From: Trichobilharzia regenti
Lineage: Eukaryota; Platyhelminthes; Trematoda; Strigeidida; Schistosomatidae
Assembly: GCA_944472135.2 (NCBI GenBank)
Contig: OX235262.1
Coordinates: 53,912,440-53,976,439, forward strand
Direction: 5' to 3'
Length of the DNA stretch: 64,000 nt
The position numbers and the translations under genes are program-made. The notes below the pieces were generated by a model. The model saw only the letters and a list, made by a program, of their open reading frames with translations, had not been told where the DNA came from and did not search any database. The number at the start of each line of letters is the position of its first letter. Position 1 is the stretch's first letter. Positions 1-64,000 of the stretch are shown here, piece after piece.

Positions 1-296
1 CTTGTTTGTTGCTCCCTAGTACCACTTAGTCTACTCATTATTAGATTATTGTATAGCCATGTTATAAACTTCTGTCATTAGTTTATTTATATTATATTCA
101 AGTCAGAGGTTACAGTCAATTAACGCGATCTAATATTAGCAGAATATGCACTGGAATGACGAAAGCTTTAACAGTTTTACTTCGTTAAATACATTTTAAA
201 GAGTTTGTATTCATGTGTTATTTCCTTGCTTCTATTACCTGTTTAGTTGATATTAGTCACTGACACAGCAGTTGTTCACTTATCTTGGTCGTTTAG
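1..296. other. Intron sequence, no gene seen
   Basis: AT-rich sequence upstream of the exon that starts at 297. No open frame, repeat or motif was recognised. It ends in a pyrimidine-leaning tract and an AG acceptor at 295-296, so it is best read as the end of an intron whose 5' exon lies outside the window. Confidence 0.4.
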
Positions 297-608
297 GTAT
301 TCGCTGAAGGAACTGCAAAAGAATGTCGTGAAATTGTACAGAAATTAAATAAACAAGGTGTTCAACGTCAGATGGAACTGCCTGGATTTGGAAAGCCAGA
401 TCTACTAAGATTCAATCCAAACAAATATTTACAACATTGTGAAACGACAGTCAAAGAGGACTTAGTATTCGAAGATAATGATTCTGCAAGTCAAGAAAAT
501 GAGAATATAGATACTGAGGAGATTTCATACAAACTAACTCCTTATTCAAACTCATCTGATTCTCGAGCTGAAAAATCTATAGGCACTGGAGAAAATTTCT
601 CACATCTG
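297..608 (+). CDS. Internal exon of an unidentified host gene (gene 1)
   Basis: The frame is open for exactly 104 codons between an acceptor (TTTAG at 292-296) and a donor (CTG|GTAAAT at 609), phase 0 at both ends. The peptide begins VFAEGTAKECREIVQKLNKQ and has an amphipathic helical first third with alternating charged and hydrophobic residues. A PGFGKPDLLRF segment follows, then an acidic, Ser/Asn-rich and probably disordered tail. It resembles no mobile-element protein. The next exon in phase is at 6143-6247, so the two may be consecutive across a 5.5-kb intron loaded with transposons. I do not recognise the family. Coding nature is inferred from the open frame, splice consensus and non-repetitive composition. 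Confidence 0.55.
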
Positions 609-819
609 GTAAATACCTATATGGGGATTTATAGCTACAACCTTTAACTGTTTAAACTTTTTGACTGTATCGTATATACATCGAACAGGTATAACTGAAT
701 TGCCTTGTAGAAAATGTTTCACGGTATTTCATGCAGTCATTTGAGAAACCAAGTGCGTCTATGGTTCAGTAATAGAATATTGGATTGTTTCCCCGTCGAT
801 GTACTCGTAGACCCATCTT

Positions 820-920
820 ACCAGGTAAAGCGGCTAGCAACCCCACTCTGTAAAAAAGTCAGACACTACTAACTCCTTAGAGCTCTATATATGCCACTTG
901 AAATGTGAAGGAATAAACTC
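820..920 (+). mobile_element. SINE type 1, 3' fragment
   Basis: Degenerate copy of the 3' half of the tRNA-headed SINE seen intact at 21040-21270. The shared pieces are the GGCTAGCAACCCC block, the run of A after CTGTAAA, and the closing CACTTGAAATGTGAAGG block. The tRNA-like head is not recognisable. It lies inside the intron of gene 1. Confidence 0.5.
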
Positions 921-1242
921 AGGAAGCTAAATTGTTCCGATACACCTGTTTACAGATCACTAGTCCGTAATGTTTCTTGTTATATAGCCGCTAACCACTT
1001 CTTTATTTCTTTGAATTCTTTTAGCTTTTCTGATTAAATATACATAGTCTAATTCTCTGTCATATCCCAGGTAGTGTTTATTGAAAAGCTGTTGGTTGTC
1101 ACCCGAATTACATGTTTATGCATTCATCAGGCTATTTGTACAGGATAATTGCCCCCTTTAGCCTTTCGGTTGTAGTCATTGACCAATATAAGTAAACCAC
1201 ATGTCACTCAGAGTTATTCCAAGTAATTGATTTAGTTACCAG

Positions 1243-1886
1243 TGTAAGCGCAATATCGCTTGAAATTAAGTCACGCGTAGATAAAGGCTATCCCGGTCCA
1301 GAACAAACAAGAAGCCGGTCACTGTTTCTACGGTACTATTAATAAACAAATCAATAATTATATATACAACAAACCTTAACGGTTTCAAGAGTACAAAGCA
1401 CAACGCTTAACAGAAAGCAAGGTACCGCTATCAGAGCGGAATAACGTTAAAGTCAAAATTGCGAACTAGCCGGAACCAGACACGACCGTTCAGGTAAGCA
1501 GTCAGTAGAAGAATGAACCCAAGTAAGGCATAGCATAAAACAGAGAGCGTTTAAGAGAGATAGACCGAGCATAAGCACAAAGATAGAATTTAATTGGCTA
1601 CTTAACCAGGTAGGAAAATACAGATGAAAATCAATAAATAAGATAAACTCGACAGAATAGTACAAAGTTAGACATGGGTCAGCAAAAATAACAGTTCACA
1701 AAATACTCTGATTGGGCCATGAGTTCAACCGTCTGACTAAACAGATCGAGGTAAAAACACATATACACAGTTCATTAAACAAGCAGGGATAGACACGTTA
1801 GGCATGGATAATTGGGTTGCAACAACGCTAGGCTGATCTGGGACAGGTTGACTTGATTCAAGGATGGGAATAGAATTGATCTTACA
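1243..1886 (-). repeat. BEL-1 3' LTR
   Basis: This 644-bp LTR starts TGTAAGCG and ends CTTACA on the + strand and matches 3581-4224 by eye over its full length. It contains a short open frame of 70 codons, present in both copies, which is not considered coding. Confidence 0.9.
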
Positions 1887-1902
1887 CCGGCCCCCAAAAT
1901 CC
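1887..1902 (-). promoter_or_regulatory. Polypurine tract of BEL-1
   Basis: On the minus strand the 3' LTR is immediately preceded by GATTTTGGGGGCCGG, a G-rich purine run in the position expected for the plus-strand primer of LTR elements. Confidence 0.5.
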
Positions 1903-2023
1903 GACTAGGATTTTATGAATCATGTTATACAGAATAACCCTCGTGCCCGGCTCTCTTACAAATGACTTCCCTCTAGTAGGCATATCTTACTTATATCGCG
2001 CTTCACCTCGCCGTTTCTCGTTC

Positions 2024-3058
2024 TTATTGTAACTGTTCTGACAAGTCCGTCCGCGGATTGCTCGCATCCCGCAATAACTCCTCGCGGCCAACGCCTAGCC
2101 AACCATCTTGCCACCACAGAAATCGTAATGCTCCTCGATCGTCTACTGGCACCTTCACTTGCATAAACATATCAGCTATGTCCGCGACTACACCAATAGG
2201 CTTTTCTCGAAAGCGCAACAGAGCACCAACAAGCTCGGCAATCGTATCAGGTTCTTGATATAGCTTATCGTTCAAAGAATAACCTCTAAAGGTTGCAGCA
2301 CAATCTATAAATCTTCTCAGTTTATCTGGCTTTTTCGTTTTCATAACGGGATGATGTGGAAGATACCACCTCGAACGATAGTTCGCTGCTAGCTGCTTTG
2401 GGGGTACCGGAAGGGCATAACCATTTTTTAACATCGTATTTATCCCCTCCACATATCGTGCTAAAAGGTTCTTGTCACACGATAACCTCTGTTTCAGATT
2501 GAGTAACGGCTTTATGGCGACTACATAATTATTGTCCGTTACCTTTGTCGGATCTTCCCATGGCAAGGGAATGATGTAATACACCTTTTCTACTATGGTG
2601 CTTTGAGTAACAAACTCGATTGCCTTACGATCTTCAATAGAAAATGAGTTTTTGTTTTCTTCAGTATCCTTAAGCTCAGCTTGATGTAGACTTCTGATGT
2701 CGTCTTTGATACTGTCTTTGCTGATTCGAGCGTAATTGACAGTGCCTCTTTTCGTATTTCCATGAGTTTTCCGTTCGTCGTCCTCGGCTAACTTCACATG
2801 CAGCTCGGCCATTTCGACATCATGTCTAGCCTTTAGCAACTTTTTCTCTAACTCTAACTCCTCTCGAAGCTGTTTCTCTTTTAGCTGCGCCCTTAGTAGC
2901 AACGACTTAGCACTAGTTACTCGCGGTAATGATAATTTCGAACTACTGACATGAGAGCCGGGGCACGAAAGATTATCAACATGATCATTTATACGAACGG
3001 GGACTTGCCGACTCTCCGACTGCTGCTCCGAAATTTGATTCCCTGATCTGGTTTGCAT
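2024..3058 (-). CDS. BEL-1 gag-RT fusion ORF (deletion product)
   Basis: Open frame of 344 aa. Residues 1-50 are basic and Gln/Ser-rich. About 51-105 form a charged coiled coil (LKEKQLREELELEKKLLKA) like the N-terminal part of BEL/Pao gag. From about 150 the protein is the start of a BEL/Pao reverse transcriptase: the RWYLPHHPV block, the RRFIDCAA segment, SLNDKLYQEPD, and VVADIADMFMQVKV, which carries the first catalytic Asp region. Homology stops after LRFLWWQDG, before the YxDD box, and a short unrelated tail of about 25 residues follows. Family members are normally 1,500 aa or more, so most of gag, the protease, the RT palm, RNase H and integrase are missing. The protein cannot be an active polymerase. 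Whether it is translated is unknown. Confidence 0.8.
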   Translation of the reverse strand: MQTRSGNQISEQQSESRQVPVRINDHVDNLSCPGSHVSSSKLSLPRVTSAKSLLLRAQLKEKQLREELELEKKLLKARHDVEMAELHVKLAEDDERKTHGNTKRGTVNYARISKDSIKDDIRSLHQAELKDTEENKNSFSIEDRKAIEFVTQSTIVEKVYYIIPLPWEDPTKVTDNNYVVAIKPLLNLKQRLSCDKNLLARYVEGINTMLKNGYALPVPPKQLAANYRSRWYLPHHPVMKTKKPDKLRRFIDCAATFRGYSLNDKLYQEPDTIAELVGALLRFREKPIGVVADIADMFMQVKVPVDDRGALRFLWWQDGWLGVGREELLRDASNPRTDLSEQLQ

Positions 3059-3129
3059 TGTTCCAAAGACAATGTATTGTCAATAACGTTTCGTGCTGCC
3101 AATTCACCACAGTTTCTTCTCGATGAACG

Positions 3130-3565
3130 CTCAGTACTGACCAGTTCAGTACGGGATTTTCCTATTAGACGTTGAGTACTGACCAATTCAGTACGGTCTC
3201 GATCCCTTTAGCGTTGAGTACTGACCAGTTCAGTACGGTCTTCCTCTTTCGTTAAGTACTGACCAGTTCAGTAGTCTCGATCCGTTTAGCGTTAAGTACT
3301 AACCAGTTCAGTACGGTCTCGATCCCTTTAGCGTTATGTACTACGTTAAGTACTGACCAGTTCAGTACGGGATTTTCTTCAATGACAATTCCTCTTTCGT
3401 TAAGTACTGCGTTAAGTACTGACCAGTTCAGTACGGGATTTTCTTCAATGCCAATTCCTCTTTCGTTAAGTACTGATCAGTTCAGTACGGTCTCCTCTGT
3501 AACGTTAAAAGTACTGACCAATTCAGTAAAGTCTCGATCCGTTTAGCGTCAAGTACTACGTTACG
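3130..3565. repeat. Minisatellite of short hairpins in the BEL-1 leader
   Basis: About nine copies of a core AGTACTGACCAGTTCAGTAC, separated by related spacers such as GGTCTCGATCC and TTCCTCTTTCGTT. Each core is an inverted repeat (GTACTGA and TCAGTAC around a 5-nt loop), with further GTACTACGTTAAGTAC pieces between them. The array occupies the whole stretch between the 5' LTR and the ORF start, where the primer-binding site and packaging region would normally be. Confidence 0.85.
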
Positions 3566-3580
3566 TACTCCGTTAAGTAC

Positions 3581-4224
3581 TGTAAGCGCAATATCGCTTG
3601 AAATTAAGTCACGCGTAGATAAAGGCTATCCCGGTCCAGAACAAACAAGAAGCCGGTCACTGTTTCTACGGTACTATTAATAAACAAATCAATAATTATA
3701 TATACAACAAACCTTAACGGTTTCAAGAGTACAAAGCACAACGCTTAACAGAAAGCAAGGTACCGCTATCAGAGCGGAATAACGTTAAAGTCAAAATTGC
3801 GAACTAGCCGGAACCAGACACGACCGTTCAGGTAAGCAGTCAGTAGAAGAATGAACCCAAGTAAGGCATAGCATAAAACAGAGAGCGTTTAAGAGAGATA
3901 GACCGAGCATAAGCACAAAGATAGAATTTAATTGGCTACTTAACCAGGTAGGAAAATACAGATGAAAATCAATAAATAAGATAAACTCGACAGAATAGTA
4001 CAAAGTTAGACATGGGTCAGCAAAAATAACAGTTCACAAAATACTCTGATTGGGCCATGAGTTCAACCGTCTGACTAAACAGATCGAGGTAAAAACACAT
4101 ATACACAGTTCATTAAACAAGCAGGGATAGACACGTTAGGCATGGATAATTGGGTTGCAACAACGCTAGGCTGATCTGGGACAGGTTGACTTGATTCAAG
4201 GATGGGAATAGAATTGATCTTACA
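3581..4224 (-). repeat. BEL-1 5' LTR
   Basis: Second 644-bp LTR, identical by eye to 1243-1886, followed on the + strand by the ACCAG target duplication at 4225-4229. Confidence 0.9.
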
Positions 4225-4320
4225 ACCAGTATCCTTGGTTAAACTGTGAAAGCCGTGAGACCAATCACTGGCATATTTCCTCTTTGATGTAAAAAGTCTA
4301 GGGTCGTTTTTGTATTTTTC

Positions 4321-4324
<4 letters not shown>

Positions 4325-4355
<31 letters not shown>
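4325..4355. repeat. (TA)n microsatellite
   Basis: An uninterrupted TA dinucleotide run of about 15 units, in the gene 1 intron. Confidence 0.95.
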
Positions 4356-4358
<3 letters not shown>

Positions 4359-4539
4359 GCTGAACGCAGATTGTTGAATGACTGCAGTAGTGTAAAGCAA
4401 TGAAACAACAATTTTTTTCATAAGTAAGGGTTTTAATTCTCTTTTTAGTGGGAATTTCGAAGCGGCTAACATCATTAAATTGTTACTGTATTTACTGCAT
4501 TTATATGAAGACTCGTCTTTATGCTGTTACTTGTCATTC

Positions 4540-4860
4540 TTGACGTAAAGGTCAGTAGTACTTAGGTGTCTGCGTTCTATCTTTCGTCGTATATATTACA
4601 ATATTATCAGTAATAATGTTGGGTGTAGCGTGTTTAGTAGGGAGGGAAGATCAGTAGATAAGGTTGCGAAGTGAAATCAATCGCTACGACTAAAGCATCA
4701 GTTACACAGGCCAAGTCATCAACTTACTAGATGAGCAATATTGAATGACATAGTGACAGACTTAAAAAGAGTTAAGAGTGGTCAGTTGAAACTAATAAAA
4801 TTATGATTCCTTTGAGTTCCGAGTGGTACATAGAGCTCCAGTAACATATCTCCTTTTCAT
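4540..4860 (+). pseudogene. Decayed RTE-b 3' fragment
   Basis: Shares scattered blocks with the RTE-b fragment at 5347-6060: CTTAGGTGTCTGCGTTCTATCT, and the GAGCAATATTGA segment in shuffled order. No open frame remains. The position suggests an old copy beside the better preserved ones. Confidence 0.35.
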
Positions 4861-4984
4861 TCTTTGCTCCGAAGTCCTTTTTATCTGGTTCCACTATTAC
4901 CCTTAAGGTTTCTTCTCTTCCTCACACGATCCCCATGTTGTTATCGGACGCACAATAGGTCGTTTCCTGTTCATTCAGCTTTCA

Positions 4985-5346
4985 TTCGAGGGCCTGGCGC
5001 GCGATGGCACTCAACAGTCTCCTCAGTATATATCTAGAACATCTCTACTTTCTTCTGTGTATTGGTTAGGTGATAGTCTCTTGGTTGATTCTTTGATTGT
5101 TGTTTATCCTTTCTTACTGACCATCTGATCTTCAGTATTCGGAGAATGTAGCTGTTGATCAGAGTCTGTAGGCTGTTGAAAATGCCTTTTATGACGTGTG
5201 TTTCAAGTCTCTCAGCCATATAAGAAACACGTTAGTGTTGAAGATCTGGATATTGTTTCTTATACTGAGGAGGGGAGTAAATTTCCTCATTGATTCTAGA
5301 GAAATGAAGGCCTGTCTTGTTTTTCCGATCTTGCTTTTGACTGCGT
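4985..5346 (-). pseudogene. RTE-a reverse transcriptase C-terminal fragment
   Basis: Minus-strand reading gives pieces of the RTE-clade C-terminal region: LETHVIKGIFNSLQTLINSY, ILRILKIRWSVRKDKQQ and, further upstream, KARQAF- and IQIFNTNV-like blocks. The same region is better preserved at 55535-57005. The fragment ends abruptly at 5346, where a second RTE fragment begins in the opposite orientation. Confidence 0.6.
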
Positions 5347-6060
5347 GTGTACTGCTCAGCAGTCCGCTTCGTCCTCCTTTATGGCTGTGAGACCTGGCCA
5401 TTGAATGTGGAAGACATGAAAACACTAGCTGTCTTTGATCTTAGGTGCCTGCGTTCTATCTCCCGTGTTAGGTGGTATAAGAGAGTGAGCAATATTGAGG
5501 TTAGGCGTCGAGTGCTAGGTAAAGAGGGGAAATCAATAAAAAAGACTGTAAGGTTACATCGACTGAGATGGTTAGGACATGTGCTACGCGTGCTTATCCT
5601 AGTTATCGCCTTTCTCGACGGGCAATGTTAGCTGACATAGGGTCAGGCTGGAAAAGAGCCAGTAGTGGTCAAACGAAAACAGCTTCATTAGTCAATGAAG
5701 TCCACAACAGTTAGTTTCAGCCAGCCAACCACGTAGAGAGGTTTAGACTTCCTGGTTGGGTTCATCGGGACGGTTAAAACCAATAGTTGGAGGCAATTGT
5801 TGATATGACTCAAAGTCGTTCTCAATGGCCAGCGCAGATGCATCCACTCCTTGTGAGTTATAATTTCCAATGAAACTATATTGTTCTTCGATATTACTAT
5901 TCTTTTTGCATCATATCTCTGTTTACTGTCTTTATTTTGCATTTCTTTTTACTTTCTTCTCTTGCTTTATGTGTTGAGTGAAGTGTGGCGACTCGAACTG
6001 CTTCATACCGGTGCAAAGTTCTATGTTGAAACCAGCCAGTCAGCCTTTTGGCTGCCTCTT
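5347..6060 (+). pseudogene. RTE-b reverse transcriptase C-terminus and 3' region
   Basis: Plus-strand frame 5347-5631 encodes SAVRFVLLYGCETWP followed by LRCLRSISRVRWY and RLHRLRWLGHVLR, the conserved tail of RTE-clade reverse transcriptases (ETW, RCLR, WLGH blocks). A stop then a shifted frame continues with the RLP-W-RD and QW-like blocks of the same tail up to about 5880. The region then matches the 3' region of other RTE-b copies at 13733-14220, 14822-15205 and 50936-51384. It ends 83 bp before the gene 1 terminal exon acceptor, so it is intronic. Confidence 0.7.
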
Positions 6061-6142
6061 GTATGTCGATGTATTTGATTTATTCATATAAGCGTATGAG
6101 AAGATCATTTAATTTACTATTCTCTCTCTGTTTTAAATTTAG

Positions 6143-6247
6143 AATTTCGATGATGCATATCTCAAAGCAGGCAATTCTTCAATGTCCAATAATTTATCTA
6201 CAATTCCATCGCAAAGTACCGGTTCAAAATGGGATGTTTATTTGTGA
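6143..6247 (+). CDS. Terminal exon of gene 1
   Basis: After the acceptor TTTAAATTTAG (ends 6142) the phase-0 frame reads NFDDAYLKAGNSSMSNNLST, continues for 14 more residues and ends SKWDVYL then TGA at 6245-6247. The peptide is polar and Ser/Asn-rich, like the end of the exon at 297-608, and the phases agree. An AATAAA signal lies 93 bp downstream. The protein therefore ends in a disordered tail with a hydrophobic C-terminal WDVYL. Function is unknown. Confidence 0.55.
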   Translation, partial: NFDDAYLKAGNSSMSNNLSTIPSQSTGSKWDVYL

Positions 6248-6339
6248 TAACAATGCTGTTAAATTCAAAAAGTGACACGGTGCATTTATTGTTTTTGTAA
6301 TTACTTCCATCCAAACTTATTTCGTTTGATTTATTCTTA

Positions 6340-6345
6340 ATAAAA
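6340..6345 (+). terminator. Polyadenylation signal of gene 1
   Basis: Canonical AATAAA 93 bp after the stop codon of the terminal exon, in AT-rich sequence consistent with a short schistosome 3' UTR. Confidence 0.5.
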
Positions 6346-6449
6346 TATTTAAACACCAATATAATATTCAAAAAATCATGAATACATTAAAATTTGTAAA
6401 TTAGTCTCAGTATTTTTATCTTGTACATTAGAATGAGTGTAGTAATAAT

Positions 6450-6626
6450 TTTTTTTGATTTACAGCTTGATTCCACACTGTATTTTTGGTACAAGTATGG
6501 AATTTTCAGCATGGATATCGGTAGCCCAAATTTTGCAGGCCGACCATAGATATCAGGTGTGCGCCGGCGTGGGCTCGAACCCCGGACCATGTACATGGTC
6601 GGCGAGAGTCCTAACCACTGTGCTCC
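6450..6626 (-). mobile_element. SINE type 2
   Basis: Minus-strand tRNA-headed repeat. The head holds an A-box-like CAGTGGTTAGGACTC and a B-box-like GGTTCGAGCCC. The body is the shared ACCTGATATCTATGGTCGG block, then GGCTACCGATATCC and an A-rich tail near 6450. The same family occurs at 20173-20295, 32028-32212 and 50668-50845. Confidence 0.75.
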
Positions 6627-7499
6627 TAAAAGCAACCGTTTCGATGGATAAAGCATTGAAATAATTAATACTTTTGGAAATCTCACTCAAAAACCACTCA
6701 CGTTTCTATTCAGTTCATAAATTCGTCGTATCTTTTTTTGTGTGAGGGCTAATACAACTACCTGACTCCCTAAACTATGATAGGTACAGTGGGATTCGAA
6801 ATATTTGGAAGTTGAGCGCCTAAACCATTTTGAAACTTCTCCACAGAAATGCATAATGAGCTTACAAAAATTTAGAATTTATCGACAGGATATCTATACA
6901 TTCAGATAATCATTCATAGGTAAACTTGTGAACCGTGACTTCCAAATTAAGCTGAGTTATTGAGTTCTGACAGCTGCTTTCCTTTCATTGGATCACATGT
7001 ATAGAGTCAGGTTAAGTATGGCATTGCTGCGTCTAACTGATATAGGGAAGGCCGAAAGATAATATAACCAAGATGCAGTTATCTAACAAATTGATTTTTC
7101 AGGTTAGTATAAAAGGTCATTGCAGTGTGAATTTTAAGAAAGTTGTTTGTTAGTTTGTTTTTAAAAAATACCCCAATAGAACAACCAATATTTTATATTT
7201 TCTTATGTGAATGCAAATGTCATTCAGGAACTTTCGTTGTACAGAGTAATATTTGTCGCTTGAGTGATAATGAACAAATACCTGACATTTGGTTGACCAA
7301 GTTAATTTCACCCGCGAAACTATTGATACACTACCTTTTAGTCTTGACTTTCACTTAAATTTAGTGAGTGATTATCAAAAAACTGGGAAGTCACCTACCC
7401 TATATCATATTACATTTACTAAAGTAAGATTGTTATTTAGAGCCATAATAATCACAATAAGTATCATCTATTGCTAATCAAAGCTACTGGAATAATCCT
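6627..7499. other. No gene recognised
   Basis: AT-rich sequence with only short open frames. Around 6738-6835 the minus strand has a tRNA-like head (TTTCGAATCCCAC) that may be another SINE remnant, but no body repeat supports it. Confidence 0.3.
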
Positions 7500-7870
7500 T
7501 CTACATGAAGATGCTGAAAAAATCCAGTCTACTGAACATCTTGTGCCTGTTATTCTCCCTTATCAAATGTAAGCCAACGCTACAAAAGTATTCTAAGACG
7601 ATTCTAAGTATAATTACAGGTAGTGGAATTATTAAGCGTGTTTATCACCAAACTTATTTAGGAAGTCGTATCAGCCATAATGGACTGATTGTTCATCGAG
7701 TCATCCATCAACTTTGTAGTATTCGGATTTCGACCAAAGGATATATGTGCTGCGCAACAGTAGTTTACCGCTGTGAAACCTGTCTGTCTAGTGGGGAAGA
7801 TATAAGGTAGCCTCATGTTTTCACAAACTTTTGCAAGCAGAATCCGAGTGGATAACGACTTTACTATGAT
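7500..7870 (+). pseudogene. Decayed RTE-b reverse transcriptase fragment
   Basis: The frame at 7505-7810 contains YLGSRISHNG, a conserved RTE block, and then VVYRCETCLSSGEDIR, which aligns with the LLYGCETWPLxxED block of RTE-b after several substitutions. The segment between the two blocks is shortened. Not functional. Confidence 0.5.
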
Positions 7871-8149
7871 TAATGTTTGGCTTCTACTTATACACGGTCT
7901 AAAGCTCTTCAGTAGTTATACATGCACACATGTTAGGTGCACTGAAGAAGTTATTATATGTATAGTTCGATAGTATACAGAATAATTCTGATTCCACAGA
8001 AAGTAAGCATTAAAGCAAAATTTAAGCTACAGTAAAGACGATAATGATAAGTTCAACTCTGTTATGTGAAATCGAAGAAGAAAGAAATGGTAACGAAAGC
8101 TATAATGCAAAGTTTGAATTAAATACATTATCATTTCATGCCTTGATAT

Positions 8150-8765
8150 AAGAATCAGAAAAGTAGGACAGGTCTTCATTAGTCTGAAATAATCCTGGGA
8201 ATCTACTGTGCTTGGTCTAAGGGACACAATCGAGATTTTCAACACTAGAGTCATACTAGTGATTATCTGATTCAGAGACTTGGCTCATGCATCACGAAAA
8301 TCATTTCCAACACACTGCTGCAGGCTTTCCAACTGCTCTGTTGTTTTAACACTGAAGATCAGATCACTGGTCGGAAAGCATGACCAACAAAGTACCATAG
8401 GGACGAACCAACCAAGAGCGTATCTCTCAATAAGTATGCCGAAGGTAGATAAGACACAGGCTGTGGAAATCGTTGAGTAACATGATAAGCCAAACTGTCG
8501 AGTAGAATTCGAATGGGTAGAGATGGGTTGGACGTCCAACGGTAACATGAAGAAGGTTGCGTTAGGTGGAGATGAAAGCTTATGTGTAATCGTTAAGCCA
8601 GCTAAAAAGAATTACAAACAACTGGGTGAAATGAAAATGTGCTACAGAGGCCGTATATTCCTCTCGATACCCTACAGAAACAATAGTAATAACACAACAT
8701 TTTATTGTAAACACAAATGCTTATTTCTGATGTTAAGATATAAGCAGAAGAAGATGGACGTGTAA
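8150..8765 (+). pseudogene. Decayed RTE-a C-terminus and 3' end
   Basis: Plus-strand blocks match the last part of RTE-a: a degraded ETW-like region near 8283, a KIRWSVRK-like region near 8350, then the 3' region (TGTGTAATCGTTAAGCCAGC) also present at 36346-36600. It ends near an AATAGTAATAA run like the trinucleotide tails of RTE elements. No intact frame. Confidence 0.45.
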
Positions 8766-10250
8766 AGACTCAGAAGATTCAAAGTTAAAGGAGTGTAACG
8801 AAATATATTTCAATTAAATCAGACGACCAACAAAAAGGTCAAGCACGCAGGCATCCCACAGATAAAATCTGCCCATATAATTAGGGAATCCTAATTCTGC
8901 GTTAATTAAAATGTAGGCGAACATAATTTGATAAATATTTCACGCGGATGCACTACAACACGTTTCAGTACACTAGTCTCTACGTCTAATTATATTAAAT
9001 TGTCTTTCTGTTTACTGACGATTACTATAGTCGTGTCAATCAATAAATAAATATAAGTCTATTTTTAGACGTTAACTGTTCGATCTAATATTATTGATTC
9101 ATGGTTTAAAATAATGCCTGAAGACAGCAGTCATTTGTGTATACGAAAATGTCCACAGTATTTGAGGTTGATTAAAAGTGTTTTTTCAACAAGTAATCAG
9201 GTTGAGGATAGAAAAGTGTTTGAAATAAGTCCCACAAAAACATGCTCTTATATTTGAGGGGAACTTTGTAGAAATTTGTGACTTGTATCAGTCGGGTAGT
9301 TGTGCTATTTGAGTATAATGTTTGGCTTACAAACGTAAGTGAATCCTGTCGGTTATGCCACACCTTTCTTCAAGTTGTCAATCATGACCTATGAACTTTG
9401 AAGACTGATATATCTCCTTTAATTATGTCGACAGCATGAAAGTAACATTCCATTACATTTGAATTCTATATACTAGGATGTCCGTTTCTTTCAATCCGTT
9501 AATCTAGCGGTAGGCAATAATTTTTCAGTGAAAACACGTCTCTAATTGAACAGAATTCTTGTTTTAAGTTTGTATTAGATGGTTACATTGCTTGATGAAG
9601 ATAAGCGGTTTATGTAGCCAATTAGTATAGGCATGCAGAAATCTTGTATCTACCATTGATTTCTGTTAAACGAGCTACGAGGGCTTACGGTAATGTAGTT
9701 GTGGAGAGTATTTTTAATGATAACCGTTCGGTTTGCTTTAGGCATTACTGTCTTTCACTACTCCCACCTTCTTATCTTATCTGACGTTTGTTGGGCTCTC
9801 TTTCCGTCTCACCTTGTTCAGTAGATGACTACTTGCTTTTGGTCTTAGATGTCATGTTTTTGTCCTGTTTTTCTTAATACTATTCTCTATGATATTTTTG
9901 CTAACCTTTATCTATACTTCTCGTTTTCTTTTTCATCTGACCGTTTCTTTACACTTTTTCTCCATGTTTTTCATTAGATTACTCATTTTCGATAGAAGAT
10001 GAAATTCATCAACCTTATTTCATGGAAACTTAAGTGATACTAATAGCAGTGGTCTTAATAGCCCCTGTATTTGAAACTGAGTTGCTCTCATACAATAAAG
10101 AACTTTTCAACATTTTAATACTACATTAAATTTACTCTTTAGACTAAACACTGAATAATTATTCAATGAATGAATTTATGTTAGTAAAAATAATAATCTA
10201 GAGAAGAAAATGTAACTAATTAATAGAATTAAACAACTGTTGATTTTAAT
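8766..10250. other. No gene recognised
   Basis: About 1.5 kb of AT-rich sequence. Open frames are short and overlap on both strands. No splice-bounded exon, terminal repeat or known element block was found by eye. Confidence 0.4.
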
Positions 10251-10254
10251 GATT

Positions 10255-10345
10255 ACAAAGTGTTTGAGTACACTTAGGTAGTTGGAGGCAATCGGCAGGA
10301 AGCCTAAGACCTCGATTTCCTGCTAGTTGGCACTCACCAGTCACC
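10255..10345 (-). mobile_element. SM-alpha-type repeat, hammerhead portion
   Basis: On the minus strand CTGGTGA (from 10340) is followed by stem II GTGC/GCAG around CAACTA, then GAAA, a GGTC cleavage triplet and the conserved TAGGCTTCCTGCCGATTGCC tail. This is a hammerhead core with one core substitution (A to G) and one weak stem II pair. It is inverted relative to the neighbouring copy at 10346. Confidence 0.6.
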
Positions 10346-10615
10346 AAAGAACTCATATCGCTTCTGAGATTGGAACCCGCATCACCCAGTGTAAATACGC
10401 TTTGCTGACAAAAGCACAAAAGGTAGGTCCAAGGCTTCCCGTCGATTGCCTCCAAACATTTAATATCATCAAATTAATGTGCACCGTGATGGTGAGCTAT
10501 CTTGAATGGCGGTCACATTTTGAACCTGACTGATAGAATTCAGTCTGCACCAACAAAGGTCTAGACATATCTCACTAGTTACTGGTGTCCAATCAAAGTA
10601 TGCAGTATGCATGCT
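10346..10615 (+). mobile_element. SM-alpha-type repeat
   Basis: Carries the decayed hammerhead (GCTTTG at 10399-10404, CTGACA, GCAC, AAAA, GGTC then CAAGGC at 10430-10435), the CTTCCCGTCGATTGCCTCCA tail, and then the SM-alpha end block (CAGTCTGCACCAA ... ACTAGTTACTGGTGTCCAA) shared with 19660-19785 and 61625-61745. Stem I (GCTTTG/CAAGGC) can still form. Confidence 0.6.
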
Positions 10616-10737
10616 AACACTCTAGTTGTGGTTTTGTGTTTTGAAGTACGAATATAACGTCTTATACGAAAATGCTTTCAACTTTTTATGAAATAAGCCA
10701 TGGAAGAAGTTGTAAAAACAGAGAATGTTCAAGATAG

Positions 10738-10930
10738 TTACTGGTATAATGGTTGCTAACCATGCAAAGGGTTCGCGTTTGATTCCCGACCAACTCAATC
10801 TCTCCTAGCTGATAGTAAGCCCGTGGAAGAGGAAATGCCGAGTGTGAGGTTAGCAACTCGACTTTGTAAAAATCACACTATCACTATTGAAACTCTAAAG
10901 TTAAAGCCATAAGCCCTATATTCCATTTGA
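10738..10930 (+). mobile_element. SINE type 1, degenerate
   Basis: An A-box-like GGTATAATGGTTGCTAACC and a B-box-like GCGTTTGATTCCCG are followed by the body blocks GTGAGGTTAGCAACTCG and GCCCTATATTCCA, in the same order as the intact copy at 21040-21270. Heavily diverged. Confidence 0.5.
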
Positions 10931-11650
10931 AAAGCAAATGAATGAATATATATAATATCAAGATAACTTTGAACAACTATTTGAAAGAATTGTAATATCT
11001 GTTATTTACAGTATGTGTTATTAGAGCACACCAATTATCATAATTACAGTATTGAAAATGCTACGAAATATATAACACAATGTCTTCTTTAAAATCGTGG
11101 GAAGTTAAAACCGGAAACATGATAAAGATGAGTAGAATACACGAATTAATAAATTACAAAGAAGAGGAAGAGTTCTACCAAACAGCTTTAGCTTCCATAA
11201 GTAATCAGTCAAGCGAATTATGTTTTGGAATCTATTAATGCATGAGATAAATAACAGAAATTAGAAGAAATGATAATACAAATGTAGGCGATATCGAATA
11301 ATCTTTTGCTAAAATATCATTGGTTTTACAAATTTCATGGAAGTAAAGCAATCCACAGAAGTTTTACTGACACTTGGAAACAAAAGTAACGGTTTAACAA
11401 TTAAGGTGATTGAATTTAAGACCATGGGAATAAGAAAATTGGGAAATTTTGCCTAGGGAAAATTTGTGGGAGCAACCCGACGATAAAACTGCTAGAAAGG
11501 TAGAAATGAAGAAAATAAGGCACCTTGAGGTACGCTATATACAATGAGTAGGACGCCCACCTTTAAAGATAATGGCGATAGGTACAAAATTCGAATTGGG
11601 TCTAAGACATAAAGATTTAGATATGAATGCAGTTTTACTCTTCCTCCAAC
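10931..11650. other. No gene recognised
   Basis: AT-rich, with no usable frame. The right part may hold the decayed endonuclease end of the PLE that reads leftward from 12770, but no motif could be confirmed. Confidence 0.3.
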
Positions 11651-11699
11651 TGTTATGTGTTTGTGGAAAATAACACGTTAAAATTACACAAAATATTCG

Positions 11700-12770
11700 A
11701 AAACATTTGCGAAAATAATGCTTAGCGGATCATTATGACCTAGGGTTTTGCTTGTATTCAAGGATATGATAGAATTTAGAATGTAATTTATGTTAAAATC
11801 CTGATAAATTTGTCGGGATACCTATTTTCAGTCAAGTTATCATATGCAATCCTTAGTTCATCTTCATTTAACTCTTCTGGGAAAATAGCTGTAACCCTGT
11901 GACTGAGGGTCCTTGCTAATTTTCTTTTGTACTGGAGAAGAACGAAGCTGTGAAAATGTGTATGTTATCCCGTACATGTGCTTTTCCTATGCAAATTTCT
12001 CTTTATAGTACCATCTGGTTTTCTTGTAAGAAGGATGTCTAGGAAGCCAATTCTATTCTGGCATTCCTCTTTGCATGTGAATTTCATAGCAGAATGTACT
12101 TCGTTTACTTGGGTTTTTATTTTATTCCTGTCCGAATCATTATAACAAGGAATAAAGGCGTTATCTATATAACGGCAAAAAAATGAGAATTTCTTGATAA
12201 GGTTGTTCAAAAGTTCATTTTCTAATTTACTTAGAAAAAAAATCTGCCCAAATGGAACCCAATGGGGAGCTCATTGCTACCCCGTCCACTTGTCTGTAAA
12301 CTGCGCCATCAAATTTGAAATTTACATTCATGGTACACCGTAATGGCAATTTTTCGGGAATTTCCGTTGAGATGATAGTATTTATCAACTAGTGATGCAT
12401 TTGTTCACATATATAGTTAGCCGTTTCTACTAGAGGTACATTTGTGCATAAAGATGTTATGTCCAAAGAAATCATAGTTTTATCCCTGATATTAATATCG
12501 TTGATTTTGTTTACGAATTCAAATATATGTTTGTCGCTGTTTCACTATCAGCTCATGCGAAGGTTTAATGATATTTACTAACTATCTAGCTAGAGCATCG
12601 TAGGGCGAATTTAATATATCAAGTATTGGTTTCAACGGTACTTCCGGTTTATGTATTCTAGCTAGGCAATACATTCTTGGCGTGTTCGTGCCCGTTGGCC
12701 TGATTTCTCTCTCAGGAAATAAATTTTCTTCCCTTGGTTTCTTTAAACGTTTGACATTCAGTGTATGTTT
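11700..12770 (-). pseudogene. Penelope-like element reverse transcriptase, frameshifted
   Basis: Minus-strand reading in several frames gives the ordered PLE reverse transcriptase blocks. These are PRMYCLARIHKPEVPLKPIL (12.7-12.6 kb), MISLDITSLCTNVPLVETA (about 12.45 kb), YRQVDGVAMSSPLGS (about 12.27 kb), RYIDNAF (about 12.17 kb), GFLDILLTRKPDG and HRKSTCTG. A FHSFVLLQYKRKLARTL block lies past 11.96 kb. The active-site box reads YIDN where YxDD is normal, so the second Asp is lost. At least three frame breaks or stops are present. PLEs normally carry a downstream GIY-YIG endonuclease, which could not be confirmed here. Confidence 0.8.
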
Positions 12771-12789
12771 AGATTGATGCTATCAAACT

Positions 12790-13579
12790 GTAATCCACTA
12801 ATATTATTATTGATTCGATATTATTTAAACAACATTAATGTTGGTAATAACACTAATTCATTCACTAATATGTATACATAATTGTAGAACCTGGTGATGA
12901 AGGGGTTGTCGAAAAGAATATTCTGTGTTCAGTAACCGAACTTCTGGTTCTATTTATATTCAAATATTTTCTATTTTCAGTGGTATAAAACCGTCATTTC
13001 TGTAGGGTTACACGCAGGGATAAATTACTTATTTCCCCAGATATATACATTCACTTTGTTAATCATATAAAAACCATCCATTTTATTATTTTGTAGTGCT
13101 ATCTTCGATACAAACTATTTGTTATTAAGGTGGATTCTCTATTGCGAAAATACACAGAAGTTTTAGTTTACTCACATATGTATAGATCTTTCTATAGTAC
13201 CTTCGTGATAGGAATTTAGAAAAACTTAGACCGTATAATCTTTACTCAGGAATTAAAATTAAACAAATGACTGTACAACTTTACATTCCTTTCATTTTGT
13301 ACGATGTAACTGTTTGAAACAACAATGAATTAAGCTTTCAAATTAATAAATATACAACAACAAGGAATATAACATCGTAAATTAGTATGGTTTGTATTGA
13401 TTAGGGCATATTATTCATTATTGAATATTTCAAATTCTGTCTGAAAAATAAAAACAATTAAATATGAATACTGTTATTATTATATTCAGTGTGTGAAGTT
13501 GACAGATCCCATAGCTTCTTATCAGTTTTTCTCCTAATAGCTCATAAGATGTATTATAAAATACAAAATGATTTGAATA
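12790..13579. other. No gene recognised
   Basis: AT-rich sequence (many TTATT and AATAT runs) with no open frame over about 40 codons that looks coding and no recognised repeat. Confidence 0.4.
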
Positions 13580-13732
13580 GGTATTTGCCTCCAACCATCT
13601 AATACCAACGATTTGAACTTGTATTTGTCAAAATTTCTTTTATTTGGTACAGTGCAATGAATGTTATGAGTGCCCACTAGCATGAAGCCTAGGCCTAAAG
13701 CTTCCTGCCGATTACCTCCAACCACATGTCTG
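13580..13732 (+). mobile_element. SM-alpha-type repeat with decayed hammerhead
   Basis: Starts with the end block of one unit (TTGCCTCCAACCATCTAATA, about 13586) and continues into a second hammerhead segment: TTATGA at 13664-13669, GTGC, a CCACTA loop, GCAT, GAAG, CCTAGG, then the GCTTCCTGCCGATTACC tail. The order implies that two units lay in tandem. Stem I is lost. Confidence 0.55.
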
Positions 13733-14290
13733 TCTAATTTCGACATAGAACTTTGCACATATGTGCGGCAGTTCAAGTCGCACCACACTCCCTCATTGTA
13801 GCACACAAAGCAAGAGAAGAAAGTAGAAGAAATGCATATTAGATACAGTAAACTGAGGTGTGAGACAAAGGAATAGCAGTAACGAAGAACAAAACAGTTT
13901 CATTGAAGATCATAAGTCACAGGGAGTGGATGCATCTGCGCCACTGAGAACGATTTTGAGCCATGTCACCAATTGTTTCCAACCATTAATTTTTACCGTC
14001 CCGAGGACCCCGACCAGTCAGGAAGTCTACACCTTCCTACGTGACTTAGACTAACTGTTGTAGATTTCATTGACTGGTGCCATGTTTTGGTTTGACCGCC
14101 GCTAGCTCTTTTTCAGCCTGACCCTTTATCATCTAACATTGCCCATTGTTGAGGAAGGCGATGACTAGGCATACCTAACACATGTCCTAACCATCTCAGT
14201 CTATGTAATTTCACAGAGGTGTGAGACAAAGGAATAGTAATAAAGAAAAGCAATATATAGTTTCACTGGAAATTATAAGTCTCAACGACC
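13733..14290 (-). pseudogene. RTE-b 3' end, antisense arm of a large inverted repeat
   Basis: Minus strand matches the RTE-b 3' region seen at 5640-6060 and 14822-15205, including the end of the coding tail (a KRASSGQTK-like block) near 14110. 13735-14091 is nearly identical to the reverse complement of 14822-15181. A second, shorter piece of the same 3' region starts at 14218. No intact frame. Confidence 0.65.
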
Positions 14291-14609
14291 ACTTAACATC
14301 AACAATCTCTAAGTAAATATATACAGCGTGATCTTAACTCTTGAGTAACGGCATAACCTCATAATATCCCTAACGATATTATTTTTACCGACCAGAACAT
14401 CTCATTGTAAGTATTTTTCCCTTTCATTCATTATAGCCTGATGTTCAGATAATCTGTGGCAGGTGAAAGAAATAAGAAGCATTTCAGCACAATCCATGGC
14501 AGTATTATCTATCTGTATATCCCTTAGCTAAAAACCTGTTCTAGAATTATTCTGATTATTTTGGGTTGAAATACCGGATTTCAAATAATAACAATAAAAT
14601 TCTATTGGT

Positions 14610-14826
14610 AGTTTTAAAATGAATACGACTTCATTAACTTTTTCTTACTTCTCCGAGATCCGAGTAGTTCTGCATATTTTAAGTCAACGAGATTATTCCC
14701 TGGTAGCAAGTCAATCCCTGAATCGCTGAAGTGAGTTAGGGTTAAGTCCATTAGTACATCTATGATGAAGTTGAATAGAAATGGGGATAATGGGTATCCT
14801 CGACGGACATCACTAGTTGTCACCAA
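14610..14826 (-). pseudogene. RTE-b reverse transcriptase palm fragment (inverted part)
   Basis: The minus-strand frame begins TSDVRRGYPLSPFLFNF and continues IIDVLMDLTL, the conserved VRQGCPLSPFLFN block of RTE-clade enzymes, then LVDLKYAELLGS, where YADD is expected. The second and third residues of the box are changed, so the fragment is dead. It abuts head-on the RTE-b 3' end that runs the other way from 14822. This is the arrangement expected of a LINE insertion with a 5' inversion. Confidence 0.7.
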
Positions 14827-15205
14827 AACATGGCACCAGTCAATGAAATCTACAACAGTTAGTCTAAGTCACGTAGGAAGGTGTAGACTTCCTGACTGGT
14901 CGGGGTCCTCGGGACGGTAAAAATTAATGGTTGGAAACAACTGGTGATATGACTCAAATTCGTTCTCAATGGCTAGTGCAGATGCATCCACTCCTTGTGA
15001 CTTATGATTTCCAATGAAACTGTTTTGTTCTTCGTTACTGCTATTCCTTTGTCTCACACCTCTGTTTACTGTATCTAATATGCATTTCTTCTACTTTCTT
15101 CTCTTGCTTTGTGTGCTACAATGAGGGAGTGTGGTGCGACTTGAACTGCCGCACATATGTGCAAAGTTCTATGTCGAAATTAGACAGACAGACAGACAGA
15201 CAGAG
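14822..15205 (+). pseudogene. RTE-b 3' end (sense part of the inverted insertion)
   Basis: Plus-strand copy of the RTE-b coding tail remnant and 3' region, closing with a (GACA)n tail. Nearly identical to the reverse complement of 13735-14091, which makes the two the arms of a 360-bp inverted repeat around a 730-bp spacer. Confidence 0.7.
15182..15205. repeat. (GACA)n microsatellite
   Basis: Five to six GACA units at the 3' end of the RTE-b copy. A shorter GTCTGTCT run stands at the matching place near 13727, so the tetranucleotide probably belongs to the element's tail. Confidence 0.85.
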
Positions 15206-15209
15206 TGGT

Positions 15210-15960
15210 TCATAGGTTTCAAAGTTTCAGTAGAGTTTGAATCTCTTCTTTTACGAGATGAAGTTCTAACCACACGCTCAATCTTCCCTTTCCTCTTGGT
15301 TTACGACTGGCTAGTTAACTCGGCAAGGTATAAAACAGGCGAAGGACGGAGATCAGAGTTTGCCTTAGTTGTTGGCTGGAGAGCACTCTACACCTAGACA
15401 CCCTATCTACTCAATCTGATTCTATGATATAAAGTTAATTAATTAATATTACGACCATAGACAACAATTCGAAAACACCCCCATCTTATCGCTTTTTTAT
15501 TCGTTTTTATAATTAACGCACGAAATGCTTTACTTACAAATCACATTTCAAATCGCAATAAGAAAATAACAAAACAAGCAAATAGAATTATTTTTATTAT
15601 ATGTAAATACATTTATATATGTATACATATATATTTATTTACCTTTTTAATGATAATGTCAATTTTAATTATAATAATATTATATTGATACAGCAGTACA
15701 TTTCACGTTTAACTGAAACAAAGTGAGAGAATTCTTAGTTTATCACTAGTATATAGAAGTATGATATTATGCATATATATTACTAAAACCTAATAATCTC
15801 CCTTTGCCTTTTCAAAATGTCAAATTAGCTTGAAAAATTGCACTATGCAATATGTATATATATGTATATATATACATAAGTGTATATACATTTGTCCGTT
15901 TGCATATGAAAATTCAAGGTAAAGATATCTTTTTTTGAGGAGATTACGTAGAAATCGTTA
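15210..15960. other. No gene recognised; AT-rich, possible 3' UTR of the minus-strand ORF
   Basis: Very AT-rich with TATATATG runs. On the minus strand it follows the stop of the 15963-16397 ORF, and TTTATT (AATAAA on minus) occurs near 15632, so part of it may be that gene's 3' UTR. Confidence 0.3.
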
Positions 15961-15962
15961 TT

Positions 15963-16397
15963 TTATGAAAACGATACATTTCTTCGACGATGATTTTGTG
16001 ATGAATTTGATTCTGGCATTCTTTTTGATAACTTAGATGTTTTATTTAACATCTGATAATTGTTACTGTTGTTATTACTTTCTTGTCGACGATAATTTGG
16101 TCTTGAACGTGATCTTTGTTGATCTCTTCTTCTATTAGGCTGTTGTCTTGGTGCACGTCTGGCTGAACGACTTCTTTGTCTATTGGCTTGTTGTTGTTGT
16201 TGTTGACGAGATCGTGATCGTTGATTAGGTCTTCGATTTCTTGGATTAGGTCTTGCACGAGGAGAACGTTGTTGCCTTCGATTATCTCTGTTTCTTTGTT
16301 CTCTTGGATCATCTAACAATGACTCTTCCTCTTCCTCTTCCTCATCATCTTGTTCAGCATTGTGATTATTACAATCTTGTAAGTAGTCAGGGTTCAT
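15963..16397 (-). CDS. Arg/Ser/Gln-rich protein, possible last exon
   Basis: Open frame of 144 aa from an ATG at 16397. Residues 18-27 are an acidic run (DDEEEEEEES). About 33-105 are dominated by Arg with Gln, Ser, Asn and Pro, including six Gln in a row (68-73) and several RSRS pairs. The C-terminus is Asn/Ser-rich. The composition suggests a disordered nucleic-acid-binding or RS-type segment. On the minus strand, acceptors TTACTTACAG (about 16421) and ATCTAG (about 16412) lie just upstream. The second would keep the frame open as ASDD before the Met, so this may be the last exon of a longer gene. It resembles no element protein in the window. Low-complexity repeats make a chance ORF possible. 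Confidence 0.45.
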   Translation of the reverse strand: MNPDYLQDCNNHNAEQDDEEEEEEESLLDDPREQRNRDNRRQQRSPRARPNPRNRRPNQRSRSRQQQQQQANRQRSRSARRAPRQQPNRRRDQQRSRSRPNYRRQESNNNSNNYQMLNKTSKLSKRMPESNSSQNHRRRNVSFS

Positions 16398-16399
16398 GT

Positions 16400-17225
16400 C
16401 GTCCGAAGCCTAGATGTTATCTGTAAGTAATGACTATTTCGCCTCTTAAATTAATTAATTCAAACTAATTGACTTTTAGGATCGATAATTTAATAATATT
16501 GATTAATTTCTACATCATTTCTTTAACGTATACACTGAATAGTTATAGTTAAAGCTTTTATAACAAAATCATAAAATCATTTATCAGCGATATTCACTGG
16601 CTTAATTTTGTTAGTTTATTTTAAAGGTCTGAGTGAACGATTATAAATAGGGACATCCTTTATCTGTTTAGAGCAAAAACGTGGTCTGATTAATAAACTA
16701 ATAGTAGTTTGATAAATAGAGGTGATGCATTGGTAATCTCAGCTTATCAGTATTTCTTATCCAAACTCTTTGTTATTTGACTGTGTGTTTAAAGTTTTGG
16801 AGGGATAAGCCGATTTATTTATTTGGTGGACGATGATTAACAGTGGAATCCACAATACTCATTTTATCCAATTTGAGACTTATCGCCCGGATAAACTTGC
16901 AGTCCCTAGTGAGCGATGGTATTCCCACCTAGACTGGACCACTGCACCCATAACACCGAACGCCAAAGCACTACTCTCTAAACAACTTGAGCCACAAAAG
17001 CCACCTCTTTTGTAATGGGTATCACTTATTATTTGTTTAAATCCATTTCTTTTTTTCCCACTGATTTACTGGACATAGTCGAAGTGTCCGTACGAGAAGC
17101 CTACATGTAAAGAGAGGCCGAACATTTTGGTCCAACCAATCAAAGGGGAAGACAAAACTGACAAGTATTTAGTTTGCCCAAAATACTAACACTAACCTCG
17201 CCTAGTCTACTAGCTGTCTAGGTTC
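16400..17225. other. No gene recognised
   Basis: AT-rich sequence. If the ORF at 15963-16397 is a real last exon, its intron and earlier exons would lie here on the minus strand, but none was identified. The segment after about 17100 may belong to the 5' region of the RTE-a copy. Confidence 0.3.
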
Positions 17226-19320
17226 CTAGCCGGTCCCAAGCCCGAGTAAAGAGGGAGGGTCGGCTATGGGGCTAACAACCCTACCCCACAAAACCAAACA
17301 ATCTGCTAAATAAACTTCTAAGCACAAGAAAAATATCAGAAATAGAAAAAGTGTAAAAAACAAACTTATTCGTTGCTGCAATCGGAGAGGGGAAGTGATG
17401 CGGGCTGGTGAAGGCCAGTCTGCCAGCCAGCCGATGAAAGCAAAAATAAGAATGGGGACGTGGAATGTCCGTACAATGTGCGAATTCGGCAAGGAAGGCT
17501 GCCTAGGTGACCAAAGAAATGAGAAGATATGGTATAGAAGTGCTGAGTCGCGGCAAGGAATAGCTGTCAATGGACACCACCTGGAAGCTAATAGAAGAGG
17601 GGACAAGAGGATGGTGAAAAAGAAGATGACTCAATGCAAAGATGGACAAGAGAATAGAAGGAGAAGCCGAGTTCAATGCACATTGTACTGAAGGAAGAAG
17701 TGAAGAGTGCTAGGTAGGACAAGAGACACACTGGAAACTGAAGCAGAACAGACAGGCTGCAGTTAAAAGAGACCTGGGAACATTATATCAGATGAGTAGG
17801 TCTCTATCCGGGAAAATATCAATTCAAGTGATGAATTCAACAAAAGATGTTCAAGGAAACCTATTCACCATGGAGGAGGAACAAGTAAAACAATGGACTG
17901 ATCACTTTAGAGGACTGTTGAGTTGACCATCACCTGCAACTCGCCCACAAATACCCCCACCACAAACAGCACGCACAGGACTGCCTGCCAGTGGACACCA
18001 GTCCTCCAGCTTAAGCAGAAATCTTGAATACGATGTAGCTACTGAAGTCCGGTCGGGAACGCAGCAGGGCCAGACAGAATGGCCCGAAGCACTAAAAATG
18101 GACACAGAGGCTGCAGCAGATATGTTCACGGAATTACTGCAAGAGGTTTGGATGGAAGGAAGAGCAGCTAATGATTGGAAGAAAGGTTACCATGTCAAAC
18201 TACCAAAGAAGGATGACTTACGCCTCAAGTTTTTATCAACCTCATTCAACAGCTGGCTATATGATAATGCCATGTGTCAAGTGATCCATAAAGCCAAACT
18301 CCGCGGGCCGTTTGAAGTGAATACAGGAGTAAGACGATGCTGGCTGCCTATTATCACCGATGATAATCCTAGTTGTGGTGGACTGGTATTGCATCAAACT
18401 GTGTACTTTGACTAAGAAGACAGGAGTATGTTGGACCACTGATAAGAAGACTCTAGAAGATCTGGATTTTTCCTGTGGATAATTTATGTAGAATGTCACA
18501 CAAACTAGTAGGCTTGCAGGCGAAAATCAACAAACTGGCTGAAGAGGCTGGAGGCGAAGACAGGACTCTAGTGGCGCATAGAGAAGACGGAGTATATGAA
18601 GATGACCAAACAATACCAATAGAAACGACAACCATCACCAATCACCACCAATGGGAGAGATTTGATAGAGGTTACTTCCTTCACTTATCTGACCAAGAAG
18701 CACGGTTTTAACTACAGGCAGTTGGAACGGATGAAGATGTCAGAAGTAGGCAGCCAGAATCGGAAAGGCAACATACGCTCTAAACCAACCTGAAACCAGC
18801 TTCGAAATCTTCTGCACTTCACTCAGCCACTATAAACAACGGGATACGGATTTTGAACACAAATGTGAAGTCAGTCAGCTGGTTCTTCAATACAAGTCGG
18901 AAACGTGCACTGTGTGTCACGAAAAGTATTTCTAACAGGCTACTGCAGACTTTTATCAACAGCTGCCTTCGTCACATTCATGCTGAAGATGAAATGCCCA
19001 GACTGAAGGAATTAGCAACAAGAAACTCTGGGTGGGAGCAAACTAATAAAGAGCTTATTGCTCAACAAATATGCAGTAGAAAATGGTGATGGATGGATCG
19101 GGCATACATTGAGGAGGCGCGCCAGGCCACCACTCGAGTGGAGTCTAAATGCGACGCAATGAGTAGGTCATCCTTGGGTGACATGGAGGGGATCGTGTAG
19201 TGGGGAGGAGATAAGAGATTATGAGCACTCATGGAGCCGGATGAAGAGGACAGCAGGTAAACGTGGAGATGTGTTGTTGAAGCCCCATGTTCCACTTGGA
19301 ACCTAAGGGAATGATAATAA
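17226..19320 (+). pseudogene. RTE-a non-LTR retrotransposon, decayed and internally deleted
   Basis: Blocks in order: the start of an apurinic-type endonuclease (KIRMGTWNVRTMCEFGKEG, about 17.43 kb); the RT segment EVWMEGRAANDWKKGYHVKL (about 18.15 kb); a VNTGVRRCWLP block (about 18.32 kb); LVGLQAKINKLAEEA (about 18.5 kb); FINSCLRHIH (about 18.95 kb); a WERMDR-like tail (about 19.09 kb). The 3' region contains GCCCCATGTTCCACTTGGAA and closes on GATAATAATTATT. Stops and frame changes interrupt every block and most of the endonuclease and RT palm are gone. The 5' limit is approximate. Confidence 0.7.
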
Positions 19321-19446
19321 TTATTCAGTGCTTACAATACAGGAGATTCCACTTCATAAATACAGGACTCATTTGGATAATCTTCCTTTTGAATCATTTA
19401 TTGTGTTTACTGAGTTTAATCTGAAACCAGATTTTTCCGATCGCCT

Positions 19447-19653
19447 AATTTTTAATTTTTCCTTCACGTTCCCAGTGGAACATAGGGCTTCAAGCCAGTG
19501 GCTTGAAGTGTCTGTAGCAGTGTTTATTTTTACAGGATGGGGTTGCTAGCCTCATGCCCAACCTTTCCTCTTTATCAGCATTTTTTCTGGCTCAGCAAGG
19601 TAAAGGAGTATGTCGGCCGGGGATCGAACCTCGGACCATATGCGTGGTCCAAT
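19447..19653 (-). mobile_element. SINE type 1, head-truncated
   Basis: Minus-strand copy with the A-rich tail at the left, the GTTCCCAGTGGAACATAGGG and GGCTTGAAGTGTCTGTAGCAG blocks, the GGGTTGCTAGCCTCATGC block and a B-box-like GGGGATCGAACCTC. It breaks off inside the tRNA-like head at about 19653, where an SM-alpha end fragment begins. Confidence 0.7.
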
Positions 19654-19659
19654 CATCAA

Positions 19660-19785
19660 ATATCAACAATTCGAAGTGTACCGTGATGGCCACGTTGCAA
19701 ACTTGACCCAAAAAATTCAGTCTGCACCAATCAAAGGACTAGACACACTACACTAGTCTCTCACTAGTGTCCAAACAAAGTATCA
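19660..19785 (+). mobile_element. SM-alpha-type end fragment
   Basis: Contains ACCGTGATGGCCACGTTGCA, CAGTCTGCACCAATCAAAGG and CACTAGTGTCCAAACAAAGT, shared with 10480-10610 and 61625-61745. It stops where the gypsy LTR begins. Confidence 0.55.
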
Positions 19786-19967
19786 AAGGTGACTAAAAAT
19801 TTATATTACTGTATTGTTTAAATACTTACTGTTGTTTGTTAATATTTATTATGTAAATTACAATTACTTCTGTCAAATACCAATGCATAAATTCCGCCTT
19901 CTCTTTGCTTTTTGGTATCTTGTCATTTTGTCATCGCGAAATACCACTATTACAAATAATTATCACA
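19786..19967 (+). repeat. 5' LTR of decayed gypsy element
   Basis: Shares CTGTATTGTTTAAATACTTA, GAATTACAATTACTTCTG-like and CGCGAAATACCACTATTACA-like blocks with the 3' LTR and with the LTRs at 25791-25984 and 27429-27621. Ends in CACA before a TTGGCATCG that corresponds to the primer-binding site of the derivative. Confidence 0.65.
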
Positions 19968-19989
19968 TTTTGGCATCGTTATAGAATTA

Positions 19990-20870
19990 AATAATCTTGG
20001 CAAGTATCCTATCAACGGTTCGCCGCGGGAAATCGCCAAATATTTTGACTGCTTTGAAACATAGTGTATGTCAAAGAATGTCCGTGATGACAAAATTTCA
20101 GCTTATTTTATTACTTTTATTGAACTACATGCCTACTGTCTAGTGAAAAATTTGTCATTTCCAGATAAACCAATTTTTTTTTATGGTTACAGCTTGATTC
20201 CACACCGTATTTTTGGTACAAGTGTGGAATTTTCAGCGTGGATATCGGTAGCCCAAAATTCGCAGGCCAACCATAGATATCAGGTGTGCGTCGGCTATAT
20301 GATAAGCTTCGTGGATTTCTAATAGATCACTTCCATATAACTGCTTTTGAAACATGAGAGAGGGCTCATCTTAACAAACTTGTTCGTGCTCCTAACCAGA
20401 AGATTAGAAACTTTATTCTTCAACTTCAGATAGAAACTTCAAAGTGCAACTTTGGTGATCAGCTCCATTCACAATTACGTGATGGTCTGATTGCTGGGAT
20501 CAATATTCCTAATTTAGAGAAAGAGTTGGTTCAGAATCTTTTCTGCACCTTTCAAACTGATAAGGATTTATGTATTACATATGAAGATGTCAACAATGAA
20601 TATCCAGCTCCCACTAAGTCAGTGTCTGTCATGCTGTCCAAAATTGATAATACAAGTTTTCATAGAAAGAAATTCAAACTGTCATCCACATGTAATCGAA
20701 TGCAGACAGAGAGCAAAAACATCAAACCGCGTTTTTCCTGTGAAAAGATTCATCTACGAAGCACGTGCTATTTTCGTGGTGTTAAGTGAAATAAATGTGG
20801 TAAAATTGGGCACATAAAGTCTGTTTGCTGGAGTTCGAATACTTATTCTACTCATAACTCCCATGGTTCT
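19990..20870 (+). pseudogene. Gypsy gag remnant
   Basis: Broken frames align with the intact gag in the ORF at 25973-27415: SKNVRDDKISAYFITFIELHA (20.07 kb), QLQIETSKCNFGDQLHSQL-like text (20.42 kb), CITYEDVNNEYPAPTKSVS (20.57 kb) and a damaged zinc knuckle (20.75 kb). A SINE type 2 interrupts it at 20173-20295 and several stops follow. Confidence 0.7.
20173..20295 (-). mobile_element. SINE type 2, head-truncated, inside gag
   Basis: The minus-strand body matches 6450-6626 and 32028-32212 (GATTCCACACCGTATTTTTGG, GGATATCGGTAGCCC, ATAGATATCAGGTGTGCGTC). It ends at about 20295 without a tRNA-like head. Gag homology resumes directly after it. Confidence 0.7.
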
Positions 20871-20969
20871 CCTGATTTTTCTGATATAATGCAGTCAATG
20901 TCTTTTTCAACTTTTCACAGTACTGAATCTGACTTAATGAAAATCTTCACTACAAGTTCAAGCAAGTCT

Positions 20970-22740
20970 CACTCTTTTATAATTGATACTGGGAGTACTG
21001 AATCTATATTTTCTAATAAAGATTGACTATCGCTTTGTGCGTCGGTGGTATAGCGGTTAGGACGCTCGCCGACCATGCCTATGGTCCGGGGTTCGATCCC
21101 CGGCCGGCGCACTCCTTTACCTCACCGAGCCAGAAATAATGCTGGTAAAGAGGAAAGGTTGGGCATGAGGCTAGCAACCCCATCCTGTAAAAATTTAACA
21201 CTGCTACAGAAACTTCAAGCCACTAGCTTGGAGCCCTATGTTCCACTGGGAACGTGAAGGAAAAAAAAAATCGCTTTGTGAGCTTGCACAAGTAGATCCT
21301 ACTACTAGCTCCATTTCACGTATTACTGGTCATAAACCACCTCTTATTGGTACTACTAACATTGGTTTGAAATCAGACTGGTAGTTTTGTGAATACGGTC
21401 CATCTTTATTGGGATTAAAAGCCCTTAAATTGTTGAATGTCGAAATCTCACTTTGAACTGAGTTGTTTGATGAATCTTCGTTCAGAGAATTAGTTCTCCA
21501 GTGTTCAAAATGTAAAGGGGAAATGAAGATTCAGTCCATCCATCTTGAAATAGTATGTGGTCTTGTCTTACTAAAGCGCCGATTAATTCAATACAGTTTT
21601 TGAGATGCAGTTAAGAAAGAGCTGGACAAGTTGGTTGAGCGAGGCATACTTATGCCAGTTGAGTCATCAAGTTGGGCTACTCCTATGGTGACGCCACTAA
21701 GGGTTGATGGGAAAACACCAAGAATTTATAGTGACTACCACCTTACACTCAATAGTCGCTCACTGCAAAAAGGTTGCACTACACCAGAAACTGAAGACAT
21801 TCTACACAATCTAAGTGGCTCAAAATACTTCTTCTAAATAGACCTCAAAGATTCTTATTCGCAGATTACGCTTTACGAAGCTTCTAGAGCACTAATAATC
21901 ATTAATACTCCATTTGGATTGTTCATTTATGAGTTCTCGTCTCTGCTTTGAAGGTTTCATCAACAATATTTTAAATAATAATAAATCAGATGACAGATGG
22001 ATTAGATGATGTTGAATCTCACCAAGACGACATTAAAGTTCATGGATGGAACATCGAATTGAATAATGAACGTCTTTTAAAACTGTTCAGGCGTTTCTGT
22101 GAAAAAAATACTCTGGTTAATCCGCCTTCCGTATCATGCTTGGAATTACACAGCAGACTCCAAGGGTTTCAGACCTTATGTTTGTCGTTTGGCACCTCTT
22201 ATTCAAGCGCCTTCACCTAATACTATGTCGTCGTTGAGATCATAGATTTGTACAGATGCTTCTTCTATAGGCATAGCTGCAGTACTTGAGCAGAATGTAC
22301 AAACTGTCATATGTACTTCACTACGCCTATGAGTAAACAAGGGTATTCGCAAAGCCAGAAAGAGGCTGTATCAGTTGTATGGGCAATAAGACACTTGCGC
22401 AAGTCTCAGTCTGGTACTAAGTATAGTAACTGATCACCAGACTTTCGAATTCATTAATAATACAGAAAAATCTTTGAATAAATCATCTGCTGCTATGGTT
22501 CAAAGATGGATTTTGGAACTAAGTGAAGATGATTACACTATCGAACACTAATCGCTTAAGGATATACCTCATGCAAACTTCTTATCTCGCTATTAATTAT
22601 TTAGAAATTCTCCTATTGATCGTGATTGTTTGTTAGTCCAGCCGTTACCTGTGGATAGATTTCGTCTTATAAACGATGCTCGGAAATATTACTTGTGCAT
22701 TATAAATGCAACAAAAGGATGTTGGAATATTCAGTGTTAG
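20970..22740 (+). pseudogene. Gypsy protease, RT and RNase H remnant
   Basis: Retroviral-type aspartic protease signature DTGSTES at 20985-21005, cut off after about ten more residues by the SINE at 21040. RT text resumes after the SINE: DKLVERGILMPVESSSWATP (21.63 kb), PRIYSDYHLTLNSRSL, then after a stop IDLKDSYSQITL (21.84 kb) and a TPFGL block. RNase H shows TDASSIGIAAVLEQ at about 22.26 kb. The YxDD region is not recognisable and the frame is broken many times, so no enzyme can be made. Confidence 0.7.
21040..21270 (+). mobile_element. SINE type 1, intact, with target duplication
   Basis: The tRNA-like head (CGTCGGTGGTATAGCGGTTA, B box GGTTCGATCCCC) is followed by the body (GAGGCTAGCAACCCC, AAACTTCAAGCCACTAGC, GTTCCACTGGGAACGTGAAG) and an A10 tail. 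Flanked by an 11-bp duplication ATCGCTTTGTG (21029-21039 and 21270-21280). It interrupts the gypsy pol between protease and RT, so it is younger than that element. It is the best reference copy of this SINE in the window. Confidence 0.9.
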
Positions 22741-23587
22741 CAAAGATTTCTGGACTTCTCCTGAGTCTTGTGAGATTCGGCAGCGTATTCATGCAGATTA
22801 ATGTGCTTCATTCTTGTATTCATACTACACTATAGTTATTGTGGATTCTTATTCTAGGTGGCTAGAAGTCATAATTACAGACAGTCCCAACGGGAAATTC
22901 ACTCAAAGAGCTTTGAGGAAGATTTTTAGTCGAGAAGGAATTCCAGCTGTCTTAATTACTGATAATGGTACTCATTTCACTGAGAACTTTAGTGATTGGC
23001 TTAAACATATAGGTTGTTGTCATTTGTACACAGCACCACGTCATCCTCAGTCTAACGGGTTGGCGGACAATTTCGTAGGAACAATAAAGAGTGCCTTAGT
23101 ATCAATGAGTCCTGGGAATCTTGACAAGCTAGAGAGATGTGTGGATAACTTCTTACTTCAATACTGCAATGCAGAACACACAAGTATCCATGAAAGCCCT
23201 GCTGAGCTGTTCAAATCTCGAATTCTCCCAATGCATCTGATGTCCACGACTTCTGATGTACATTATTATAGAGTGAATAACTATAGACCTTCTGCTTGAA
23301 TCATACGACAAAAAAGGGGAAATTGAATGGTGAACATATGAGAGACCAAAGATCATTCATTTCACAACAGACACATGGATCAAGTGAAAATAAATGAAGT
23401 AGATCGTTCCGATCACAATCTTAATAGTTCCTTTACTAATCCTCATTTTGTAGATAATTCAGAAATAAGTCCAGATGATACCGATGAAAACAATATCACA
23501 GAATCAGTTAGAAGATTGGAGAGACTTGCAGGTAGAACAAAACCTAATTATAAACATGCATGGAGACATAACAGAGAAGATTTGTAG
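22740..23587 (+). pseudogene. Gypsy integrase and pol C-terminus remnant
   Basis: Frame 22814-23299 (161 aa) covers most of the integrase core: IVIVDSYSRW (first Asp), VLITDNGTHF (second Asp), then HPQSNGLADNF. The third catalytic residue, normally the Glu in GLAE, reads Asp. The C-terminal part continues in another frame at 23375-23587 with VDNSEISPDDTDENNITESV, which matches the tail of the fusion ORF at 25973-27415. A stop separates the two frames. Confidence 0.75.
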
Positions 23588-23798
23588 CTCAAGTGAATGA
23601 TTTGCAATTAATAGTATTCTCTGAGCTGGTTGGTTTAGTTGCGGTAAAGATGGTTACCGGGAGACGCAATTAGATCACTCATGAAGAAATTTAAATCATT
23701 TCACTTTATGCTAAATATTGCGCTGAAGATGTTATCCAGAAGGACGACGAAAGCTCCGCAACTAAACCAGCCAACTCAGAGAACACCATTAATTGCAA
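23572..23798 (+). mobile_element. Inverted-repeat element carrying a hammerhead ribozyme fold
   Basis: A 227-bp insertion between the gypsy pol stop and its 3' LTR. Arms 23600-23644 and 23756-23800 are 45 nt each and complementary except for four positions, all transitions. The flanks look like a 16-bp target duplication with two mismatches (23556-23571 and 23799-23814). The interior holds a hammerhead core. The layout resembles the ribozyme-bearing terminal repeats of Penelope-like elements, which is inferred, because no coding sequence is present. Confidence 0.65.
23718..23761 (+). ncRNA. Hammerhead ribozyme fold (type I-like)
   Basis: Stem I TTGCG/CGCAA (23718-23722 with 23757-23761), core CTGAAGA (23723-23729), stem II GTTATCC/GGACGAC capped by AGAA (23731-23748, one mismatch and one wobble), then GAAA (23749-23752). 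GCTC follows, ending just before the expected cleavage site at 23756/23757. All invariant core positions (CUGANGA, GAAA, UH) are present. Stem III is only the self-complementary GC, as in the minimal hammerheads described in Penelope-like elements, which may need dimerisation. Confidence 0.6.
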
Positions 23799-23827
23799 AT
23801 GCAAGGAGACATTAGACATGTGGCGGA

Positions 23828-24006
23828 TGTGGTGATGGACTATTTCTATTGGTGTATTGTTTAAATACTTACCGTTGATATTTATTATATGAATTACAAT
23901 TATTTCTGCCAAATACAAATTTCTAAGTTCAGCCCAGTCTGTGTTGTTGTTTGATTTCCTATGATTCGGTCACTACGAAATACTAATACTACAAACAACT
24001 ACTACA
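23828..24006 (+). repeat. 3' LTR of decayed gypsy element
   Basis: Starts TGTGGTGATGG, directly after the GGCGGATG block that also precedes the LTR in the derivative, and ends ACTACTACA. A short partial duplication of its last 25 bases follows (to about 24032). Diverged from the 5' LTR. Confidence 0.7.
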
Positions 24007-24034
24007 GAAATATTATTACAAATAACTACTACAA

Positions 24035-24240
24035 TATCCCATATGGTCCTACAGGAGGTAAATCGTGAATCCAAATAGCTCTGTGGTTAAGTCGCTATCT
24101 GCAGTATTGCATGACTCTGGTTGAAATCTCATAAGGGGCATGAGTTCGTTAAAATTTTCAGATACGCTTTGTTGACGAGTGCCAACTAACACAAAACCTA
24201 GGTCCAAGGCTTCCTGCCGATTGTCTCCAGCCATGTAAAA
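24035..24240 (+). mobile_element. SM-alpha-type repeat with nearly complete hammerhead
   Basis: The tRNA-like head is at the left (ATAGCTCTGTGGTTAAGTCG, degraded B box GGTTGAAATC). The hammerhead lies at 24166-24210: stem I GCTTTG/CAAGGC intact, core TTGACGA, stem II GTGC around CAACTA with ACAC, AAAA for GAAA, CCTAGG as stem III, cleavage triplet GTC. The tail is CTTCCTGCCGATTGTCTCC. Three core or stem substitutions suggest it is no longer active. Confidence 0.65.
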
Positions 24241-24244
24241 CCAA

Positions 24245-24745
24245 ATACATATTGGCTTAATTTTTTCTAAGCTATTACTCTAAGAGTTCATCTACTTCAC
24301 AAGTTTCTATGCCAACATTTGAAAACTTGTTGTATTTCATCTTCCTTGTCAATTTTAATTAATGCAGCAGATATACCCATATCTACGACCATCGAAACAA
24401 CCTTTAGGCTTATGTGTTTAAAATTAATAGGCAAGGATTCCTGGTGGTAGAGATTTTTGTTATCTAATGCTTATTTGTGGAATCCATTTTAAACACTCAA
24501 AAAAGATGGTGGTTTCTCGTAAATTTGGAAACACCGAAAACTTTTTACAAATTCAGGTTAAAATTCACCACTCACTTCTGCCATGCTAGTGACAAACGTA
24601 TTAATCAAGATAGCCAATGTAAATTAGTCTGTAGGTGCGATATTTAAATTATCCGTGAAACGGAAGCGAATTAATTCCCTAAAAAGTTATACTTTCATAC
24701 TTTACCGGGAGTTAGTCAGCTTTTAGAAAACATAAATTACAAACT
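24245..24745. other. No gene recognised
   Basis: AT-rich sequence without a coding-like frame. It leads into the large palindrome at 24749 and may hold decayed flanks of that element. Confidence 0.35.
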
Positions 24746-24748
24746 TCT

Positions 24749-24959
24749 ATTCCATTATAGATAAGATTTTATTTTGATAAATCGCACAGTGTTTACAGTT
24801 ATATGAACTGATGACGTTTCGAGCACAAACTATTGCTCATAATCATATCAAGTTACTTGATATGATTATGAGCAACAGTTTGTGCTCGAAACGTCATCAG
24901 TTCATATAACTGTAAACACTGTGCGATTTATCAAAATAAAATCTTATCTATAATGGAAT
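24749..24959. repeat. Giant near-perfect palindrome, copy 1
   Basis: Two 105-nt arms (24749-24853 and 24855-24959) are reverse complements with one mismatch around a single central T. The right arm reads GAGCA ... TGCTC GAAAC GTC ATCAG (24870-24900). This has the stem II, GAAA, GUC and stem I pattern of a hammerhead, but the core before it is ATGATTA rather than CTGANGA. The following TACTCTACCACAGTGCCCAA is shared with copy 2 at 31434-31640. Probably two PLE termini joined head to head. Confidence 0.8.
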
Positions 24960-25134
24960 TATACTCTACCACAGTGCCCAAGTTTTATACTTATATCAAT
25001 ATTACAAACTTCTATGTTTCCAAGTGTTAGTTTGTAAGGATTTAATTGGTTTCAAGTTTGATCACGGACTAATATTAGTCAGGGAACCATTGAAAATCAA
25101 GGAGTATCAGACAGTTGTTTCATTCCAGTTTAGG

Positions 25135-25260
25135 ATATCTTAACTGTGCTCACCCATGACCTCACCAGGGACTGAACCCAGAACCTTTAGGTTACGAGAC
25201 GAGCTCGTTGACTATTGAAACCACTGGAAACGAATTCGGTAGGTCACGAATTCTAACTTC
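25135..25260 (-). mobile_element. Possible tRNA-derived SINE remnant
   Basis: The minus strand holds an A-box-like TAGTCAACGAGCTCG and a B-box-like GGGTTCAGTCCC at tRNA-like spacing. There is no second copy in the window, so class and limits are uncertain. Confidence 0.3.
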
Positions 25261-25442
25261 TTTCATTCCATGATTTTTGCCATCACCGTCCAGTACTTCG
25301 CGGTTTCAGTAGTTCTCTAACTAATATCAATCTGTGATTAAACCGGCAATGTTCATGAGATGTATAATATTAACATAATGTGATTTTTGTTTGTTTTACT
25401 ATTCCTTCCTTTAAAATCACAACTTTAATATGTCATCAAACT

Positions 25443-25603
25443 ATTGATTAGTTTAGTTGACTGTTGATATGTTTCTTATATGAATTGCATTCTAATTCCG
25501 CTAAATACAAATTCCTGATTGCTGCCCTCTCTGGGTTTTGTTTAGATTCCTATAATTCCGTCATCTCGGTAGATTAATATTCCAAGTACAATAAATCACT
25601 ACA
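25443..25603 (+). repeat. Truncated solo LTR of the gypsy family
   Basis: Shares GACTGTTGATATGTTTCTTA, TGAATTGCATTCTAATTCCG and ACAATAAATCACTACA-like text with the reverse complement of 25791-25984. The first 40 or so bases are missing or diverged. No internal sequence is attached. Confidence 0.7.
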
Positions 25604-25790
25604 CACTGCTCCGGTTGTAGTTATCTCAAAAATGCAAACCAAACATGTGAAGATATCAGGATAAATATGAAATTGGTAGGCATAAACGAGGTTATTTTAC
25701 TAGATTATTTGAGTTTCAGTTAATTACGTGACCCTCTATTGTACTAGCTCACTAAACCCTTTCCAAAACTTTTGTTGCTGTTTGATGCAT

Positions 25791-25984
25791 TGTAGTAATT
25801 TATTGTAATTGAAATATTAATATACCGGGATGACGGAATTATAGGAATCTAATCAAAACCCAGAGAGGGCAGCAATCAGTAATTTGTATTTAGCGGAATT
25901 AGAATGCAATTCATAAAAGAAACATATCAACAGTCAACAGTAAGTATTTAAACAATACAGAGATAGAAATTGTCAATCACCACA
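25791..25984 (-). repeat. 3' LTR of gypsy derivative
   Basis: Starts TGTAGTAATT and ends TCACCACA on the + strand. It differs from 27429-27621 by a few substitutions and small indels, concentrated in the first 70 bases. Confidence 0.85.
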
Positions 25985-27415
25985 TCCGCCACACCTCGAA
26001 TATCTCCTCGCGTATTTATAACGATGTCTCGGTTTGCTTGCAAGTAGCTGCCACCTTCTAACTGATTCTGTGATATTATTTTCATCAGTACTATCTGGAC
26101 TTATTTCTGAATTATCTACAAAATCAGGATTATTAGCGGAATCAATAATATTATAATTGGAACGACCTACTTCATTTATTGTCACTTTGTCCAGGTGTCC
26201 GTTATGAACTGAGTGATCTTTGATGTCTAATATCTTCACCACTCGATTTCCCATTTTTTGTAGTATAATTCCAACAGAAGGTCTATAGTTATTATCTTTG
26301 TAATAATGTACATTAGAAGTCGTGGACATCAGATGCTTTTTGAGAATTCGAGATTTGAATAGTTTTGCAGGACTTTCACAAGAACTTGTATGCTCTGGAT
26401 TCACCAGACGTAGTCTATGCATATGCAGTAATTCCTCAATTTTCTTCAGTTGCTCTCTCATCTCATTCAGGTCTTTTCGTGCTTTCGACAGTTCACATTG
26501 CAACTTAGCTACCTCATTTTTGAATACAGTTGATACTTGCGTTGCTGAACTTGCAGTGGAGGTTTTCGTTGGATTAGCTTGAGTATTTTGAAAAGTTGAA
26601 AGACACATAGACTCCATTTTACTAGACAGCTTGGGAGAATTATAAGAATGTTGAGCAACATAAGTACTCGAACTCCTGCAAACCGTCTTGATGTGTCCAA
26701 CTTTACCACATTTATAGCACTTAGCACCCCGAAAACGGCAAGTGCTTCGTAGATGTAACTTTCCACAGGATAAACACGGTTTAATGTTTTTGATCTCTCG
26801 CTGCATTCTATTACCTGTGGACGACAGTTTGGATTGCTTTCCATGAACACTTGTATTTTCGACTTTGGACAGCATGACATCAGATACTGACGTAGTGGGA
26901 GCAGAGTATTCATTATTGACATCTTCATATGTAATACATACCTCTTTAGCAGTTTGAAACGTACAAGAAGGAATCTGAATTAACTCCTTCTCTAATTTAG
27001 GAATGTTGATTCCAGCAATTAGACGATCACGTAGTTGTGTATGCAGCTGATCTCCAAAATTACACTTTGAAGCTTGTATTTGGAGTTGTAGTATAAAGTC
27101 TCTTATCTTCTGATTGGGAGAACGTACGAGTTTGTTGAACTGAGCCCTCTCTCTGGTCTCAAAAGTAGTTGCATGGAAGTGATCTATAAGAAGTTCACGG
27201 AGCTTAGCATATGGCATAGAAATGGGTTTATCTGGAAATGCCAGATTCTTCACCAGGCTATATGCATCAAGCCCAATAGCGGTGATGAAATGAGCAGGTA
27301 TTTTATCATCCCGAACATTCTTGGAAATGCACCACGCATCAAAGCATTCCAAATAATCAGCAATCTCCCGCGGAGAACCATTAAGAGGAAATTTTCCCAG
27401 GTTACTTAGCTCCAT
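25973..27415 (-). CDS. Gag-integrase fusion ORF of gypsy derivative
   Basis: Intact 480-aa frame from an ATG that overlaps the primer-binding site. Residues 1-150 are a gypsy capsid-like domain (NGSPREIADYLECFDAW, LRELLIDHFHATTFETRERA). About 217-247 hold a paired zinc knuckle (CLSCGKLHLRSTC, CYKCGKVGHIKTVC). About 305-345 form a Leu/Lys/Glu coiled coil. At about 349 the sequence switches to the end of integrase (CESPAKLFKSRIL, VHYYKDNNYRPS) and the acidic pol tail (VDNSEISPDSTDENNITESV). The junction keeps the frame open, so a chimeric nucleocapsid with an integrase tail could be made. Its stop lies just inside the 3' LTR. Preservation of the frame may reflect youth or selection. Confidence 0.85.
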   Translation of the reverse strand: MELSNLGKFPLNGSPREIADYLECFDAWCISKNVRDDKIPAHFITAIGLDAYSLVKNLAFPDKPISMPYAKLRELLIDHFHATTFETRERAQFNKLVRSPNQKIRDFILQLQIQASKCNFGDQLHTQLRDRLIAGINIPKLEKELIQIPSCTFQTAKEVCITYEDVNNEYSAPTTSVSDVMLSKVENTSVHGKQSKLSSTGNRMQREIKNIKPCLSCGKLHLRSTCRFRGAKCYKCGKVGHIKTVCRSSSTYVAQHSYNSPKLSSKMESMCLSTFQNTQANPTKTSTASSATQVSTVFKNEVAKLQCELSKARKDLNEMREQLKKIEELLHMHRLRLVNPEHTSSCESPAKLFKSRILKKHLMSTTSNVHYYKDNNYRPSVGIILQKMGNRVVKILDIKDHSVHNGHLDKVTINEVGRSNYNIIDSANNPDFVDNSEISPDSTDENNITESVRRWQLLASKPRHRYKYARRYSRCGGCGD

Positions 27416-27427
27416 CGCGACGCCAAT
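27411..27427 (-). promoter_or_regulatory. Primer-binding site candidate
   Basis: On the minus strand TGGCGTCGCGATGG begins four bases after the 5' LTR. A TGG start is expected for pairing with a tRNA 3' CCA. The matching place in the older relic reads TTGGCATCG. The tRNA species was not identified. The site overlaps the gag start codon. Confidence 0.5.
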
Positions 27428-27428
27428 T

Positions 27429-27621
27429 TGTAGTAATTTATTGTACTTGAAGTATTAGTATTTCGATCTGACGGAATTAACGAATGAAACCAAAACTCAG
27501 AGAGGGCAGCAATCAGTAATTTGTATTTAGCGGAATTAGAATGCAATTCATATAAGAAACATATCAACAGTCAACAGTAAGTATTTAAACAATACAGAGA
27601 TAGAAATTGTCAATCACCACA
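27429..27621 (-). repeat. 5' LTR of gypsy derivative
   Basis: 193-bp LTR starting TGTAGTAATT and ending CACCACA, followed by the TGCAT duplication. Confidence 0.85.
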
Positions 27622-28556
27622 TGCATTTAAGTACATTTATTAAATAATAACAGATATTAATTGCATAAAAGGTAGTTCTGATAGCTCGTCAGCCTTAAAC
27701 GCAATATTTCGGCTAAATATAACTAAGAACTTCATCACTCACTTTGATGAAAGTACACCGAGCTCATAAGTTCAAACCAGAATGAAATAAATATTCCTCA
27801 CCTTACTGTTATCAGTTTCCTTTCAAATAACACCAGAATTAGACCACAGGCATTATAAACACTTCCATTCTTGGTGGTCATATAGTCTAGCAAAATATAT
27901 TTCAATGAATAAAAGTCTTCTTTTCTTGGTTCTTCTAATTTCCTTTACTTTATCACATAATCTTCTGAACGTCAAGATCCAAAAAATGAAACTCATCGTC
28001 GTATGCATATTTCATGCTAAATTTCTGTTTAGGTAAGTTTTATTGAATATATATTAGGCGCATTTGTTTGGGGAGAGACTATTCTTACCAGGTAGAAGAG
28101 TTTATGTAACAACCGAAGACAAGGGCCAGGCAACAGATCGTCTATTTACGAAATCAACACATCTATAAATTTTCATGTACATTATCATAGATCATTGTTA
28201 GCAGAAAAACACAGTCTTCTGATTGGTTGTTTCTCACTGAAAGTTAATCTTTTATCTCTTTGTGGCTGTTTCTTGAATGTCAGATCATCTATATGCTAGT
28301 TGTATCCGCCTACGCAAAGTCTGCTGTGGTTGGCTGTTGAATCAGTCTTTGTTCATATTTTTCTCACGACCAATATTGGGGACGTAAACATTGATGTAAA
28401 TTACTGTCTACCAATTTGGCTATCAGCCAGCTCTCACCACCGTTTTTCCACACAATTCGCATGTGTTATTGAAGCTGTAATATATTGACCTACTGGCTCC
28501 AGATAAAATGTTAATGTCAACCAATACCATTGTAGCAGTAAATAATTCCCCAAAAT
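27622..28556. other. No gene recognised
   Basis: AT-rich sequence. Short frames (for example 28300-28488) lack splice context or similarity to anything else in the window. Confidence 0.4.
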
Positions 28557-28770
28557 TATTGACCACAACAATCACTCATTGGATGCTGACCACCACTGTT
28601 GAAGTCAACTTGTTTAGCTGAAGGCTTCCGGTCAAGCATCCCCGCCATTTGGTACCCCGTCGTGTTACGTGCACGATCACTAGCTAGTTAAGCGTTCGTC
28701 TGACGGCTTGTTTTGGTCCCAGAATATATTACGAAGTTTGGACGATCAATTATTGGCTTTTGCTTTGTCT
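28557..28770 (+). repeat. Dispersed repeat matching the flanks of the nested element at 40-48 kb
   Basis: The left part (AACTTGTTTAGCTGAAGGCTT ... CCCCGTCGTGTTAC) matches 40075-40146. The right part (GTCCCAGAATATATTACGAAG ... GCTTTGTCTTTGGT) matches 47820-47885. Here the two halves are continuous, so this copy shows the empty site into which CR1-like element A inserted. By position it is likely the 5' region of the Merlin-type element. Confidence 0.55.
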
Positions 28771-29866
28771 TTGGTACGCGAGAATAAATTAATTAGAAGA
28801 TGCTGAACGATATATCCCTCAACCTTTAAACCACCGATGACATCTGATTCATGTTCGATATGATGAACTTCAGGACATGTATCATATTAACCCTAAGGAG
28901 CAAGAGATAAGTATACAGAACTGTATTTGCTGGATGGATTTTGATCATTTTTACTTTAGAATCTGGAATTCAAGGATCTGTGGTGCACATTGTACCCTTG
29001 AACTTTTGTTTAAACTCGCACACCCAGGTTTGAGACACTTTGAGCTTTTGAATTGTGACTCTTCCGTACGTTCATTGGTTCGCTCTCTCGTTGTGCTTTC
29101 ACTCTGCACACTCTCCGAGCCTACCTCCAGTGACGTCTGCAGATAAGTTGTACAACCTCTTTATTCATTGAATTTCATATTTTGTTGTGTAAAATACAAT
29201 TGTCCCAGACACACTTGTCATACCAAGTCTTTTTACCTTGATTCAGTTCGCCAGTATTTGCACGTTGAATAGCGTACAGCTAAGGGACGTAAAACGGTGA
29301 AGAAGTTTTGTAAGAGTGTTTAGAGTTGAGATCTACACTAAGCCGTAATAGCTCTTACAGATCTTTGGATTCTCACCTGGCAAACCAAAGGCCAAAAGGT
29401 TTGCCTCCTAACTTCAAGGTCCCGTGTTCAATCCCCTGTAAGTTCGTTGGCTTGTTGATTTTAGTTTCGAATGCAACATAAATTCTTTTCAAGTTTATGG
29501 ACATAAAGTGTCAGAAATCATTCAACCTGGCCTGATCAAGCAGTCTTGCTAGCAAGTTTATTTCTAACAATTAGCTTTTCATCTGGATATTATCTTAAAT
29601 AATTTTTAAAGACAAACTCATGATATAGTTTTAGTGGTAAACTACTTACTTTCTTTGCTGAAATAACCTGATAGAAACAACTTATTTGGCAAAGTCTACT
29701 GGAAAATTAGCATATTCAAACAAATGAGAGAAAAATATCTAAGTGGTGGATGCTTTCGAAAAGATTAAAACAACTTTTCTATGAACAATGTTACATAAGT
29801 TGCGACTTGTAAAATAAATCATGATAATTGAAAGTTAAATGAAGTATCGGGCCGCTACAAGATTCC
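28771..29866. other. No gene recognised; tRNA-like segment near 29.4 kb
   Basis: An 89-codon frame at 28877-29146 has no recognisable motif. Near 29420 a B-box-like GTGTTCAATCCCC preceded by GGCAAACCAAAGGCC could be a tRNA-derived repeat, with no second copy to support it. Confidence 0.3.
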
Positions 29867-29877
29867 AAGTGGCAGTA

Positions 29878-30114
29878 TTTTTAATTCCCTTACGTTCCTA
29901 GTGGAACATATGTGGTTTCTAGCTAGAGTCTTGAAGTTTCTGTAGCAGTGGTGTTTATTTTTACGGTGTTTAGTTGCTAGGCTCATGCACAGCCTTCCGT
30001 CTTTACCAGTCTTACTGTTGGCTTAACGAGGTAAAGGAGTGCACTGACTGGGATCAAACCCCGAACCACCTGCGTGATTGGCAAGTATGCTACCGCTATG
30101 CTACAGACGCACAC
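29878..30114 (-). mobile_element. SINE type 1 with target duplication
   Basis: Minus-strand copy. The tail side shows TTTTTAATTCCCTTACGTTCC, and the body has GGTTTCTAGCTAGAGTCTTG and GGTTAGTTGCTAGGCTCATG-like blocks. The head has GGGATCAAACCCCG and a GCGTCTGTAGCATAGCGGTA start. Flanked by AAGTGGCAGTA (29867-29877) and AAGTAGCAGTA (30115-30125), one mismatch. Confidence 0.8.
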
Positions 30115-30125
30115 AAGTAGCAGTA

Positions 30126-30879
30126 TGCTACCAGTTATGACACTAGACATAGCTGCTAACAGTATCTTCATTTGGTCACGATCATACAGACTTCCACCTA
30201 GTTTTCATATCAATAATTGGTATATAACATCACCAAAGCCATCTGCTTACTTAATTCAAACAATAATGAGTTGTATAGATGAGATATTTCACCAGTTTTC
30301 CATTAGGTTATTTAATTTGAACGCTTGGTTAGAAGCTTTAATTAAATAGATGAATCAGCCGCGATTTACACAAGATAATATGAATTCCACTCGTTTCAGG
30401 CTGGCAGTGACCAAAGTTTTCGCTTTATTCTCAGTGATCATTGAATTTGTCAGTATGATTTTAACAAACCAGAGCTAACTCACCAAATCCAGTCAGTGTA
30501 CTTTTACTTATTCACTTTTGTTAGCCTTTTCGGTAATACTGAGTGAATAAGAGATTGAATGAATTAGGTTTACAAAATCAAAATATATATATTCAGTGAT
30601 TCGGTGAACTATGCAGTAATCAGTCACTTACAAAATGAAGTTCAAAGTCGATGTAGTTGTGCTTTTCCAGTTGGATGGTTTACTTGCAAAGTTTTAACTG
30701 AAGTCTGCTCTCAAGATGTCTATAAAGACAATCGAAGCGTGACAAATAAATCATTCAGCTAACAGAACACAACCACATCAATATCATTCACCTGGACTAC
30801 AAATCCTCCCCATGAAATTTTAAAGCATAAAACATTCTTCATAATTTCCCATATCGATGAATCTAATCTAACTTTTTAT
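30126..30879. other. No gene recognised; one unassigned frame
   Basis: A frame running from the SINE junction to 30349 gives LPVMTLDIAANSIFIWSRSY and a further 50 residues with mixed composition. It has no motif or clear splice site, so coding is unproven. The rest is AT-rich. Confidence 0.3.
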
Positions 30880-31165
30880 TAGCTATTTCGAAAGCTGAGG
30901 TATTGATATACCTTTTGTCTAATCGCAGCCGTCCGTTTGATGTTCGATAACGACAAAACATCCTATGGGCGAATGACGAGTTCACCTTAATTGAAAACAA
31001 TGAACCAGAAAATGCATTAAAATTCAATAATAATGTTTTTGATAACATGGAATTCACAAGTGACACAGTGACTAATAATAATCTCCCTTTCTTTAGTGTT
31101 TTAATTGCCATGACAACCTCAGTGAAACTGAAAGCTCGAGCATATGGAAAGTCAATTCAAACATA
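30880..31165 (+). pseudogene. Penelope-like element RT fragment
   Basis: The + strand frame after a stop at 30945 reads ILWANDEFTLIENNEPENAL, then FNNNVFDNMEFTSDTVTNNN and LPFFSVLIAM. This is the segment downstream of the active site in PLE reverse transcriptases (FT-D-E-NN-LPFLDVL pattern). The active site itself is lost. It lies 270 bp upstream of the palindrome at 31434, which supports linking the palindromes with PLEs. Confidence 0.6.
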
Positions 31166-31433
31166 TTAGTAAAAATCCACCTACAGAAAATCGACTGTAT
31201 ACAAACACTTATCTAAGTACATTTTGTAAGGTATCCTGTTTACCGAGAAGTGAGAAAGATTAATTAATGTTTGACTTTCAAAGAGGGAAGACTACTCACT
31301 TAGCTTCCTTAAAAGATATCTGTTAACTTCATCAAGGAACATGATCACCTCTCTTTGATAACAGAGACATTGTTTTACAATCAATGAAAACGTCTTGGAA
31401 GTTGCAACTAAGTTGAGAAAGTATTTAACACAA

Positions 31434-31640
31434 CTATGGATAAGATTTTATTTTCATAAATCACACAGTGTTATACAGTAATATTAACTGATGACGTTTC
31501 GAGCACATACTACTACTCACAATCATATCAAGTCACTTAAGTGATATGATTATGAGCAATAGTATGTGGTCGAAACGTTATCAGTTATTATTACTGTATA
31601 ACACTATGTGATTTATCAAAATGAAGCCTTATCCATAATG
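31434..31640. repeat. Giant palindrome, copy 2
   Basis: Arms of about 97 nt (31434-31530 and 31542-31640) with more mismatches than copy 1 and an 11-nt centre. The shared text (ACTGATGACGTTTCGAGCAC, ATGATTATGAGCAA, CGAAACG, and the right flank TACTCTACCACAGTGCCCAA) shows that it belongs to the same family as 24749-24959. In the hammerhead-like part GTC has become GTT and stem II has one mismatch. Confidence 0.75.
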
Positions 31641-32027
31641 CAGTTATACTCTACCACAGTGCCCAAGTTTTTTACTTATATCAAATTATTTAACAATTTC
31701 CGCACCTCAAAAATGTACAGAATTTCGTAACATTATGTCATCTAGGCTAACAGATTTCAAGACGAAAAACATATATAGAGGAATCTATAAAACAAAGTAT
31801 AGCTTGCTTTGAAAAACATCATATTACAGCCGACTGGTCATCAATTTTCTGTTTGCCTACATAATTGTCAACTGGAACCCAAGTATCATGATGTAAATTT
31901 CCTTAATTCACCTCACATTGACACCTGTAGACGTTATTTGGATTTGGGGAATGTAAAGGATTTCAACGGAGGAAGCAGGAGAAAACGGTAGACAATATGT
32001 GGTGTTTTGGTATCCTAATAGGCAGGT
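31641..32027. other. No gene recognised
   Basis: AT-rich. The first 40 bases are the right flank of the palindrome family. A 60-codon frame (31809-31991) has no recognised motif. Confidence 0.35.
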
Positions 32028-32212
32028 GCGTCGGTGGCACAGTGGTTAGGACTCTCGCCGACCATGCACATGGTCCTTGGTTCGATCCTCTGCTGACGCA
32101 CACCTGATATCTATGGTCGGTCTGCAAAATTTGGGCTACCGATATCACATGCTGAAAATTCCATACCTGTACCGAAAAATACTGTGTGGCATCAAGCTGT
32201 AATAAAAAAAAT
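32028..32212 (+). mobile_element. SINE type 2
   Basis: Full-length plus-strand copy. Head GCGTCGGTGGCACAGTGGTT, B-box-like GGTTCGATCCTC, body ACACCTGATATCTATGGTCG and GGGCTACCGATATCAC, closing with an A-rich tail at about 32203-32212. The best reference copy for this SINE. Confidence 0.8.
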
Positions 32213-32224
32213 CTGAAAAAGTGA

Positions 32225-32488
32225 GACTGACCATCATCGCTGTGAAAGCAATACGGTAATCTCCTACACCCAACATAAGGGCTAAAATCTGGATATTTAA
32301 TACGAATGTCAAATCAATGCTTTTATATGCTTCAGAAACTTGACTCACGCGTCACCGAAAGTACTTCCAACATCCCTATGTAGAACTTTATCAGCCATCT
32401 GCCGCCTTTGCTGAATCGATGCTGAAGATCAAATAGCTAGGAATAAAGGATAAACAATCTCTAGCAACAAATCAGTAATAATAATAAT
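32225..32488 (+). pseudogene. Decayed RTE-a fragment with (AAT)n tail
   Basis: The region holds the KIWIFNTNVKSMLLYASET-like block near 32285 and a LRASLN-like region, with internal deletions, and ends in (AATA)n at 32474-32488. The tail directly abuts the next repeat. Confidence 0.5.
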
Positions 32489-33459
32489 AATGTATATTCT
32501 CATATAAACATATAAATTTACATGAAAATGCATGCCATTTTTACAGTCACGATCAAGTATGATATAATATCAAATCGTAGATAGTCTACAAGTTAATAAT
32601 GTTTCAACAGTTAAATATTTGATACATATATATAAATACACTCATTGTCTGAACAAGGCCGTATAGTTATTGAATTGTACAATTGTCCTCCAGGTTGAGC
32701 GGGAAAATCGACTTCGTTTCGTTTTCATCCCGTGGTTGTAGGCATACGATAACCAACCAATATTGAGGTAAGTACAACGTTTACAGGGGATTGAAAGCTG
32801 TTTTAGAAAAGCAAAAGTGCTAAGGTGAATCAATAAAGTGTAATGAAACAGGTAAGTGCAAGTATCACTAATAAATGCATTAATAAAGGAAACTCCTTAG
32901 GCTGACAACGTTCATTCGCAATGTATAATGCTTTCTGTACAGTTTGCATTATCATGATGTCCACTTTTGGTTTTAATACATTTTTCCTTATGCCGGTTTT
33001 TTTATATTTTTATGCCTTTTTGTACATTTGGTGCGCAACCGTACCCTCCAGAGAATAGGAATAGAATAAGTCGAATCAAATTCATAAAGAGCTATAAAAT
33101 GTTAGGTTTAATGGAATATAATGAGGGTCAAGTAAAGACGTTATTAGAAAATGAATGAGATAAGACATTGTGAAGTGGTATTTAAAGATCAGACAATGGA
33201 CAGCAAGTTAGTTTATAAGATGCCCCATAAATCTGTGCAGATCCCGCGTGGTCGCATCTCAACAATAGGCTGAGCGAATGGTATATATTTAAAGGTAGAA
33301 GCATGATCTGTTTAGGCGTTCATTATTATCTTTTTCAAGATAAAGATCTAAGCCCTCATAAAAATCAGAAATATCTCGAGCCTTCAAATTGAGTATTGCT
33401 GTTCCTGCAGAATGGGGCGATTCACCTTAGTGACCACCACCATATCTACTGATCAGCTA
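32489..33459 (-). repeat. Dispersed repeat R, copy 1 (unknown class)
   Basis: 971 bp matching 49700-50575 almost throughout. Copy 2 lacks about 90 bp (here about 32691-32781). On the minus strand it starts TAGCTGATCAGTAGATATGG and ends in TA-rich ATATACATTATTATT, like a retroelement tail. A minus frame (32642-32833) in the deleted part has no recognised motif. Class unknown. Confidence 0.75.
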
Positions 33460-36345
33460 ACGCCACCCTCCCTCCTTTTTTGATGTTATGCTCTGAGACT
33501 ATGATTATTATGGCTACCGCAAATATATTGCTTGGTACCAGACATGTTCGTACCTCATATTCCATCTCCCTAGCTTTCTTAATGAGTGCTTCCAATAGGT
33601 CTCCGCGTACATCTTTATGAACATTATATATGTATGCATGCGTCCTAATGAACAGATTACTTTACAAGAAGTTAAAACCTTAAAGAATAAAAAGAATAGG
33701 TTTTGTGAATAGTGAAGCAAGATTCAGCAGAACAATATAGTTAGGGATCAATGTAGGTAGTATGAACTGAAGGTAAGGTCGGTTGGCAGGACTTAGTGTA
33801 CTAAATTATCATGACAGTCTTATATATAGTCAACATTTGACATTGCAAAGTAACCTGTCTACATATATTATAAAAAGATATTAACAGAACCAACAAAATT
33901 TCAGCATTTGGTTAACAATACTACAGAAGGGTAGTTAGTACTACAGGTAGTCGTAAAGTAAATCAATCTATGTATAATAAGAGCATAGTCAGTGTCATAA
34001 TTCGTATTATCAAAGAATACATTAGGCTCAATAACTGAGTGTTATAAGGGAAATAAGAGCGGTAAACCAAGAGAACATTTGCCGCATAAGTATTTTAATC
34101 ATTTTAGGTATTTTAATGACAATCTAATTTCAAGTATTGAACCTACATAATTACTAAGTATTATTATGTTAGTCTGGGAACTAGTGTACTTTCTGTAGTT
34201 AAATATTGAAATGCCATTGTCTCTCCACTCTACCAGCAGTTGAGATCTTTGAGGCGGGCTAGGGTGGACATGTTTATATGTTTTTCTAGGCTCCTTTTGA
34301 AACTGTCAGGCCTTTCACAGGATCTTATCTCAGAGGGTAGTTGGTTCCAAAGTTTGCAATATTTAATGGTGAAGAAGTTAGCTCTAGTGGTGAGTTTATG
34401 GGTGTTAACCTTGAGAAGGTAGTTATGGTTGCGTAGTCCATACGATTTAGGATTAGCCCAGGTTATGGACGAGTTACTGTTACAGTGCTTTCTTATAACT
34501 TTGAATAAGAGAAATAAATTGCACTTCACTCTCCTTAACCATAAGGGCTCTAAGTCCAGTCGAATACATCTGTCAAGGTATTCTATTTGCTGACCATAGC
34601 CTAATATGCGTTTCGTGAGGAATCTTTGGACACTTTCAACTTTTTTTCTGTCTGCTGATTTAAAGCTACTGTATAAGTGGGCACAGTATTCAAGTTTGGG
34701 GCGAATGCATATCTTATATATGGCTAATCTGGCTTCTGGAGTGTAAAAGTTGCGTAGCACAAAGCCGGTTAGACGTTTACAATCAGATACCACCTTATTT
34801 GCATGTTCAGTAAAGGTAAGATCTGAGTATGTTATCCCGAGATCTGTGACTGTGTTCGTGTTTGAGACAAGGTCACCGTACATGTATAGACACATGCTAG
34901 GTTTCCAACGTCCGAAGTATGTTATCCCAGATTTAGCTGGATTGAACGTTAACTGCCACTTTTCACTCCAATTACATAGACTATTTAGGTCTTCTTGGAT
35001 TTTACTAACAATATTCATATCATTATAGTCAAAATCATAGACAACTTTGAGGTCATCTGCAAAGAGGTATGGCTTGCCATACTTGATCATAGAGACAATA
35101 TCATTTATGAATACAATGAATAGGGTAGGGCCAAGAACACTACCTTGTATCACGCCGCTGGTTATCGGTTTGGATGTTGATAAGTGATGGTTGACTTTAA
35201 CTAACTGTTCTCTTCCTGTAAGAAAGGAAGTTATCCACTCAAGAAGCCTTCCACTTATTCCATGAGATAGGAGTTTCAATTTGAGCCTGTTATGTGGGAC
35301 CTTATCAAAAGCTTTCCTAACATCTAGAAATAATGTTGCTGCCAAACGACCTTTGTCTACACATTCAGTAATGTGGTCGAAATAATCTAACTGGCACGTA
35401 ATGCACGATCTTCTATTTAGGAAACCGTATTGGAAAGGGGATATTAAGTCATTCGAGAGCAAATACTGAACAATTTGCTTCTTTACAATCTTTTCCATCA
35501 CACGTGAAACTACGGAAGTAATGTTGATGGGGCGGTAATTATCTATGTCCGCTGTATGTCCGGTTTTGTGAATGTGTACAACGTAGGATTTCTTCCAGCT
35601 ACTTGGATATGTTCCACTCCTTATCGAAGTTGAAAATATCTTGAGAAGAAGTAGATTCATGTCTTTTCCACCATTTTTAAGGAGGACGGCAGACATTCCA
35701 TCTGGGCCGGGAGTATTAGTAAGCTTAAGAGTTGTGATAGCTTTATCGATTTCTTGGGCGTTTAAGACTACATCGCTTAGACACTTCTCTGTTTTACGAG
35801 GGAAATCTATATCCTGGTCATTTTCTAGAGTGTACAGTTTGGCAAAGTGCGTGCTAAACGCCTCACATATATCCTCAGCACTTTCGTGAGTAATGCCGCC
35901 AAGGTGTATTATTTTTGGATATGTTGATTTGGAGTTAGTTAACCTACTTTTGAAGAGTTTGGCTATTTCTCCAGTGTTATGTGGCGACTGAATTGCCCGC
36001 GTTTCTTTATTCCTAAGACTTAGATTTTTTAACTCATGGATTCTAATGAGGATTGTTTTGATAGCGATTAACGACGATAAGTCGTCATGTCTGTAGTAAC
36101 TTAATGAATGCTTCCGCAAACTTCTTCTTAATGATTTTGGAATAAAATCACCTTGAGGGATTTTGAATTTAATCAGTTTCACAGGCGCTATGACATCATT
36201 AACTGACTGTATATTGTCATAGAAAATTTCAAGGACTTCCTCTAAGGAGTTATTGGTGAAGTAGGAATCCCAATTAGAGTATCTAATCAAGTCCTGATAC
36301 AAGTCCCAATTAGTGACAAACATGCAGAAGGAAAGTGATATGGAT
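33460..36345 (-). mobile_element. CR1-like element C, 5'-truncated
   Basis: Contains one long open ORF (34230-36323) and a 3' region of about 770 bp. The 5' end is cut just before the junction between endonuclease and RT parts, where the RTE-a fragment at 36346 begins. The limits of the 3' region are approximate because no tail repeat is obvious. Confidence 0.7.
34230..36323 (-). CDS. CR1-like element C reverse transcriptase, uninterrupted
   Basis: Open frame of 697 aa, homologous along its length to ORF2 of element B (42710-45537). Motifs in order: TPGPDGMSAVLLK (about 210), YRPINITSVVSRVMEKIV (about 265), FLNRRSCITCQLDYF, ATLFLDVRKAFDKVPHNRL (about 335, first catalytic Asp), SGVIQGSVLGPTLF (about 395), KPYLFADDLKVVYD (about 420, active-site FADD) and the C-terminal LEPLWLRRVKCNL and WNQLPS blocks. 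The endonuclease is missing through 5' truncation, so this copy cannot insert on its own, although the polymerase looks intact. With no stops in 2.1 kb it is a recent insertion. Confidence 0.9.
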   Translation of the reverse strand: MFVTNWDLYQDLIRYSNWDSYFTNNSLEEVLEIFYDNIQSVNDVIAPVKLIKFKIPQGDFIPKSLRRSLRKHSLSYYRHDDLSSLIAIKTILIRIHELKNLSLRNKETRAIQSPHNTGEIAKLFKSRLTNSKSTYPKIIHLGGITHESAEDICEAFSTHFAKLYTLENDQDIDFPRKTEKCLSDVVLNAQEIDKAITTLKLTNTPGPDGMSAVLLKNGGKDMNLLLLKIFSTSIRSGTYPSSWKKSYVVHIHKTGHTADIDNYRPINITSVVSRVMEKIVKKQIVQYLLSNDLISPFQYGFLNRRSCITCQLDYFDHITECVDKGRLAATLFLDVRKAFDKVPHNRLKLKLLSHGISGRLLEWITSFLTGREQLVKVNHHLSTSKPITSGVIQGSVLGPTLFIVFINDIVSMIKYGKPYLFADDLKVVYDFDYNDMNIVSKIQEDLNSLCNWSEKWQLTFNPAKSGITYFGRWKPSMCLYMYGDLVSNTNTVTDLGITYSDLTFTEHANKVVSDCKRLTGFVLRNFYTPEARLAIYKICIRPKLEYCAHLYSSFKSADRKKVESVQRFLTKRILGYGQQIEYLDRCIRLDLEPLWLRRVKCNLFLLFKVIRKHCNSNSSITWANPKSYGLRNHNYLLKVNTHKLTTRANFFTIKYCKLWNQLPSEIRSCERPDSFKRSLEKHINMSTLARLKDLNCW

Positions 36346-36600
36346 TCGACACACGCTTAGAAGACCACTGATGGACATCACACGCCAGATGGTAACTCAA
36401 GATGAACTTGTATTATTGGGAGCAACGAGTGTGGCCTATGTTCTAGGGTAAAATGAATGAGATCATGTGAGAAGATGCAAGCTTGTGGGCAGTCGTTAAG
36501 TCAACTAAAAAAGAGTGTATAGAACAGGGTGAAATGCGGATGCACTGTCGGGGCTATATTCTCCGCTAGGAACCCAAGAGTGTTATAATAATGGACGTCC
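36346..36600 (+). pseudogene. RTE-a 3' end
   Basis: Shares CACACGCCAGATGGTAAC, TGGGCAGTCGTTAAGTCAAC and GGGTGAAATGCGGATGCACT with 8540-8690, and ends GTTATAATAATGG. Only the last part of the coding tail and the 3' region remain. Confidence 0.5.
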
Positions 36601-36805
36601 GAGTAAGTAAATTATTAACAGACTCTTGGTGAGAAAATGTTGGGAACCGATGAAGACACATAGCAATCTAATGTGTTTCCAATGAACACTGCAGTTGATG
36701 CCGAGTTGTTTGGTGAGTATTTATTTATATATCCCTTTAATACTATCTTTAACTAGATACATCCTTGAACAGTCGTAAGCATTAAAGTCACCTTTAATTA
36801 TTTAG

Positions 36806-36932
36806 GGCAGTTTTAAGAGCAACCTGCCCAAGGAGTCAGCCAGTTGTGTAATCAAAGCACGAGGCAAGGAGGATAGATTGCCAGACAACAAACATGAGTT
36901 TGATTTCAAACTGAATCTGGTAGGAAGACAAG
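36806..36932 (+). CDS. Exon of unidentified host gene (gene 2)
   Basis: After the acceptor AATTATTTAG (ends 36805) the frame reads GSFKSNLPKESASCVIKARG, then KEDRLPDNKHEFDFKLNLVG. It is rich in charged residues and unlike any element protein here. Two donors are possible: after 36919 (CTG|GTAGGA, phase 0) or after 36932 (AAG|GTCGAA, one base over). Only the second lets exon 37531-37603 continue in an open frame that also fits 37824. Family not recognised. Confidence 0.5.
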
Positions 36933-37109
36933 GTCGAAATTTACCAAGTAGTATATATATATATTTCTTCCTGTTTATGCAGGAACATACCAGTTGTACA
37001 GGCACGGATAAGTTATTATATCAATTACACATAATTTGATGTATGATGAGTTTACAGTTTGGTTGTTCTTTCTGACATGAGAGTCAGTCGGAACAGTCTG
37101 CTATAAAGT

Positions 37110-37235
37110 CTGTTTGTGTAGCACATAAAGAGATATAGAAATATTGTCTTCGCATTAACAAAAAACCCAGACATCACTTGAATGTAATACAGGTATCTGG
37201 GAAAAATAAAGCTTGAAGTCAATTCTCTTATATAA
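37110..37235 (-). repeat. CR1 3' region fragment with conserved hairpin
   Basis: The minus strand matches the 132-bp unit repeated at 46104-46367 in element B: CTTCAAGCTTTATTTTT, a hairpin, then GGGTTTTTTGTTAATGCGAAG. The stem here is CCCAGA/TCTGGG (37166-37171 with 37196-37201), where element B has CCCAAGTA/TACTTGGG. It lies in an intron of gene 2. Confidence 0.7.
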
Positions 37236-37530
37236 CTTTGTTGTGAACAGCACCCTTGGCTTGAGGTTTATTGATGTATTATATTGAGATCAGAGATGTA
37301 TTCATTCAATTTTTCAGCAGTCTTATCGTAGTTTTATAACAGGAAAGAAATTTGATCGTGGATGTGGAAACTAGATAAGGTCATATTAAGTTGTTTCACT
37401 GCATCAAATGGTGCCGAGGTCGATTCCAGAATTCTCCATTTGCTCCATTTGTATCTGCATGGCGGACTGTATTCGTAAGTTCAGTAAAATGTTGAAAACT
37501 GTTTGAAAACCAGTTGCTTCTTCATTTCAG

Positions 37531-37603
37531 ATCATGAATACTCATTTACAGCATGTTCGCCAGCGTCTTCAAATGGTAGAATTGGATCTTTCATGGAATT
37601 TGA
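37531..37603 (+). CDS. Probable exon of gene 2
   Basis: Good acceptor TTCTTCATTTCAG (ends 37530). Taking one base from the previous exon, the frame reads HEYSFTACSPASSNGRIGSF then MEFE to a weak donor TTTGA|GTGATT after 37603. An alternative frame (MNTHLQHVRQRLQMVELDLS) is also open and would need a different splice plan. The chosen frame joins both neighbours in phase. The exon limits are a proposal. Confidence 0.35.
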
Positions 37604-37823
37604 GTGATTATGAGATAGACGGTTTGGAATTGATCCTCATTTCAGTTTAGGTGCAGGGTTGTTCGACCTCGGCCAGAAGATAAATAGGAGCAGCAGAATA
37701 CCAGAAAGAGAAAGTATGTGAACATGAAAAGGACATTTAATATTTCATGCATATATAAATGTTTATGTCAATTGTATATTATACTTTAGTAAATAGTTTT
37801 CATTAATGTAGTAGTTTCCACAG

Positions 37824-37893
37824 GAGTTCTCCGTGCCGAATTTATTCCTTCAAGGGCCTACAGAGATTAATTCTTCAATTAAATACCACTGAC
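37824..37893 (+). CDS. Probable exon of gene 2
   Basis: Acceptor GTTTCCACAG (ends 37823). With two bases carried from the previous exon the frame reads SSPCRIYSFKGLQRLILQLN then TTD, ending phase 0 before GTGGAA. The frame stays open as far as 37956, and a second phase-0 donor (CAT|GTTTTT after 37941) is possible. Both donors are weak. Confidence 0.35.
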
Positions 37894-38110
37894 GTGGAAG
37901 AAATTCCATTCTTCATTACTACACTTAATGAAAAGAATCATGTTTTTTTATTTTAAAAACAGGAGCATTCGTAATGTTTTACTTTATGTAAATGCAGTTA
38001 CATGCAGTTGCACTAAGAACTCAACGCAACTCGATACACAATAGTATATATACAAATAAACTAAAAAATAATGACCTCCTTACCTTCTGAACAACTTGCC
38101 CTCATTCCAG

Positions 38111-38263
38111 GATTATAATTTTTCACCTATGAGCCTGAGTTATGTTTACGAAATCGCAATATTACATCAGTCAAATCTTCCCCCAAAACCAAGGCCACTT
38201 GAAACCAATAGCAACATAGCAACAAGCGTCATTGAGGGGATAAGCAATAAAGTCGCTCAACAA
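38111..38263 (+). CDS. Exon of gene 2
   Basis: Strong acceptor (TTGCCCTCATTCCAG, ends 38110) and textbook donor (CAA|GTATGT after 38263) enclose exactly 51 codons, phase 0 at both ends. The frame reads DYNFSPMSLSYVYEIAILHQ, then a Pro-rich SNLPPKPRPLE segment and IATSVIEGISNKVAQQ. No transposon similarity and no recognised domain. Confidence 0.6.
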
Positions 38264-38480
38264 GTATGTAGTATTACTAACTGGCTCCTTAGGATTTTCA
38301 TTGAATATTCACCACAGTCAACAAAAACAGTCTTTGGACTATCGTGTCGTGTGTGATGTATTTTTTCCACTAACGTCTTACAAGTCATAAGTGCCCTTAA
38401 GTTGAGGTGTTTTTAGTCAGAAACCATTCACCATCTGATTAAAGTGAGTTTGAATCAGCTTTCTTATCCCAGTTATTCAG

Positions 38481-38582
38481 AAGCATATGTTATTGAGAGC
38501 ACTACGTACCGACAAATGTGATGGATTGGAGTTCCAGAAACTTGCTTTTGATTATATGTTTTTCAATGACTACGGACTATGA
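38481..38582 (+). CDS. Terminal exon of gene 2
   Basis: Acceptor TATCCCAGTTATTCAG (ends 38480). The phase-0 frame reads KHMLLRALRTDKCDGLEFQK, LAFDYMFFNDYGL, then TGA at 38580-38582. The phase agrees with the exon at 38111-38263, 217 bp upstream. The protein ends in an aromatic-rich tail. No AATAAA is seen before the RTE fragment at 38725, so the 3' end may use a variant signal. Confidence 0.6.
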   Translation, partial: KHMLLRALRTDKCDGLEFQKLAFDYMFFNDYGL

Positions 38583-38724
38583 GACTTCCCATTGATATAT
38601 CATCCACACGAGACTTATTTATGGTAAGCTGTCAATCCATTTATGTAGGACTTTACTTTGAGTGAGCATTTTCTCTCTTGATATTTGTCTTTCAGACAAC
38701 TTTCTTGACATTAGTACTAACGTT

Positions 38725-39600
38725 AGTACTATTATGATTTCCTCTTGTATTCCGAGTAGAACACGAAGCTTCAGCTGCACATCTCCACCACACTTGATTC
38801 TCTCCTCTCTTATTCAGTTGGCTCCACGATTGCCCCTGTTCCAAAGATCCATTATGTGTCACTCTCGGGTTTCTATTCGTGTTCCCTCTAAGGACTTCGT
38901 ATTTCAAATCCCTCATTAGTAACCCCTGCATATATTCAATTCATATTCATTCCCCTCTGCGCCTTTATCGAGCGAAATGCTCCTAGTTGTTTCATTACAT
39001 TGTCTGAGTCCTCTGGTGATTATTCCTACCTACCGGCTATTTGATCTCCACTGTCTAGCGAAGGCAGCTGTTAGTGAAGGTTTGCAGTCTGTCAAGAACG
39101 CTTTTGGTGATGTGTTAGCCAAATGTTTGAACCAAATTTCAGCAATGACTTGAAATTGATGCTTAAAATTTGGATTGCATTCTTTGTGTTGACTGCTACA
39201 GACCTCCACAGTTATTTTAGAGTAATGAACACCAGTACTGCCTTTCTTATATTCAACTTGACATCTTCATCCACGCCGCCTGTAATTGAAACATTGCTGT
39301 CTAGATAAATAAAAGAGGTGACTTTCTTCAAATATACTCGGTTGATTGTACTTGGCGCTTGTTGATTAGGTATCTTCATGACGTCTATCATCTTTCCTCT
39401 CAAAGTCTATGTTTCTTCTGCTAGTTTGCTGGGATTTTTCAGTAGATCTTTGACTTTGTGTGGCAATAGGCATAAATCGCCCGCAAAGTCAAGAAATCCT
39501 AAAGTCTTCTTGAATGTTCGGCGTACACTTTTCTTCTTGCTTCACACGATTTTTGCATCATCTACCCCATCATAATCAGGAAAGTTATTTCTGTACTTGC
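38725..39600 (-). pseudogene. RTE-a fragment
   Basis: The minus frame 39212-39403 reads KMIDVMKIPNQQAPSTINRV and SFIYLDSNVSITGGVDEDV, the KMIDVMK/YLGS-V-GG-DED region of RTE-a. Farther 3', 38740-38940 matches the element's 3' region (GAAGCTTCAGCTGCACATCTCC). A perfect 20-bp palindrome stands at 38712-38731, where the tail would be. Several frame breaks. Confidence 0.65.
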
Positions 39601-40059
39601 TACAAACAAATTTAAAACAAAGTCTCATGACTAAGTAGGTAAATTTTGGAGTCATGGATCATCTCATTTGACTAATATTCTATGCCTATTGGATGTGATT
39701 GTGGAGGTTGGTAATTTCCCTAAATTATAAACTACAGCATTCATCACTGAACATGAGATGTTGACCCTGTAGTACCCCTATATCAACTGTAAACATGCTT
39801 TTTAATCTAATTTGTATACTTGTATTATATGTTTACACAAACTGATTTTATATGTACTTCGCAAATATTTGTCAATTTGCTGTTGAATATTACCTTGACA
39901 CAATTTCGAAATTTGACTACTGCAATAATACACGATCGTACTCTTCGCAAGTGCCTTTTGGTTTTACGTTTTGGGCGTCGAGTAGCCACAACGTCTGCGC
40001 ACATTAATAAAAGTGAAGAAGTACTAGAATATACATGTACGCAAGTTTAGTCAAATAAC
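39601..40059. other. No gene recognised
   Basis: AT-rich. A 76-codon frame (39820-40050) runs to the edge of the Merlin-associated repeat and has no motif. Confidence 0.35.
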
Positions 40060-40146
40060 GCACGCAACAACCCTCACTGTTTAAGTCGATTTGTTTAGCT
40101 GAAGGCTTAGTATCAAACATCCACGCCATTCGGCACGCCATCGTGT
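40060..40146 (+). mobile_element. Left part of the interrupted Merlin-associated repeat
   Basis: Matches the left half of 28557-28770 (TTGTTTAGCTGAAGGCTTAG ... CATCGTGTTAC). Its continuation resumes at 47793, after the insertion of element A. Confidence 0.5.
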
Positions 40147-41063
40147 TACTTCCGTTTGTTCGTGCACAAACCCTAGCTCCTAAGAGCATGTGGAAACTTT
40201 TCAATGAAATTACTGGCAATAGTAAGCGATGTAATGTTTTTCCCTCTTGTGATGTTAATGCTCTTAATCTGTCTTTTATACGCTCTCCTTCTACTATAAC
40301 CACTTCTAATGTTACCAATCTTGTAGCTGATAACTTCCAGGACTTCAATACTCTCGACGTTTTGAAATGTCTTAAAACTCTTAAGCCCTCACATAGTCTT
40401 GGCCCTGATGGTATACCTGCATATGTCCTAAAACAATGTGCAGATGCTTTATGTTTTCCTCTAACTAATATCCTAAATGCTTCTTTCTCCGAAAACGTTG
40501 TACCTGTTCCATGGAAAGACATTAAAATAGTCCCTGTCCCTAAACCTGGAAATAGCAAGAACGTAAAGTTCAGACCCATCGCCATCACTCCCCCGTTTCT
40601 AAAGCTCATGGAAAAACTAGTACTTCTTAAACTCGAACCCTCCCTTAAAAGCTTCGGAGACCCCAAACAATTTGCCTACAGACAGGGTAGGAGTACTTTA
40701 GACGCTGCAGCCGTCTTACACAACAGTACTGTCTCATCGTTAGACAAAGGTGCCAAATATGTCCGCTGCACGTTTCTTGACTTTACTTCTGCTTTCGACT
40801 CTGTACCTAGAAGTCTCTTGCTAAATAAGCTCTCCATGACACAAACCGAGTCCTGGGTCACTAACTGGTTGCATTCCTACTTTTCAAACAGAATGCAGTA
40901 CACCGTATACAAAGGCCGATCCTCCTCTGCTGTGCTCACAGAAGCTGGTGTCCCCCAAGGTGCTGTACTCTCCCCACTTCTCTTTTCATTCTTCCTACAT
41001 GACCTACCGTCTTCAAATGACATTAACTTTGTCAAATATGCTGATGACCTAACTGTATCTTTA
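40143..41063 (+). pseudogene. CR1-like element A reverse transcriptase, 5' part
   Basis: Open frame to the insertion point of element B. Motifs: HSLGPDGIPAYVLKQCADAL, VKFRPIAITPPFLKLMEKLV, RCTFLDFTSAFDSVPRSLLL (catalytic Asp), AGVPQGAVLSPLLFSFFLHD and FVKYADDLTVSL (YADD at 41037-41048). The 5' end is truncated inside the region before the RT, so there is no endonuclease. The frame stops artificially at 41064 in the first bases of element B. The remainder resumes in the same frame at 46641. Related to CR1/L2-type elements and clearly different from elements B and C. Confidence 0.85.
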
Positions 41064-41277
41064 TGAACAGGCGGTACGTTCGAAATTGGTGACATTTTTG
41101 CACGTGTTTGCTCTGAAATTTATTTACTGCTTATTGTCATATAATTCTTGAAATTATGGTCCAAATCTCTAAAAAACGTGTTCGTAGAAACACAATTGTT
41201 TTAGATAGTGGCTCAAATTCGGTTATAACTGCATTACCGCGTGTAATACAGTATCAACTACTAGCTCTCAAAATGGT

Positions 41278-42639
41278 TTGAGTGCAGATCTCACTCCTGT
41301 GATACAGGTGAAAGATGTTCTGTTAGAGAACTCTGAGTTCTGTAAACTAAACCTCCTTTTGAAAGATATGCAGAGGCAAGTAAGTGAAATTCAGAAAAAA
41401 TTAGATCAGTTTGATAGTATGTCACTGCCAATCTCAAATACCACGGAGAGCCGGTCTGATATTGGCCAGGTTAAGTGTTTACTGGATGTAACTCAAAATA
41501 AGCTTTTGAATTTAGACCCAATAGCCTGTCTTTTAGAAAGGCATCCTAAAATATCTCCAGACAACCTAAATAAAGCTGAAAATCTGATTGACTGCTTGGC
41601 TACGGAGGTGATGAAGCGTATAACCTCTTCTCACCAAGCTATAGTTTACAACGTCCCAGATTCTCTGCCCCTGAAAACTGTAAGACACAAAATCCTGATT
41701 TGTTGCGGCATGGCTAGTGTTCCATGTGAATGCAAACGACTTCGTAAAAAGTCTAACCAGGCTAATTGCCCAATCATTTTTAAATTCAGTAATTCCCTTG
41801 ATGCTAGTAAGTTTACTAAATGTCAGGATCACTTAAGACTGAATAGCAGTTATAAGTCTATAACCGTAGCTCAGGATAAAACACCGTGTCAGCGCAGAAT
41901 AATGCGTAGTAATAACCTGGTCACCTCCTCTAGCTTAGATTTACCAAAAAAGGATCGTGCACAGCAACAGACACCTAGTGCTGAAACTAGCATTCAGCAA
42001 ACTACACAACAACCACACCTGCCAATGGAACTAGGAACTGATTTAGATACCAGTACCCCTGTAAATAAAGCCTCATCGAAAGATGTTAAAATGACTAGAA
42101 CTTCTGCAAGTTGTTCTAAGAAATTTCCCCCCAAACGTAGTAACCTCACCACGATGAACAAATTTCGCAGGGTTGAGACTAATGATGGGGAAGAATACTT
42201 TGTATTCAATAAGCCTGCTGAGAGTAAGAATGCCAACAAACCATCACTTGTTACGAAAAACTCCTCTCGAAACATAAGTATATCTGGAGGTGTTCCGCAT
42301 GCTCCACCTTATAGAAAGTCAGGCTCCAAGACTCCTAAAGTCTTGCAGCCAAAGCACCTTCCTTCACAATTCCCTTTAAGTTATAAAAACAACCCGAAGG
42401 TGTATACCGGTATGACGAATAGCAGTTGGATGGGTAGACCTTCTGATGCTATGCCTTTTAACCGTCAACCTAGGCCCAACCTGTACTACCCTTATATCCA
42501 GGAACACATGGTAAATTTTCCAGGTGTCCCGAATCACTGGTACGACCCATGGCACCTAGGACCACCTCATTGCACTCCAACCCGATGTACAGACACCCAG
42601 TCCGACCTCCTTTTCATTCATAAATTCTTGCGGTGCTGA
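41278..42639 (+). CDS. Element B ORF1 (RNA-binding type protein)
   Basis: 453-codon frame without a clear ATG at its start. Upstream, a different frame opens with an ATG at 41157 (MVQISKKRVRRNTIVLDSGS), so a single frameshift near 41225 probably separates the true N-terminus. Residues 10-60 are predicted coiled coil. About 120-205 look like an RRM-type fold (IVYNVPDSLPLKTVRHKILI, CPIIFKFSNSLDASKF). The C-terminal half is basic, Ser/Thr/Pro-rich and disordered. ORF1 proteins of this clade bind element RNA as chaperones. It ends 71 bp before the first codon listed for ORF2, whose frame is already open inside the end of ORF1, so reinitiation is likely. Confidence 0.75.
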   Translation: MSADLTPVIQVKDVLLENSEFCKLNLLLKDMQRQVSEIQKKLDQFDSMSLPISNTTESRSDIGQVKCLLDVTQNKLLNLDPIACLLERHPKISPDNLNKAENLIDCLATEVMKRITSSHQAIVYNVPDSLPLKTVRHKILICCGMASVPCECKRLRKKSNQANCPIIFKFSNSLDASKFTKCQDHLRLNSSYKSITVAQDKTPCQRRIMRSNNLVTSSSLDLPKKDRAQQQTPSAETSIQQTTQQPHLPMELGTDLDTSTPVNKASSKDVKMTRTSASCSKKFPPKRSNLTTMNKFRRVETNDGEEYFVFNKPAESKNANKPSLVTKNSSRNISISGGVPHAPPYRKSGSKTPKVLQPKHLPSQFPLSYKNNPKVYTGMTNSSWMGRPSDAMPFNRQPRPNLYYPYIQEHMVNFPGVPNHWYDPWHLGPPHCTPTRCTDTQSDLLFIHKFLRC

Positions 42640-42709
42640 CGCACAAATAGATTTAGGTTATGGTGACATTTTAAGCCAGTTTGTAGTATCCCGTGACTTA
42701 TTCACGATA

Positions 42710-45169
42710 TTGCTAATTAATGCACGTTCCTTAATCAATAAGATATCTGAACTAAGGACATTATTATTAGTCGCCAAGCCTACTGTAGCTCTGATTACTG
42801 AGTCATGGTGCTCATCCTCTGTACTTGATGTGCATATAGGTATCGATGATTACACTGTACACCGTGCAAACAGAGATTGCAAGCGTGGTGGAGGATGTCT
42901 CATATATATACATAGCTCATTTGTAGTCAGTAAGGTGGAAGATGAAACAATGAATAATGTACCTGACTCACTCTGGGTTGTCTTACATGGAGATAAGTAC
43001 AAACTTCTCATAGGCTGTGTTTATCGAGCACCAAGCTCAACAAAAGAAACTGATGCGTTATTAGCTAAATCGTTTGCACACGCATCCTCGTTTAGTGCTA
43101 ATTACAAAATAATTGCAGGGGACTTCAATCTTCCAGAAGTCAATTGGCTAACTAGTTCCGGCCCCCAACGCTTCGACGAATTACTTGCCACTATAGACTG
43201 TTATGGATGGCAACAACACGTCCAGACACCTACTCGTGGTGACAACATGTTGGACCTTGTTTTTTGTCATGACACAATCCCAGTATCCACGTATGTTGGT
43301 AATCGATTTTCCAGTAGTGACCATAGAATGGTACTCTGCTCTCTGCCTTTCTCACCACTAAATACAGGAAACAAACAAGACTCAGGAAGCACAATATGTC
43401 GTAGTTACAAATATACAGACTGGGGATTAGTCCAAGAACTTATTCGACTCTGTCAATGGGATGACTATTTTACCACTGACTCCCTGGAGGCCTTAGTAAC
43501 CCTGTTTTACAGGAATGTTACCCTTTGTCTAGATACAGTTGCTCCAAAGAAAATAGTGAAATTAAGTAGACACCGAACTGAATATATTCCAAGGGCACAC
43601 CGTAATAAGTTAAGGAAACTGAAGAAACAGTACTATTCCACTAAGGACATATCACTATTGCTCTCAATCCACGAGTCTCTTGAATCTCTCAAGCGCCTAC
43701 GCTCTCAAAAGGACCTCGACGAAGAGTTAACGGCACTTGAAAGTACCTCCAAAGTTTATAACTTAACGGCACTTCTTAAAAAACGAATGCAGTCGGCGAG
43801 GGAAATCCCATACTTACTTCACGACAAAGTAATCTACAATGAACCTGCCACTATCTGTGAACTCTTCAGTGATTGGTTTGCAAACTTTAGTTTAGAAACA
43901 CATATGCCTGGTGAAACCGCTCCCCTTACTATCTCTTCCCTTGAAAGCATTGTGTTCACTAATCAGTTAATAGTACAAGCAATTAAAAGCCTTAAACCTT
44001 CCACTAGTACGGGACCGGATGGCCTCGCTTCGATAATTTTCAAAAACAGTGGGTGTGATATACCCTTGTTACTTCTTAAATTCTTCTCAATATCTATGGA
44101 CACTGGCACTTACCCTAGTGAGTGGAAAACTAGCTTCATAATTCCACATTACAAATCTGGTGATAGGGCAAACGTCCGCAATTACAGACCCATAAATATA
44201 ACCCCAGTTATCTCACGAATCATGGAGAAAGTTGTAAAAGATCAATTGTCAGACTACCTAATTAGGGAAGATCTTGTTACAAGGTCTCAACACGGATTTC
44301 TCAAAAATAGATCCTGCGTTACTTGCCACTTCGACTTTTTCAACTGCATCACTAGTAGTCGCGAAGCACGTAAGCTAGTCGTTGTTCTCTACTTCGATAT
44401 ATCTAGGGCATTTGACATGGTATCTCACAGTATTCTCTTTGAGAAGCTGTACTCTTGTGGAATTCGCAACCCATTACTGAACTGGTTAAAATCATTTCTA
44501 AGCAACAGGGTACAAATAACCAAAGTTGGATCTGTATTGTCTCATCCTAGGCAGATCTCAAGTGGGGTCGTGCAAGGTAGTGTCCTAGGTCCACTTTTAT
44601 TCACAGTCTACATTAACAGCATTTGCAAGTGCTTCACCTCAGGTAAACCATTCCTATATGCTGACGACCTCAAAGTCGTCTACTCCTGCTACACTCATGA
44701 ATTAAGCGATATGGTTACTAAAATACATCTTGAACTAAGTAGTCTCGCAACATGGTGTGCTGAATCCTGTCTAAATTTTAACATTGACAAATGCGGCTGG
44801 ATTTGTATCGGCAACAGTAACCTTGATCTAACTCTTGAAATAAATGGGCGAAAACTAGCTAAGCTCAACTCAGTCGTAGATCTCGGTATTAGATACTCTA
44901 GTAACCTAACGTTCGCTGAACAGACTGATTATGCCAGACGTAAAACGCGAAGGCTGATAGGATGCATAACACGCAATTTCTTTTGTTGTGAAACTAGGGT
45001 TTTATTATACAAAGTATGTGTCCGACCTATCTTAGAATACTGCCCGTTTATTCTTAGCGGACTAAGACAAAATGACAAGCTTAAATTAGAGGGAGTGCAA
45101 CGGCAGTTTACCTCAAGAACTCTTGGTTTAGAAAGTGGTCTGGAATACCATGAGCGATGCGAAGACTAA
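42710..45169 (+). CDS. Element B ORF2: endonuclease and reverse transcriptase
   Basis: 819-codon frame. Residues 1-220 are an apurinic-type endonuclease (LLINARSLINKISELRTLL, ITESWCSSSVLDVHIG, GGGCLIYIHS, IIAGDFNLPEVNWL, SSSDHRMVL with the catalytic His). The RT follows: SLKPSTSTGPDGLASI, YRPINITPVISRIMEKVV, VVLYFDISRAFDMVSHSILF, SSGVVQGSVLGPLLFTVYIN and FLYADDLKVVYS (YADD at 44657-44668). All catalytic residues are present. The frame ends early at 45169. The C-terminal block continues in another frame from 45157, so one indel near 45160 truncates the protein by about 120 residues. Confidence 0.9.
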   Translation: MLINARSLINKISELRTLLLVAKPTVALITESWCSSSVLDVHIGIDDYTVHRANRDCKRGGGCLIYIHSSFVVSKVEDETMNNVPDSLWVVLHGDKYKLLIGCVYRAPSSTKETDALLAKSFAHASSFSANYKIIAGDFNLPEVNWLTSSGPQRFDELLATIDCYGWQQHVQTPTRGDNMLDLVFCHDTIPVSTYVGNRFSSSDHRMVLCSLPFSPLNTGNKQDSGSTICRSYKYTDWGLVQELIRLCQWDDYFTTDSLEALVTLFYRNVTLCLDTVAPKKIVKLSRHRTEYIPRAHRNKLRKLKKQYYSTKDISLLLSIHESLESLKRLRSQKDLDEELTALESTSKVYNLTALLKKRMQSAREIPYLLHDKVIYNEPATICELFSDWFANFSLETHMPGETAPLTISSLESIVFTNQLIVQAIKSLKPSTSTGPDGLASIIFKNSGCDIPLLLLKFFSISMDTGTYPSEWKTSFIIPHYKSGDRANVRNYRPINITPVISRIMEKVVKDQLSDYLIREDLVTRSQHGFLKNRSCVTCHFDFFNCITSSREARKLVVVLYFDISRAFDMVSHSILFEKLYSCGIRNPLLNWLKSFLSNRVQITKVGSVLSHPRQISSGVVQGSVLGPLLFTVYINSICKCFTSGKPFLYADDLKVVYSCYTHELSDMVTKIHLELSSLATWCAESCLNFNIDKCGWICIGNSNLDLTLEINGRKLAKLNSVVDLGIRYSSNLTFAEQTDYARRKTRRLIGCITRNFFCCETRVLLYKVCVRPILEYCPFILSGLRQNDKLKLEGVQRQFTSRTLGLESGLEYHERCED

Positions 45170-45537
45170 GATTAGAACCCCTCTGGAAAAGACGCCTTAA
45201 GCTAAACCTTATCTTTTACTATAAGCTAACTAATCTTCTCTTGCATTCCTCCGAGCCAATAACTAAACCTACCGCTGTCATCAGTTACAATCTTAGAAAT
45301 CATCACAACCTAGCTGCTATGGAGCACTGTCAGACTTACGTGCGGTACAACTTCTTCTTAAATAAGTTTTCAGTCATTTGGAATAGACTACCAGCTAATG
45401 TGCGCGATGCAAACACACTTCCAGTGTTCATCTCCTCAGTCACCAGACTACTCAAAGATGACAATGCACTTTTGCGCCTGACTCTTACACCTTCTTTTTC
45501 ACCCTACATAGATATTTTAAGTTCTTTAAACGTGTAG
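45157..45537 (+). pseudogene. Element B ORF2 C-terminal part, out of frame
   Basis: 126 codons homologous to the last part of element C's ORF: RLRLEPLWKRRLKLNLIFYY, ISYNLRNHHNLAA, SVIWNRLPANVRD. It overlaps the end of the main ORF2 frame by 13 bp, showing a single frameshift. Confidence 0.85.
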
Positions 45538-46103
45538 TTACAACAAACTACAATTATAAATTTTAATATTATTGGAACTAGATGATTAACATTTCTACAC
45601 AGGACAGTAATATTAGTTTACACATAATATAAAAGTTAGCATAACGGGACTAGTTAGTTTGTGTACCAAAATAACCACAGTTACTAAACAGAATATATAT
45701 GTATATATTTATTAATCACTCCTTAAGGACTCCCGTTGCTTTCTTTTGCGTTGCTGTTGTTTGTCTTCTTTTTTCTCTCACCATTTCAGCTTCCATTTGA
45801 CTTTTTGAATGAGAATGAATAATGTGGATATTTGACCATTTACAATGACAAATGATCTGCAAACATTATTGGTCCCGTATCTTTCAGTTGCCTGGTTAAT
45901 AACGAATTAACTTTCTCCACGACGCAACCTGGATTACATTTGTGGAATATACTCTTATACCAATGGAAAAGTATCAATTTGTAATACAACGTCACGATTG
46001 TAGCTTATAACATAACTGATCGTATCTGTAAAAATAGCTTCCTTATTACCCAATTTGGATATCAATCAAATCAAAAATGAGATTCGGATTTGTACACACC
46101 CAA

Positions 46104-46367
46104 GTTATATTGAGGAATTACTTCAAGCTTTATTTTTTCCCAAGTATTTTTAATCCATCCAAAACTTACTTGGGTTTTTTTGTTAATGCGAAGACAATAT
46201 TCCTATATTTCATGATGTGCTCCATTGAATGACTTGTTATATTGTGGAATAACTTCAAGCTTTATTTTTTCCCAAGTATTTTTAATCCATCCAAAACTTA
46301 CTTGGGTTTTTTTGTTAATGCGAAGTTAATATTCCTATATTTCATGACGTGCTCCATTGAATGACTG
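46104..46367 (+). repeat. 132-bp tandem duplication with hairpins in element B 3' region
   Basis: Two adjacent 132-bp units (46104-46235 and 46236-46367), nearly identical, with a third partial start at 46368. Each contains CCCAAGTA and TACTTGGG around an AT-rich loop (46139-46174 in unit 1), followed by a T run. The related unit at 37110-37235 has compensatory changes in the stem. Confidence 0.85.
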
Positions 46368-46617
46368 GTTATCATATTGTTCCCACAGACCTAAGACAAA
46401 AACGCCAGCAACCATGTAACTTAACCATAAACCAAATTTATGAAATTTATATAATGCTTATCCATGCCTGTATATTTGGTGTGTCCTACACAAGTAGGAA
46501 AAAATGTGTATTTTATTAAAACATTATTATTAATTATGATTGCTAATCGTATATGTAATTTATCATATTGATGATGCCTGTAAACTGGCGTCTCTCATGT
46601 ACAAAATGAGAATATAC

Positions 46618-46640
46618 TATTATTATTATTATTATTATTA
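46618..46640 (+). repeat. (ATT)n tail of element B
   Basis: Trinucleotide run marking the 3' end of element B. Element A sequence resumes at 46641. Confidence 0.9.
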
Positions 46641-47792
46641 CCTGTCAAATGTCAAAGTGACTGCTCTAAACTGAATGGCTTCTTATCAGAAATCAGCCAA
46701 TGATCCAAGGAAAACGGTCTAACCTTAAACCCCTCCAAATGCCAAACAGTTAATTTCACCTTTAGGCACAAATCTGACCTAAACAAACTGGTTAGCACTC
46801 ACGAGGTGTGCAACATAGATGGCACTAAAATAGAAACCAAGTCGGAAATTAAATACCTAGGCGTCACTCTATCTTCTGATCTTTCCTGGTCGTCTCATAT
46901 CTTGACAATTTCCAAGAAAATATACCGTCTTACCTTCTACATCAAGAAGTTAAGACATTCTGGTGTAACCCAACCCTTACTCCTACAATTTGTTAACTCC
47001 CGTATTCTGCCTATTACTCTCTATTGCTCCCCCTTAGTCTTTCCTGGGCTATTGAAGAAAGACTATACCTTATTACGTAGGATGTTAAAGGTTGTCAGCA
47101 GGGTAAGCAGCTTGCCACTTAGCCAGCTAGTTAATATTCTGGTGGACAGGCATATGGACTCATGTGAAAAATGGGCGAAATCCATTTTATCTGACTCACA
47201 ACACCCTCTACATTCACAACTCTCCCCATGTATCTCTTCAGGGAAAACCAGAAGCCTATATAGGAAACTATATGCCCGCACTAGTAAGTACAAAAACTCA
47301 TCCATACCCCACCTAGCCCGTGTTCTGTGCGATAAAGAATGCATCAGGCATGAAACCTTTAACTTATTAAATAGTCAGTAGAACAAATGGATCTCGTCTT
47401 TCCAACTCACACCATTTATAGGTACAACGTTTTCTCGCTCTTCATTCTGTATTTATTTTTGTTATGTGCTGTTTTGTTTCTCTCTTCCTTGCAAACTCTA
47501 CTTAAGGCATTCTTGTTCGTTCTTTCACACTTTGTATATCTCGACCTTTTTGCTATCGCTTACGCCAGATAATATGCTAGTAGTATCTACTTTTCTAACA
47601 CCTTCAAACACTTTAATTTTGGCTTCGCTACCGACATACTAATATGTTGTTGAGATAACTTTTAATCTATGTAGAACTTTATTTATTGTTAATGTAAAAA
47701 CTGGATGCAATATTGTAGTAAAAATGCTGAGAATTCCATTCTGTATCACAAGTACTGATTTGGAATAAAGCTTATGTTATGTTATGTTAGTT
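46641..47792 (+). pseudogene. CR1-like element A, RT C-terminus and 3' end
   Basis: Continues the frame broken at 41063, with one nonsense codon (TGA at 46701-46703, probably from TGG). Frame 46806-47381 reads KIETKSEIKYLGVTLSSDLS, ILPITLYCSPLVFPGLL and LARVLCDKECIRH before a stop at 47379-47381. The 3' region has AATAAA at 47763 and ends in three TTATG units plus TTAG (47772-47790), the short tandem 3' repeats typical of CR1-type elements. Confidence 0.8.
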
Positions 47793-48890
47793 AAAGAATC
47801 AAGCTTTCACTACGATTCCGTCCCGAAATATACTTCATAATCTGGACGATAAATTCTGGTGTTTTGTTTTGACTTTGGTCTAGGTGGAAATAATACTATA
47901 GAAGTTGTGGGTATTAGATATGGCATACTATCCATGAACATCAACACCCTCAGACTCCAAACTCCTCTTTTATTTATTATTACTTGATTACCTGCATTAT
48001 ATTCAAACTCTGTTGTTTCTAGAAGTAATTATAGATGCTCTATACCTTTTGCATTGTAAATTCGCTCCGGATCTTGTTTTTGATTACTGTTTGGATAAGG
48101 GACTGATTGCAAGGTCAAAAATTTGTCAATGCGTAGGTGATATGGGCATACAAAAATACACAAGGTCCATTGATGGGTTTGCGTACAGGTGTAATGAGTG
48201 CCGGAGGAGAAAATCAGTTCGAGAGTGTATGTCGTTCTCTTTTGGTTTACAGATTCCTTAGGCACTTTCTTCTCAAAGTCTAAATTAACCTTAACAAAAA
48301 TTTAAATGTTCTGTAATTTCTGGATATTGATCAGACCAGTTACAGCAACGGCTTATAAAATGGAAAATTCAGAAGTGTCTGCAGTGCAGTGGTATCAATA
48401 CTGCAGAGACGTATCGTCCTGGAAAACGAACAGCCTAACTCAAGTTCTTGGAGGAGTTGGCGTAATCGTTCAAATTGATGAGACCGTATTAATAAAAAGG
48501 AAATATAATCACGGCAGATTACCGGCAAACCAGCAATGGATTTTGGGTATCTATGACACCACTCTCCAAAAGGGATATATTGAAGCGATTCCTAATCGCA
48601 GTGCTGGTGTATTATTGCCTCACCCGACATTGTGTCAGGTGGATACCAGAAAATAAAAACTTTCATATCGCTTCTTAGTATCGAGAACCTCCATTATCAA
48701 GTCAAAGGTCCTTAAAGAGACTGAACATAGTTCACATTCTGACTTAACCACAGTGAAATATATTGAAGGAAGAAAGTTGCTCCTTGGTATGGAGGAAGTC
48801 CACCACGACAGATTGCCAAATAAGGGGGTTGTACAACTCCACGACTAATTATATATATATATGCAAATATATAAAATAAGCCTTCTTTCA
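47793..48890 (+). mobile_element. Merlin-type DNA transposon remnant, right part
   Basis: The first 100 bp match the right half of 28557-28770 and continue the repeat interrupted at 40146. The transposase remnant follows at 48013-48656 and its decayed end to about 48840. No terminal inverted repeats were found. Confidence 0.6.
48013..48656 (+). pseudogene. Merlin-type transposase, frameshifted
   Basis: Two frames. 48013-48261 holds an N-terminal zinc-ribbon-like part (ICQCVGDMGIQKYTRSIDGF, AYRCNECRRRKSVRE). 48306-48656 holds the catalytic start (AVQWYQYCRDVSSWKTNSLT, GGVGVIVQIDETVLIKRKYN, HGRLPANQQWILGIYDTTLQ, KGYIEAIPNRS). The order and the QIDET motif with the first catalytic Asp are those of Merlin transposases (IS1016-related DDE type), a superfamily first described in animals including schistosomes. 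A frameshift lies between the two parts, and the second Asp and the third catalytic residue are lost. Confidence 0.75.
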
Positions 48891-49699
48891 CAGGCTTTCA
48901 CGATTATGCTCTCACTTCAAACATACAATGTGCCCACTTTTTTATAGAAGGATAGAAGGAATGTGTCGACGTCTTATTTTAGCATCCCATTCATTAAAGC
49001 ACACAGTAGGTCTATTGAGTAAAGAACTTCATTTTGTTTACGTCTCTTAAAAACCCCCTGTTCATCAAGATATTATCATAAGGTTTTCTGGCGCTATCGT
49101 AGGTCTGGCACTAGTGTATCCCGCAGTCTATCACCTCGTATTTTCTGAATCGTAACCGAAGATGTGCCAGAAGACTAAATGTCCAACGATTTCAGACAAG
49201 CATTATCGTTAAAAAGCGATCCAACAGTGGTTTTACTGATATAATAAATGTAATAATATACATGATAGATATTCGGCTAAGTTTAAGTAATTCTTTCGTA
49301 CGATACTTTTGCTAGTATATTTGATCAAAATTTAGAAACCTATGAAATATGTACACGATACGTCCACGACTAGCGGAGAAAAGAACCAAACATGTGAGCT
49401 ATTCCGAAGTCTCAACGAGAAGCATCAAAACATGAGTTCGCCAATCATTGGAAATCCCTTGGTTTCCTGATAAGTTTATAAGAAGGTAGTGAGGAGATAG
49501 ACATTTACTATTAGGACACGTGAAACGAACACCAACTTAACTAGGCTGGTTTCCATGAAATGAAATACAAATAAGGATCTTCTTATAGCAAGAGCACTAA
49601 TAACATTTTGAAGAAGCGGACTCGCAGTCATCGATCGAATCCAGAACAAAGACCTATTGTCTAGAATAGAATAATATTGACAAGCTTTTTATATTATTA
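48891..49699. other. No gene recognised
   Basis: AT-rich sequence with only very short frames. It ends in a TATTATTATAATG tail-like run that belongs to, or abuts, repeat R copy 2. Confidence 0.4.
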
Positions 49700-50575
49700 T
49701 AATGTATATATTTCATATAAACATATATAAATTCACATGAAAATGCATGCCGTTTTTACAGTCACGATCAAGTATGATATAATGGCAAATCGTAGATTGT
49801 TTACAAGTTAATAATATTTCAGCAGCTAAATATCTGATATATATATATAAATACACTCACTGTCTGAACCAGGCCGTATAGTTATTGAATTGTACAGTTT
49901 ACAAGGGATTCAAGGCTTTTATAGAAAAGTAAAAGTGCTAAGATGAATCATTAAAGTGTAATGAAATAGGTAAGTGCAAGTATCATTAATAAATGCATTT
50001 ACACAGGAAACTCCCTAGTCTGACAACGTTCATTTGCAATGTATAATGCTACCCATAAAGGTCTTACTATCATGATGTCCACTTTTGGTTTTAATGCATT
50101 TGTCCTCATGCTGGTTGTGTTTATTTCATACCTTCTTGTCTATTCGGTGCACAACCGTACCCTCCAGAGAATAGGAATAGAATAAGTCGAATCAAATTCA
50201 TAAAGAGCTATAAAATGTTAGGTTTAATGGAATATAATGAGGATCAAGTAAAGACGTTATTAGAAAATAAGTGAGATAAGATATTGTGAAGTGGTATTTA
50301 AAGATCTGACAATGGACAGCAAGTTAATTTATAAGATGCCCCATAAATCTGTGCAGATCCCGCGTGGTCGCATCTCAACAATAGGCTGAGCGAATGGTAT
50401 ATATTTAAAGGTAGAAGCATGATCTGTTTAGGCGTTCATTATTATCTTTTTCAAGATAAAGATCTAAGCCCTCATAAAAATCAGAAATATCTCGAGCCTT
50501 CAAATTGCGTATTGCTGTTCCTGCAGAATGGGGCGATTCACCCTAGTGACCACCACCATATCTACTGATCAGCTA
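49700..50575 (-). repeat. Dispersed repeat R, copy 2
   Basis: 876 bp matching 32489-33459, with one deletion of about 90 bp after TTGAATTGTACAG (about 49898). Both copies share the sharp edge TGATCAGCTA at the right end on the + strand. Confidence 0.75.
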
Positions 50576-50667
50576 GCAAGGTAAGTTTTCTTAAAATATG
50601 AGGTTACTCAGCGTACAAACGCCAAGAACACAATGGCTGGACACAGAATCGCTCACAGTTAAAATAA

Positions 50668-50845
50668 ATTTTATTATAGCTTGACTCCACACGGTATTCT
50701 TGACGCAAGTAAGGAATTTTCAGCAAGTGATATCATGATCCAAAATTTTACAGCCCGACCATTGATATCAGGGTAGCATCGGCCGGGGATCTAAACCCGG
50801 GCAATGTGCATGGTCGGCGAGCATCCTAACCGCTGTGTGACAGCC
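50668..50845 (-). mobile_element. SINE type 2
   Basis: Minus-strand copy: body GCTTGACTCCACACGGTATTC and ACCATTGATATCAGGG, B-box-like GGGATCTAAACCCGGG on the + strand, head side GGTCGGCGAGCATCCTAACC. Moderately diverged. Confidence 0.7.
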
Positions 50846-50935
50846 CAGTCAACCACAAAGAGTTTAATAATACCATACGCAAAATGGTTCATAAAGTACA
50901 ATTTCGGTGATTCACGGCGCAATATAAGACGTAAA

Positions 50936-51384
50936 AGATTCTGTCTATCTGTTTTCAAAATAAAACTTTTCATCAGTGTGCAGCGGTTCATATCGCAACA
51001 CCTCATGGAGCACACAAAGCAACAGAAGAAAGCAGAAATGCAAGATAGAGACAGTAGACAGGGGTGTGACACAAAAGGAATATTAATAACGGAGACCAAT
51101 ATAGTTTCATTGGAAAGAAGTAGATGCATCTGGGCAATTGAGAAAGATTTTGAGCCATATCAACAAGTGTCTACATCCATTGGTTTTGACCGTCTCGAAG
51201 AACCCAACCAGGAAGTCTACACCTCCTTATATGACTGGCTGGCTTGAACTAACTGTTGAGGATTTCACTGACTAATGAAGCTGTTTCCATTCGACCAACA
51301 CTGGCTCTTTTCCAACCTGATTGGACCTACGTCGGCTAGCACTGCCCGTCGAGGATGGCTATGGCTAGACGTACGTAAAGAGGC
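50936..51384 (-). pseudogene. RTE-b 3' end, interrupted by BEL-2
   Basis: Minus strand matches the RTE-b 3' region at 13733-14220 (CATCTGGGCAATTGAGAAAG, ACCCAACCAGGAAGTCTACA, CTGACTAATGAAGCTG). The insertion of BEL-2 begins at 51385. Sequence after the element (55156 on) was not recognised as RTE-b, so the fragment may already have ended there. Confidence 0.6.
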
Positions 51385-51706
51385 TGTCAATGGAGTTGAA
51401 GATTGAACGATCAATTCTTTGTTGTTTGCTTAAAATCAACTTCCCCAATTTTCGCGGAAGCATCAATACGACAGTCATCGTCTCATCGGTCGCTGTTCAG
51501 AAAGAAGAGTGAAACATCGTCAGAAACCTTAGTTCGCTTATTCCTTTTATATGTTGGTGTAACAATAAACAAATCTCAAGCGGCAGATCAGTGTTTTGGT
51601 TTTTGCGTCCGTTATAACTAAGCGTTTCTGAGAAATCTTCGAAGAACAGCGTGGGCCCGAGCGTAGCGAGAGCTGGGCATTAACGGTTTATGAGACGTGA
51701 TTGACA
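51385..51706 (+). repeat. BEL-2 5' LTR
   Basis: 322 bp, TGTCAAT to ATTGACA. Contains CCTTTTATATG and AACAATAAACAAATC, possible TATA-like and polyadenylation signals. Confidence 0.9.
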
Positions 51707-51849
51707 GTTTCTGACGATAGAAACAGATCTGGCGGATTCAAACAGTTGGTGAAAGTTTGGATAGTCGCCGTTCATTTTTCCTGGTGCCGGTCAAGTCCTC
51801 TTTGAACAAGCAATATCTGGAACTTTTTGGAATTGGGTCAAGTTCAACA

Positions 51850-53805
51850 ATGCCTGGGTCAAAGAAGGGACAGAGTGTCTTGGATGCAAACAGGAAAGTA
51901 AGTCATGGTGACTTGTCTGTTAATTGTAACGATGTGTCTGATGTTAAGCATGACATGGTTGATGTTACTGTTTCGCCGTTCAGGGATAATAGGAACATCA
52001 AACTCCCTAAATTTGAACCACGATGTTTTGATGGAAACCCGGCTGATTATTTACAATTTGTAAAGGAGTTTGAGATCATGTTGAGTGGTTTTTTATTAAA
52101 TGATGAATTGAAGTTAATGTATTTGATGAGGTATTGCACTGGAGATGCTGCAAGAGCTATACAGTGTTGTAAGTTTATGAAGCCAAAAGAGGGCTACTAC
52201 GAGGCTATGAGCATATTACGTCAAAGGTTTGGAAGACCTTCGATGATTGCAGGGAAATTATTCGAGGCTGTTAAGGGTAATGGTGGTCAATTACAGGATG
52301 ACTCCCAGGCACTCACTGAGTTTTTAGATAATTTGCTAATTTACAAGAATGGAATGATTTCGATGAATCGCATGAGTGACCTCAACTCGAGTTTTATACT
52401 AGAAGTAATAGCAAGACGTCTACCTACTCGACTGCAAAGGAAGTGGGTGAAGATGAGCTCCCGTATGGAGGATGAGGGTATCGAGCCAAAGTTTGATGAT
52501 ATCCTGAAACTGGTAAAAGATAGCGTCAATCAATCTATGAGCAAGTTTTCCAGTCTATTAGATCTCACCCTTAGAATAGAGCAGTCTGAGGTCAAAATGC
52601 AATCATTGATGACGAGTAGGCCTCAGAGAGGTGGATATCGAGAAGACTCCATGATGTCTAGTAATGCATATAGACCTAGTGAGTGTAACAGGTTTCGTAG
52701 TACATCCTCAACAGATAAGTTACAAGATGCAAGACAAACACGGTTTTGTTTTACACGTGTGCAAGAGGTGCATACAGAAGTGAACTGTGAACCGGTGAGC
52801 AAGTTCAGTGATAAGCTAAATGTAAACTCCAGACCTGACTCCGAATTGTGTGACGATAACGGTGTGGTGAAGAAGTCTGTAGTTGCAACTGGTAAGCCAT
52901 TGTTGAATAGAGTGTCACAGAATAGAGTTACTGCTTCAGAGTGCAGTTCTGACCCTACAAGTTTACAAGGTATTACTAGTCAGAGTGAAGTTATAAAACC
53001 TTTTATGATTTGCGAGGAGGAACCAAAATTGTCTACTTCTGTTATTAAAGAGTTTGAAAATGATGAAGTTGACGGTAAAGTGAATATTCGTGATAATGAT
53101 CATGATACTTCACATTTGTCTTTGGTTGATCATTATGAGATGAGGGATATGCCTACTACTGCTAAGTTAAATAAAGGTTCTGTACAACTACAACGTGAAG
53201 TAGAATTGAACGCAGATGCAGTTCCAGAAGGCATGCATACTTGTGAGACCGTCAGTGTGATTGATCAGCATGTAGCCCACCTATCATCAGATGCTAGTGC
53301 TAAACCTGAGCTGATAGTAAGAGGCACCAGTGGTGGTGGTCTTGCAGGTAGACAATTATCTGAAAGCCGAGCAACAACAGCTTTTGATCCACTGCTAAGT
53401 TCATCAACTGATATCAATCAGTCGTCGTTGGTGCTGTCATCCACAATGAAACAGACACCCATCAACTCAAGTATCTTGTGCAATGACTATGGTAGTATCA
53501 GTTCGTTTGAAAGGACGAATATCAATGGTCAGTTTAGTGAGGATAAGCCAAGTGTAAAGGAGAGAGTAATTGTTAAATTGACTTGCACGAATAAAGGCAT
53601 TTCTAGTTTCAAGTTATTATTTGAATGTTATTATCTTTGGTGTAAATTACTCTGTTTCTACACTTGGTTGATGAGATATGTCGTGTGTTTGTTCGTCATC
53701 TATATTCTACGATACAATGACATGGGCGTGTTGCCGTTCAGATTTGAGGATATAGCTGATAGAAGGAAGTTAGCAAATGAACTCTGCGACGATTTTCCAA
53801 CCTAG
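51850..53805 (+). CDS. BEL-2 gag-like protein with hydrophobic C-terminus
   Basis: 651 aa from the ATG at 51850. The frame opens earlier without an ATG. About residues 50-240 match the gag domain of BEL/Pao elements: IKLPKFEPRCFDGNPADYLQ, YLMRYCTGDAARAI, AMSILRQRFGRPSM, RLPTRLQRKWVKMSSR. About 250-570 are polar, Ser/Thr/Asp-rich and probably disordered. At about 590-625 lies a strongly hydrophobic, Cys/Tyr/Trp-rich run (LLFECYYLWCKLLCFYTWLM, RYVVCLFVIYIL) that could span a membrane once or twice, followed by a short charged tail and the stop. A membrane segment is unusual for gag and may derive from another part of the parent element or be a membrane-targeting adaptation. No zinc knuckle is seen. 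Confidence 0.8.
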   Translation: MPGSKKGQSVLDANRKVSHGDLSVNCNDVSDVKHDMVDVTVSPFRDNRNIKLPKFEPRCFDGNPADYLQFVKEFEIMLSGFLLNDELKLMYLMRYCTGDAARAIQCCKFMKPKEGYYEAMSILRQRFGRPSMIAGKLFEAVKGNGGQLQDDSQALTEFLDNLLIYKNGMISMNRMSDLNSSFILEVIARRLPTRLQRKWVKMSSRMEDEGIEPKFDDILKLVKDSVNQSMSKFSSLLDLTLRIEQSEVKMQSLMTSRPQRGGYREDSMMSSNAYRPSECNRFRSTSSTDKLQDARQTRFCFTRVQEVHTEVNCEPVSKFSDKLNVNSRPDSELCDDNGVVKKSVVATGKPLLNRVSQNRVTASECSSDPTSLQGITSQSEVIKPFMICEEEPKLSTSVIKEFENDEVDGKVNIRDNDHDTSHLSLVDHYEMRDMPTTAKLNKGSVQLQREVELNADAVPEGMHTCETVSVIDQHVAHLSSDASAKPELIVRGTSGGGLAGRQLSESRATTAFDPLLSSSTDINQSSLVLSSTMKQTPINSSILCNDYGSISSFERTNINGQFSEDKPSVKERVIVKLTCTNKGISSFKLLFECYYLWCKLLCFYTWLMRYVVCLFVIYILRYNDMGVLPFRFEDIADRRKLANELCDDFPT

Positions 53806-53810
53806 AGCGT

Positions 53811-54058
53811 CAACCTGAGAAGGGTTGTAGGCGTACTGGTGTAAGTCCTACAATTCTTCAAAGGGTAGCGCATCAATGAGCAGCCCAATGTGCTCGGTGT
53901 GTGATTTTGTACATATGTTCATATTGCATATACTGAATTGATATCATCTTTCATCTATCTGTTGGTAAATCTGTTTCTGCCCGGACGACTTCCCCTTGGA
54001 TCATCAACCTGAGAAGGAATGTAGGCGTACTGGTGTAAGTCCTGCAATTTTTCAAAGG
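53811..54058 (+). repeat. Spaced 54-bp direct repeat in BEL-2
   Basis: 53811-53864 and 54005-54058 share CAACCTGAGAAGG, TGTAGGCGTACTGGTGTAAG and TTCAAAGG, 140 bp apart, directly after the gag stop. Translation gives no conserved domain. Confidence 0.8.
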
Positions 54059-54290
54059 AATTCCACCAAGACATGATCGGCGAGGTTGTTTGTACTATTT
54101 GTATATACGTGTGGTGTGTCATAGCAATCGGTGTATTTTGGATTCATTGTGTTTACTTGTTGTCTTCGTGTCTTGTTGTTATTGCGTAATTTTGTTAAAA
54201 TTTTGGTCGTGATTACTTCTGAAGTTGTTTCGAGTCTTCTACATCCGTGAATGAATTGATTGATGTTAAAGACAGCAGATGGGTCGTATA

Positions 54291-54438
54291 CGCCGGGGAG
54301 GCTAGGCTATTGCTGAGAATGAAATGCACACGGAGATAATTGTTAGCTGCGGTCCGACACGCCGGGGAGGCTAGGCTATTGCTGAGAATGAAACGCACAC
54401 GGAGATAATTGTTAGCTGCGGTCCGACACGCCGGGGAG
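54291..54438 (+). repeat. 69-bp tandem repeat built on the BEL-2 polypurine tract
   Basis: Units 54291-54359 and 54360-54428 plus the start of a third at 54429. Each begins CGCCGGGGAG, the same GCCGGGGAG that immediately precedes the 3' LTR at 54825-54833. Confidence 0.85.
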
Positions 54439-54817
54439 AAAGAGTGTAAACGACTGAGGCTCGCATGCGTCACCGTTACTAGAACTGAGGCAGAATGAGT
54501 GACAAGCGATTTCAATGGTAATTGGTAGTGAGTAATTAAGAGGATGTGTGTAGAGTATCGTGAAGTCCTGCCATGGTCACTTTGCATTCTGCGAGAGTCA
54601 TTCTAGCAAATGGCGATTGTGTTGCAAGATGTCAAGAGGAGGTCTCTGTCTGGAGGCGCAGGTCGTCATTGATGCGTGAGATTGTGCTGTGGGTATGCTT
54701 GTGGTGTGTTGGCTTTTCTGTTTGTTTTCCATTTCAGCTCTGTCCGTGTGACCCAGGTTCTCGCAATGGCATCCAAGTCGACGTGCATTGGTCGTGAAGG
54801 AAAAAAGGGTTGGATCC

Positions 54818-54833
54818 CTTTTTTGCCGGGGAG
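54818..54833 (+). promoter_or_regulatory. BEL-2 polypurine tract
   Basis: CCTTTTTTGCCGGGGAG abuts the 3' LTR. The G-rich purine run in this position is the expected second-strand primer. Confidence 0.55.
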
Positions 54834-55155
54834 TGTCAATGGAGTTGAAGATTGAACGATCAATTCTTTGTTGTTTGCTTAAAATCAACTTCCCCAATTT
54901 TCGCGGAAGCATCAATACGACAGTCATCGTCTCATCGGTCGCTGTTCAGAAAGAAGAGTGAAACATCGTCAGAAACCTTAGTTCGCTTATTCCTTTTATA
55001 TGTTGGTGTAACAATAAACAAATCTCAAGCGGCAGATCAGTGTTTTGGTTTTTGCGTCCGTTATAACTAAGCGTTTCTGAGAAATCTTCGAAGAACAGCG
55101 TGGGCCCGAGCGTAGCGAGAGCTGGGCATTAACGGTTTATGAGACGTGATTGACA
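54834..55155 (+). repeat. BEL-2 3' LTR
   Basis: 322 bp, identical by eye to the 5' LTR and followed by GAGGC. Confidence 0.9.
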
Positions 55156-55339
55156 GAGGCTGCGAAGCTACATGATCAAGTTTCTGACCATATATGGAGC
55201 GCTTCTTGAATACGACGTGCTTTTTGTCTCTAACAGGAAAATATACATTTTGTGAATTATCCGACTGGGAAATCAGATCTTCGTAGCCTGGTTAATCAAA
55301 TCCAACCATTACTTACAAATTGAATCTCGAACTACTTCC

Positions 55340-55448
55340 ATGGCTTCAGGTGCTATACATAGCAGCAGCATCCTCACTGGTGCAGATAAACAAAACTTGT
55401 CGGTCTATCACGCGATTACTATGAAGCCGAGTAATCAAAACGTACCAG
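55340..55448 (+). CDS. Candidate first coding exon of a host gene (gene 3)
   Basis: ATG in a good context (TTCCATGG) starts a frame reading MASGAIHSSSILTGADKQNL, SVYHAITMKPSNQNVP, then a consensus donor CCAG|GTAAAG after 55448 (one base over). Upstream, TTTTTGTCTCTAACAG (ends 55239) is a strong acceptor, either of an upstream intron or a spliced-leader trans-splice site as used by many schistosome mRNAs. 55240-55339 would then be 5' UTR. A second frame from that acceptor (ENIHFVNYPTGKSDLRSL) is open for 28 codons before a stop. No later exon was identified and the family is unknown. Confidence 0.4.
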
Positions 55449-55534
55449 GTAAAGTCGAAAACCTCTTATTTTCCTTATGTTATACATTGTCAATCTTTTT
55501 GTGCATGTTCTTTTGGGCACCATTGTTATTATTA

Positions 55535-57005
55535 TTTATTATTATATCCTTTAATTCCCAGAGGAACATAGGCCTTCAGCTGCGCACCTCCATTGCCTTC
55601 TGTTTTCTGACAACTTTTTCATCCCACTTCAAGTCTGCCCACATGCTTTCACTTCCTCTTCACATGACCTCCTCCAAGTCACCCCACCATCGCACTGACG
55701 ACCAACTCGCCGCTTCCCTTTCGGGTTCCACTCCAGCAATAGCTTGTCTAGTGATGTCACTTGATGGTTTGTTTCCTCAGAGTATGGCCAATCCATCTCC
55801 ATTTCTTCCTGCCCATTTGTTTCAAAATCGGTTCCTGCTGAGTTGGTTCACTCATTGTCAGAGATCCCTGTTGCTGATCTTTTCTGGCCGGCCATCTGAT
55901 CTTGAGTATTGAGCGAAGACAGCTGTTGATGAAGGTCTGTAGTTTGTTTGAGATGCTCTTTATGACGCGCCAAGTCTCTGATCCGTATAGAAGCACTGAT
56001 TTTACTTTGAAATTGAAAATCCGGATCTTATTTTTAATTCTGAGTGCTGTTGACTTCCACACAGACTTAAGAGCAATGAAAGCCTGTCTTGCTTTTCCGA
56101 TTCTGGCTTTGATATTCTCGTCAGTTCCGCCGCCTGTAGTTGAAACGATCCTTCCAAGGTAGGTGAAGGAGGCTGTTTGTTTCAGGTTCCTCCCATTTAT
56201 ACTGATTGTTATCTGTTGTTGTTGCTGCTGTTGGTGTTGGCCAGGAATCTTCATCACCTCTGTTTTATCTATGTTCACTTGAAGTCCTATCTTTGATGCT
56301 TCTTCTGCCAACTTGTTGCTTTTCACTTGCATATCTTCCGGTTTGTGGGAAATCTGACATATATCATCGTTGGCGAAGTCCAGATCCTCCAAGTCTCCTT
56401 TTGTGTGAGTCCATTTTATGCCTGTTTCCTTATCGCCCGTTGTCTTTCGCATTATTCGATCTACTGCAATCAAGAAAATCATTTGCGATAATAGACATCC
56501 TTACCTCACTCCTATCCTCACTTCGAAGGCTTCCGTAAGTTTCCCGTTGTGGATTACTTGTCATGCAGCATTGTCGTATAACTGTTGCATGAGATGTATA
56601 AATGTCGATGGGACCCCACAGTAGTAGCGAAGTAGTTGCCAGATAACCTCTCGACCGACGCTGCACTGTCGAAGGCCTTTTCAAAGTCGATGAAGTTGAG
56701 ATAGAGAGGTGACTGCCATTCTAAGCTTTGTTCAGTGATAATTCGTAAAGTGGCGATTTGATCAATACATGATTTGTTTCACCTGAATTCAGCTTGTTCC
56801 GGTCGAAGTTTTTCATCCAGGTTGGCTTGTTTGATTCTCTCCAGGATGATGCGACTTAATATTTTGCTTGGAATGGACAGGAGCATAATTCCACCCCAGT
56901 TTTTACATTGACTTAAATCTCCTTTCTTTGGCAGTTTGAATAAGTATCCTTTCTTCCAATCCTCGGGTACTTTGCCCTCTTTCCACACCTTCTCCAGTAG
57001 TGTAG
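55535..57005 (-). pseudogene. RTE-a reverse transcriptase and 3' end
   Basis: Minus frames: 56988-56779 MWKEGKVPEDWKKGYLFKLP and LLSIPSKILSRIILERIKQA; then 56482-55757, MIFLIAVDRIMRK, GDLEDLDFANDDICQISHKP, GLQVNIDKTEVMKI, ASFTYLGRIVSTTGGGTDEN, SVLLYGSETW, INSCLRSILKIRWPARK and WRWIGHTLRK. The active-site box FADD has become FANDD by a one-codon insertion, and a gap and frame break lie between the two parts. The 3' region (TGAAGGCCTATGTTCCTCTG) ends in AATAATAAATAATAAT near 55540. Largest RTE-a piece in the window; RTE-clade elements of schistosomes include SR2 and Perere-3/SR3. Confidence 0.8.
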
Positions 57006-57049
57006 TGGGTACTGTTGCTAACTCTTATTCATATTTAAGCATAACTTAT

Positions 57050-58175
57050 AGTAATTGTTAATATGGTGGTTGAAAGTGGCCTTAAAAAGCAATAGAACAC
57101 CATATTCTGTAGTGACGACGGCTCCAGCAAGAGGGGGAAATAACCCAGAGGTATTGACCCCATTCCCATACCAGTTCTAAAGACCCGTGTAAATATCTCC
57201 TCCTCTGATACTGACAAAGTCCAACAATGCAACTGCACAGGCAAAACCAAGTAGACATGATACCACATCTATGGCCGTAAGAAGCGGGTATGTGACACAG
57301 CGGAACTAAAAAGAAATGCTCAAGACATCATAAGACCTCGAAAGCCTCTTCTAGATAAGGAGACGAATGCCAGATCTGTAGTGTTGTTGATTCTATAGCT
57401 GACCAGGCGTTTAAATGCACTATTTTGCAGACGATGGGTGCACTGCGATTGTGACAAAAGAGTGCCAATGCCGTATTATGAGTTTATGTGAAATAACCTT
57501 TGCCTGTGGTTTAGGTACCTTTACCCAATTTTTCACCCGTGCAACGACTCATACGTGTTGCCGGATAACACCAAGGTTACATCCGAAACAACAGGGGAAG
57601 ACGGAATTGACAAGGCACCACTTGCATCGACTAACAAGCATTGCAAAATAACAAAGACTGTTCAGATCCTGACGAAGTCTAAAGGGACCGACCTTACGTA
57701 GGAGAACAAGCAGCAAAAGACCAAAACTAAGCCTGAGGTCAGTCTGATGAACTTCATTATCCTGTTAATTGTACCAGTGTGCACTAGTAGTCTGCTTGAA
57801 CCAAGGGCTCTGTTTGTGATATATACACCGGTGACTCATCAATATTAAACAGTGGTCCACTCTGTGCGATGAATTAGGGCTAGGTAAGAATTCGGCGAAA
57901 TTGTGCAGACTGTGCGCTGGCATTCAGATGCCTCAGGGAACACCTACGGCATTAATGGTTGCAGTGGACTTTCCCAAATACGTTGAAATAATACTGTTAC
58001 TGGCTGAAGTATAAGCTATCTACTGGAGTTCTAAAATAGGAATAAGGAATGGCAGACCATGTTCTAGAAGGCAAATGGTGAGGGAGTCATCGGAACTGAT
58101 GCATTCTAACCCTACTGTCATAAACGGTGTTCTGAACTTGGGAACTGGCCCTGATAGTGAAAAACATAAACATGA
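57050..58175 (+). pseudogene. CR1 relic, ORF1 with PHD-finger remnant
   Basis: Around 57366-57470, two frames together show CQICSVVDSIADQAFKC and FCRRWVHCDCDKR, the spacing of a PHD zinc finger (C-x2-C ... C-x2-C ... W-x-H-x2-C). PHD fingers are a known part of ORF1 in CR1 elements. The rest of the segment is too broken to read. It is placed as the ORF1 of the CR1 relic whose ORF2 lies at 58800-61640. Limits are approximate. Confidence 0.4.
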
Positions 58176-58483
58176 TGTCAATGGACGTGAACATTGAACG
58201 TTTGTCTTTGGAACTGGTAGTCATTGGTAGGCAACTGGAAGGCGCGAAGGGTTCGATTGTGTAGAAGTTCGACAAAGACGAACGAAAACGAATAAAAGTG
58301 CATAATTAATCTGTATAAAACATTTTTTGTGGACTTATACTGTTCTCCACTTCAATTGCCAAACAATATAACTTCCTTCTTACGATACTGGTGTTTTGGA
58401 GTTAAGGTCGAAGATAGTATATAGTATTTATCGGTGCGAAGCGTCTTCGTAACAATAGGAACTTAGGGATAAGTTCTTTGACA
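58176..58483 (+). repeat. Possible solo LTR related to BEL-2
   Basis: Starts TGTCAATGGACGTGAACATTGAACG, parallel to the BEL-2 LTR start (TGTCAATGGAGTTGAAGATTGAACG), contains an AATAAA, and ends CTTTGACA. The middle is diverged and no target duplication is visible. It would split the CR1 relic between ORF1 and ORF2. Confidence 0.45.
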
Positions 58484-58805
58484 ACTTACATATTCTATAA
58501 AGCATAACGTGTATCCAGAGTAGGTAGGTCTTGTGTCGCACATCTATTATCGGTTTGGAATGACCTGACGTCATTATGGAATATGGATGTTACAGTTAAT
58601 GTGATCTTTCTGACAAAGTTCAGCACGAATTTTATCCTCGGAAAATTAGTCAGGTGGGTACAATTGGCTCGCTTCTCTCATCGTTGCAACAATATCTAAA
58701 CGCAATAGAATTCTGTAACAGGATGAGTCTTATGTGATAGCAATAATAGTTTATATTTACTTATAGACGGGGGTTTAAAAAAGATGCATACCACTTTTTT
58801 CCTTG

Positions 58806-61640
58806 ACGGATGGCCCCTGGTGCTTCTGGAGCCATCTCCATTTTCCGACTACCTCTCTCCGCTCATCTCACACTGATTAATTCCACAAGGCAGCTAAGTG
58901 TCACATTCAACTCCCAGGAACATATGACCATAGTACGTCAACGGTGGTATGGGACCCAGGGGAAAACAGGAGGACACAGCCGATGCTGCGAAAGCAGACA
59001 TGAAACCATAGGGAGGCAGCAAGCTGAGGCTTTACTACTTCCCGAGCGCCAGTGCTACTACAGCGATGAGCTACTGAGAATAACAGTCTGTGTCACCCTA
59101 AGTGTCTTACCTGAATCCATGGAAAAATCTACAACTAGCCGGTTCCATAGGAATCGGTCAACTAGTACCAATATTAAGTCCCCTACCCTCAGACAGCGTA
59201 ACGTCGGCTACTGCACAGCACACTGACCTTGTGAGACTGACTGTCAGCTGCCTATATGGTAATGTCAGAGGGCTGAGAAGGAAAGTAGGTGAATTCAGAA
59301 ATTTCCAGTCACACCCAGGCCTTAAACTAATAATGGTCACTGAAACTTGACTAACCCCACCATCGCCGACGACGATGATGGGTGATGTTTCTGGTCAGGA
59401 GAGACAAGGATAACAAGGAAGGGGGAGTTACCATATACTTTGACAAGCAACTTAAATATGTGCAGTAGACCCAAAACTTACTGGACTCTTAGACTCCATA
59501 TGGTGTCATTTGACCGTAGGTCACACCAAGCACTTACTGGGTGGCATCTAACGATCACCCATCTGTGAGGCAGAGCACAAAGGCTACTTCTCGGGGATAC
59601 GGGACTTGGGCTATGACCGAATCACGATAGTTGGAGATTTCACTTCCCCATCCTTGAACCTTGGACGGGGTATGCTCAGAGAAAATTCTGGGGAGATCCA
59701 ATACGAGCCATCAGAAATAAGGGACTGGCTGATAATGTTGGAAGAGACGCTAGGTGGGGCCATACTGAAAAGTTGTCGTCCTAACTGGTGGCCAACTACT
59801 TATCGAAATTGTTCAGATCATGACTTCCTAGAAAGTAGTGACCTCACGGCCATTGGATTCAATCCTCTTTCTTAGCGCTTATATTGAGACGCTGAGCAAC
59901 CACGTTTGTGCTATAACAAGGCGGACTAAGTTGGAATGCAGAGGCTTTTGGCCGACTAAGAGTGGCTCATGGAATGGGCTGAGTTATCTGTGAATGAAGA
60001 GTGAGAAGTGGTGAAATGGATTATCCACGCAGCAGTCTCAGATACCGTTTCTCTAGTCATCACACAACCAAAGAAAAGGTCCACATGACTGAAGGGAGTT
60101 ACACAACATATTCTGCGAGGAAGGTGAAAGGCTTGGTCTATGTGGTGAATATCCAACTGTCACACTGACCACAACGGACACCTGAAACTCGGGAACTGTC
60201 GCAACACAGCAGTCAAGAGGTACAGGAGATTATTTCAGGCTAACCTAGAGAATAAGCTGATGGAGAACTCTGAAATCCGATAACGGTTCGTGTTGGAGAG
60301 AAAAACAATCAACCAGGGGACATGCGACTTAGTAGTCGAAAAGGTTAATGCCTCACTAGTCTTGAAACATTCAGTTTAGTCTCCACCAAACAGTTAAACA
60401 GCATTACTGTGAGCATTACTGGTACGGACCAAAATGGCGGCACTGATGTTTCACCGGAGGAGAACCTAGTGGCTGCTCTCCAGATGGGCCCGACAAAAGA
60501 ACTGAGGAAGCTGCAGAGACCCACATCTGGAAAGTCTCCAGGTTTTGATGACATCAAACCACCTGTTCCGAACGATTCGCCGAGACCCTCTGTAAGCCCT
60601 TGTGCCAATTGTTCCAACTCTAGATGGATTCAGAAAAAGTGTCAGGGAAGTGGAAAAGAGCCACCCCTTCGCAGATTTATAAGGACGGGAAAAAGGAAAA
60701 TGCCGCCAGTTTTAGACCAGTAGCTCAACTCCCAGTGATATCAAAAGTGATGGAAAGTATAATTGACGATCACATCAGGGAGGACCTTAACAGCTTCAAT
60801 AGACTCCCTGAAGCACAACATGGTTTCAGGAGAGGCAGCTCCTACGCAGCAAACCCACCATTAGCTCGGGACGAACGGACATCATGCTGGGATGTGAACG
60901 TTCCATTCCACGTGATCCGCGCGAACTTTGGGAAGTCACTTGACTCAGTTCGCCACGACGTTCTCCTACGCAAAATAAGTCAGGTGGGTACAGGTGAGCC
61001 AATTCTGTCATAGTTGAATGACTACCTGGCTGAAAGGTCAATGTAGCCCGACCATCCTGGCACAGCTCGTCATCAGGAGTATCTCAGTGCTGTGTCCTAG
61101 GGCCATTGATGTTTTTGACTTTTACCAATGACCTACGACGACGTCTAAGCTGCCCGACTCTTCTATATGCTGACGACGTAAAGCTATGAAGAGCGATAAA
61201 ATGTTTGGAAGATTCAGATAGGCTGCAGACAGATCTAAAGCTTCTGCAAGACTTAGGTGGCCAGTGGTATGACTTTCAACTTGTAAAAGTGCGGAGTAGT
61301 GAAATTACTCACCTGTAGGCTGCAGAGTGCAAGTTACATCTTTTACAACGAAAACTTGCCCTGCAAAACTTTGGGGTGTGACTTAAGTCTAGTTCTAATG
61401 AAGCAAACGGAAACAAGCGTAAATTGCACGGGGACGTAGCGAGGGCATATGTGGTCATACGCTTTACACATAGACGGTTGCGCGCACTCACTGCTGAGTT
61501 CTTCCTAGGGTTACACAAAACATACGCTAGACCACACCTTGAAGTGCACAAGATGATAGCATTCCCACTGCTTAGAACAGGTTGGGTTGTTGATGTGCGT
61601 CAAGACGACAAGCTACCTAAACTGGCGATCAAGTTGCAAA
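58806..61640 (+). pseudogene. CR1 relic ORF2 (endonuclease and RT), decayed
   Basis: Endonuclease start at about 59230 (LTVSCLYGNVRGLRRKVGEF, GLKLIMVTET). RT blocks: GKSPGFDDIKPPV (60.53 kb), SFRPVAQLPVISKVMESIID (60.71 kb), EAQHGFRRGSS (60.81 kb), DSVRHDVLLRKIS (60.94 kb), SQCCVLGPLMFLTFTNDLRR (61.08 kb) and CPTLLYADDVKL with YADD at about 61160-61171. The C-terminal part is recognisable to about 61640. Many stops and frame changes. It is an older and distinct lineage from elements A, B and C. Confidence 0.7.
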
Positions 61641-61915
61641 CCTGATTGATAAAATTCAGTTTGCACCAATTAAAGGACTGGTTAGACACATCACACTAGT
61701 TACTAGTGTCCAATGAAAGTATCCAATGTAGTCCTACAGGAGTTCGATTGAGAACCTGAATAGCTCAGTGGTTATGTCTCTGACTGCAGTGCTGGGTGAT
61801 GAACCTCAGCAGGTGCATGAGTTTCTTCGAGGTTGCAGATATGCCTTTCTGATGAGTCCCACCTAGCACGACAGCCAGGTTCAAGGCTTCCCGCCAATTT
61901 CCTCCAAACATCTAA
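61625..61915 (+). mobile_element. SM-alpha-type repeat, end of one unit and most of the next
   Basis: 61625-61745 is the end block (AAATTCAGTTTGCACCAATT, CTAGTTACTAGTGTCCAATG). 61746-61915 starts a new unit with TAGCTCAGTGGTTATGTCTC (A-box-like) and carries a hammerhead at 61843-61887. Its stem I is GCCTT/AAGGC, the core CTGATGA is intact, stem II is GTCC/GCAC around CACCTA, then GACA for GAAA and GGTTC near the cleavage site. It closes with the TTCCCGCCAATTTCCTCC tail. Head-to-tail arrangement as in SM-alpha arrays. Confidence 0.65.
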
Positions 61916-63811
61916 TTATACCTGTTGTTAATAAGTCTTTTGTTTTGTCGACAGCACTGGAGGACTAACTGGTGAAAAGATCGGCTCCATTCACAGTAGC
62001 AACACGGTCTTAGCACACCGCATTCTGCAGACAACATATAATTGTTCTCAGCACCATTCCTTCTAGGATCAACTAAAGCTTCAATAGTCGAGAGGCTCAC
62101 AGACTACACAGAAGTTTACCGAAGACCTTTCACCTTTGCCTTGCAACCAAGAAGAGAGCACTAAGAAATCGAATTGGTTTACATTATGTTGTAAAAACCA
62201 CATCGGGTATCGGGTGTCATACATGAGGTTAATTCCAGAGGGCCAGACTGACTTGCGTTCAGTATCTGAGACGGTATTATCAGTATTTCAGTATTTTGAC
62301 TACAATTGTTGATACTGCGGGTGTGATAATAATTGGCCTGTAGAAAGCGAGTTTTATTTCACACCGGATTTGTATCAGAGTAAAGAAAATTTTTTCCACA
62401 TCTCGGCAATTAAAAGTTTCTGAAGACAAGAAATATATAAATAACAGTCGGGAAGTTTGAAAACTTCCAAATTCTGAAAGTACGAGGAAACATGAACCTC
62501 ATCAGTAATACTGGAGCCGTTATAACATTTAATAACTGAGTCGATGCTAGCACGTGGGCTCAACAGCACTAATTTGCCCAAATAATGAAGAATATTCTTT
62601 GGTTCTGGAAAAATGTGGGCCAGATACTTTTCTTCTGTAAATGTCTTGTTGAAAATTCCAATACACACTGGGATCTGTATAAATTAGCATTATGGATAGG
62701 GAGAGAGATATCACAGAGTCTTAAGGTGTTCTTGAACAACACAAATCATCGAAGGACTTAATAGGTACGTGCTGTCTTCATTTTTCATATGCATATGTTA
62801 GGCGTATGAGTTAAAATTGCTAACGTAGATAAACTACCTGATGCATCAAATTCAGTAATTCTACGGCAGATTGCAGAGAATTCCCTCACTTTTACATGTG
62901 TCCTGAAAGTTATACACATCTCTTTAAAATCCGAAACCCCAGGAGTTTGTAAAGGCTGAGAGGTACCTGAGGAGATGTTGGCGTTTTGATGGGTGTTTAG
63001 TAGTGAAATATGGCGCTCCTTCACTACATATCACTGGAGAATACATAACGACCCACTCTATTTCGCAACAGTGCCTAGATTTTCATCACTGCTGAGTGGA
63101 AATATCAGTTGTAGTGATCGCACATAGACGTAAATTAACACGAAGGTGCTGGATTTCAGTTATATCTTGAAAATCTGCGGGAAACTTTTCTCCTATCAGA
63201 ACAAATAATATGCCACGTTACTTCTCGCAGAAATAACAGCTATTTGCTACTCGTCATACCGCCACACGTAACCGAATTAGCTAGAACAGTTGGTGAATCT
63301 GACTTGATAGCAGAGAGTTTTATTCCTGTTAATATTAGCATTCCTACATAATCACGAATAGATGGTTATTTCAGAGCGATATCTGAGGGTTTTGCACAAC
63401 TTAAAAACGGATCGGAAGCTCTGCAGATGCTGTTGAACTATACTATGAAACTTTCACTGGTCGCGATGACCTAACGAGTATCCATTTTCTCATTGGAAAA
63501 CAATTTGCACAAGGTAACCTTTAGCCTTCTCCTTTTTCCAATCAAATATAAGTATTTATATTTGTCTCTTGGTCTGCAGATTGATAAAGAGGTAGAAAAC
63601 ATCAATTTCAGAATGAAGATTACAGACAGAGTTTGTATTCACTAAAGTTGTTTAAGTGAGTTGCAAACTGCTAAAAGTTGTTAAGCGCGAAGAACGTTAA
63701 CGATTATTCTATTTGGCGTTCATAGAAACGTGCGTTTTGCCTAGCTAGTTATGTTTCTGTCGCATAATATTAAAAATTTTGTAACAACTGGATTTACTTC
63801 AACTCCGATAA
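61916..63811. other. No assigned gene; scattered coding-like stretches
   Basis: Open frames without motif: minus 62375-62668 (97 codons), minus 62785-63024 (79 codons) and, after an acceptor-like TTGTCGACAG at about 61960, a + strand frame TGGLTGEKIGSIHSSNTVLA. Near 63360-63515, + strand frames RIDGYFRAISEGFAQLKNGS and AVELYYETFTGRDDLTSIHF overlap with a frame change and end at a possible donor CAAG|GTAACC, and an acceptor TCTGCAG follows at 63581. These may be exons or a decayed element. I cannot decide. Confidence 0.25.
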
Positions 63812-63904
63812 ATGATGTTAACGGAGATGATAAATTTTGATTGTGATAATTTTAAGGTGGATGATGCAGAAGTCGATCATGAGGATAAGATACTAAAGCG
63901 AGAG
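63812..63904 (+). CDS. First coding exon of a host gene (gene 4)
   Basis: The frame opens directly after a TAA (63809-63811) with ATGATG at 63812 and reads MMLTEMINFDCDNFKVDDAE, VDHEDKILKRE, ending phase 0 at a donor GAG|GTATAT. A third in-frame ATG at 63827 could also serve as start. The peptide is acidic. The exon is followed by a 37-nt intron and a second exon in the same phase, the micro-intron pattern typical of the 5' ends of schistosome genes. Function unknown. Confidence 0.55.
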
Positions 63905-63941
63905 GTATATTGGCATTACAAATCACTTTTTATTTCGACAG
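63905..63941 (+). other. 37-nt micro-intron
   Basis: GTATATTGGC ... TTTTTATTTCGACAG: consensus GT and AG ends and a T-rich tract before the acceptor. The size matches the very short introns known at the 5' ends of schistosome genes. Confidence 0.6.
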
Positions 63942-64000
63942 TTAAATCAATTGATATCTGAACAGTTGGGTAATTTTGACCTCAGTGAAGAAGAGGACCA
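63942..64000 (+). CDS. Second exon of gene 4, cut by the window edge
   Basis: Phase-0 continuation reading LNQLISEQLGNFDLSEEED. Strongly acidic at its end. The frame is open to the last base of the window. Confidence 0.55.

Follow-up and report, generated by a model that had tools for sequence, protein, structure and literature searches.

What kind of element is the short sequence of Trichobilharzia regenti that combines long inverted arms with a hammerhead-like ribozyme motif, and does it move on its own? It lies within a stretch of 64,000 nucleotides analyzed here as a whole (the window), and the initial annotation, made from the sequence alone, had taken it for a non-autonomous unit derived from a Penelope-like element (PLE) and moving with its own ribozyme. 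Our analysis indicates that positions 23570-23799 are very probably a short, truncated twin-primed insertion of a PLE, which encodes a reverse transcriptase (RT) and putatively a GIY-YIG-type endonuclease, in this schistosomatid fluke. The inserted sequence derives from the PLE 5' region, with its pLTR, hammerhead-like motif, and initial codons. The element is an ordinary product of a known element kind, with a PLE hammerhead-like motif, and offers a useful view of PLE integration.

Positions in the PLE are given on a reference stretch R (L129:800-1230), which places the predicted ribozyme cut at R333/334 and the two start sites near R376 (site 2) and R409-413 (site 1). On this scale, the window copy consists of antisense R412 to R333 joined to sense-oriented R221 to R377 (Table 1). 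The inverted arms (23600-23644 and 23756-23800) are 45 nt long and 91% complementary, their four mismatches being all transitions. Arms and mismatches are as first described, but the left arm is not terminal, as a leader of about 30 nt precedes it. This leader was considered as a Pol III SINE on account of a tRNA-like A box, a candidate dropped once it was recognized as the inverted PLE tail. Folded as RNA, the window copy reaches −80.1 kcal/mol (z −6.7), a strong fold due to the inverted arms. The ATG of the PLE frame overlaps the ribozyme core, its A being core position A9, and the frame continues through arm 2; another copy, L136, has the same start codon and one stop further on. The near-duplication of gypsy sequence reported at the flanks was recovered as a direct repeat of the gypsy-like target, an uninterrupted relative of which is found elsewhere in the window (26068-25963, minus strand).

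Table 1 Features of the window element and of a second fold-back insertion (window positions).
Feature	Position	Strand	Remarks
Target-site duplication, left copy	23556..23569	.	ATGCATGGAGACAT; 14 bp, 13/14 identical to right copy
cDNA-A, antisense PLE copy	23570..23643	-	Runs from start site 1 at the tail (near R409-413) to R334, the first base past the predicted cut; matches R333-412
Leader, inverted PLE tail	23570-23599	-	About 30 nt; part of cDNA-A
Arm 1	23600-23643	-	Part of cDNA-A
Junction base common to both pieces	23644	.	1-nt overlap (gap -1); A can reach R333, B starts at R221
cDNA-B, sense-oriented PLE 5' region	23644..23799	+	R221 to start site 2 (about R376; BLAST match to R377)
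PLE-type hammerhead motif	23718..23761	+	TTGCG-CTGAAGA-T-GTTATCC-AGAA-GGACGAC-GAAA-GC-TC-CGCAA
Stem I	23718-23722/23757-23761	+	
CUGAAGA	23723-23729	+	
First PLE codons	23729..23800	+	MLSRRTTKAPQLNQPTQRTPLIAN; starting with the ATG, its A being A9 of the core
Extra U	23730	+	
Stem II	23731-23737/23742-23748	+	
Loop of stem II	23738-23741	+	
GAAA	23749-23752	+	
GC (stem III)	23753-23754	+	
UC	23755-23756	+	
Predicted cut	23756/23757	+	
Arm 2	23757..23799	+	PLE sequence from just after the predicted cut to start site 2
Target-site duplication, right copy	23799..23812	.	ATGCAAGGAGACAT; 13/14 identical to left copy
Second fold-back insertion, diverged sister PLE family	30653..30812	-	Relatives carry the same ribozyme layout

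The derivation from a PLE is borne out by the sequences that adjoin related copies. Reading of L129 and L139 showed a PLE-like C-terminal frame followed by the inner part of the element, the hammerhead, and arm 2, with the inverted leader coming next in L129. A 101-aa frame in L166, which contains L129, has the inner part and arm 2 just downstream, and two of the five homologues of this piece, from T. regenti, are named GIY-YIG. The sister copy L218:30-536 matched RVT_1 above cut-off (E 2.5e-9), and a piece of L228 gave an RT match just below it (E 2.1e-6). The L218 piece after the RT has 28 homologues, several with PF26215 and two with PF01541, the best being 84% identical and from T. szidati. 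The PLE pieces themselves scored below cut-off or not at all for GIY-YIG in Pfam, and one matched PDDEXK_15, also below cut-off; the family is therefore called a PLE from its GIY-YIG-named or PF01541-bearing homologues and the RT domain in L218. Two further PLE hallmarks were found, as the sampled copies carry a pLTR with a tail in inverted arrangement, and target-site duplications flank all 27 of those with both ends visible as well as the window copy. Searches of viral contigs gave 0 matches to the tail pattern and no RT relatives, and a PDB sequence search with the RT piece returned nothing useful.

The species' own genome (954 Mb, 548 contigs) was searched at the DNA level with 23572-23798, and 40 of 4364 first-look candidates were scored. 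Among the matches listed, ten others cover nearly the whole element at 82-90% identity, and 30 cover only the inner part and arm 2 at 92-95%; in 11 more, leader and arm lie in inverted orientation at sites of this kind. In a first set of 15 fold-back copies, the outer ends fell at R406-419 and R374-380, the inner ends differed, and 14 of the 15 had a 9-16-bp duplication. Nine pattern matches, four of them already in the set (the window, L149, L153, and L154), behaved likewise. As these first sets had been found with queries containing the window's own arrangement, a junction-blind sample was drawn with a 62-base query made of the tail and about 22 nt of the arm only. The best 40 of 2194 first-look candidates were taken and all 40 examined; among them are the locus from which the query was taken (L193 = L153) and three copies with the same A end within 0.2 Mb (L223-L225) that may be duplicates. 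Insertion ends throughout are BLAST ends, good to a few bases.

In the junction-blind sample, the other end was visible for 27 of the 40 tail (type A) ends, and it was always of type B (27, against 0 of type A), falling at R372-383 in 27/27 and thus placing a second start site about 37 nt upstream of the tail site. For the remaining 13 tail ends, no second end was visible within the 1.5-3 kb searched, so that the pairing rule covers 27 copies. Target duplications (score of at least 7.5) were present in 27/27 matched flank pairs compared to 32/702 mismatched ones, with lengths of 9-16 bp (median 13) around insertions of 85-1589 bp (median 599). Anchoring on B ends instead, the left end was visible in 20 of 33 cases and was of type A in 20/20, with a duplication in 18/20; ten of these 20 (L149-L158) had been ranked by their match to the whole window element, tail included, and without them type A was found in 10/10 and a duplication in 9. 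In copies with both ends visible, the two sites are hence used one per end, and these common ends are best read as two reverse-transcription start sites.

The inner junctions behave differently from the outer ends. In the 13 direct junctions of the blind sample, A pieces end anywhere from R33 to R350 and B pieces from R118 to R350, with no repeated value. When all samples were pooled, two junctions appeared twice each among 34 distinct direct-junction insertions (L175/L177 and L154/L157), at different targets. These recurrences are what a PLE-derived short family of about 227 bp, propagating as a unit with its ribozyme as first proposed, would produce, and the many short copies with the same outer ends and target duplications, together with the ten nearly full-length matches at 82-90%, fit such a family as well. 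However, insertions bounded by this pair of ends vary in size between 85 and 1589 bp, the blind sample holds no repeated junction, and the junction-sharing pairs (87.5% and 91.7% identical) show no greater similarity than is seen between copies whose junctions differ (up to 93.1%). Since sharers are no closer kin and there is an overlap of a few bases where their pieces meet (gaps of -2 and -3), the recurring junctions are more simply read as repeated joining at short matches. Copies of a retrozyme-like family, made from one short unit, would have the same inner structure, whereas here the junctions vary. The expectation that genome copies would share ends and target duplications therefore held for the outer ends and the duplications but not for the inner junction, and a short family moving with its own ribozyme is very improbable. 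Each fold-back copy is best explained as a separate insertion event of the parent PLE.

An inverted repeat could also arise by snap-back, the self-priming of a single cDNA or antisense transcript, as proposed for rotifer Penelopes in the portions of the rotifer study considered here (PMC3846280), where it explains inverted pLTRs. Snap-back accounts for head-to-head inverted pLTRs and for palindromes, but the observed right end is neither variable nor at the tail in any of the 27 paired copies. Moreover, in 7 of the blind sample's 13 direct junctions the B piece extends further upstream than the A piece, a configuration that could not result if B had been copied back from A. We consider snap-back unlikely and retain twin priming as the reading of these insertions.

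The hammerhead-like motif has CUGANGA, GAAA, a UH at the cut, and stems I and II. The complete core initially reported stands as to the order of its parts and its 5-bp stem I (5/5 pairs); its 7-bp stem II, however, pairs in only 6/7 positions, with one A.C mismatch, and its spacing departs from that of the canonical core by an extra U between CUGAAGA and stem II. An extra nucleotide after A9 is reportedly tolerated in a viroid hammerhead. Stem III is, as had been noted, a GC dinucleotide and has no loop, so that it cannot form in the monomer. With descriptors written after the motif had been seen, a strict one was matched in 0/100 shuffles and a loose one in 7/100, and the motif's relaxed score was reached in 3/300. 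The alignment filter was passed by 47 homologous stretches (from the window and 37 retrieved loci); allowing one extra nucleotide, 35 of them keep the core pattern, and 13 have both stems perfect. The motif is accepted as real because of this homology rather than the shuffle statistics, which alone would not exclude a chance resemblance. The sister PLE family appears on reading to have the same ribozyme layout with a changed stem II.

Two further approaches added no support. The hammerhead covariance models of Rfam, a type of model proposed beforehand as a check, miss the motif at 23718-23761 and also in L136, L141, L144, and L154, including copies with good stems such as L136, where the stems are perfect. 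Stem covariation gave no proof of the ribozyme: for 14 sequences chosen from 36 distinct ones, the pairing was reached by 201/500 shuffles and the covariation score by 77/500. Activity of the motif as a ribozyme, with protein present or as a dimer, is considered likely. A DNA transposon of the Foldback or MITE type, its ribozyme-like motif being fortuitous, would account for the long inverted arms, and the motif taken alone is near chance in the shuffles; this explanation is almost certainly wrong, as the sequence is that of a PLE, the duplications vary from 9 to 16 bp, and the ends are asymmetric.

Other hammerhead-like sequences were encountered in these searches. L136:289-334 (plus strand) holds a well-kept Hammerhead_1 (50.8 bits, above the gathering score). 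The ribozyme pattern occurs in at least 120 stretches of viral contigs, and 108 of the 120 among the matches listed have three or fewer outer stem-II pairs. Viral contigs L106 and L117 contain hammerhead-like stretches with the extra U and GAAACGTC; their 6-bp stem II has a different sequence in each contig yet pairs in both.

The inverted piece of the window copy stops precisely at the predicted cut (R334/R333), as would be expected if the tail-side cDNA had run off the 5'-OH end of hammerhead-cleaved RNA at 23757. In the pooled set, 8 of 34 A ends likewise lie five bases or less from the cut, most of them in copies found with the window element as query. In the blind sample, however, 37 of the 40 tail-side cDNAs cross R333/334; none ends at R331-336 and only three end at R328-338 (L199 and L213 at R329, L219 at R337). 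The cut is also crossed in 12/15 and 8/9 copies of the other, overlapping sets. As 37/40 cDNAs read through and none ends within three bases of the cut, uncleaved RNA is the usual template, and cleaved RNA as the source of these insertions is quite unlikely; a minority may nonetheless derive from it, and the end of the window A piece at the cut may be due to chance. An RNA 5' end at R220-222 is not supported: many copies of the first search ended there, but the query held that junction, and in the blind set none of the 13 direct-junction B ends and a single A end (R222) lie near it.

These observations suggest the following course of integration. The PLE protein would cut both target strands about 13 bp apart, and the two free 3' ends would prime reverse transcription of the PLE RNA, one using start site 1 and its counterpart using start site 2, which lies some 37 nt closer to the RNA 5' end. 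Extension of the two antisense cDNAs in that direction would cover the first codons, as well as the hammerhead in most copies, before an early stop. They would then be joined head to head, gap filling leaving the target duplication, and the tail would correspond to the stretch between the two start sites. The fold-back and the 30-nt tail on the left arm only would arise because both pieces copy the same RNA stretch, and the hammerhead motif would be carried along because it is located at the start of the PLE reading frame, without defining the ends. Among the points against this reading, recurring junctions are also expected from a short propagating unit, although micro-overlap can give the same result, and start-site use by the Anolis PLE PAc in vitro was equal between strands in the part of the PAc study drawn on here (PMC11167929). 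We lean slightly towards a broader proposal, in which every integration would be obligatorily two-sided, the strands priming at two different fixed start sites, one each, with the tail marking one particular strand, uncleaved RNA serving as template, and the hammerhead acting outside integration.

The sample of 40 thus gives three readings, namely fixed start sites used one per end, variable junctions, and no clear trace of a cleaved template, which bear on PLE integration, the one-sided tail, the inverted pLTRs, and the role of PLE hammerheads. The same end-pair scan is applicable to any PLE-bearing genome. The element kind is already known, but the strictness with which start sites are paired may be new. 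A literature search pairing Penelope with twin priming returned no paper on PLE integration by title, in a limited collection that is no proof of absence.

The window holds several other repeats and ribozyme-like sequences. In the second fold-back insertion, the A piece (about 117 nt) runs through a decayed antisense ribozyme, the B piece measures about 43 nt, and the target duplication is weak (9/12). Two decayed SMalpha-like SINEs, each preceded on reading by a tRNA-like head, match Hammerhead_1 at 24166-24210 and 61843-61887 (both plus strand; 26.0 and 20.3 bits, below the gathering score of 34). A type-P1 twister ribozyme match lies at 17189-17263 (plus strand, 49.2 bits, E 6.4e-8, below the gathering score of 67.2). 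A near-perfect palindrome of 211 bp (24749-24959, 98.6%) has a diverged relative at 31435-31688; another hammerhead-like motif, with the extra U and CG at stem III, is found on both strands of the former and on one of the latter. The core of this motif keeps 4/6 fixed positions and its top score of 18 was reached in 71/300 shuffles, so that recurrence is its only support. Part of the palindrome's relative (31471-31601) and a fold-back PLE insertion (L154:659-826) gave several Rfam microRNA-precursor matches, below gathering scores; such matches are a warning for fluke microRNA annotation, or may indicate a source of hairpins. Also present are a large inverted repeat (13727-14091/14822-15190, 96.5%), an exact 644-bp direct repeat (1243-1886/3581-4224), and another element whose RT is 75% identical over 83% of its length to a T. 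regenti protein.

L1 twin priming joins a pair of cDNAs, one from each target strand, head to head; here, by comparison, the process would operate in every sampled insertion with both ends visible, and from fixed internal start sites. PLE minimal hammerheads are said to cleave as dimers, and the present motif resembles them in its type I layout, its almost absent stem III, and the palindromic GC adjoining the cut. It differs in having an additional U after A9, ahead of stem II, at the point where core and ATG overlap, a trait that may be usual in PLEs. The SMalpha/Sjalpha SINE-like elements of schistosomes, from the same host family, also carry a type I hammerhead in a retroposon, according to the portion of the source used here (PMC8490949); unlike the PLE motif, the SMalpha-like copies of the window are separate elements that weakly match Rfam Hammerhead_1.

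Penelope/Poseidon-clade PLEs, such as Pen2a of Adineta vaga (PMC3846280) and PAc of Anolis (PMC11167929), have inverted pLTRs and an optional tail of 30-40 bp, as described in the sections of these papers considered here. The T. regenti family shares with them an RT and, putatively, a GIY-YIG-type endonuclease, a tail of about 30-37 nt at one end with an inverted pLTR piece at the other, a short target duplication, a pLTR reaching into the first codons, a ribozyme at the frame start, and start sites within the frame. Unlike what these sections describe, the ends here are always one of tail type and one of non-tail type (27/27 visible), and insertions can be as short as 85 bp. The same part of the PAc paper (PMC11167929) also proposes that the tail is the stretch between two start sites, and reports that the PAc ribozyme cleaved only with protein present and that ribozyme mutants left insertion unaffected in vitro, in agreement with the read-through of the cut observed here.
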